From NCBI GenBank assembly GCA_015272155.1, contig JACYME010000127.1, positions 1-34,515 of the forward strand: a stretch of 34,515 nt of DNA. The letters are read 5' to 3'. This document shows positions 1 through 34,515 of this stretch, in pieces. This DNA comes from Leptolyngbyaceae cyanobacterium T60_A2020_046 (GTDB taxonomy: Bacteria; Cyanobacteriota; Cyanobacteriia; Phormidesmidales; Phormidesmidaceae). Below the pieces are notes generated by a model. It did not search any database. It worked only from the letters and a program-made list of their open reading frames with translations, and was not told the origin of the DNA. The stretch's first letter is position 1. The number at the start of each line of letters is the position of its first letter. The translations under genes and the position numbers were made by a program.

Positions 1-1548
1 AAATTTGAAAAGTTCAAGGCCGAAAAAGATGGCCTGTCTGTTAAGGCAGAACTTGAGAACTTTGCTCAAATCGGGTGGGAAGCCGTTGACGAAACCGACC
101 TGACGCAGCGACTGAAGTGGCTTGGCATCTTTTTCCGGCCTGTCACACCAGGCAAATTCATGCTGCGACTGAGAATGCCCAACGGCGTACTCTCCAGTCA
201 AAAAATGAGGGTACTTGCCGAAGTCGTGCAACGCTATGGCGACGATGGCCGTGCTGACATCACGACCCGCCAAAATATCCAGCTCCGGGGAGTTCGGCTG
301 GAAGATATTCCAGATATTTTTTGTCGCTTTGATGCCGTTGGTCTTACCTCCGTACAGTCCGGCATGGATAATGTGAGAAATATCACGGGTTCACCCGTTG
401 TAGGGCTTGATCGCGATGAATTAATTGATACTCGTGGCCTGGTTCGTAAGTTGCAAGACATGATTACAAATCAGGGTCATGGCAATCCTGAGTTCACGAA
501 TTTGCCGCGTAAATTTAACATTGCCATTGAAGGAAGTCGGGATAATTCAGTCCATGCTGAAATCAACGACATCGCCTTTGTTCCGGCCTATCGTGATGGT
601 GTACTTGGGTTCAACGTCTTGGTCGGAGGCTTCTTTTCGGCACGGCGCTGTGAGGCTGCGATTCCGCTGAATGCGTGGGTTGAACCCAACGATGCCGTGG
701 TGGATTTGTCGCGGGCGATTTTAGAGGTGTATCGCGACCACGGGCCTCGGGTAAATCGTCAAAAGTCGCGGTTGATGTGGCTGATTGATGAATGGGGGCT
801 TGATCGCTTTCGGCAGGAGGTTGAGCGGGTCTATGGCCGTCCCCTGTTAAGTGCAGCTCCTGAAGATGAGCTGGACTGGGACAAGCGGGATCACATCGGC
901 ATCCATCCGCAAAAGCAGCCGGGGTTGAACTATGTGGGGCTCCATGTTCCGGTTGGGCGGTTGTCGGCCCAAAATATGCTGGATGTGGCGCGCATTGCCG
1001 ATGTCTATGGCGAAGGGGAAATTCGCTTGACCGTTGAGCAAAACATCATCATTCCCCATGTGCCGGATTCGCGCCTGTCGGCATTGCAGCAGGAGTCGCT
1101 GCTGGCGACTTTTTCGCTAGTGCCGAGTGCGCTGGTGCGATCGCTGGTGTCTTGCACGGGCGCACAGTTTTGTAACTTTGCCTTGGTCGAAACCAAACAG
1201 CGTGCCCTCGCGATCGCCCAAGAGCTGGATCGCGAGCTGAGCCTACCCCAAGCAGTTCGCATCCACTGGACAGGCTGCCCCAATTCCTGCGGACAGCCCC
1301 AAGTTGCCGACATTGGCCTGATGGGCACCAAGGTTCGCAAGGATGGCAGAGCCGCCGAAGGCGTTGACATCTACATGGGCGGCAAGGTGGGCAAGGATGC
1401 GCAGCTTGGCACCTGCGTCCGCAAGGGGGTGCCCTGCGATGAGTTGAAACCCATTTTGGCATCGCTGTTGACCGAGCACTTTGGTGCTCAGCCGAAGACA
1501 TTGAACCCCGATGTCAACGGCGGTGTTGTCGTCACAGCGAATGACTAA
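1..1548 (+). CDS. nirA: Ferredoxin-nitrite reductase NirA (5' end outside window)
   Basis: Assimilatory nitrite reductase, which reduces nitrite to ammonium with six electrons from ferredoxin. The frame is open from base 1, so only the first residues are missing: 515 codons are visible and the family is about 510-520 residues. Two ferredoxin-like half domains and two siroheme/4Fe4S repeats can be followed. The cluster ligands are visible as CTGAQFC (C385-x5-C391, window numbering) and CPNSC (C426-x3-C430), the classic C-x5-C / C-x3-C pattern shared with sulfite reductase. A sulfite reductase is less likely because nrtP and narB follow directly. The first ~600 bases look more AT-rich than the remainder. 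The NtcA-regulated promoter expected for this operon would lie upstream and cannot be seen. Confidence 0.96.
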   Translation, partial: KFEKFKAEKDGLSVKAELENFAQIGWEAVDETDLTQRLKWLGIFFRPVTPGKFMLRLRMPNGVLSSQKMRVLAEVVQRYGDDGRADITTRQNIQLRGVRLEDIPDIFCRFDAVGLTSVQSGMDNVRNITGSPVVGLDRDELIDTRGLVRKLQDMITNQGHGNPEFTNLPRKFNIAIEGSRDNSVHAEINDIAFVPAYRDGVLGFNVLVGGFFSARRCEAAIPLNAWVEPNDAVVDLSRAILEVYRDHGPRVNRQKSRLMWLIDEWGLDRFRQEVERVYGRPLLSAAPEDELDWDKRDHIGIHPQKQPGLNYVGLHVPVGRLSAQNMLDVARIADVYGEGEIRLTVEQNIIIPHVPDSRLSALQQESLLATFSLVPSALVRSLVSCTGAQFCNFALVETKQRALAIAQELDRELSLPQAVRIHWTGCPNSCGQPQVADIGLMGTKVRKDGRAAEGVDIYMGGKVGKDAQLGTCVRKGVPCDELKPILASLLTEHFGAQPKTLNPDVNGGVVVTAND

Positions 1549-1556
1549 AGCTTCGA

Positions 1557-1621
1557 TCAAGGGCGTGGCGCGATCGCGCCCTTGACGGGGGAAGCCACTC
1601 CTACTGGCTCAATAGGAGTGG
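1557..1621 (+). other. Two tandem inverted repeats between nirA and nrtP
   Basis: The first repeat (1557-1585) has perfect 9-base arms, TCAAGGGCG and CGCCCTTGA, around a loop carrying a HIP1 octamer. The second (1595-1621) has arms CCACTCCTA and TAGGAGTGG around a 9-base loop. Neither is followed by a T tract, so they are not textbook Rho-independent terminators. They begin 9 bases after the nirA stop. RNA stabilisation or partial attenuation of the operon transcript is an inference. Confidence 0.6.
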
Positions 1622-1700
1622 CGGACATTAGGAAAGACCCTGTGAGGTAGGACTCACGAAGGGTTTCGTAGTTTCTTGGTTCATTAGGAGAGTAGCACAG

Positions 1701-3260
1701 ATGCTTGGAGAGATGTGGTCTTTTAAGGGCCGCTACAAAATACTCCACATGACGTGGTTTGCCTTTTTCTTATCCTTCGTCGTGTGGTTCAACTTAGCGC
1801 CGTTATCGACAGCAATTCAAGAGGATTTTGGCCTAGATGTCGGGCAAATTCGGACGATCGCGATTTGTAACGTGGCGCTCACGGTGCCCGCCCGCATCAT
1901 CATCGGGATGTTGCTCGACAAATATGGCCCGCGCCTGACCTATTCACTGCTGTTGATCTACGCAGCCATTCCCTGCATCACCTTTGCCTGCGCCCAAAAC
2001 TTTGGGCAGTTGGTGGCCTCACGCCTCGCCCTGAGCATTGTGGGAGCCGGATTTGTGATCGGCATCCGTATGACCGCAGAGTGGTTTCCCCCCAAGGAAA
2101 TTGGGTTGGCAGAGGGCATTTATGGCGGTTGGGGAAACTTTGGGTCTGCCTTCGCAGCCTTTACCTTGGTTGGGGTCGCTGGGTTTCTGAGCCTTTTTCC
2201 CGGCGCATTTCAGGTTTTGGATGGCCCGTTGTTGAACTGGCGAATCGCGATCGCAGCCACAGGCATCATTGCCGCACTCTACGGCGTACTGTACTACTTC
2301 AGCGTCCAAGACACGCCCCCTGGCAAAGTCTATCAACGACCCACCAGCACCCGTGGCATTGAAGTCACCACCGTCCGCGACTTCTGGTTCTTGATGGTGA
2401 TGAATGTTCCGCTCACCGGCATCCTGATGGTGCTGGCATGGCGCTTAAAGAAGGTCGGATTTCTATCTCCCGGCGGCTTCACCATCGCCCTCATTACCCT
2501 TGCGGGTCTGTACCTTTTCCAAGCCTATAACTGCTGGGTTGCCAACAAAGATTTGTTGACGGGTCAAAAGCGCTATCCCGCTGACGATCGCTACAAATTT
2601 AAGCAAGTCGCGATTCTAGAACTGACCTATATCGTGAACTTTGGCTCCGAGCTGGCAGTTGTTTCGATGTTGCCCACCTTCTTTGAAGGCACCTTTGGCC
2701 TCTCAAAATCTTTGGCCGGGATGTTGGCCGCGAGCTACGCCTTTATGAACCTCTTTGCGCGGCCTGGTGGTGGGCTTATCTCTGATCGCTTGGGCAGCCG
2801 AAAAATGACGATGGGCGTGCTCACCCTTGGCATGGGGACCGGCTATCTCGTCATGAGCAGCATTCCCAACCTGCGCGATTCCCTGGGGCTCGGGGGCAGC
2901 GTGATGGTCGCACTGGCGGTGGTGCTGACGATGGTCTGTTCCTTCTTTGTGCAGTCGGGCGAGGGGTCAACCTTTGCGATGGTGCCCCTGGTGAAACGGC
3001 GCATCATCGGTCAGATTGCTGGCAACGTCGGAGCCTATGGCAACGTCGGGGCGGTGGCCTACCTGACCCTCTATAGCTTGTTGCCCGAGGGGGATATTGG
3101 GAACCAAGTTTTCTTCCAAGTCCTGGGCGTGGGCGGTTTGATTGTGGCGTTCCTCTGCTTCTTCCTGTTAGAGGAGCCAAAGGGCTCCTTCGCGGAGTTC
3201 CACGAAGGAGAGGAGCCAGGGGTTGTGCCCACTGCTCCGGTGGGGTCTTCGGTTCACTAG
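1701..3260 (+). CDS. nrtP: NrtP-type nitrate/nitrite permease (MFS, NNP family)
   Basis: Major-facilitator transporter of the nitrate-nitrite porter family, bringing nitrate and nitrite across the plasma membrane. The 519-residue protein shows about twelve hydrophobic segments. The two glycine-rich nitrate-signature stretches are present: GGWGNFGSAF in the first half and AGNVGAYGNVGAV in the second. Each is preceded by the conserved arginine region (GIRMTAEWF and VPLVKRRIIG). The start is supported by AGGAG at 1686-1690, ten bases before the ATG. It sits 152 bases after nirA and 272 before narB. This is the single-polypeptide alternative to the NrtABCD ABC transporter and is best known from marine and some filamentous cyanobacteria. 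Confidence 0.95.
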   Translation: MLGEMWSFKGRYKILHMTWFAFFLSFVVWFNLAPLSTAIQEDFGLDVGQIRTIAICNVALTVPARIIIGMLLDKYGPRLTYSLLLIYAAIPCITFACAQNFGQLVASRLALSIVGAGFVIGIRMTAEWFPPKEIGLAEGIYGGWGNFGSAFAAFTLVGVAGFLSLFPGAFQVLDGPLLNWRIAIAATGIIAALYGVLYYFSVQDTPPGKVYQRPTSTRGIEVTTVRDFWFLMVMNVPLTGILMVLAWRLKKVGFLSPGGFTIALITLAGLYLFQAYNCWVANKDLLTGQKRYPADDRYKFKQVAILELTYIVNFGSELAVVSMLPTFFEGTFGLSKSLAGMLAASYAFMNLFARPGGGLISDRLGSRKMTMGVLTLGMGTGYLVMSSIPNLRDSLGLGGSVMVALAVVLTMVCSFFVQSGEGSTFAMVPLVKRRIIGQIAGNVGAYGNVGAVAYLTLYSLLPEGDIGNQVFFQVLGVGGLIVAFLCFFLLEEPKGSFAEFHEGEEPGVVPTAPVGSSVH

Positions 3261-3287
3261 GGGCTCTTGAGGTTGGCCAGAGCCCCT
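3259..3287 (+). other. Hairpin at the end of nrtP
   Basis: A perfect 9-base inverted repeat, AGGGGCTCT and AGAGCCCCT around an 11-base loop, overlaps the last two bases of the nrtP stop codon. No T run follows, so it could be a processing or stability element or a weak terminator. Confidence 0.55.
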
Positions 3288-3389
3288 GCCAGACAAAAAT
3301 TAGGGCTCTCAATCCGGGTGATGGCGGGCGCAGCATGGCCCATCCCTCAAGGATTGTGACTTCAAGGAGGCTGCGCCCCTTCCTCTTGC

Positions 3390-3452
3390 GGGCTGGCGAT
3401 TTCCCGCTAGCCCGTTACAACTGGGGGATGTGCGATCGCGCGTCCCCCAGTT
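3390..3452 (+). other. Two adjacent hairpins upstream of narB
   Basis: Hairpin one (3390-3413) pairs GGGCTGGCG with CGCTAGCCC, with one G-T wobble, around a 6-base loop. Hairpin two (3419-3452) pairs AACTGGGGGA with TCCCCCAGTT perfectly over ten bases around a loop that contains HIP1. The second is followed by TTTG only, so its terminator strength is uncertain. Both lie in the 272-base gap between nrtP and narB. Confidence 0.6.
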
Positions 3453-3532
3453 TGTCAAATCCAGGCTGCCACCCGGCAAAACGGTATTCCAGTGTCAGCC
3501 CAGATTGATTCACACGCCTTTATCGGAACGTT

Positions 3533-5725
3533 ATGGTGCAATCTAGCAAAACCCTGTGTCCCTATTGTGGTGTGGGCTGCGGTCTCGAAGTCCTGCCGGA
3601 CACCAAACCGTCTACTGACGCTGAGGCGTGGCTAGTGCGGGGCGATCGCGCCCATCCGTCGAGTCAGGGGATGGTTTGCGTCAAAGGGGCCACCATCGCC
3701 GAAGCCTTGGACAAAAATCGGCTGCTGTACCCGATGATGCGCGATCGCCTCGACGACCCCTTTCGGCGCGTCAGTTGGGACGAAGCACTAACGGCCATCT
3801 GCGATCGCCTGCGCACCGCCCTCGATACCCAAGGGCCAGACGCCATCTGCATGTACGGCTCTGGGCAACTGCAAACCGAAGACTACTACACCGCCCAAAA
3901 ACTTCTCAAAGGCTGCCTCGGCACCAACAACTTTGACGCCAACTCGCGCCTCTGCATGTCCTCCGCCGTCGCCGCCTACATCCAAAGCTTTGGCTCCGAC
4001 GGGCCACCCTGCTGCTACGCCGATCTAGAAGAAACCGACTGCGCCTTCCTAATCGGCACCAACACCGCAGAATGTCACCCCATCGTCTATAACCGCCTGC
4101 GGAAATATCACCGCAAAAAGAAGGGCAAGGTCAAACTGATAGTGGTGGATCCGCGCCGCACCCAAACCGCCCAAGACGCCGACCTGCACCTCCAAATCCG
4201 CCCCGGCACCGACATCACCCTGCTCAACGGCATCGCCCACATCCTGCTGAAAAAACGCTGGATTGACGCCGTGTTTATCGATGATTGTACCCAGGGCTTT
4301 CGGGACTATGTGAACGTTATTCAGCACTACCCGCCCGAACATGTCGCGGAGGTTTGCGGTATCAGCGTGGCTGATCTCGAAGAAACAGCACGGTGCTGGG
4401 GGCTGTCCAAAAATGTGCTGTCTCTCTGGTCGATGGGGATCAACCAATCTTCCGAAGGTACGGCCAAGGCGCGCACCCTCATCAACCTGCATTTGATGAC
4501 GGGGCAAATTGGTCGAGCAGGGGCCGGGCCATTTTCCCTGACGGGTCAGCCCAATGCGATGGGCGGTCGCGAAGCGGGGGGGCTGGCCCACATTTTGCCG
4601 GGCTATCGGTTGGTCAAAAATCCTGACCATCGCCGCGAGGTCGAAGCGGCTTGGGGGTTGCCGGCGGGCAGCATTGCCCCGACCCCTGGCCTCGCCGCGT
4701 GGGACATGATGGTCGCCCTTGAGCAGCAGCAGGTGGGGCTGATGTGGATTGCTGCGACCAACCCGGCGGTAAGTGTGCCGGACGTGGAGCGGACGAAGGC
4801 CGCGCTGCGGCGATCGCCCTTCACGGTCTACCAAGACGCCTACTACCCCACCGAAACCGCCGACTTTGCCCATGTGCTGCTGCCTGCTGCGCAATGGGGC
4901 GAAAAAACCGGGGTGATGACCAATTCGGAGCGCACTGTAACCCTTTGCCCCGCCTTTCGCGATCGCCCTGGCGAAGCCCGCGCCGACTGGGAAATTTTTG
5001 CCGAAGTGGGCCGACGCCTGGGCTTTGAACAACAGTTTGCCTTCCAGACCGCCGCCGCCGTGTACCGCGAGTTTGTATCGCTCACTGCCGGGCGCGTCTG
5101 CGACATGACCGGCCTCAGCCACGATCGCCTCGCCGCCGAAGGCCCCATCCAGTGGCCCTGCCCCCAGCACGAAACCGACACCACCGCTTCGGACAAACAT
5201 GACAAACGCCTTTATGAAAATCTGATCTTTCCAACCGCCAACGGACGCGCCAACTTCGCCAGTTTTCATGAAAAAGGACTGGCCGAACGCCCTGACCCCA
5301 GCTATCCCTTTGTGCTAACGACTGGGCGGCTTTATGGGCACTGGCATACCCAGACGCGCACGGGGCGCATTGAGAAAACCCGCAACCTCCACCCTGAGCC
5401 GTTTCTCGAAATGCATCCCATCGATGCGCAGCATTTTGCCATGCAGACGGGGGACTGGGTTGAGGTGCGATCGCGGCGCGGCTTTGTGCGCTTGCGGGTC
5501 AAGGTCACCCAATACATCCGCAAGGGCGTGCTGTTTGTGCCCATGCACTGGGGCTTTTTGTGGGCCGACCAAGCGGAATGCAACGCCCTCACCAATGCCG
5601 AGTGTTGCCCCAGTTCTCTCCAACCAGAACTCAAAGCCTGCGCAGTGCAGGTCATCCCCCTCCCAGCTGATGCACTGCCTGCCACCACCACCGAACACCC
5701 CAGACGAACCGCCGCGTTGCGGTAG
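3533..5725 (+). CDS. narB: Ferredoxin-nitrate reductase NarB
   Basis: Assimilatory nitrate reductase, a cytoplasmic molybdoenzyme reducing nitrate to nitrite with reduced ferredoxin. The N-terminus carries the 4Fe-4S ligands C9-x2-C12-x3-C16 and C49 (CPYCGVGC then GMVCVKG). C141 in NSRLCMSSA is the expected molybdenum ligand. The long central part is the bis-MGD oxidoreductase fold, and roughly residues 595-705 form the molybdopterin dinucleotide-binding domain ([17 protein letters not shown] to the MHWGF region). The 730-residue length suits NarB and is well short of respiratory NarG. The position after nirA and nrtP fits. Many HIP1 sites lie inside the gene, so it is native. No molybdopterin-synthesis genes are nearby. 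Confidence 0.97.
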
Positions 5726-5823
5726 GGCACCTCAGGGATTTTTGGGTGTGGTTCCCCAAGTGACGGAGGGCGACAGAACCCAAGCCCAGCAGCGATCGCG
5801 CAAGTTCTGCTGCTGTTCGTTGA

Positions 5824-6513
5824 CTAACCGCAGGTTTTATTGGCGAAGTCGCACTGGTAGATGTAGGGTTCTTGCCAACTCAGGGGAATTTCGAGGAGAT
5901 CCCGCGTGCCCGTCACCCCTTGGCCGATAAAGAATAGCAACGCGACGACGTTGAGAAAGACATGGGCCCGTCGCCACGCCCGGGAAGTGTAAATCTCCGG
6001 CAGGATGGCGACGGATACGATCATCAGAATGGACGCGATAATGCCGTAGTAGTAGTGGGACACGAACCATTCGTACCCGCGCCGAAAGACGCCATCCTGA
6101 CAGCCCAGAATAATCAGGCCCATGCTGCTGAGGGCGGCAAAGGTGGCGCGCCACGCTTTGGGCCGAGCGCGATAGAGCAACACAAGGGCGGCAATCGTCA
6201 GGACATACATCAGGGCAATGAAGACAACCTGAAACGGATTTTCGGCCCAGACGTTATTGCGAATCAAGGTTTTGATGATGGGGTGGGCGATGCCTAGGAG
6301 CGCCAGCCCAACGACGGAGGCCGCCAAAATGCGACCGATTTTGACGTGCTCTTGACCGACATTGGCGGGAATTTTGCTCTTTTCCTTGGCCATGACGGCA
6401 AAGCGACGCTGGCGCGTTTGCAGGGAGTAGTAGGCCGTGATGCCAATAAGGGGCATCACAAAGACCACCGCGATCGCGGGGTGCAGCAACCGAAGCAAGT
6501 CAATCGTATCCAT
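5824..6513 (-). CDS. DUF4079 membrane protein
   Basis: A 229-residue membrane protein of the cyanobacterial DUF4079 family, which is distantly reminiscent of cytochrome b561-type four-helix membrane proteins. Hydrophobic segments lie near residues 10-30, 60-80, 95-115, 125-140, 155-175 and 185-200. The histidines in LLHPAIA, GIAHPII, SHYYYG and AHVFLN could in principle ligate haem, but this is inference. It converges on narB with a 98-base gap, so it is not part of that operon. No biochemical role is established. A part in electron transfer is only a guess from the family resemblance. Confidence 0.8.
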   Translation of the reverse strand: MDTIDLLRLLHPAIAVVFVMPLIGITAYYSLQTRQRRFAVMAKEKSKIPANVGQEHVKIGRILAASVVGLALLGIAHPIIKTLIRNNVWAENPFQVVFIALMYVLTIAALVLLYRARPKAWRATFAALSSMGLIILGCQDGVFRRGYEWFVSHYYYGIIASILMIVSVAILPEIYTSRAWRRAHVFLNVVALLFFIGQGVTGTRDLLEIPLSWQEPYIYQCDFANKTCG

Positions 6514-6829
6514 AGCAGGTGAGGGCGTTTGAGTGAAGGACAGGCAATGTCGCTATTCTATGAAGCACAGTCCGGTTTGCATTGCGTTTTAGAGTACAAA
6601 CCGGGGGCTCAGTTTGCCTGAGTTTGGGATAAGAATTGGCGTCTGAATGGATAGGGGCATGGATAGGGGCCGCTGGGGAGTGGGCAGCGTGGGCGATCGC
6701 GATGCTGACTCTGTGAACAACCGTAACGGCAACGTGTCGAATACTGTCGCGATGTGAAGCCGCCCTGGACGCTTGGCAGACAATGAAGGGGTGAAGCCTG
6801 CGATCGCGCTTTTTCGTGAGGTCAAACTG
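6514..6829. other. Intergenic stretch between divergent genes
   Basis: These 316 bases separate the DUF4079 gene (minus) from the next plus-strand ORF and must hold both promoters. I see no convincing -35/-10 pair. A 12-base unit, ATGGATAGGGGC, is tandemly duplicated at 6647-6670, and HIP1 octamers occur nearby. No gene is supported here. Confidence 0.5.
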
Positions 6830-7246
6830 ATGCTTCCTTCCCTTTACACCCTGCACTGTCCCTCCTGTTTGCCGGGGCCAGGTAAACCCAGCTCCATTTC
6901 ATGGCGCTGGGTGCCGGCAGAGATTCGAGCGGCTCTGGAAGACCACGGATGCCTGTTATTAAGACACTGGACACGCCGCCCCCACACGCTCCATGTGCGG
7001 TTTCAGTACGCCCCGTTTTTGTATTTGGGCGAGTTGTTTTATCTCCAGCGGTGGTCGGCGGTGGAGTGGGCGGTGTCGCCCAGTCAAATCATTTTTCCTC
7101 ACCCCGGATGGCCGTGTTCTGAACTGACACGGCGGCATGGGGCAGAATTGTCGGACCTGGTGCGGCAAACGGTGACAACCCTATACCCCAATACCGGGGA
7201 CGCGATCGCGCCCCCGGCAGAGTTGTGTTCCTTGGCCTTGGCGTAG
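6830..7246 (+). CDS. Hypothetical 138-residue protein
   Basis: I do not recognise this protein. An in-frame ATG at 6773 exists, but the one at 6830 is preceded by GTGAGG (6816-6821) at normal Shine-Dalgarno spacing, so I prefer it. The product begins MLPSLYTLHCPSC, with a CxxC-like pair near the N-terminus. It is rich in Trp, His and aromatic residues and has no signal peptide or clear membrane segment. It stops 26 bases before the convergent glmM end. Proximity to narB invites comparison with the nitrate-reductase accessory NarM, but it does not resemble that family as I remember it. It may also be a spurious ORF. Confidence 0.5.
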   Translation: MLPSLYTLHCPSCLPGPGKPSSISWRWVPAEIRAALEDHGCLLLRHWTRRPHTLHVRFQYAPFLYLGELFYLQRWSAVEWAVSPSQIIFPHPGWPCSELTRRHGAELSDLVRQTVTTLYPNTGDAIAPPAELCSLALA

Positions 7247-7272
7247 GACGGCACGTTCCGATACGGGCTGGT

Positions 7273-8712
7273 TTAGGCAAGCTGATGTTGAATCACCTGG
7301 GCAAGGTGATCAGTCCAGCGATCAACGAGGCTTTGTTCTTGCGCTTCGACCATCACCCGAATCAGCGGTTCGGTGCCCGAGGGCCGCACCAGCACCCGGC
7401 CTAGGTTGCCCATTGCTGCTTCAGCTTCAGCGATCGCCCGTTGAATGGGGTCGCTGTCTTGCCAGTGCTTGCGCCGTTCGCGATCCTCGACCCGCACGTT
7501 TTTGAGGCGCTGGGGAAACGTGTGAAAGCTTTGATCCATCAACGCTTTGAGAGAACCGCCCAGGCTTTGGATCAGGTTCGCGAGATGCAACGCCGTCAAA
7601 ATACCGTCGCCAGTCAGGCTGTAGTGGTGGCACAAAATGTGGCCAGACTGTTCGCCGCCCAGTTTTGCGCCCCGCCGCATCATCTCGGCATGGACGTATT
7701 GGTCGCCCACTTGGGTACGCACGAGGGTGCCGCCGAGCCGCTGCCAAGCTCGCTCAAAGCCAAGGTTGGCCATCACCGTCGAGACGATGGTGCCTTCGGG
7801 GAGGCGATTCATTTCTTGGAGGTGTTTGCCCCAAAAGTAGAGGATGTAGTCGCCATCGACGACGCGACCTTGGGCATCGATCGCCATGACGCGATCGGCA
7901 TCGCCATCAAAGGCAAACCCAAAATCCGCGTGATGGGCTTGAACGGCAGACCTGAGGGCGTCGAGGTGGGTGGAGCCACAGTTCACGTTGATGCGATCGC
8001 CATCGGGCAGACCATGAATGCCGATGATGTCGGCTTGGGTGTCGGCAAAGGCGCGATCGGCAATGCCCGCTGCCGCACCCCAGGCCATGTCAAGGACGAT
8101 ACGGAGGCCGCTGAGGTCTAGCCCAGCAAGGGGAGCGTGGAGAAAGTCGAGGTAGCGATCGACCAACTCAGGGCGGTAGTAGCACTGGCCCCAGTGGTCA
8201 CTAGGGGCAGTGTCTGTTGCCCAGCCTTCGCCGCGCAGGGCTTGCTCGATTTGCTGTTGAACGTCCTTGGCCAGTTTGGTGCCATCGGAACCGAAAAATT
8301 TGATGCCGTTGTCTTCTGGGGGATTGTGGCTGGCGGAAATCATCACCCCGCCGATCGCGCCAGTGATGCCCGTGAGGTAGGCCACGGCGGCGGTGGGGCA
8401 CAGGCCCAGGTTCCACACCTCTAGCCCGGCGGAGGTGAGCCCGGCGGCCAGGGCCGAGGCCAGCATGTGTCCAGAATTGCGGGAATCTTGACCGATGATG
8501 ATCGGGCCATCCACCGCGCTGGTGTGCCGCAGGACACGGCCCGCCCAGTAGCCGACTTGGGTGGCGAGGGGGGCGTTGAGCAGATCTCCCGCTCGTCCCC
8601 GAATGCCATCGGTGCCAAATAGGGGCGTGGTGGGCAATGCCAAAATATTCCAGCCAACACCGGCAGGAGCCTGGGACGCGATCGCACGACTACGGATTGG
8701 GGCACTTACCAT
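7273..8712 (-). CDS. glmM: Phosphoglucosamine mutase GlmM
   Basis: Interconverts glucosamine-6-phosphate and glucosamine-1-phosphate on the way to UDP-GlcNAc for peptidoglycan and lipopolysaccharide. The four-domain phosphohexomutase layout is complete. Substrate-binding [10 protein letters not shown] lies near the N-terminus, the phosphoserine loop is ISASHNP with S128, the Mg2+ site is DGDADR, the sugar-binding loop is GEQSGH, and the phosphate-binding loop is [11 protein letters not shown] near the end. A longer reading from 8760 is possible. I chose the ATG at 8712 (MVSAPIRS) because AAGGAG lies ten bases upstream and cyanobacterial homologues have a short extension of this kind before the conserved core. 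ISASHNP and GTDGIRG favour GlmM over phosphomannomutase. Confidence 0.95.
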
Positions 8713-9159
8713 TGACTTAACACTCCTTAAACACGCACACTCTCCAGTGGAGGATACCACCCAAGATTGGGTAATCGTTGATGCTCAATCCTCTGCATTG
8801 ACTCACCCCAGGAGGTTTGACAGGTCTAAGCCTTAACTGGCAAACCTCCTGCGTTGCTGCCTCCCTGGCGTTGATGGGGCAACTTGGGCCCAAATTTAGG
8901 TACAGCGCCCCTTGCGCTGTACGGTATGCGGGTTTCAAGGAAAACCAAAGGGGGCTTGTGTCAGTTCCCGTTGCGGCAGGCTAGACGCGATCGCGCCATG
9001 CGGAGTTGTCGCTCTGCGGTTGGGAGTGTGCGATCCCAGCCCAGAATTTAGCCTGAAGCGTAACGTACCCCATTCCATTTCGCACGCCTTTTTGCCGAGT
9101 GATTACCATCGCGCCATTTTCCGCCCTTCCCACGTGCCCTGACGAGGGCTTCATTATCT
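8713..9159. other. Intergenic region with two strong hairpins
   Basis: No gene is supported in these 447 bases between the divergent glmM and DUF309 genes. Two perfect inverted repeats stand out. At 8810-8850, AGGAGGTTTG pairs with CAAACCTCCT over ten bases around a 21-base loop. At 8900-8922, GTACAGCGC pairs with GCGCTGTAC around the 5-base loop CCCTT. Neither has a T tract. The second is compact enough to be a protein-binding palindrome or a short dispersed repeat. A HIP1 site occurs near 8990. Confidence 0.55.
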
Positions 9160-9594
9160 ATGTCTGACGACGACATCACCCATCCACCAGACGCCTTTTG
9201 GCAAGCGGTCGAACAGTTCAATCAAGGCGCGTTTTACGAGTGCCACGATACCCTCGAAGCCATCTGGATGGTAGCCACCGCAGCAGAAAAGCCCTTCTAT
9301 CAGGGCATTCTGCAAATTGCGGTAGCGTTTTATCACTTGGGCAATCACAACTGGCACGGCGCAGCAATTTTGACCGGCGAGGGAATACGCCGCCTTGAGC
9401 CCTTTGAACCGGCCTACAACGGCATTGATGTGACGGACTTTCTGGATCGCGCAAGCCTTTGGCTCGATGCCTTACAAGCCTTGGGGCCAGACCATATTCA
9501 ACCGCTGGCCAGTACTCTAGGTGGTCAGCTTCCAACGGGGGATTCGAGTTTTGACTGGCAAACGCTCCCGCAGCTCAAAATTCAACTCCTCTGA
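9160..9594 (+). CDS. DUF309 family protein
   Basis: A 144-residue DUF309 protein of unknown biochemical function. The family signature is clear: FNQGAFYECHDTLEAIW (Glu/His-rich helix, about residues 20-37), then FYQGILQIAVAFYHLGNHNW and the GA pair that follows. The conserved acidic and histidine residues suggest an all-helical protein that might bind a metal, but this is inference. No signal peptide or membrane segment is seen. The gene stands alone, with 255 bases before the next start. Confidence 0.85.
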   Translation: MSDDDITHPPDAFWQAVEQFNQGAFYECHDTLEAIWMVATAAEKPFYQGILQIAVAFYHLGNHNWHGAAILTGEGIRRLEPFEPAYNGIDVTDFLDRASLWLDALQALGPDHIQPLASTLGGQLPTGDSSFDWQTLPQLKIQLL

Positions 9595-9849
9595 TGCCAG
9601 CGATGTCAGGTCAGGCCGTTGTCAGCTCAGGGCATCGGCTTGGAGGTTGGGTCTGGATTTGCGGGTTCACAATCGACTGGTGAAGAACGGGCATCGTGAA
9701 ACCGTGTTTTAGGGGCCATCGTGCCGCGATAACGTGCCGCGATAAAATGACAGGGGCGAGGTGCGATCGCGGGGAACCGGGCGATTTTGCGCATCGTCAT
9801 GATGGACACCTCCTCCGCAACTGTGGGGATTTACCTGCTGAGGGCACCT

Positions 9850-10419
9850 ATGCACATTCGAGCTTTACTTTCCCTCGCCCATCGCCGTCGCTGGCTATGG
9901 CTGGGCTTGGCAGGATGGTCACTCGCGATCGCCACCTGCACCACCTGGACGACGACCAGTGCCCGCGCTCAGACAAACAACGGCGGCGTCATCACTCTAC
10001 GGTCTGATGTGCAAGAGGCCAACGCAATTACGGGGGTAATCACCGCGCGGGGCAACGTGCAGATCGACTATCCGGCACGGCAGATCTACGCCACCTCTTC
10101 CCAAGCTCAGTACTTTAGTGAAGAGCAGCGCATCATCCTCTCGGGCAATGTTGTGGTGCTTCAGGAGGGCAACCGCCTGGAGGCTGAAACCGTGACCTAT
10201 TTGGTGGATGAGGGCCGCTTTGTGGCGCTACCCCAGCCCAATCGTCAGGTGCAAGCGACATACTTTTTACCCGCTTCGGATGACCCGGCAACGCCAGCCC
10301 CCAGTGGCAGTGCGGCGGGTGCTGGGCGGGGCGCGGATCAACCCCAAAGTAACCCGGAACCAGACGCAACCCTGCGCATTTCACCCGTTGGCGCTGGGGC
10401 GACACCTCCGTCCCCTTGA
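9850..10419 (+). CDS. LptA/OstA-like periplasmic protein
   Basis: A 189-residue exported protein with an OstA/LptA-type beta-jellyroll segment, of the kind that carries lipopolysaccharide through the periplasm. A basic N-terminus (HRRR) and a hydrophobic stretch lead to ARAQ, a likely signal-peptidase site near residue 40. The core about 50-135 shows the repeating strand pattern of this family: ARGNVQIDY, LSGNVVVLQ and LEAETVTYL. The tail is Pro/Ala/Gly-rich and probably disordered. A longer reading begins at 9787. I prefer the ATG at 9850 because the signal peptide then starts correctly and GAGGG precedes it. No lptB or lptC homologue lies alongside. Confidence 0.72.
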   Translation: MHIRALLSLAHRRRWLWLGLAGWSLAIATCTTWTTTSARAQTNNGGVITLRSDVQEANAITGVITARGNVQIDYPARQIYATSSQAQYFSEEQRIILSGNVVVLQEGNRLEAETVTYLVDEGRFVALPQPNRQVQATYFLPASDDPATPAPSGSAAGAGRGADQPQSNPEPDATLRISPVGAGATPPSP

Positions 10420-10781
10420 TGGGGCGATCGCGGGGCTCTGCGATTCCCGATGGTTGTCGGTGGGCATGTGGGCTTCACGCCCTCAAGCTCCAAGACATCG
10501 AACCCAACCCATGGGATGCGCGCGATCGCCCGGTGCTGGTGAGAGTCCAGTGTGGCGATCGCATCGCTCCCCAAAATGCGGTTCGTAAATCCTGTGAGAT
10601 TTTCCTGGCGGAACAGTTCGGGCGATCGCACCCGACTCTCAATCCTACTCTAATCCAGGCACGATAGGATAAGGGCCGTGGGCTTGAAACCTGGCTCAAT
10701 ACAGCCGTTTCAGCGGTTTTGTGGCGGTCATTCCCGCCCCACCCGAAGCACCCATCTCCTCCTCCATCCGGATTTATAGTT
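10420..10781. other. Intergenic stretch, no gene seen
   Basis: Between the LptA-like gene and the amine oxidase there are 362 bases with several HIP1 octamers and no ORF that resembles a protein. I see no strong terminator hairpin and no clear promoter. The sequence just before 10782 is AT-richer but lacks a recognisable Shine-Dalgarno motif. Confidence 0.45.
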
Positions 10782-12720
10782 ATGGCCCCTGCGACTCCTC
10801 TGCATCCCCTAGAACCATTAACCGCTGACGAAATTCAGGCTGCTGTTGCCCTGGTACGCACCGACAAGGGGGTGGGCGATCGCTGGCCATTTCCCGTCGT
10901 CACCCTCCACGAGCCTGCCAGGGCGATGGTCTTGGCCTACCAGCCCGGCGATTCGTGGAATCGCGAAGCCTTTTTGGTCTTGCTGGATAACGAAACCGGC
11001 AACACCTACGAAGCGATCGTCTCCCTCACCCAGCAGACCATCACCCGCTGGACTCACCTGCCCGACATTCAGCAACATCATGGCCGACGAGCTAGAAGCC
11101 TGTGAGGCCGCTGTCAAAGCCCATCCCGACTTCCATGCAGCGCTCCAGCGGCGGGGGCTAGACCTGGCGCAGGTGGTGGTCGATCCCTGGGCGATCGGCA
11201 ACTTCGGCTTTGCCGACGAAGTCGGACACCGCCTCTCCCGCTGCCTCTACTACGTGCGCACAACCCCCGAGAGCAACTTCTACGCGCGGCCCATCGACGG
11301 CCTCGTGCCCGTCGTCAACCTCAACACCATGACCGTCGTCCGCATTGAGGATGTGGGCGACGTGCCCGTCCCTCCAGAACCGGGGGAATATGCCCGCGAA
11401 TTTTTCCAAGACCAGTTTCGCCAAGACCTCAAACCCCTCAGCATCACCCAGCCCGAGGGGCCGAGCTTCACCATTGAGGGCCACCACATTCGCTGGCAGC
11501 GGTGGCAGATGCGCGTTGGCTTCACCCCCCGCGAGGGCCTGGTGCTCTACCAAGTGGGCTACGAAGACGAGGGCAAGGTGCGCCCCATTCTCTACCGGGC
11601 CTCAATGGCCGAAATGGTGGTGCCCTATGGCGATCCGCGCCCTCAGCACTTCCGCAAGAACGCCTTTGACCTAGGTGAGCACGGGGTCGGCATGTTGGCC
11701 AACTCCCTCACCAATGGCTGCGATTGCTTTGGCGAAATCCGCTATTTTGACGGGGTGCTGACGGACAGCCAAGGCAATGTGTCGGTGACAAAAAACGCCA
11801 TCTGTCTCCATGAGGAGGATTTTGGCATTTTGTGGAAGCATACGGACTGGCGGCGCGATCATGTCGATGTGCGGCGATCGCGGCGCTTGGTCGTTTCCTT
11901 CATCGCCACCGTCGATAACTACGAATACGGCTTTTACTGGTACTTTTACCAAGATGGCACCATTCAGTACGAAGTGAAGCTGACAGGGATTTTGCTCGTC
12001 GGAGCCCTGGCCGATCAGCCCAAATACGGCACCCTGGTCGCCTCCGCAGTCAACGCCCTCAATCACCAGCACTTCTTTGCCATGCGGCTCGACTTCGACA
12101 TCGATGGCTGCCCCAACAGTGTCTACGAAGTCAACAGCGAAGCGGAACCAATGGGGTCAGAGAATCCCTTTGGGAATGGCTGGTATGCCGTCTCCACCCT
12201 GTTGAAGCAAGAACAGGACGCCCAGCGACTCATTGATCCCTTCAACGCGCGCTATTGGAAGGTGGTCAACCCCAACGTGCAGAATCGCCTAGGACAGCCC
12301 ACGGGCTTCAAGCTGATCCCCGGTGAAAATGTGTTGCCCTTTGCCCACCCCAATGCGCCGATTTTGAAGCGGGCCGGGTTCCTGACCCGCCACCTGTGGG
12401 TGACGCCATACCACCCGGACGAAAACTTTCCCGCCGGGCCATACCCCAACCAACACCCCGGCGGGGAGGGGCTGCCCCAATGGACCCAGGCCAACCGCGA
12501 CCTAGAGAATACGGACGTAGTGCTGTGGTATGTCTTTGGGTATCACCATGTGCCGCGCCCGGAGGATTGGCCGGTGATGCCCGTCGCCTACAGCGGGTTT
12601 ACCCTCAAGCCGGTGGGCTTCTTTGCCCAAAACCCCGCTCTGGATGTGCCCCCCTCCCCTCCGAAGCACGCCTGCCACTCGGGGCAGGGTGGCGTCAGCG
12701 CTGGGCCAGAGCCGAGCTAG
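10782..12720 (+). pseudogene. Copper amine oxidase, frameshifted near 11073
   Basis: A quinone-dependent copper amine oxidase that would oxidise primary amines to aldehydes, H2O2 and ammonia. The N-terminal domain (MAPATPLHPLEPLT onward) runs in one frame to LPDIQ. The rest continues one base over, from NIMADELEAC at 11074 to the stop. Family members read W-x-x-x-P-x-x-Q-P-x-I-M here, so two bases appear lost (or one gained) at about 11073. Everything catalytic is intact in the second frame. The TPQ-precursor tyrosine is in VDNYEYG (codon 11920-11922), the catalytic aspartate region is FDLGEHG, the copper ligands are NHQHF, and the third histidine lies in FGYHHVPRPEDWPVMP. The gene ends 2 bases before the convergent hydrolase. 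It could be a recent pseudogene, an assembly error or a recoded gene. The intact downstream frame argues the change is recent. Confidence 0.85.
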
Positions 12721-12722
12721 GA

Positions 12723-13526
12723 TTACCGAGCTTGAGTGAGCCACGTCTCGATATCCTGGCGCACCTGATCGGGAATCTCCCACGGAAATAGGTGGGCAAC
12801 GTGGGGGTAGGTTTTGAGGGTGCTATTTGGCAGCGCGTGGGCAGTTTCTTGGCTCGATTGGGGGGTGATGTGGCGATCGCACTCCCCACATAACACCAGG
12901 CTTGGGCAGGTCAGCCGCCCAACATCGGGCAGGCGATTGTAGCCGCCTTTGATCGCAGCGCTGAGGGCAGCTTGAGCATGGCGCGAGGTGCGGAGATAGG
13001 CCGGGAAGCCTTCGGTGGCAAGGCGGCGATAGGCGGCGGGGGTGTGTTGTTGGAGCAGGTAGCGGTAGAGCGATCGCTGGCCAAAGGTGTTGATATTCCA
13101 TTGCCAGCCGGGGATTGCGCGATTGATGAGGGACGCGATCGCGGTGTAGGCACTATCCGCCCAGGTAATGGGGGGATGGCTACCGCGAGGTCGCGCTGCC
13201 GTTGCGATTAAAATCAAACCTGCCACGCGCTGGGGATGGCGCAGTGCCAACTCCAACGCCAAGATGCCCCCCAACGACCACCCCAAAACAAGGCAGCGAT
13301 CGCTGCCAGTGCAATCAAGCAGGGCAACCAGATCCGCCAGGTGTGTATCCATGGTAAAGGGCGATCGCGCCACACTGCGCCCGTAGCCCCGCAAATCTGG
13401 CGCGATCGTCCTGAATTGCCGCGACAAATGTTCAGTAAACACCGCCATGCTGCGCCCACTGCCTGGATGACCGTGCAAGCACAGCAGCGGCTCCCCGACC
13501 CCTCGAATTTCTACATGAAGCTGCAT
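12723..13526 (-). CDS. Alpha/beta hydrolase
   Basis: A 267-residue alpha/beta-hydrolase-fold enzyme. The oxyanion-hole loop HGHPGS lies at about residues 18-23 and the nucleophile elbow GWSLGG at 82-87, with Ser84. The acid is probably D217 in GECDRH and the histidine H245 in HVAHLF, completing a Ser-Asp-His triad. The substrate cannot be told from sequence; esterases, haloperoxidase-like enzymes and BioH-type enzymes all share this layout. No signal peptide is present, so it is cytoplasmic. The gap to the upstream ABC ATPase gene on the same strand is 121 bases, so co-transcription is possible. Confidence 0.88.
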   Translation of the reverse strand: MQLHVEIRGVGEPLLCLHGHPGSGRSMAVFTEHLSRQFRTIAPDLRGYGRSVARSPFTMDTHLADLVALLDCTGSDRCLVLGWSLGGILALELALRHPQRVAGLILIATAARPRGSHPPITWADSAYTAIASLINRAIPGWQWNINTFGQRSLYRYLLQQHTPAAYRRLATEGFPAYLRTSRHAQAALSAAIKGGYNRLPDVGRLTCPSLVLCGECDRHITPQSSQETAHALPNSTLKTYPHVAHLFPWEIPDQVRQDIETWLTQAR

Positions 13527-13647
13527 GGTGCGTTACCGCGATCGGCGATCGTGTCCATTATCCCGTGCCCCATCGCCGTTGCTCGTCCAATTCAGGGCAT
13601 CGAGCGGAGAACTGCCCCAATTCCGCCCTTTGCCAAGCATCAAGCGG

Positions 13648-14391
13648 CTAACTTGCAAAGGGTCGATGCGCGGGGCTCGATCGCTCAGGCTGAAACGCTT
13701 CGCCGTAGGCCTGACGAATATTTTCCATCGTCATCACGGCCTGGGGCGTATCATCAGCCAGCAAACGCCCGTTCAACAGCAACAGGCGATCGTAGCGGTT
13801 CAGCGCTTCACCCCATTCGTGGCAGCTCACGAGCAGCGTTTTGCCCTCGGCGCGCAGGGCGTCAAATACCTCCAGCATGATGGCCTCTGTTTTCTTGTCG
13901 ATGCCGGTGAAGGGCTCATCCAACAAAAATATGTCGGCGTGCTGCGCGAGGGCACGCGCCAAAAAAACACGTTGCTGTTGGCCCCCCGAAAGTTGGCTGA
14001 TGGGGCGATGGCGCAAGCGATCCATCCCCACACGGGCGAGGGCTGCCCGGACGCGCGCCTGCTGTTCTTGGGAAGGACGACGCAGCCAACCCGCTACCGC
14101 CGTCTGAGACATGAGCGCCACGGTCCACACCGTTGCAGGATAGTCCCAATCAATTTGCGATCGCTGGGGCACATAGGCCATCCGCTGGCGCTGACGACGC
14201 AACGGCACACCTTGGAGCTCAATGCGCCCGCGATAGCGCACGAGGCCCAAAATAGCCTTAATGAGCGTGCTCTTGCCTGCACCATTCGGCCCAATCAGAC
14301 CCACCATTTCCCCTGGCCGAAGCGTGAGGGATACGCCATCCAGCGCACAGACTCCCTGATAGTTGACAGACAAATTTTCAATGTCTAACAT
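13648..14391 (-). CDS. Metal ABC transporter ATP-binding protein (ZnuC/MntA-like)
   Basis: The ATPase subunit of a zinc/manganese-type ABC importer. Walker A is GPNGAGKST (34-42), followed by the Q-loop region [13 protein letters not shown] typical of the Zn/Mn cluster. The signature is [15 protein letters not shown], Walker B is [12 protein letters not shown], and the H-loop is [11 protein letters not shown] longer reading from 14499 exists. I chose the ATG at 14391 because MLDIENLSV is where the fold begins and the upstream codons overlap the operator. It is divergent from the znuA-like gene with a Zur-like palindrome between them. The membrane permease that normally accompanies this subunit is not adjacent. 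Confidence 0.9.
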
Positions 14392-14404
14392 CGCTAGAGT
14401 GGAA

Positions 14405-14419
14405 TGAGAATCGTTCTCA
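14405..14419. promoter_or_regulatory. Zur-like operator
   Basis: The 15-base element TGAGAATCGTTCTCA is a 7-1-7 inverted repeat with one mismatched pair. It closely matches the Fur-family palindrome used by cyanobacterial Zur (TGATAATnATTATCA-like). It sits 13 bases before the ATPase start and 50 bases before the znuA-like start. A possible znuA -10 element, GATAAT, lies at 14432-14437, so a bound repressor would cover the -35 region. Zinc-responsive repression of both genes is the inference; Fur is an alternative regulator. Confidence 0.72.
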
Positions 14420-14469
14420 GATGGCAAACCTGATAATAGCAGACCACGCCAGCAAGGGGACAAAAGTTC

Positions 14470-15567
14470 ATGATGGGTCAACTTCATTGGAAATGGCACT
14501 ACACAGGCGCGATCGCGGCCTGTGTCGGTTTTGGCATATTGGGCTGTAGCCCCGCTCCCACCGACGGCGAAACGGGCGAGGCAGGCGCTTCAGAGACCGC
14601 CGAAACTGACGCCCTGCCCACCGTCGTTGCAACCAATAGCGTCCTCTGTGACCTAACCCAACAGATCGCAGAAGACACTGTTGCGCTCACCTGCCTCATG
14701 GAGGCGGGTCAGGATCCCCATGTTTATCAGCCTACGCCCTCCGATCGTCAGGCCATCGAAGAAGCAGACTTGGTGCTCTACGACGGCTACGACTACGCAC
14801 CGGGGCTGATTCGCATGGTGGAAGACGCCAACACCGCAGGCACAAAAGTTGCGGTGTATGAGGCTGCTGTCCCCACCCCGTTGATGGTTGAACCTCACAG
14901 TCACGACCATGGGGATCACGGGCACGGAGATGACGGGCACGGAGATGACGACCACGGCCATGGGGATGACGACCACGGCCACGGCGAAACCGCTGCCGGT
15001 GAGATGGTTCCCGATCCGCACGTTTATCACAGTGCTCCGAATAATGGCGCGATCGCGATGGTTATCGCAGCACAACTCGAGGCGGTGAATCCTGATCAGG
15101 GCGATCGCTACGCAACCAATGCGGAAGAATTAGCGTCCCAGTTCATCAGCCTAGATGGCTGGATTCAAGCCCAGGTGGATACCGTCGCGGTCGGCGATCG
15201 TCGCCTTGTTACGACCCACGACGCCTTTCGCTATTTTGCCGATGCCTATGGCTTTGAGGTAGCCGGAGCCATCAGCGGGCTTAGCACCCAGGAACAACCC
15301 ACCGCCACGCGCATGACCGAAATGGTAGAAACGGTGCGCGCTGCTCAAGTCAAAGCCATATTTGCCGAAGGCACCACCAATCCTCAGCTCATCCAAACCG
15401 TCGCTCGGGATGCCGGAGTTGAGGTTCCCGAAACGCCGCTGTTTGTCGCAGGCCCAGGGGCACCGGGTTCTGGGGGTGAGACGGTACAGGCCATGCTGGT
15501 TTCTAATACCTGCGTGATTGTGAATGGCTTGGGCGGGCAGTGTGACCCTAGTACGGCTCCGCTGTAG
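14470..15567 (+). CDS. znuA: ZnuA-type zinc-binding lipoprotein
   Basis: Cluster A-I solute-binding protein that captures a metal ion, most likely zinc, for ABC import. A lipobox GILGC puts the lipidated cysteine at C26. Three metal-binding histidine segments are visible: DPHVYQP, DPHVYHS and THDAFRY. Residues about 143-173 form a long His/Asp/Gly loop of repeated HGDD units, a mark of zinc-type rather than manganese-type members. The Asp usually found in the L-Y-x-D-S-L segment near the C-terminus appears replaced (PLFVAGPGAPGS). The start is supported by AAGGGG nine bases upstream of the first of two ATGs. It is divergent from the ABC ATPase and shares the Zur-like operator. Confidence 0.9.
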   Translation: MMGQLHWKWHYTGAIAACVGFGILGCSPAPTDGETGEAGASETAETDALPTVVATNSVLCDLTQQIAEDTVALTCLMEAGQDPHVYQPTPSDRQAIEEADLVLYDGYDYAPGLIRMVEDANTAGTKVAVYEAAVPTPLMVEPHSHDHGDHGHGDDGHGDDDHGHGDDDHGHGETAAGEMVPDPHVYHSAPNNGAIAMVIAAQLEAVNPDQGDRYATNAEELASQFISLDGWIQAQVDTVAVGDRRLVTTHDAFRYFADAYGFEVAGAISGLSTQEQPTATRMTEMVETVRAAQVKAIFAEGTTNPQLIQTVARDAGVEVPETPLFVAGPGAPGSGGETVQAMLVSNTCVIVNGLGGQCDPSTAPL

Positions 15568-16091
15568 GCTCGCCCTTAGGTCATATCGTCGTCATTGTCG
15601 TCGGAGCGAGGCTTGCCCCTAAGGTCGGCTCAGAACCCTGAGGGGTCGAGAGTCGGGACTATCCCCAAACCTCGACCCCTTGCTCGCCACAGCCCGTTCC
15701 CAAGCTTGGGAGCGGGCACAACTGTTTTGAAGGGGACGGGAACCGAATATTGCAGTCCCGCTCCTTGGGGAAGACGACTTGTGATGGGGGAGGCATTCTG
15801 CCTGTGAGCACTGTCTGCCAGATGGTGTCGTGCTAGACATTTTGATTCGACATGCGAGCGACTGATGGATGCCCACGGCAGTAGGTGCAGCAGTTTGGCG
15901 TTGTGCCGGGGGCATGGCGACAACGATATTGCCGGGCAGCGTTGCCAAGCGATGGCATGGCGCTGGAACCTGCGGGAATTTTTGGGGTGAAATTGCAAGA
16001 AACGCAATCCGATTGAGGGCGATCGCCGTAGTCTTTACAGAGCTTCACCCAGGCCTGGCAGGCTCGTGTTCATGAGAGGAGCAATCAATCG
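15568..16091. repeat. Long intergenic region with clustered palindromes
   Basis: No gene is supported in these 524 bases. At 15574-15580 and 15618-15624, CCTTAGG and CCTAAGG can pair. At 15641-15680, AGGGGTCGAG and CTCGACCCCT form a perfect 10-base stem. At 15692-15717 a near-perfect 12-base stem, GCCCGTTCCCAA with TTGGGAGCGGGC, has almost no loop. No T tract follows any of them. They could act as transcript ends for the znuA-like gene or be short dispersed palindromic repeats. The stretch from 15800 to 16060 shows nothing recognisable. Confidence 0.55.
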
Positions 16092-16745
16092 ATGACTGAC
16101 CTGAATCAAAGCCATCTGGCGCACCGGACGGACGCGCTGTCTCGCCGGAAGGTTGTCGTGGGTGGCGCGATCGCGGGATTTGCAGGGGCGCTGGGCCTGT
16201 CTGCGGTCACCGCGCGCCCGAGCCAAGCCGCCCACAATGCGAAGAACATCGAGATCTTAAACATTGCGTTGTATTACGAGCACCAAGCCATTTGGGCCTA
16301 TGGTGCGGCGGCGGGGCTGCTGAGCGACAGTGATGTGGGCCGGGCTGTGTTGGCCGTTGCCCTTGAAAACCAAGCCGACCACATGGAGCACCGCAACGTC
16401 CTTACTGGCGTCATTCGCGGGCTAGGTGGCACCCCGGTTGTGGCCGAGGACAGCTACGACCTGTCCGCCTATATTGAGCGCGGCGAAGGCAATCTGGACT
16501 CGGATGTCAACATTGCCAAGCTGGCGTTGGCCCTCGAAACTGACGCCGCGATCGCCTACGGTCAAGAAGCAGCCCAGCTCACGATTCCCGACTTGATTAC
16601 CGCTGGGGCAAGCATCGGAGCCGTTGAAGCATCCCATGCGACCCTGATTCGTGCGGCGTTCAAGTCCCTCGGGGTTGACTTGGAGGTCGTTCCCTCCGCC
16701 TTTATCAATGCGGACACCCGATCTGCTTGGATTGTGCCAGTTTAG
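16092..16745 (+). CDS. Exported ferritin-like domain protein
   Basis: A 217-residue protein of the ferritin-like (Ferritin_2 type) group. The N-terminus has a twin-arginine motif, SRRKVVVGG (17-25), a hydrophobic stretch and a probable cleavage at PSQAA near residue 46, so export by the Tat pathway is expected. Glu/His pairs that could form a di-metal site are spread over four helices: YYEHQAIWAY, ENQADHMEHRN, LETDAAIAYGQEA and VEASHATL. Start choice is supported by AGAGGAG at 16075-16081, ten bases before the ATG. Its substrate is unknown. A strong terminator 82 bases downstream suggests a single-gene transcript. Confidence 0.87.
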   Translation: MTDLNQSHLAHRTDALSRRKVVVGGAIAGFAGALGLSAVTARPSQAAHNAKNIEILNIALYYEHQAIWAYGAAAGLLSDSDVGRAVLAVALENQADHMEHRNVLTGVIRGLGGTPVVAEDSYDLSAYIERGEGNLDSDVNIAKLALALETDAAIAYGQEAAQLTIPDLITAGASIGAVEASHATLIRAAFKSLGVDLEVVPSAFINADTRSAWIVPV

Positions 16746-16827
16746 GCAAAGTTCGCCATCACGCCCCATCACCAGCCCAGCAAACGGGCTAGGGGTGCAG
16801 ATCTACCACTCCAGTTTCGTGCTGTCG

Positions 16828-16859
16828 AGACAGAGGGTCACACCTCTGTCTTTTTCTTT
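16828..16859 (+). terminator. Rho-independent terminator after the ferritin-like gene
   Basis: A perfect 9-base stem, AGACAGAGG and CCTCTGTCT, encloses the 6-base loop GTCACA and runs into TTTTTCTTT. It is the clearest intrinsic terminator in the window and is oriented to end the plus-strand transcript of the ferritin-like gene. Confidence 0.88.
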
Positions 16860-17080
16860 GGGGTCTGTTTTCTCATGCTCTGCCCCAGTGGTGCTCACAG
16901 GTCGGTGAGGGGTCACGATTCACGGATTGCCCTGACCTGCATCCCTGCCACCTTGGCCGGCTACCCTGTCCCCAAGCCATTGGTCGAGAGTGGACATCCT
17001 TACAGTGCTCTCTCCTGGGGGCTTTTGGGGCGATATCAGAACTTAACTTGCCGTTTCTCAGGGATGATGTTTCTCAGGGA

Positions 17081-17452
17081 TTACTTGGTGCCGCGCAGCA
17101 ATTGCTTCACCGTTTCAATCATTTCTGTGGGTCGAAAGGGCTTCGCGATATAGGCGTCTGCGCCCTGGCGAATGCCCCAGTAGCGATCGTACTCTTCGCC
17201 CTTGGAAGAACAAATCACCACCGGAATATCCTTGGTCGCGGGGTTATTTTTAATCCAGCGGCATAGCTCATACCCATTCATGTTGGGCATCACAATGTCT
17301 AACACCACGAGATCCGGCGGGCTTGCCTCAATTTTTTGTTGGGCCTCAGCGCCATCTTTTGCCTCCAAGATGGTCAATCCGGCTTTGATCAAGAGGCCTG
17401 CAATCATTTCGCGCAGGGCCGAACTATCATCCACGATCAAGACTGTGCTCAT
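17081..17452 (-). CDS. Single-domain CheY-like response regulator
   Basis: A 123-residue stand-alone receiver domain. D8/D9 form the acidic pocket, D52 in VLDIVMP is the phosphorylation site, S82 occupies the switch Thr/Ser position, and K104 in IAKPF is the conserved lysine. The segment EYDRYWGIRQGADAYIAKPF closely resembles cyanobacterial PilH/CheY-type regulators of pilus motility, but no partner kinase or chemotaxis gene is nearby, so no pathway is assigned. A longer reading from 17497 exists. MSTVLIVDD at 17452 is the natural start of the fold, and GGAG lies 13 bases upstream. Confidence 0.9.
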   Translation of the reverse strand: MSTVLIVDDSSALREMIAGLLIKAGLTILEAKDGAEAQQKIEASPPDLVVLDIVMPNMNGYELCRWIKNNPATKDIPVVICSSKGEEYDRYWGIRQGADAYIAKPFRPTEMIETVKQLLRGTK

Positions 17453-17720
17453 GCGATTGGTTAGGCTCCGAGGCACTCCTGTTCGACTCAGATACACCCA
17501 GGTATCGTCATAGTATTATGTCGAACTTCGGGCCGACCAGAACACCTTATTCAGATTGGACTTGCGTGCGGGTTGTCACTGCGGTGGGTCGAAGGCCGTG
17601 CCAGCGATCGCGCCACCCCTCATCAAGGACAGACCAGAACCCCCCAACGCTATGGATAGCGTTGATGCGGTGAACTCTGCTTGCTCTACGGCAAAAGGTT
17701 GGGCGATCGCGATCGACGGG

Positions 17721-18938
17721 CTACCCATCGAGGCAGTCGAGCACTGCTTTGGGCGAGAGTTTGTCCTTAAACCAAATGACGCGGGCGGGGACAGCCTGGA
17801 CATCAATGCCCGCCTTTTCCAGGTTCAATCGTTCTGAAATGGCAAGAATCAGCCTGTCGCAGTGGGCGCGGCGAACTTGGGCAATTTTTTTGCGGAGATA
17901 GTCGGGTCGCCAATAGCCGACGATTTCGAGCAGAAAGCTGCGCCCGTCGGGATGCACGAGGCGAAAGTCGGGAATCATGACGCTGCCGGGAATGGGGATC
18001 AGGTCAACTTCGCGTTCGAGTCGCCACTCGGTTTTGGTGTGGGGCCAGCGGTTGGCGAAGGATTCTTCGAGCAGGCTGTCGTAGGGCTTGCCGGGGGGAT
18101 AGTGGGACACCAGGCCGCAGTCTGAGTCGAGGGTGAAGCGGCGATCGCGGGGTTGCTTGCTGTAGCTGTCGCGGCTGTGCAGCGTCGCCACCAGCGACCA
18201 GCGAGTGACATGGAGCAGGGCGGGCAAGAGCTTGGCCATGTCGAGGCCATAGCGGGTGCTGGGCTTAAAGAGGCTGGTCGGCCCGTCGATGGTGATGGTA
18301 AAGCCGTGGTCGGCATCCCCCTCAATGTAGGCCATGAGGCGAAACAGCTTCAGGTAGCGAAACATGAGCTTGTATTCGCCAGGGTCGTTGCGGTGGAGGT
18401 TGAGGACAACGGCGCTGGCTTTGTAAAAGATGCCTTGCACCTGCGACAGGTTATAGCGGTGCAGCAGGGCGTCGGGGGTGGGGGGCTCAAAGGCCGTGAG
18501 GATGTGGTTTTCCTTGAGGTCGGCATAGAGCCCCTGGCGAATTTGGTCGGCGGTGATTTCTGTGTCGAGTTCTTGGCTGAGGTGTTGCGCCAAGGCGCTA
18601 AGGTGCTGGCGGGTGTGGTGGGGGCTGGGGACGGTTTGGCGGGCGATCGCAAATACCCGTTCGCGCAGCATGGCGGGCTCCAGCGGGCTGACGACCTCAA
18701 AGGTGCTGAAGCTGGATTTCAAAATATGGGCCAACCCACGCTTGATGCGGTAGTCCGTGGCTTCACCCTCTAGCGCTTGGAGGTGTTGGTTGAGGGTGCC
18801 CTGGGTTTCCCCCCGGTGTTGTTGAAACAGGTCGATCAGCGTCGCCGCGATCGCGCGGTTTTCAGCATTCAAAGCCAACCGCTTGGGATGAATCGACTCG
18901 CCCTGGGGGCGATGGATCAGCAAATCAGACGGTAACGT
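17721..18938 (-). CDS. DUF790 (Bax1-like) nuclease, apparent ACG start
   Basis: A protein of the DUF790 family, whose archaeal member Bax1 is a nuclease partner of the XPB repair helicase. The C-terminal third shows a PD-(D/E)xK-like arrangement: an acidic WRLEREVDLIP, then MIPDFRLVHPDG, LLEIVGYW and K residues in LRKKIAQVRR. The N-terminus of the family usually reads M-L-P-S/T-D-L-L. Here LPSDLL is preceded by an ACG codon (18936-18938), and a perfect AAGGAGG lies 7 bases before that codon. The open frame extends to a TTG at 19001 and another TTG lies at 18921-18923. I take ACG as the probable start position. No XPB-like helicase is adjacent. The gene follows fraC-fraD on the same strand. 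Confidence 0.85.
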   Translation of the reverse strand, partial: TLPSDLLIHRPQGESIHPKRLALNAENRAIAATLIDLFQQHRGETQGTLNQHLQALEGEATDYRIKRGLAHILKSSFSTFEVVSPLEPAMLRERVFAIARQTVPSPHHTRQHLSALAQHLSQELDTEITADQIRQGLYADLKENHILTAFEPPTPDALLHRYNLSQVQGIFYKASAVVLNLHRNDPGEYKLMFRYLKLFRLMAYIEGDADHGFTITIDGPTSLFKPSTRYGLDMAKLLPALLHVTRWSLVATLHSRDSYSKQPRDRRFTLDSDCGLVSHYPPGKPYDSLLEESFANRWPHTKTEWRLEREVDLIPIPGSVMIPDFRLVHPDGRSFLLEIVGYWRPDYLRKKIAQVRRAHCDRLILAISERLNLEKAGIDVQAVPARVIWFKDKLSPKAVLDCLDG

Positions 18939-19020
18939 AAGCCGACCTCCTTGTGTAACAGCGCGATGGCAACAGCCCACAGAGGCACTGCCCGCCCGCA
19001 ATGGAATGCCAGAATGACGA

Positions 19021-20016
19021 TTAAGCCTCAGGTCGCCCAGGCTTTTTGGGAATGCCCAACTCGCAGTTGACCGTCGTCATGACGGTGGGAGGAGCCGGAG
19101 GACTATCGGGCGAAGTCTGAGTCGAGGGTTGGGTACGGGGGCGAATTTGACAACTTTTTTCGAGATAAAAGCCCTCAGGATTTGCCGCTGGCCCCAACCA
19201 AATCGCCAACACGCGCAGCACATAGCCCCCACTATCTGAACCGCGCGGTGGCGGGGCTGTCAGTTGCCACATGCGCTGCTCTTGAGACTCGGATAACAGG
19301 GCCAGGGCATTGTTCTGGATCCGCGCAATTTGGTCAGGGCGATTCAGCAGCCAGCGTTCTGTCCATGACCAGGGCATATCATTCAGCTGCTCTTTAATCT
19401 GATTTTCGGCGAAGGTTAACAGCGCAATTCCCCTGGCCTGATCGTCAGAATAGTCTGACAGCCGCGTGACAAACCCACTGCGGCTAAAGTCCTCAGACAG
19501 CAGGGTGGGATAGTCCCCAAGCCAGCGCTGGAGCCGAAAGTAAAACTGAAACCAACTGCTGATTAATAGAGCAACCAGCAGCAGCAACACCAACTGTTGG
19601 CGAATGGGCGGAGCGGGCTGTTTGAGGCTGAAGTCCCAACTGAGGAACTGGGGCACCGCAACGATCGCGACGGAAATCAGCGGCCACGTTATCAGGGCGA
19701 CGGATAGGTGACTGCCCGGAATTAGGCTAAACACATAGGTACACACCAGTGCCCCCGATACCCACGGCGCGAGGGCAATGCCAAAGGGGCGAACCTGATT
19801 ATGCTCTAAAAACCAGCCCACCCCGATGGAAAAAAACGTCCAGCTCCCGGTGGCAATCAGCCATTCCGTCACTGCCGTTGCGCCGGAGAGGCGAGCGATC
19901 CACGACATGATGAGGGAAAAAATTCCCAGGTACATCATGGTTTGCCATGCAAAATATTGCTGGGGAAAGAGAAACTGATAGACGCGATCAAGCAGCGATC
20001 GCAGAAACTGAATCAC
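19021..20016 (-). CDS. fraD: Filament integrity/septal junction protein FraD
   Basis: A 331-residue membrane protein matching FraD (DUF5357). In Anabaena, FraD works with FraC at septa and forms part of the septal junction plug. Hydrophobic segments lie near residues 20-45, 50-68, 75-97, 100-125 and 140-158. They are followed by a long soluble region with a helical stretch (ARGIALLTFAENQIKEQL) and a Pro/Thr-rich tail. The start is a GTG at 20014-20016 that overlaps the fraC stop as GTGA, which implies translational coupling. Anabaena FraD is about 340 residues, so the length fits. The gene fraE, which follows in heterocyst formers, is absent here; the DUF790 gene follows instead. Confidence 0.85.
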   Translation of the reverse strand: MIQFLRSLLDRVYQFLFPQQYFAWQTMMYLGIFSLIMSWIARLSGATAVTEWLIATGSWTFFSIGVGWFLEHNQVRPFGIALAPWVSGALVCTYVFSLIPGSHLSVALITWPLISVAIVAVPQFLSWDFSLKQPAPPIRQQLVLLLLVALLISSWFQFYFRLQRWLGDYPTLLSEDFSRSGFVTRLSDYSDDQARGIALLTFAENQIKEQLNDMPWSWTERWLLNRPDQIARIQNNALALLSESQEQRMWQLTAPPPRGSDSGGYVLRVLAIWLGPAANPEGFYLEKSCQIRPRTQPSTQTSPDSPPAPPTVMTTVNCELGIPKKPGRPEA

Positions 20017-20582
20017 AGCCCCACCTCCAACCCGTGCCGCAGCAGCAACAAGACCAGAATGGCGCTGAAGCTCCAGGCATTGGCGTGGAGCACGGCCAGC
20101 GTATGGGGTGGCGTGGCGGCAGCACTGCTCCGCTTTGGCCCATAGCGAATCCGCTGGGAGGGGGGAACTTTGGTGGCACTCACGAGAGGATTACCCATCA
20201 TCCAGGTCAACACTTCGAGTCCTTTGGCCTTTATCCAGAAGGTGACGAAGAAAACCACCAGCCCTGACCCAATAATCAAGGTACCGAGGCTGCCCGACCA
20301 CGGATTGCGATAGAAGTGCCCAAACAGGATGTAGCTAATCACTTGGGTGCGCAGGTCGGGCGGAAACAGGGGCTCAATACCTAGGAAGACAATCCACCCG
20401 ATGACGACGGCCATCAGGTTAAGGGTGGCGGCATATTTGATGCTGGGCTGAAACCCCCAACGCATTCGCTGCCGCAGAACCATCGCCTCCAACATGATGG
20501 CGACGAGGAGCAGCAGGCTCTGAAAGAGGAGTGCCCGCAGGGGGATGACCGAGGCTTCTTCGATAAAGAGATCAAAGGGCAT
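20013..20582 (-). CDS. fraC: Filament integrity protein FraC
   Basis: A 189-residue membrane protein matching FraC, which localises to cell-cell septa and is needed for filament integrity and intercellular transfer in Anabaena (about 180 residues there). Hydrophobic segments are near residues 12-34, 50-70, 100-125 and 165-182. A longer reading begins at 20732. I chose MPFDLFIEEASVIPLRALLF at 20582 because it begins at the conserved first helix. The order fraC-fraD with a 4-base overlap is the usual one. Its presence is the best evidence for a filamentous host. Confidence 0.82.
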   Translation of the reverse strand: MPFDLFIEEASVIPLRALLFQSLLLLVAIMLEAMVLRQRMRWGFQPSIKYAATLNLMAVVIGWIVFLGIEPLFPPDLRTQVISYILFGHFYRNPWSGSLGTLIIGSGLVVFFVTFWIKAKGLEVLTWMMGNPLVSATKVPPSQRIRYGPKRSSAAATPPHTLAVLHANAWSFSAILVLLLLRHGLEVGL

Positions 20583-20815
20583 GGCGATCGCAACTTCACT
20601 GACCCCAACACGCAATTCAGTCTGGATGGATCCAGAAATTGACAGAGCGGGGCACAGAGCACCGTCCCATCCATCGGTATCCACCAAGGTGCCCCAATGC
20701 CATCGGTCGGTGAGATTCAGGAAGATCAGCACTGGGCAACCTAGGCATCTAGGGTATCTCCTATGGAAGCGTTTCGCTAGAATTTTGGACTGGAGCCTTT
20801 TTACCCCTGGTACTC

Positions 20816-21949
20816 ATGGTTAGATCCGGCATTGGGATCCGCACGGCACAGTCCAAGAACGAACGGTTGATTGGGCAAATTCACGTCTATGACGGTGAGG
20901 GCAAGGGGAAATCACAGGTTGCCTTGGGGGTGGTGCTTCGCTCCATTGGCCTCGGCATTCAAACCTTTATGGAAAGCCGGGTGCTACTGCTGCGGTTTTT
21001 GAAGGGGCCGGGGCGCACCTACGACGAAGACGCCGCGATCGAGGCGTTGCAGCGGGGGTTTCCGCATTTGATCGACCAAGTGCGCACGGGGCGGGCCGAG
21101 TTTTTTGGGCCGGAGGACATCACCCGCTTTGATAAACAGGAGGCGCAGCGCGGTTGGGATGTGGCGAAGGGGGCGATCGCGTCGGGGCTGTACTCTGTGG
21201 TGGTGCTCGACGAAATCAACCCCGTGCTGGATTTAGGGCTGTTGCCGGTGGAGGAGGTGGTGCGCACCCTCAAGCGCAAACCCGAACATCTCGAAATTAT
21301 TGCTACCGGGCGCGGAGCCCCGCAGCCCCTGCTCGAAATTGCTGATCTCCATTCGGAAATGCAGCCGCGATCGCACCGCCACGACCACTATTCCGGCATT
21401 GAAGGCATTGAAATTTACACCGGCGATGGTAAGGGCAAATCCACCAGCGCCCTGGGCAAGGCGCTGCAAGCCCTAGGGCGCGGCATTAGCCAAGATAAGT
21501 CCCATCGAGTGTTAATCATGCAGTGGCTCAAGGGCGGACAGGGCTATACCGAAGACGCGGCAATCGCGGCCCTGCGCCAGAGCTATCCCGATTTGGTGGA
21601 TCACCAACGCTGCGGACGCGATGCGATCGTGTGGCGCGGTCAACAGCAAGAAATCGACTATGTCGAAGCCGAGCGTGGCTGGGAAATTGCCTGCACCGCG
21701 ATCGCCTCGGGCCTCTACAAAACCATTATTCTTGATGAGCTCAACCCCACCGTTGATCTCGAACTCTTGCCCGAAGAGCCCATCGTCCAAGCCCTCCTCC
21801 GCAAACCCCGCGATACCGAAGTCATCATCACCGGGCGCTGCAAAAATCCCCCCGCCTACTTTCAGCTTGCTAGTGCCCACTCTGAGGTGTTTAACCACAA
21901 GCACTATGCTGAAAAAGGCATCGACCTCAAGCGTGGCGTTGATTTCTAA
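20816..21949 (+). CDS. Tandem CobO/BtuR-type corrinoid adenosyltransferase
   Basis: A 377-residue protein made of two CobO/BtuR-like domains in series. These are P-loop enzymes that adenosylate cob(I)yrinic acid a,c-diamide or cobalamin. The first domain (about 20-190) has the P-loop GEGKGKS (27-33), LRFLKGPG, FDKQEAQRGWD and DEINPVLD. The second (about 198-370) has GDGKGKST (203-210), MQWLKGGQG, DYVEAERGWE and DELNPTVD. Ordinary CobO is about 190-200 residues, so this is a duplication and fusion. Both copies keep the nucleotide-binding and Walker B-like motifs. The gene is 17 bases upstream of aroE on the same strand, so they are probably co-transcribed. The real substrate may differ from cobalamin. 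Confidence 0.85.
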   Translation: MVRSGIGIRTAQSKNERLIGQIHVYDGEGKGKSQVALGVVLRSIGLGIQTFMESRVLLLRFLKGPGRTYDEDAAIEALQRGFPHLIDQVRTGRAEFFGPEDITRFDKQEAQRGWDVAKGAIASGLYSVVVLDEINPVLDLGLLPVEEVVRTLKRKPEHLEIIATGRGAPQPLLEIADLHSEMQPRSHRHDHYSGIEGIEIYTGDGKGKSTSALGKALQALGRGISQDKSHRVLIMQWLKGGQGYTEDAAIAALRQSYPDLVDHQRCGRDAIVWRGQQQEIDYVEAERGWEIACTAIASGLYKTIILDELNPTVDLELLPEEPIVQALLRKPRDTEVIITGRCKNPPAYFQLASAHSEVFNHKHYAEKGIDLKRGVDF

Positions 21950-21966
21950 GGCGGTACCCAACACAG

Positions 21967-22860
21967 ATGGCAAATTCCCCCGTTTCTCTCGCAATTAGCG
22001 GCAAAACCCAAGTCTTTGGCATCATTGGCGACCCCATCGAGCACTCAATGTCTCCCCCGATGCAAAACGCCGCCCTCAACGCCTTGGGGATCGATGGCGT
22101 CTATGTGCCCTTTCGGGTTGAGGCGGCAAAGGTTGCAGAGGCGTTAACCGGGCTCTGGGCGCTGAATGTCCGGGGCTTTAACGTCACCATTCCCCACAAG
22201 CAAGCGGTGATGGCGGAATTGTGCCACGTGTCTGATCTGGCGCAGGCTGTGGGCGCGGTGAATACGGTGTGGCGAACGGCGGCGGGTTGGGCAGGCACCA
22301 ATACCGATGTGCTGGGCTTTGTGTCGCCTCTGAAGGTCGGCGATCGCGACTGGACTCAGTCCCGCGCCGTGGTTTTAGGCAATGGCGGTGCGGCCCGCGC
22401 CGTGGTGGCGGGGGGTGTGGAGTTGGGCTGTGCCGAGATTTGGGTGGTGGGGCGCGATCGCGATCGCCTCAATACCTTTGCAGCCAGTTGGGCAGATTCT
22501 CCCTTGCGCCCACCCCTACACACCGCCCTCTGGCCAGACCTGACGGCCCTCCTAGCGGATACTCACCTGTTGGTCAACACCACGCCCATTGGCATGTCGC
22601 CTCGGGTAGACGCCACCCCCGTCGCCGCTGATGCCCTGGCCCATTTGCCCGCCACCGCGATCGCCTACGACCTGATCTACACACCGAGCCCCACTCAGTT
22701 CTTGGCCCTCGCGACCCAGCGTGGCCTGCACACTGTTGATGGGGTTGAAATGCTAGTGCAGCAGGGGGCCGCCGCCCTGACACTGTGGACCCAGCAGCCC
22801 GCCCCGGTGGATCTCATGCGCCAGGTGTTGCGATCGCACCTCGGCTTGTCGCCACTGTGA
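21967..22860 (+). CDS. aroE: Shikimate dehydrogenase AroE
   Basis: Reduces 3-dehydroshikimate to shikimate with NADPH in aromatic amino-acid biosynthesis. The N-terminal substrate domain has GDPIEHSMSP (shikimate-binding serines), NVTIPHK with catalytic K78, and NTD with D114. The NADP domain has the glycine-rich VLGNGGAARAV near 136-146 and the VNTTPIGM loop. The 297-residue length is normal. Nothing unusual was seen. It converges on the TrkA-like gene with a 23-base gap. Confidence 0.95.
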   Translation: MANSPVSLAISGKTQVFGIIGDPIEHSMSPPMQNAALNALGIDGVYVPFRVEAAKVAEALTGLWALNVRGFNVTIPHKQAVMAELCHVSDLAQAVGAVNTVWRTAAGWAGTNTDVLGFVSPLKVGDRDWTQSRAVVLGNGGAARAVVAGGVELGCAEIWVVGRDRDRLNTFAASWADSPLRPPLHTALWPDLTALLADTHLLVNTTPIGMSPRVDATPVAADALAHLPATAIAYDLIYTPSPTQFLALATQRGLHTVDGVEMLVQQGAAALTLWTQQPAPVDLMRQVLRSHLGLSPL

Positions 22861-22883
22861 AAATCCAGACGGGAAAAAATGCA

Positions 22884-23561
22884 CTACGAGCAGAGGCCCA
22901 TGAAGTCAATCATTTGGCGAACGAGGTGGGGTTTCGTGACGGCCAAAATGGTGGAGCCGCTTTCTAAAACGGTGCTGCCGTTGGGGATGGTCAGGTCTTC
23001 CTGGGGGTGAGCTTGGTAGCCAATAATCAGGCTACCAGCGGGGAATCGGGGGTCTTGGGCGATTTCGGCGACGCTGCGACCCACGATATAGCACTGTTGA
23101 GGAATCGACAGCTTGAGGACTTCGACCTGGCCCTGCTCAAAGTGCATCATGGCATCCACTTGGGGATATTCGATCGCGTTCACAATGCGGGCGATCGCGA
23201 GTTCTGTGGTGCTGATAATGTGAGTGGCTCCGGCCAGTTGATAGGGGGCAGCAAAGTCGCGATCGCTCATGCGCACCACAATTTGAGGCACGCCATAGTT
23301 CTTAGAGAGCGTCACCAAGGCCAGATTCAGCGCATCCTCTCGCAGGGCAGCGATAATCGTATCGGCTTTGCGGATGCCTGCCTCAAGCAAAACGGTGGTG
23401 TTGACGGCGCTGCCTTCAAAGGCCATGACGCCAATTTTTTCGCGGGCGTACTGGCAGGCCAACGGATCCGTATCAACCACAGCGATGGTATGCCCATCCT
23501 GTAGGAGGGTCTTCGCCAAATCGAGCCCCATCATGCCTGCACCACCGATTAAAACGTACAT
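22884..23561 (-). CDS. TrkA/KtrA-type potassium uptake regulator
   Basis: A 225-residue cytoplasmic RCK protein that gates a K+ channel or transporter in response to nucleotide. Residues 1-125 form the TrkA-N Rossmann domain, with GGAGMMG and the acidic end of strand two, VVDTD. A linker leads to a TrkA-C domain at about 140-220 (VEVLKLSIP to GSTILAVT). No membrane subunit gene (KtrB/TrkH-like) is adjacent. The gene lies 121 bases downstream of accC on the same strand. Confidence 0.9.
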   Translation of the reverse strand: MYVLIGGAGMMGLDLAKTLLQDGHTIAVVDTDPLACQYAREKIGVMAFEGSAVNTTVLLEAGIRKADTIIAALREDALNLALVTLSKNYGVPQIVVRMSDRDFAAPYQLAGATHIISTTELAIARIVNAIEYPQVDAMMHFEQGQVEVLKLSIPQQCYIVGRSVAEIAQDPRFPAGSLIIGYQAHPQEDLTIPNGSTVLESGSTILAVTKPHLVRQMIDFMGLCS

Positions 23562-23682
23562 GCGTGCTCCTGTGGGATTCAGGTTGGGATTCGGTTTAGT
23601 TCATTGTAGAAAAAGAAAAATTCACCGTTGTGGATAGGCGGGATGAAGGGTGATGGGTTGAGGCAATTTTTGCCGTGGTAGA

Positions 23683-25026
23683 CTAGCCGAGCACCTGGTT
23701 CACAAAGTTGGTATATACCTCGCCCGCAATGAACTGGGGATGGTCAAGCACCAGTTGATGGAAGGGAATGGTTGTCGGCAGGCCAGTGATGGCACACTCT
23801 CGGAGCGCGCGCTTCATGCGGGAGATGGCGATCGCGCGGTTTGGCCCCCACACGATGAGCTTCCCGATCAGCGAGTCATAGTAAGGCGGAATCTCATAGT
23901 CCGTATAGACATGGGAATCCATGCGGACGCCCATCCCACCGGGAGCCAGATAGCCGCTGATGCGCCCCGGCGCAGGCCGAAAGTTGTGGCTCGGATCCTC
24001 AGCGTTGATGCGACACTCAATCGCATGGCCCCGCAGTTGAATCTCGCGTTGGCTAACGGACAGGCGATCGCCCTGGGCGATGCGGATCTGCTCCGCAATC
24101 AGATCGAGCCCTGTGATCATCTCCGTCACCGGATGCTCAACCTGAATGCGGGTATTCATCTCCATGAAATAGAAGTTGCCGTAGGCATCGAGCAAAAACT
24201 CAACGGTGCCTGCCCCCACATAATTGATCGACTTCGCCGCCCGGACTGCTGCATCCCCCATTTTTTGCCGGAGATCATCCGTCAGCGCAGGGCTCGGAGC
24301 TTCTTCTAGGAGCTTCTGGTGCCGCCGTTGAATGGAGCAGTCGCGTTCGCCGAGGTGAACGACGTTGCCGTAGCTATCTGCCAAAATCTGAAATTCAATG
24401 TGTCGGGGCCGCTCGATAAATTTTTCGAGGTACAGGCCAGGATTGCCAAAGGCCGCTTCCGCTTCTCCCTGGGCGGCCATAAAGAGCTTGCTGAGTTCTC
24501 CGGGTTCGCGTACCAGCCGCATGCCGCGCCCGCCGCCCCCTGCCGTGGCTTTGATGATGACGGGATAGCCGATTTCGCGGGCGATCGCATGGGCCGCAGC
24601 ATCATCGGTCAGCAGCCCCTCACTACCTGGAATCGTTGGCACGCCAACGCGCTGCATCGTCGCCTTTGCAGTCGATTTATCCCCCATCGACCGAATCGCC
24701 TCTGGCGTTGGCCCCACAAAGGTCAGCTTATGGTCGGCGCAGATTTCTGCGAAGCGAGCATTTTCTGCGAGAAATCCATAGCCCGGATGAATCGCCTCTG
24801 CCCCTCGGGTTAAGGCAGCGGCGATAATATTGGGAATGTTGAGATAGCTTTTGCTGCTTGGAGCCTCTCCGATGCAAACCGCTTCATCGGCAAGCTGAAC
24901 GTGGAGGGCGTGGCGATCGACGGTGGAGTGAACGGCGACGGTTGCAATCCCCATCTCCTCGCAGGTACGAAGGATGCGGAGCGCAATTTCCCCCCGGTTT
25001 GCAATCAAGATTTTGGAAAAGCGCAT
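23683..25026 (-). CDS. accC: Acetyl-CoA carboxylase biotin carboxylase subunit AccC
   Basis: Carboxylates biotin on the carrier protein AccB, using ATP and bicarbonate, in the first step of fatty-acid synthesis. The 447-residue protein has the N-terminal [10 protein letters not shown] motif, the ATP-grasp glycine loop [10 protein letters not shown] and the [15 protein letters not shown] stretch carrying catalytic Glu/Arg residues. A biotin-carboxylase C-terminal domain completes it. A reading from 25053 adds nine residues; I prefer [13 protein letters not shown] at 25026 because it matches the family start. No accB lies next to it, which is common when accC is unlinked. Confidence 0.95.
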
Positions 25027-25344
25027 CGGGCTTTGGTGTGCTCTCAGTGGCATTCAGAGAAGCAGGGCAGCGCTGGCTTATCCGTGCGATACCAGGCTTT
25101 CCCACTCCATAGGACGGTAGCTAATCCTACCATGCACCCATCGCCCAGAGATGGGTCTGAACCATGACTCCGGGGAGTCGGGCTCGCAGTGGGGTCTCGG
25201 GTCAAGGCGCGATCGCGTCCTTTTGCGCGGCCCTCGAAAAAAACGCCAAAATCTGACAAGTCAGCGTAACAACGTTGGCAATTTGAGCTATCTTAGTTAA
25301 GCGGTTCTTGTATCCCTCTGAGGGCTGTCATGGCTTGTCACTGC
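25027..25344. other. Intergenic region upstream of accC and tRNA-Leu
   Basis: These 318 bases must hold the accC promoter (minus strand) and the tRNA-Leu promoter (plus strand). A HIP1 octamer lies near 25210. A locally AT-rich stretch at 25250-25310 is the best place for promoters, but I cannot name convincing -35/-10 boxes. No gene is supported. Confidence 0.45.
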
Positions 25345-25425
25345 GCGGATGTGGTGGAATTGGTAGACACGCACGCTTGAGGGGCGTGTGGCTTTGCTGT
25401 GCGAGTTCGAGTCTCGCCATCCGCA
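25345..25425 (+). tRNA. tRNA-Leu (anticodon GAG)
   Basis: A class II tRNA of 81 bases. The acceptor strands GCGGATG and CATCCGC pair fully and are followed by A. The D arm contains TTGGTAGACA. The anticodon stem CACGC/GCGTG encloses the loop TTGAGGG, giving anticodon GAG (25379-25381). There is a long variable arm, and the T loop is GTTCGAGTC. CCA is not encoded. It reads CUC and CUU codons. Confidence 0.95.
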
Positions 25426-25546
25426 TTCACCAATATTTCATTCACCAATACTTATAGAAAGCCGTTGCAGCACCCCAAGCATGATGGCGTGTTGTCGCGG
25501 CTTTTTGGATTTTTTGTCCTGTTTTCGGGGCTGAGGGGAGCACGGG

Positions 25547-27412
25547 CTACTCTGCGGCGCGGTAGCGATCGAGCAGGGTCGGAAGATGAGCTACACCGTC
25601 GGCTCCGATTTGCGCAATCAGGTCGGCCCGGTGGTCATGCAGAACGTTTTGAACGGCCTCGTCCCCCAGCTTGCCTTGGAGGATGGTGACAAGGGCGGCG
25701 GCACTTCGCCAGGCGGGGTTTTGGCGCTGCTCGAGCCAGTACATGCCCAACAGACCGGCATAGAGAGCGGGCTCCCACTGCTGGCGCTGATAGCTGGCTT
25801 CGGCAAGGGAGGCATAGTAAAGGGCGATGAGGTCGCGATCGCCCAATTGTTGCAACACCCCACGCCCCGAGGTGAGGGCTTGCTGGGCATCGGCGGGCTG
25901 CTCGATCGCGACATAGGCGACCCCGAGCCCCACCCAGCACAGGGCTTGACTGTGGACATCCTCCAGCTTGGCAGCGAGGTCTTGGCCCTGGTGTAGATAC
26001 TGAATGGAAGATTCGAGCTGGGCAGCGGTGACGCGCTCATGCTGGCGAGCCAGCATGACTTGACTGAAGCCGAGGTTGGCGAGGGCGTGGGCTTCGCCCT
26101 GGCGATCGCCCAGTTGGCGGGCCAAGATCAGCGCGCGCTGGGCATCCCCCACGGCGCTGGCATAGTCGGCCTGGTGCAGGCTGAGCCGACTGAGGTGACA
26201 GAGGTTGGCAATTTCGCAGGGGCGATCGCTCGCTTCGCGGGCTAGGGCGAGGGCGTCTTGATGGAGCTGGCGGGCGCGATCGTGGCGATTGAGCCAGCGC
26301 TGAGAATCAGCCAACACGGTGAGGATGCGGGCTTTTTCTTGAACGTTCTCAACGGCGTTGAGGGGTTGGTCGAGGTAGCGGATGGTGTCGCGAAATCCCT
26401 CCCCCGAAAAGGCCGCAAACACGCCACCATAGAGCGGAAAATTATCGCGCTGGGCAAAGCTGCGCAGGATTTGCAGCGAAATTTGGAAGCAGCCCCGAGC
26501 CAGCCGATCGCGATCGCCCTCGCTCAGGTGTTGCGCCTGCCGAAAGCCACTGCTGAGTTCGCTCCAGATCAGCGCAAACACCAGATGGGTCACCCCCGCC
26601 AGGTTTTTGCCCGCCCGCAGGTTGTAGGGTTGGCTGTCAAACCAGGCAATTAACCCCTGGTGCAGACTGCGCATCAGCACCACCACCTCGACCCAAGCCG
26701 CCAGATCAAGCTGGAGTTGGGCGATCGCGACCGTCCCGGCGGGCTGATTTTGAGCCTGAGTGTCAAACAGCGATCGCGGCAGGGGACGGTTCACCCGCTC
26801 GCTCCAGCGCTGCCACGGGCCAGGGGTTTGACTACTGTCGCCAAAGCCCAGCGCCTGGGGGCGATCGTAGAGCCAGCTCACGATGTCGCCCTCTAGCGCA
26901 GCAAAACTGTATAAGCCCTGCCCCAGCCCCGCTGCCATCTGTCGCAGTTCAAAGGCAGCGGTTTCCTCCGGTTCTGCCTCCGCTGCGGTTTGGAGCGCCT
27001 GACTCAAGGACTGGATGTGGGTCGGGGTAAAGCTTTCGGGCAAGTTGGGATCCAGGGTTTGGATCAAAATCGCGAGGCGATCGCTCGGGTCGGCCTCCAA
27101 CACCGCCTGAACCGCCCGCTGGGAGGCCGATTTCACCTGATACTCGGTTTGCCAGCGCGCCCAGGCATCGGCGAGGGTGCCCAAGGCCCGCACCTGCCGC
27201 GTCAGCTTTGCCTGCCGGAGTTCGTTCGGCTCCTTGGCGAGGCGCGTGTTGAGGTCATCGGTACGTTCTGCCAAGCAGCGCTCAAAGATTTCCCCCGTGC
27301 CCGCTTCAAGCTCCTGCGTGAGCCGACGATAGACCTGTTCCTTCGACCGAATTTTGCCCTGGAGCGTATCGGCAATGATTTGGTCAATAAAGGTCAGGTA
27401 GCGATCGCGCAT
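25547..27412 (-). CDS. TPR-containing protein of unknown function
   Basis: A 621-residue largely helical protein that I recognise only as a cyanobacterial TPR-type protein. The first ~110 residues are charged helices (DRYLTFIDQIIADTL, KEQVYRRLTQELEAG) and the middle 150-330 has no motif I know. From about 360 to 580, units with the TPR spacing recur: ARILTVLADSQRWLN, EIANLCHLSRLSLHQ, GEAHALANLGFSQVML, SQALCWVGLGVAYVAI and ALYYASLAEASYQRQ. No signal peptide or membrane helix is present, so a cytoplasmic scaffold role is inferred. It is 81 bases from the upstream decarboxylase gene on the same strand. Confidence 0.8.
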   Translation of the reverse strand: MRDRYLTFIDQIIADTLQGKIRSKEQVYRRLTQELEAGTGEIFERCLAERTDDLNTRLAKEPNELRQAKLTRQVRALGTLADAWARWQTEYQVKSASQRAVQAVLEADPSDRLAILIQTLDPNLPESFTPTHIQSLSQALQTAAEAEPEETAAFELRQMAAGLGQGLYSFAALEGDIVSWLYDRPQALGFGDSSQTPGPWQRWSERVNRPLPRSLFDTQAQNQPAGTVAIAQLQLDLAAWVEVVVLMRSLHQGLIAWFDSQPYNLRAGKNLAGVTHLVFALIWSELSSGFRQAQHLSEGDRDRLARGCFQISLQILRSFAQRDNFPLYGGVFAAFSGEGFRDTIRYLDQPLNAVENVQEKARILTVLADSQRWLNRHDRARQLHQDALALAREASDRPCEIANLCHLSRLSLHQADYASAVGDAQRALILARQLGDRQGEAHALANLGFSQVMLARQHERVTAAQLESSIQYLHQGQDLAAKLEDVHSQALCWVGLGVAYVAIEQPADAQQALTSGRGVLQQLGDRDLIALYYASLAEASYQRQQWEPALYAGLLGMYWLEQRQNPAWRSAAALVTILQGKLGDEAVQNVLHDHRADLIAQIGADGVAHLPTLLDRYRAAE

Positions 27413-27492
27413 GGGGGCTCCAGCACCGTCAGCAGGGGGACGGTTTTCAGTGTAGTCGCGATGGTCGCGATCGGGGACGGCGGCGGCAGCGC

Positions 27493-28935
27493 TCAGGGTT
27501 TGGTGGCGTGGGCAAAGGCATCAATCGCCTGGAAAAGCGCCTCAATGTGGGCGATCGTGGTGAAGGGATTCAGCAACACCGCCTTCAGCCAGTTGTGCTG
27601 GCGATAGTGCGGTAGCGAGAGGAAGAAGCTGCCCTGACGGCAGAGGGTCGCTTGAAGATCCGCGTTCCAGCCATCCCACTGGGCTGCCGGGAGCCAACTA
27701 GGGCAGCCCCGAAAGCACACGAGATTCATGGCGGGCTCGCTTGCCAGGGTCAGGTAAGGGCGCTGGCGCACCGCAGCCACAAACGTTTCTGTGAGATCAA
27801 AGCTGGCATCGATCAGGTGGGCGCAGCCCTGTTTGCCAAGGTGTTGCAGCGAGAGCCACAGCTTGAGGATATCGGGGTGGCGGGTGCCTTGCACCGTGAA
27901 TTCCCCCAGGTTGTGCCAGTCGGCTTCGCGGTTCATGTAGGGGGCGGCGATGCGGAAGTGGTCGTGCAGAACGGCCATGTCGCGGAAGAGGACTGACGCG
28001 CAGGTTTTGGTGACGTAGAGCCACTTTTGGGGGTTGAAGGTCACGGAGTCAGCCTGCTCGATGCCGCGCAGGCGATCGCGGTGGGTGTCGGAAAACATCA
28101 GCGCGCCGCCATAGGCGGCATCCACATGAAACCACAGGTCAAATTCCTGGGCGATCGCGGCAATTTCCGGCAGGGGATCGATGCTGCCCGTGACGGTGGT
28201 GCCCGCCGTTGCCACCACGGCAAAGGGCTGCTGACCGTTGGCGAGGCTGGTGGCGATCGCGGCCCGCAGGGCGTCCGCATTCATCTGTGAGTTGGCCTGG
28301 GTAGGAATCTCGATCACCCCGGCGGTGCCGAGCCCGAGCAGCATCGCCGCTTTTTTGATGGAGGTATGGGCCACAGCAGAGGCAAAAATCACCGGGGATC
28401 GCGGGAGAGGCGCGAGGCCGTGGGTCAGGGTGTCGAGTTTGGCATTGCGCGCCACGGCGATCGCTTGCAAGTTGGCTAAGCTGCCGCCGCTGACCAGTAC
28501 CCCGCCCGCGCGATCGCCCAACCCAAACAGGCGCGCAATTTCACCCATCACCAAGGGTTCCAGGCGCGAAAAAATGGGCGACATTTCCACGCTCAGCATG
28601 TTGTTGTTGAGCGCTGACACCACCCAATCCCCCAGGATAGAAAAGGTGGTGGGCATGGGATCCATGTGGCCGAGATAGCCGGGATTCGCCGGGTTCATCG
28701 CCGTTGCGAGGTAGGCGTCGAGGGTGTTGAGCAGGTCGCGATCGGGGGTGGGCAGGTCGGGAATGGCGATCGCGGGCACAGCAGTCACCTCGGGCACGGG
28801 CGGATGCTGGGCAGCCCCGCTCAGGTGCGTGACGATGCACTGGGCGACGTGGGCGACAACTTCCGCGATCGCCGCGCGATTGTTGCCCTGGGGATCAATA
28901 AATGCCGTTGCAGGCAAGGCCAGAGGAGTAAGCAT
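27493..28935 (-). CDS. PLP-dependent group II decarboxylase
   Basis: A 480-residue pyridoxal-phosphate amino-acid decarboxylase of the group that includes glutamate, aromatic-amino-acid and diaminobutyrate decarboxylases. The PLP histidine/aspartate region is HVDAAYGG and the Schiff-base lysine is K304 in NPQKWLYV. The substrate loop near MDPMPTTFS and the [11 protein letters not shown] cofactor segment are also present. The specificity cannot be read from the sequence. The length and motifs fit the tyrosine/DOPA or diaminobutyrate branch about as well as the glutamate branch. No partner antiporter gene is beside it. Confidence 0.88.
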
Positions 28936-28984
28936 AGACCGTCGGCGAGGCTGGATCGAATCAGGCTGAGTCTTGGACTATAGC

Positions 28985-29011
28985 ACCGCGCCGGGGCCAC
29001 CGGGGCGCGGT
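28985..29011. other. GC-rich hairpin between futB-like and decarboxylase genes
   Basis: ACCGCGCC pairs perfectly with GGCGCGGT over eight bases around an 11-base loop. It lies downstream of the permease gene on the minus strand. No T run is present on that strand, so it is at best a weak terminator. Confidence 0.45.
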
Positions 29012-29114
29012 TTCCGGGACTGGCCGACAGTCTGCCTCAAGCCCCCAGGGATCCGCAAGTTTTGCGAGAACTCATGCCCCTATTCGCCCGATCGCAGGTG
29101 TCAACCACTGCGCT

Positions 29115-30797
29115 CTAAACGCCAGAACGGGGGTGGGCGATGCGCCAACTGAGCAAAATCACGGGCAACAGCCCCACCAGCAAAATCGCGATCGCCGGGG
29201 CTGAGGCTTCCGCCAACCGCTCATCGGAGGCATATTGAAAGACCCGAATCGCCAGCGTGTCGAAGTTAAACGGGCGAATCACCAGGGTCGCGGGCAGTTC
29301 CTTCATCACATCCACAAACACCAGCACCGCCGCCGTCAACAAGCTGCCGCCCAACAGCGGAGCGTGGACATGGGTCAGCGTCTGCGTGGGAGAGTAGCCC
29401 AGACTCCGCGCCGCATCATCTAGGGTGGGGCGAATCTTGGTCAACCCGGCATCAACGCTACCCAAGGCGACCGCCAAAAATCGCACCAGATAGGCAAAGA
29501 TCAGCCCTGCAATGGTGCCGCTGAGCAGCAGCCCCGTGGAGATTCCAAACTGCGATCGCATCCACCCGTCCACAGCATTGTCAAACTGCCCCAGGGGCAC
29601 CATCACCCCCACGGCAATCACCGCCCCCGGGATGGCATAGCCCAGGGCCGCTGCCTGTACGCCCCACTGCACTAGGCGACCCCGCTGTAGCCGCGCGCCA
29701 TAGGCCAACATCACCGACAGCATCACCGCCAGCAGGGCGCTTAGGCCAGACAAAATCAGGCTGTGCTTCGCCAAGGTAAAAAAGGTGTCGTTCAGGGCGG
29801 TGTCGAGGGTGCGCAGGGTCATCTGCACCAATAGCCAACCCGGCAACAGCAGCCCCAGCACGATGGGCAGCACACAGATCAGCAGCGCCGCAGCGGCTCG
29901 AATACCGCCCAGCTCATAGCGAGATCCGCTTTGGTGTCGTCCGGCAGCTTGGTAATAGCGGGCTTGGCGGCGCGACACCCGTTCCAAGGTGATTAGCACC
30001 ACGATAAAGGCCAGGGCAACGGTGGAAAGCTGCGCCGCAGCGGCGCGATCGCCCATCCCCAGCCAGGTGCGATAGATCCCCGTCGTAAAGGTGGGGACGC
30101 TGAAATACTCCACCGTCCCAAAGTCGTTGAGGGTTTCCATCAGGGCGAGGGCCGTGCCCGCCGCGATCGCCGGACGCGCCAAGGGCAACGCCACCGTCCA
30201 AAAGCTCCGCCAGGGATTACACCCCAGGGATCGGCTGGCTTCCAAGGTGCATAGGGACTGTTCTAAAAACGCCACCCGCACCAGCATGTAAACATAGGGA
30301 TACAGCACCAGGCTAAAGAGCAGGATGGCACCGCCCAGCGATCGCATATTAGGGAACCAATAATCCGTCGCGCTTTGCCAACCAAACCAGGTTCTCAACG
30401 CCGTTTGCACCGGCCCAAAGTATTCCAACAAATCCGTGTAGGTGTAGGCCAGCAAATAGGCCGGAGCTGCCAAGGGCAACAGCAGCGCCCATTCAAGAAT
30501 GCGGCGTCCGGGAAACTGGCACATCGTCACGAGCCAAGCGGTACTAGTGCCCAGCCCCAAGACCCCCAGGCCCACCCCCACCATCAACACCAGGGAATTT
30601 TTCACATATAGGGGCAGCACGGTGGCGGTCAGGTGTTGCCAAACGTCGCTGGAGTTGCCGAAGGCGCTGATGCCCACCGCTAGCACCGGGGAAAGCATGA
30701 GGGCCGCGATCGCGAGCACCACCACCGTCCACCCCGAGGGCATGACCCATCGCACGGGGCGAGTCGAGCGGGTGGGCTTCAAGTTCGCGATCGTCAT
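29115..30797 (-). CDS. futB: Ferric iron ABC transporter permease (FutB-like)
   Basis: The membrane subunit of an Fe3+ importer of the FutABC/FbpABC class. The 560-residue protein is a fusion of two permease halves, with about twelve hydrophobic segments. Each half has an EAA-type cytoplasmic loop that contacts the ATPase: LEASRSLGCNPWRSFWTV in the first and DDAARSLGYSPTQTLTHV in the second. A GTG-initiated reading from 30866 exists; I chose MTIANLKPTRS at 30797 as the family-like N-terminus. FutA-type binding protein and FutC ATPase genes are not in the window, as is usual in cyanobacteria where these genes are scattered. Confidence 0.9.
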   Translation of the reverse strand: MTIANLKPTRSTRPVRWVMPSGWTVVVLAIAALMLSPVLAVGISAFGNSSDVWQHLTATVLPLYVKNSLVLMVGVGLGVLGLGTSTAWLVTMCQFPGRRILEWALLLPLAAPAYLLAYTYTDLLEYFGPVQTALRTWFGWQSATDYWFPNMRSLGGAILLFSLVLYPYVYMLVRVAFLEQSLCTLEASRSLGCNPWRSFWTVALPLARPAIAAGTALALMETLNDFGTVEYFSVPTFTTGIYRTWLGMGDRAAAAQLSTVALAFIVVLITLERVSRRQARYYQAAGRHQSGSRYELGGIRAAAALLICVLPIVLGLLLPGWLLVQMTLRTLDTALNDTFFTLAKHSLILSGLSALLAVMLSVMLAYGARLQRGRLVQWGVQAAALGYAIPGAVIAVGVMVPLGQFDNAVDGWMRSQFGISTGLLLSGTIAGLIFAYLVRFLAVALGSVDAGLTKIRPTLDDAARSLGYSPTQTLTHVHAPLLGGSLLTAAVLVFVDVMKELPATLVIRPFNFDTLAIRVFQYASDERLAEASAPAIAILLVGLLPVILLSWRIAHPRSGV

Positions 30798-30960
30798 TGG
30801 CAGCACCGGGAGAATCAAGGACACAACAGAAGTTCTGACCGTACACGGCAGAGGATCCAAACGCACCGCCCCCTGAGCCCATCGATCCGCCCAAAATTGA
30901 GCCTGCGCTCATCGACAAATCTCAGATTCAGTTCGAGGGGCTGTATCGGCGACTCGTCCC

Positions 30961-31701
30961 TCAGCCCGACCGCGCGGGCGGCACATCTTGGAGGGTTTTC
31001 AAATCGTTGAGGCTCAAAATGCGGGTGCTCACCACATAGACCGCTGAGCCATCCAAGTCTGAAAACACCATCAAATATTGGGTAGAGCCACCATCTGCGG
31101 GCTGCATTTCATAAACCTGCCGCCCGGTGTCTTCCAAATCTTCGCGCAGGGTGACATCGTAGCCCCGAGCTTCAAAGCTAGGAACCAACCCACGGGCCAC
31201 GTTGCGATAGCTCCCGACCCCCCGGACGCGTTGACAGGCGGTGATGCCATAGCAGCCGCCCTCTGCCCCCTCGTAATGGGGAAAATCTGGGGAGAAGGCC
31301 ACGATTTCCTCAGGATCCTCCGGCCCAGGATCGTCCGCTGCGGCATCAAGCCCATCTTCAATGGGCAGCTCGTCTTCCTCAGGGAAGTCCTCAAGATCAC
31401 GCTGTTCAGGAACAGGGGGGGCGGGCGATCGCGGGGTCGCTTGGTTAGCCGGGGGGGCAGCAGCGGCTCCGGCACTGGGGGGGGATGTCGCCTCTGGGGA
31501 CTGTAGCGGCGGCTCGGGTGGAGCCTCTACCATCGGCAGATCAGATACCGCGATCGCCCCCTGTTGCAGCAGCGCCTCTTCATCTCGGGATAGCGTCTCG
31601 GGCGCTTCCGCAGTCCGATCGGGCAATGGCAATGCCAGCAACAGCCCGTGGACTGAAACTGACAGCAGCAGCAAAATTGCTGGGGCGAGAAACTTGAACA
31701 T
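30961..31701 (-). CDS. Proline-rich single-pass membrane protein
   Basis: A 246-residue protein I do not recognise by family. It starts MFKFLAPAILLLLSVSVHG, one N-terminal membrane helix. A Pro/Ala/Glu/Asp-rich linker follows (about 35-140, with PPEPPLQSP, AAAAPPANQ and acidic runs). A compact C-terminal domain (about 145-246) contains CYGITACQRV, SYRNVARGLV and YLMVFSDLDG. The layout resembles TonB, with a membrane anchor, a Pro-rich spacer and a globular end, and it lies upstream of an iron permease on the same strand. The C-terminal domain is not a TonB domain that I can identify. A longer reading from 31815 is less likely because the helix would be internal. Confidence 0.65.
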   Translation of the reverse strand: MFKFLAPAILLLLSVSVHGLLLALPLPDRTAEAPETLSRDEEALLQQGAIAVSDLPMVEAPPEPPLQSPEATSPPSAGAAAAPPANQATPRSPAPPVPEQRDLEDFPEEDELPIEDGLDAAADDPGPEDPEEIVAFSPDFPHYEGAEGGCYGITACQRVRGVGSYRNVARGLVPSFEARGYDVTLREDLEDTGRQVYEMQPADGGSTQYLMVFSDLDGSAVYVVSTRILSLNDLKTLQDVPPARSG

Positions 31702-32103
31702 GCCAGAGCAGAGGAAATCGAGCAGGGTCGGGATGCAGTGGGATGAGGTTGCCTTGGCCCCAAGCCAGAAACGCTGGACAGGTGGATATTGGGGAGAATT
31801 GCGGGAAAAAGCCACCCCCGGTGACGTGATGCTGGAGTGTGCGCAACGAGCCTTTTCAGAGGTTTCGCCCGCGATCGCTTATCAAACACATCCCTAAGCA
31901 ATTATCCTAGGCTTAATAGTAGAAATTTGCAATTAGTTAACGATGATGCGAAGATGTCCAAGTAAATGAACCCTTTTGAGGGTTATGCATTCCCAATCTG
32001 ACATGGAGTTTGTCACTGGGATCATGCCTCGGAAAGCCCTCCAGAAAAATTACCAGTAGACCTTGGCAGTGCTGTCAAGTATTTGCAAAAGATTTTAGAT
32101 GTG
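31702..32103. other. AT-rich intergenic region between divergent genes
   Basis: The part from about 31890 to 32100 is distinctly AT-richer than its surroundings and probably holds the promoters of both flanking genes. A small inverted repeat, AACCCT-TTTG-AGGGTT, lies at 31969-31984. No -10/-35 pair is certain. No gene is supported; the only in-frame upstream start for the next gene is a TTG at 32083. Confidence 0.45.
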
Positions 32104-32625
32104 ATGATGTTTTCCTCCGTGCAGTCTAGGTTTTGTATCGCCGCGATCGTCCTGAGTTTTGCGATCGCAGGCTGTGGCACAAACACCACCCCCTCCGCCA
32201 CCGACAACCCCATCGCAGCGCTCCAAACAGGCGAATGTCTCGACTGCACCCTCACCGGGGCCGACCTCGCTGAGGCTGACCTCGCCGAAGCCGTCCTCAA
32301 TCGCTCTGACCTCAGTGACGCAACCCTCGATAACGCCGACCTCAGCAATGCCCTGATGGATGGCGTCAACCTCAGCGGCGCAACCCTCAACGGCGCAACC
32401 CTGACCCGCACCGCCCTCACCAACGCCAACCTAGACGGCGCTTCCTTGACCGCCGCCGACCTGAGCGGAGCCTACCTCAAAGGCGCAACTCTGACCGGAA
32501 CAGATTTCACCGATGCGAACCTCAGCGGCGCAAACCTCACGGATACTAACCTGGATGCAGCTATCCTAGACGGCGCAAACCTGGAGGGCGCGCTGTTGCC
32601 CGAGGGCTTTACGCCGCCCCAGTAA
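32104..32625 (+). CDS. Pentapeptide-repeat lipoprotein
   Basis: A 173-residue lipoprotein. The start at one of two adjacent ATGs (32104/32107) gives a signal peptide ending in AIAGC, with the lipidated cysteine near residue 24. From about residue 50 on, nearly all of the protein is pentapeptide repeat of the A-(D/N)-L-x-x type (GADLAEADLAEAVLNRSDL and so on). The repeats would fold into a right-handed quadrilateral beta-helix. A short N-terminal C-x2-C (GECLDC) precedes the repeats. The function of such cyanobacterial proteins is generally unknown. Confidence 0.85.
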   Translation: MMFSSVQSRFCIAAIVLSFAIAGCGTNTTPSATDNPIAALQTGECLDCTLTGADLAEADLAEAVLNRSDLSDATLDNADLSNALMDGVNLSGATLNGATLTRTALTNANLDGASLTAADLSGAYLKGATLTGTDFTDANLSGANLTDTNLDAAILDGANLEGALLPEGFTPPQ

Positions 32626-32674
32626 AGGCGATGGCGCGCGTGCTCAAATCCCAAGGACGTAGCAGTGATGAAGC

Positions 32675-33334
32675 CTAGCGGGGCGATCGCCGCCACACCC
32701 GCCGAAACCATCGGTAGCCGCTCCGCACCCAGTCCAAAATGCGGTACGGCACCCGCAGCCGCAGCCGCCGAAACACTGGGTAATAGAACCACCAATAGGC
32801 CCGCTTGAGATCCTCCCATGCAAAACAGGGCGACTGATGCAAAAAGTCTGAAACATCTACCACCAGACCTCGGCCTTCAGCCTGCATCACGTTGCGCCCA
32901 TGCACATCATGGGGAGACAAGCCTTGACGGCGGGCATAGGCCAGCGCCTTATCAATGTCCTCAATCACCTGGGGCGGAATCTGAATCCCCCGGTGGAGGC
33001 AATCGTAGAGCGTCACCCCGCGCAAGCGCTTGAGCACCAGAAAGGTGTCTTCGCTGTAGTAGCACTCTGAAAAGGCTGGGTGAATCCCCAGCCGTCGATA
33101 AACTTCATGTTCTTCTTGAATGCCACCGCGCCCCGGAGCATAGACCTTGACGACCTGCTCAGGATAGTCGGGATGGTAAAACACCGCTGCATAATTGCCT
33201 GCCCCTAGACAACGCCACGGCTTGGCAACAAATCCCACAACCACGGGGTGATGCGGGTCATCGCTCTGAATTTGTAGGGTAGGCAGGAGCGTTTGGTGAA
33301 TACATAGGATCAACTCCTGGAGGCGAGGCGGCAT
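32675..33334 (-). CDS. Kinase-like protein with altered DFG motif
   Basis: A 219-residue protein-kinase-fold protein. A glycine-rich loop is GAGNYAAVF (44-52), the ATP lysine is K63 in VVKVY, and a helix Glu lies at about 75-77. The catalytic loop is HDVHGRN (142-148). The usual metal-binding D-F-G is replaced by D-V-S (160-162), and the C-terminal lobe is shortened and ends in a basic, aromatic-rich tail (RRLRLRVPYRILDWV). It resembles small cyanobacterial Ser/Thr-kinase-like or lipopolysaccharide-kinase-like proteins. Whether it is active is uncertain. It ends about 50 bases from the convergent pentapeptide lipoprotein. Confidence 0.7.
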   Translation of the reverse strand: MPPRLQELILCIHQTLLPTLQIQSDDPHHPVVVGFVAKPWRCLGAGNYAAVFYHPDYPEQVVKVYAPGRGGIQEEHEVYRRLGIHPAFSECYYSEDTFLVLKRLRGVTLYDCLHRGIQIPPQVIEDIDKALAYARRQGLSPHDVHGRNVMQAEGRGLVVDVSDFLHQSPCFAWEDLKRAYWWFYYPVFRRLRLRVPYRILDWVRSGYRWFRRVWRRSPR

Positions 33335-33391
33335 CGTCGTGATCGGGTGTTACAGCAGTGAAAAGATTTTGCTACGATAGCAAGTCTATAC

Positions 33392-33516
33392 GGGGAATTA
33401 GCTCAGCTGGTAGAGCGCTGCATAGGCGTGGACGAAGTCCGTCTGAAAGACGTAGCCTGGCCGAAGGTCATTCGCACCGCAGAGGTGCGACGCCGCGCAG
33501 CCCGTCGATAAAACCT
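33392..33516 (+). pseudogene. Broken tRNA-Ala copy with structured insert
   Basis: Bases 33392-33421 are identical to the 5' half of the intact tRNA-Ala that follows. At the anticodon stem the sequence changes into a 50-base insert (33422-33471). It then resumes with 15 bases shared with the intact copy's anticodon-loop/3'-stem region (33472-33486), and diverges again for 30 bases. The T arm and 3' acceptor are missing, so it cannot make a normal tRNA. The inserted part contains three short hairpins with GAA loops and one 6-bp hairpin, all enclosed by GGCGT/ACGCC and GCTGC/GCAGC pairings. Confidence 0.7.
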
Positions 33517-33589
33517 GGGGAATTAGCTCAGCTGGTAGAGCGCTGCGATCGCACCGCAGAGGTCAGGAGTTCGAATCTCCTATTCTCCA
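33517..33589 (+). tRNA. tRNA-Ala (anticodon CGC)
   Basis: A complete 73-base cloverleaf. The acceptor GGGGAAT/ATTCTCC includes a G3-U70 wobble, the alanine identity element. The D stem is GCTC/GAGC. The anticodon stem CTGCG/CGCAG encloses the loop ATCGCAC, giving anticodon CGC (33550-33552). The variable loop is AGGTC and the T arm AGGAG/CTCCT holds TTCGAAT. CCA is not encoded. A HIP1 octamer (33545-33552) forms the end of the stem and the anticodon itself. Confidence 0.93.
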
Positions 33590-33718
33590 TTCTCTCAAAC
33601 CCATACGGGCCAAGGGCTGTATTGCCCATCAACAGGTTGACTCAGAGCCTTGCTGAGTTCCTGGGACTAGACGCTGTTATGCCACTTTTGGCCATTTTGG
33701 TTAGAATTTGGATCGAAA

Positions 33719-34417
33719 TTGGATCGAAAGATTCCTCGATCCATTCGAGCCATTCTCCAGAGGTCTTTCACCATAGCCAACGCTGCTAGAGCTAAGAAGG
33801 GCACTGTCTCGGTGATCAGTGACCGAGATCGGTTGCGTCTGGGCTGGCGTTACAAAGGGGAACGCTATTTTCTGTTTATCGGGCTCCCTGACACCGTCAC
33901 AAATCGGAGAGTGGCCGAGGCCAAGGCGTCTCAAATAGAACTCGACATGATGTCAGGGCATTTCGATCCAACGCTTCGAGCCTATAAATTGCAGCTTCCC
34001 AACCGCAGCCAGCTGAGTGTCATCGGCCTATTCAACAAATTCATCCAGCACAAATCAAAGACAGTCGTTTCGACCACCCTAGATAAATACCGTGGACTGC
34101 TGAATTATTTGGAGGAATTCTTTAAGACTCGTTCGGTTTCTGAAGTTAGCATAGCAGAGGCCGAAAAATTCACCAGCTGGTACGACTCTCAAGATTTATC
34201 CAAGGTTGTCATTCGAGAGCGTCTGGGCCTTTTGAAGGCGTGCTGGGAATGGGGAATTGAGCAGGCTTTAGTTGAGTCTAATCCTTGGGTAGATATGCCT
34301 TTAAGAATTAAGGTTCCGCCAAAACAAATGCCTAAGCCTTTCACCGAGGCAGAAATCAAATCAATCGTTGAGGCGTTTAAAGCTAACCGTTATTATCGCC
34401 GCTACTTATTTGCATAA
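33719..34417 (+). pseudogene. Truncated tyrosine integrase
   Basis: A phage-type integrase N-terminal part of 232 codons. About residues 25-80 form an arm-site DNA-binding domain (LRLGWRYKGERYF, YFLFIGLPDTV). About 95-185 form the SAM-like core-binding domain (LDKYRGLLNYLEEFF to LGLLKACWEWGIEQ), ending at ESNPW and FTEAEIKSIVEAF. The catalytic domain with R...HxxR...Y is absent: the frame ends where the repeat of a putative insertion sequence begins. The start shown is a TTG; an 11-base unit, TTGGATCGAAA, is tandemly duplicated there (33708-33729), so the true start is uncertain. Codon and base use are more AT-rich than the core genes, and HIP1 is absent. Its position 130 bases after tRNA-Ala is typical of a tRNA-targeting island. 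Confidence 0.82.
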
Positions 34418-34515
34418 CTTCGGCACCCAGTTGCATCAACTTCGGCACCCCCTCAGAGGATGAGGGAAAAACGGCATAGATGGGCAGGTCAAATTCATTA
34501 TGCCGTCTGCGGATA
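34411..34515. mobile_element. Probable insertion-sequence end (continues beyond window)
   Basis: Two direct repeats, TGCATAACTTCGGCACCC (34411-34428) and TGCATCAACTTCGGCACCC (34432-34450), share the core AACTTCGGCACCC with a 22-base period, about two helical turns. They begin exactly where the integrase frame is lost. Paired subterminal repeats beginning TG are what transposase-binding ends such as those of IS21-like elements look like, but the family is not established and the transposase lies outside the window. Confidence 0.55.

Follow-up and report, generated by a model that had tools for sequence, protein, structure and literature searches.

Nested SDR5-type repeats in a duplicated 5' half of tRNA-Ala(CGC), directly upstream of the intact gene, in a Leptolyngbyaceae cyanobacterium

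The window, the whole stretch of 34,515 nucleotides analysed here from the cyanobacterium T60_A2020_046, contains an intact tRNA-Ala(CGC) gene that is directly preceded by an interrupted copy of its own 5' half. The identification of the insert as a nested SDR5-type repeat at the HIP1 site of the duplicated half is well supported by the features of its sequence. The best explanation, with a probability of roughly 0.7, is that the locus carries a tolerated scar of mobile DNA in a 3'-truncated tandem copy of tRNA-Ala(CGC), which would be turned over via a 30-bp repeat and read as part of the pre-tRNA leader. The features of the locus are as follows.

33373..33378 (+): putative -10 hexamer TACGAT of the tRNA promoter, assigned by conservation only; 13 nt separate it from the half-copy
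33392..33421 (+): nucleotides 1-30 of tRNA-Ala(CGC) in a second copy (5' strand of the acceptor stem, D-arm, first part of the anticodon stem), 30/30 identity with 33517-33546
33423..33470 (+): outer SDR5-type element, interrupted by the inner element (33423-33428 plus 33453-33470, together 24 nt), located where HIP1 is opened in the anticodon loop
33429..33452 (+): second SDR5-like element of 24 nt, TGGACGAAGTCCGTCTGAAAGACG, nested in the loop of the first hairpin of the outer element
33471..33489 (+): anticodon-arm remnant (loop, 3' strand of the stem, variable loop), forming the perfect hairpin P3, CGCACC-GCAGA-GGTGCG; TCGCACCGCAGAGGT as in the intact tRNA
33490..33516 (+): spacer up to the intact gene, different between genera; AAAACCT abuts the tRNA
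33517..33589 (+): intact tRNA-Ala(CGC) (ARAGORN; Rfam RF00005, 66.2 bits)
33545..33552 (+): HIP1 site GCGATCGC of the intact tRNA, identified by sequence; it extends from the anticodon stem into the loop and shows the SDR5 insertion point in its uninterrupted state

The initial annotation described an exact repeat of the tRNA-Ala 5' half, and indeed all 30 bases of 33392-33421 agree with 33517-33546, while the bases on either flank differ. The hairpins that it listed were also found: GGAC-GAA-GTCC (33430-33440), GTCT-GAA-AGAC (33441-33451), GGCC-GAA-GGTC (33459-33469) and CGCACC-GCAGA-GGTGCG (33473-33489), together with the closing stems GGCGT/ACGCC (33425-33429 and 33490-33494) and GCTGC/GCAGC (33417-33421 and 33497-33501). 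All of these stems are present in the predicted minimum-energy fold of 33392-33516 (-45.2 kcal/mol). Its remark that three GAA loops are unlikely by chance agrees with a simulation: when the window was regenerated 300 times with a first-order Markov model, no such trio starting within 30 nt appeared; the three loops arise because one 24-nt element is nested in another of the same layout. The intact tRNA starts at 33517, and the single feature of that description is better split into a half-copy, nested repeats, a palindromised anticodon-arm remnant and a spacer. After the matching stretch TCGCACCGCAGAGGT, the remnant reads GCG where the intact tRNA has CAG, and this GCG completes the P3 hairpin; most relatives carry the equivalent GCACCGnnnCGGTGC hairpin. 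The half-copy does not form a complete cloverleaf, as the T-arm and the acceptor 3' strand are absent. Neither ARAGORN nor Rfam calls it, and both report only the intact tRNA (33516-33590); interrupted tRNA copies thus go unreported by the annotation tools used here.

The SDR5 repeat is described as entering HIP1 between nucleotides 3 and 4 (PMC4390886, citing Elhai 2008). Partial copies in the relatives, many of them single-insert units, read GCG-[24 nt]-ATCGC against the uninterrupted GCGATCGC of the intact tRNA; therefore, the intact gene is an empty-site reference for a precise 24-bp insertion, and the insertion point GCG|ATCGC is that of SDR5. The flanks of the half-copy in the window are GCA...TTCGC rather than GCG...ATCGC, which is one substitution in each HIP1 flank. 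The 24-nt element consists of two hairpins with three-base loops. The outer element is identical at 18/24 positions to a 24-nt sequence written from dispersed HIP1-embedded copies. A nested copy also occurs in genome G027 (TTGACGAAGTCTGTCTGAAAGACG); with TGGACGAAGTCCGTCTGAAAGACG, the ungapped identities to the same dispersed-copy-derived sequence are 15/24 and 17/24. The nested pair in G027 differs from that in the window by several substitutions, and single elements are found in G001 and G022.

Copies away from the tRNA locus were also found. The HIP1-embedded two-hairpin pattern is present in 52 of the 65 same-family genomes, and the reversed-pattern control gave 0. In the genome of the window itself, C225:7391-7422 is an exact copy, and the weaker ones include C156:2959-2990 with 2 mismatches. 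When this genome was searched with a covariance model derived from 25 units found in other genomes, the window unit ranked first (E 1.3e-14), followed by C225 (2.7e-8) and C156 (6.6e-6), so that copies dispersed within the genome, as described for SDR5, are present. As its first possibility, the initial annotation had named a duplicated tRNA entered by a small dispersed palindrome such as those described in filamentous cyanobacteria; the insertion point in HIP1, the 24-bp two-hairpin design and the dispersed copies all argue for it. The nesting of two elements, the place of the unit between the likely promoter and the gene, and its recurrence and tandem arrays in relatives go beyond that annotation. 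The SDR5 identity is drawn from insertion site, size and architecture, compared with the description of SDR5 in PMC4390886. No account of SDR5 in a tRNA leader emerged from the literature searches, whose reach did not include the original SDR paper, and the literature searched gave no description of the mechanism by which SDR5-type repeats move into HIP1. With the intact tRNA next to it, the interrupted copy can be compared directly with an empty site to see how such a repeat enters.

The tRNA-Ala(CGC) locus was read in 44 same-family genomes. The unit was defined as the tRNA 5' half, the SDR5-type insert and a short tail, directly upstream of the intact gene; some of the unit counts depend on contig ends (G014, G027, G070). 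At least one unit, in some cases decayed, was found at 24 of the 44 loci, remnants only at 3 and none at 17. Tandem arrays occur in G008, with eight units of 104 bp, in G063, with three of 77 bp, and in G077 and G085, with two each. The window architecture precedes tRNA-Ala(CGC) in 23 other same-family genomes, and one genome from a different family has it as well. The initial annotation had held that the insert might be a random scar if no other copies existed, and copies do exist in the own genome and in relatives. A random scar without relatives has next to no probability: the 125-bp unit as a whole is indeed present only once in its genome, but its architecture recurs in the genomes just mentioned, and a third family has a related copy downstream of the tRNA; this recurrence rules the idea out.

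Only G097 and G187 matched outside the family in a class-wide sample of 390 genomes. G097, which belongs to another family, has an upstream array of five units, each about 76 bp, and G187 (Petrachloros, the third family) has copies of the downstream type. Six sister species of G097 were read, and all have a syntenic empty site with the same flank, in which the promoter region lies straight against the tRNA. The initial 64 bases of the first G097 unit equal the outermost unit of G063, including the rare flank CCACTCGC. Because of this match, the sequences suggest that the G097 array was acquired by horizontal transfer.

The upstream copies retain the 5' half, and the downstream copies mostly the 3' half, often with extra 24-nt T-loop inserts; a few near-complete exceptions exist (G001, G007). 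Downstream copies with a further 24-nt repeat-like T-loop insert include L176 (G001), L183 (G007), L038 (G029), L027 (G009) and L061 (Petrachloros). The T-loop insert sits at TTCG|AA and is apparently reversed. In some downstream copies, a folded-back anticodon arm stands in place of the 5' part.

The position of the insert bears on the idea that splicing of an intron-bearing or split tRNA yields a second tRNA-Ala. The anticodon loop is the classical intron position, and the downstream copies in G001 and G007 retain both halves. However, the window copy lacks the T-arm and the acceptor 3' strand, and the inserts of 24-48 nt are far below group I size; moreover, the downstream copies of the relatives hold the further T-loop insert. 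The 48-nt insert of the window contains no catalytic core of group I size, and Rfam gives no intron match. A group I intron or spliced tRNA, which is extremely improbable, was rejected on account of size, the missing 3' half and the lack of an Rfam match.

The half-copy could also be the leftover attachment site of an integrative element that targets tRNA-Ala(CGC), which is very unlikely. The N-terminal part of a tyrosine recombinase is encoded just downstream (33719-34417), several genera have similar 3' flanks, and 3'-half copies occur elsewhere in some genomes. Attachment sites of the tRNA type are expected as a 3' half, like these extra copies, with the crossover in the gene; the repeated part in the window is the 5' half. 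Units are also present next to a different 3' flank, for example in G008 and G097. The attachment-site remnant was rejected on these two points, the repeated 5' half and the units without the island flank. The recombinase part (33719-34417, + strand; Arm-DNA-bind_2 and Phage_int_SAM_5) lies directly 3' of tRNA-Ala(CGC) and ends near acttcggcaccc repeats (34418-34460), which resemble an IS end. Extra tRNA-Ala(CGC) 3' halves with flank, away from the gene, are found at G019:C18:47644-47701, G034:C2:172101-172160 and G025:C14:47063-47115, and these resemble the attachment-site ends of islands.

The history of the unit was followed in the half-copies and in the flanks. At loci with units, copy and gene agree at the variable sites; site 16 is C/C or T/T in nearly all of them, and G084 has a private T at site 25 in both. 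Such shared private states are as expected from repeated exchange or duplication of the 30-bp repeats. A locus tree was reconstructed from the 1.3-kb upstream flank of 17 syntenic loci, with a midpoint root for drawing only. Units occur on both sides of this root, and the unit-free G073, G074 and G082 are sister to the remnant-bearing G011 and G034. The distribution suggests that the unit is ancestral and was later lost in some lineages. Neighbours in the tree can differ in their SDR5 allele (G025 and G068, G063 and G071); therefore, the insert has also been replaced over time.

The preferred explanation is a mainly tolerated scar and not an evolved regulator. A tandem copy of tRNA-Ala(CGC), truncated at its 3' end, is opened at its anticodon-loop HIP1 palindrome by a 24-bp SDR5-type repeat, into which a second SDR5-like repeat has inserted. 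Position, insertion point, nesting, dispersed relatives, the location behind a conserved promoter-like hexamer, recurrence, tandem amplification and the substitutions shared by copy and gene can be read from the sequences; the further steps would be as follows. The 3' remnant may have become a perfect hairpin by quasi-palindrome correction. The number of units would rise and fall as the 30-bp direct repeats slip or exchange unequally, and this would keep the 5' half gene-like and always regenerate an intact tRNA. Exchange via an upstream 5' half or a downstream 3' half regenerates the intact tRNA in this scheme; only these two layouts would survive, because the opposite homology would create a dead gene. 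Transcription would place the unit in the pre-tRNA as its 5' leader, which RNase P would cut off.

The placement of the unit behind the promoter is consistent with the last step. In most loci, whether they carry units or not, a TAnnnT hexamer precedes the first tRNA 5' half by 10-14 nt; at the unit-free loci, the distance to the tRNA is mostly 11-14 nt. The unit occupies the place that the tRNA has in the empty-site relatives, behind the same promoter-like sequence. Since the hexamer stands at about equal distance before the tRNA or before the first half-copy, the unit lies between the likely promoter and the gene. From this arrangement, the 5' leader of the pre-tRNA is expected to include the unit. 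A generic scan for sigma-70 promoters and terminators returned nothing at the half-copy, the TACGAT hexamer included.

The same placement is compatible with a selected leader RNA, in which the hairpins, or pairing of the spare 5' half with the intact 3' half, would tune how tRNA-Ala(CGC) matures or how much of it is present, the number of copies acting as a rheostat; this is unlikely, though less so than the other alternatives. The unit is kept across genera despite the available precise deletion, and its hairpins covary, with 28 cells changed on both sides. In the two SDR5 hairpins and the third (anticodon-arm remnant) hairpin, 91.4% of cells are paired, and the covariation score of the three is 0.220 against 0.079 in shuffles (0/500). 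Compensatory changes, the absence of which would have spoken for a random scar according to the initial annotation, thus occur among the units of the relatives. The double changes are mainly two allele classes of hairpin 1 (GGC/GCC and CCC/GGG) together with changes in hairpin 2. However, the stem differences are largely differences between SDR5 alleles, which are variable elsewhere in the genomes too. Covariation does not itself show RNA-level selection here because different repeat alleles are compared, and it was rejected as proof of RNA function, since paired changes in SDR5 alleles occur genome-wide. The double changes point to maintenance of the palindrome in the repeat and not necessarily to an RNA function at this locus.

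The nearest-neighbour fold of the window's 199-nt precursor lets the half-copy capture the intact 3' half (-77.3 vs -71.2 kcal/mol). Capture is favoured likewise in 17 genomes, in a comparison that carries low weight, as it was biased by the D-stem being forced on one side only. These two-dimensional energies ignore tertiary contacts and co-transcriptional folding. Little weight is placed on the predicted capture in the 199-nt precursor because the model contains neither tertiary contacts nor kinetics. Several units are decayed or reduced to remnants, and 17 of the 44 same-family loci are unit-free, which also argues against a selected leader RNA. A regulatory role of the unit is possible, as are the two other ideas of the initial annotation, a structured RNA using the tRNA 5' half and competition for tRNA processing. 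In a somewhat less likely variant, the unit of tRNA-Ala 5' half, SDR5 and hairpin might be a horizontally mobile cassette, in which the 5'-half homology would place the unit between the promoter and tRNA-Ala(CGC), the unit would be amplified, and its copy number would tune maturation.

Three observations weigh against a tolerated SDR5-type scar. The long persistence of the unit is odd, because the 30-bp direct repeat could delete a neutral unit precisely, the regularity of 5' halves upstream and mostly 3' halves downstream could reflect function, and each HIP1 flank in the window has a substitution. The arrays pose the question of why a broken tRNA half is kept for long, in up to eight copies, though the 30-bp repeat allows clean deletion.

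Compared with known systems, the window element is closest in its described features to SDR5 (Elhai et al. 2008, as summarised in PMC4390886). Both are very short palindromes between nucleotides 3 and 4 of HIP1 and are dispersed in the genome; the window element differs from SDR5 as summarised there in that it lies in the anticodon loops of tRNA-Ala(CGC) duplicates, is nested in itself and, together with the tRNA half, is amplified into tandem leader arrays. 'Group I introns' of 22-49 nt have been reported in the anticodon loops of three cyanobacterial tRNAs (PMC5733544). Like the window unit, these are short inserts at the anticodon loop of a cyanobacterial tRNA; however, they lie in single genes for Arg, Gly and Lys, whereas the window has a half-copy beside an intact Ala gene and an SDR5-type insert. 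Judging by their size, the reported inserts might be small repeat insertions rather than introns. The REP/GTAG repeats and REPINs (PMC3733652, PMC3116915), compared through the literature only, are likewise short dispersed palindromes that alter host loci, but they have other tags and other hosts, and no HIP1 target.
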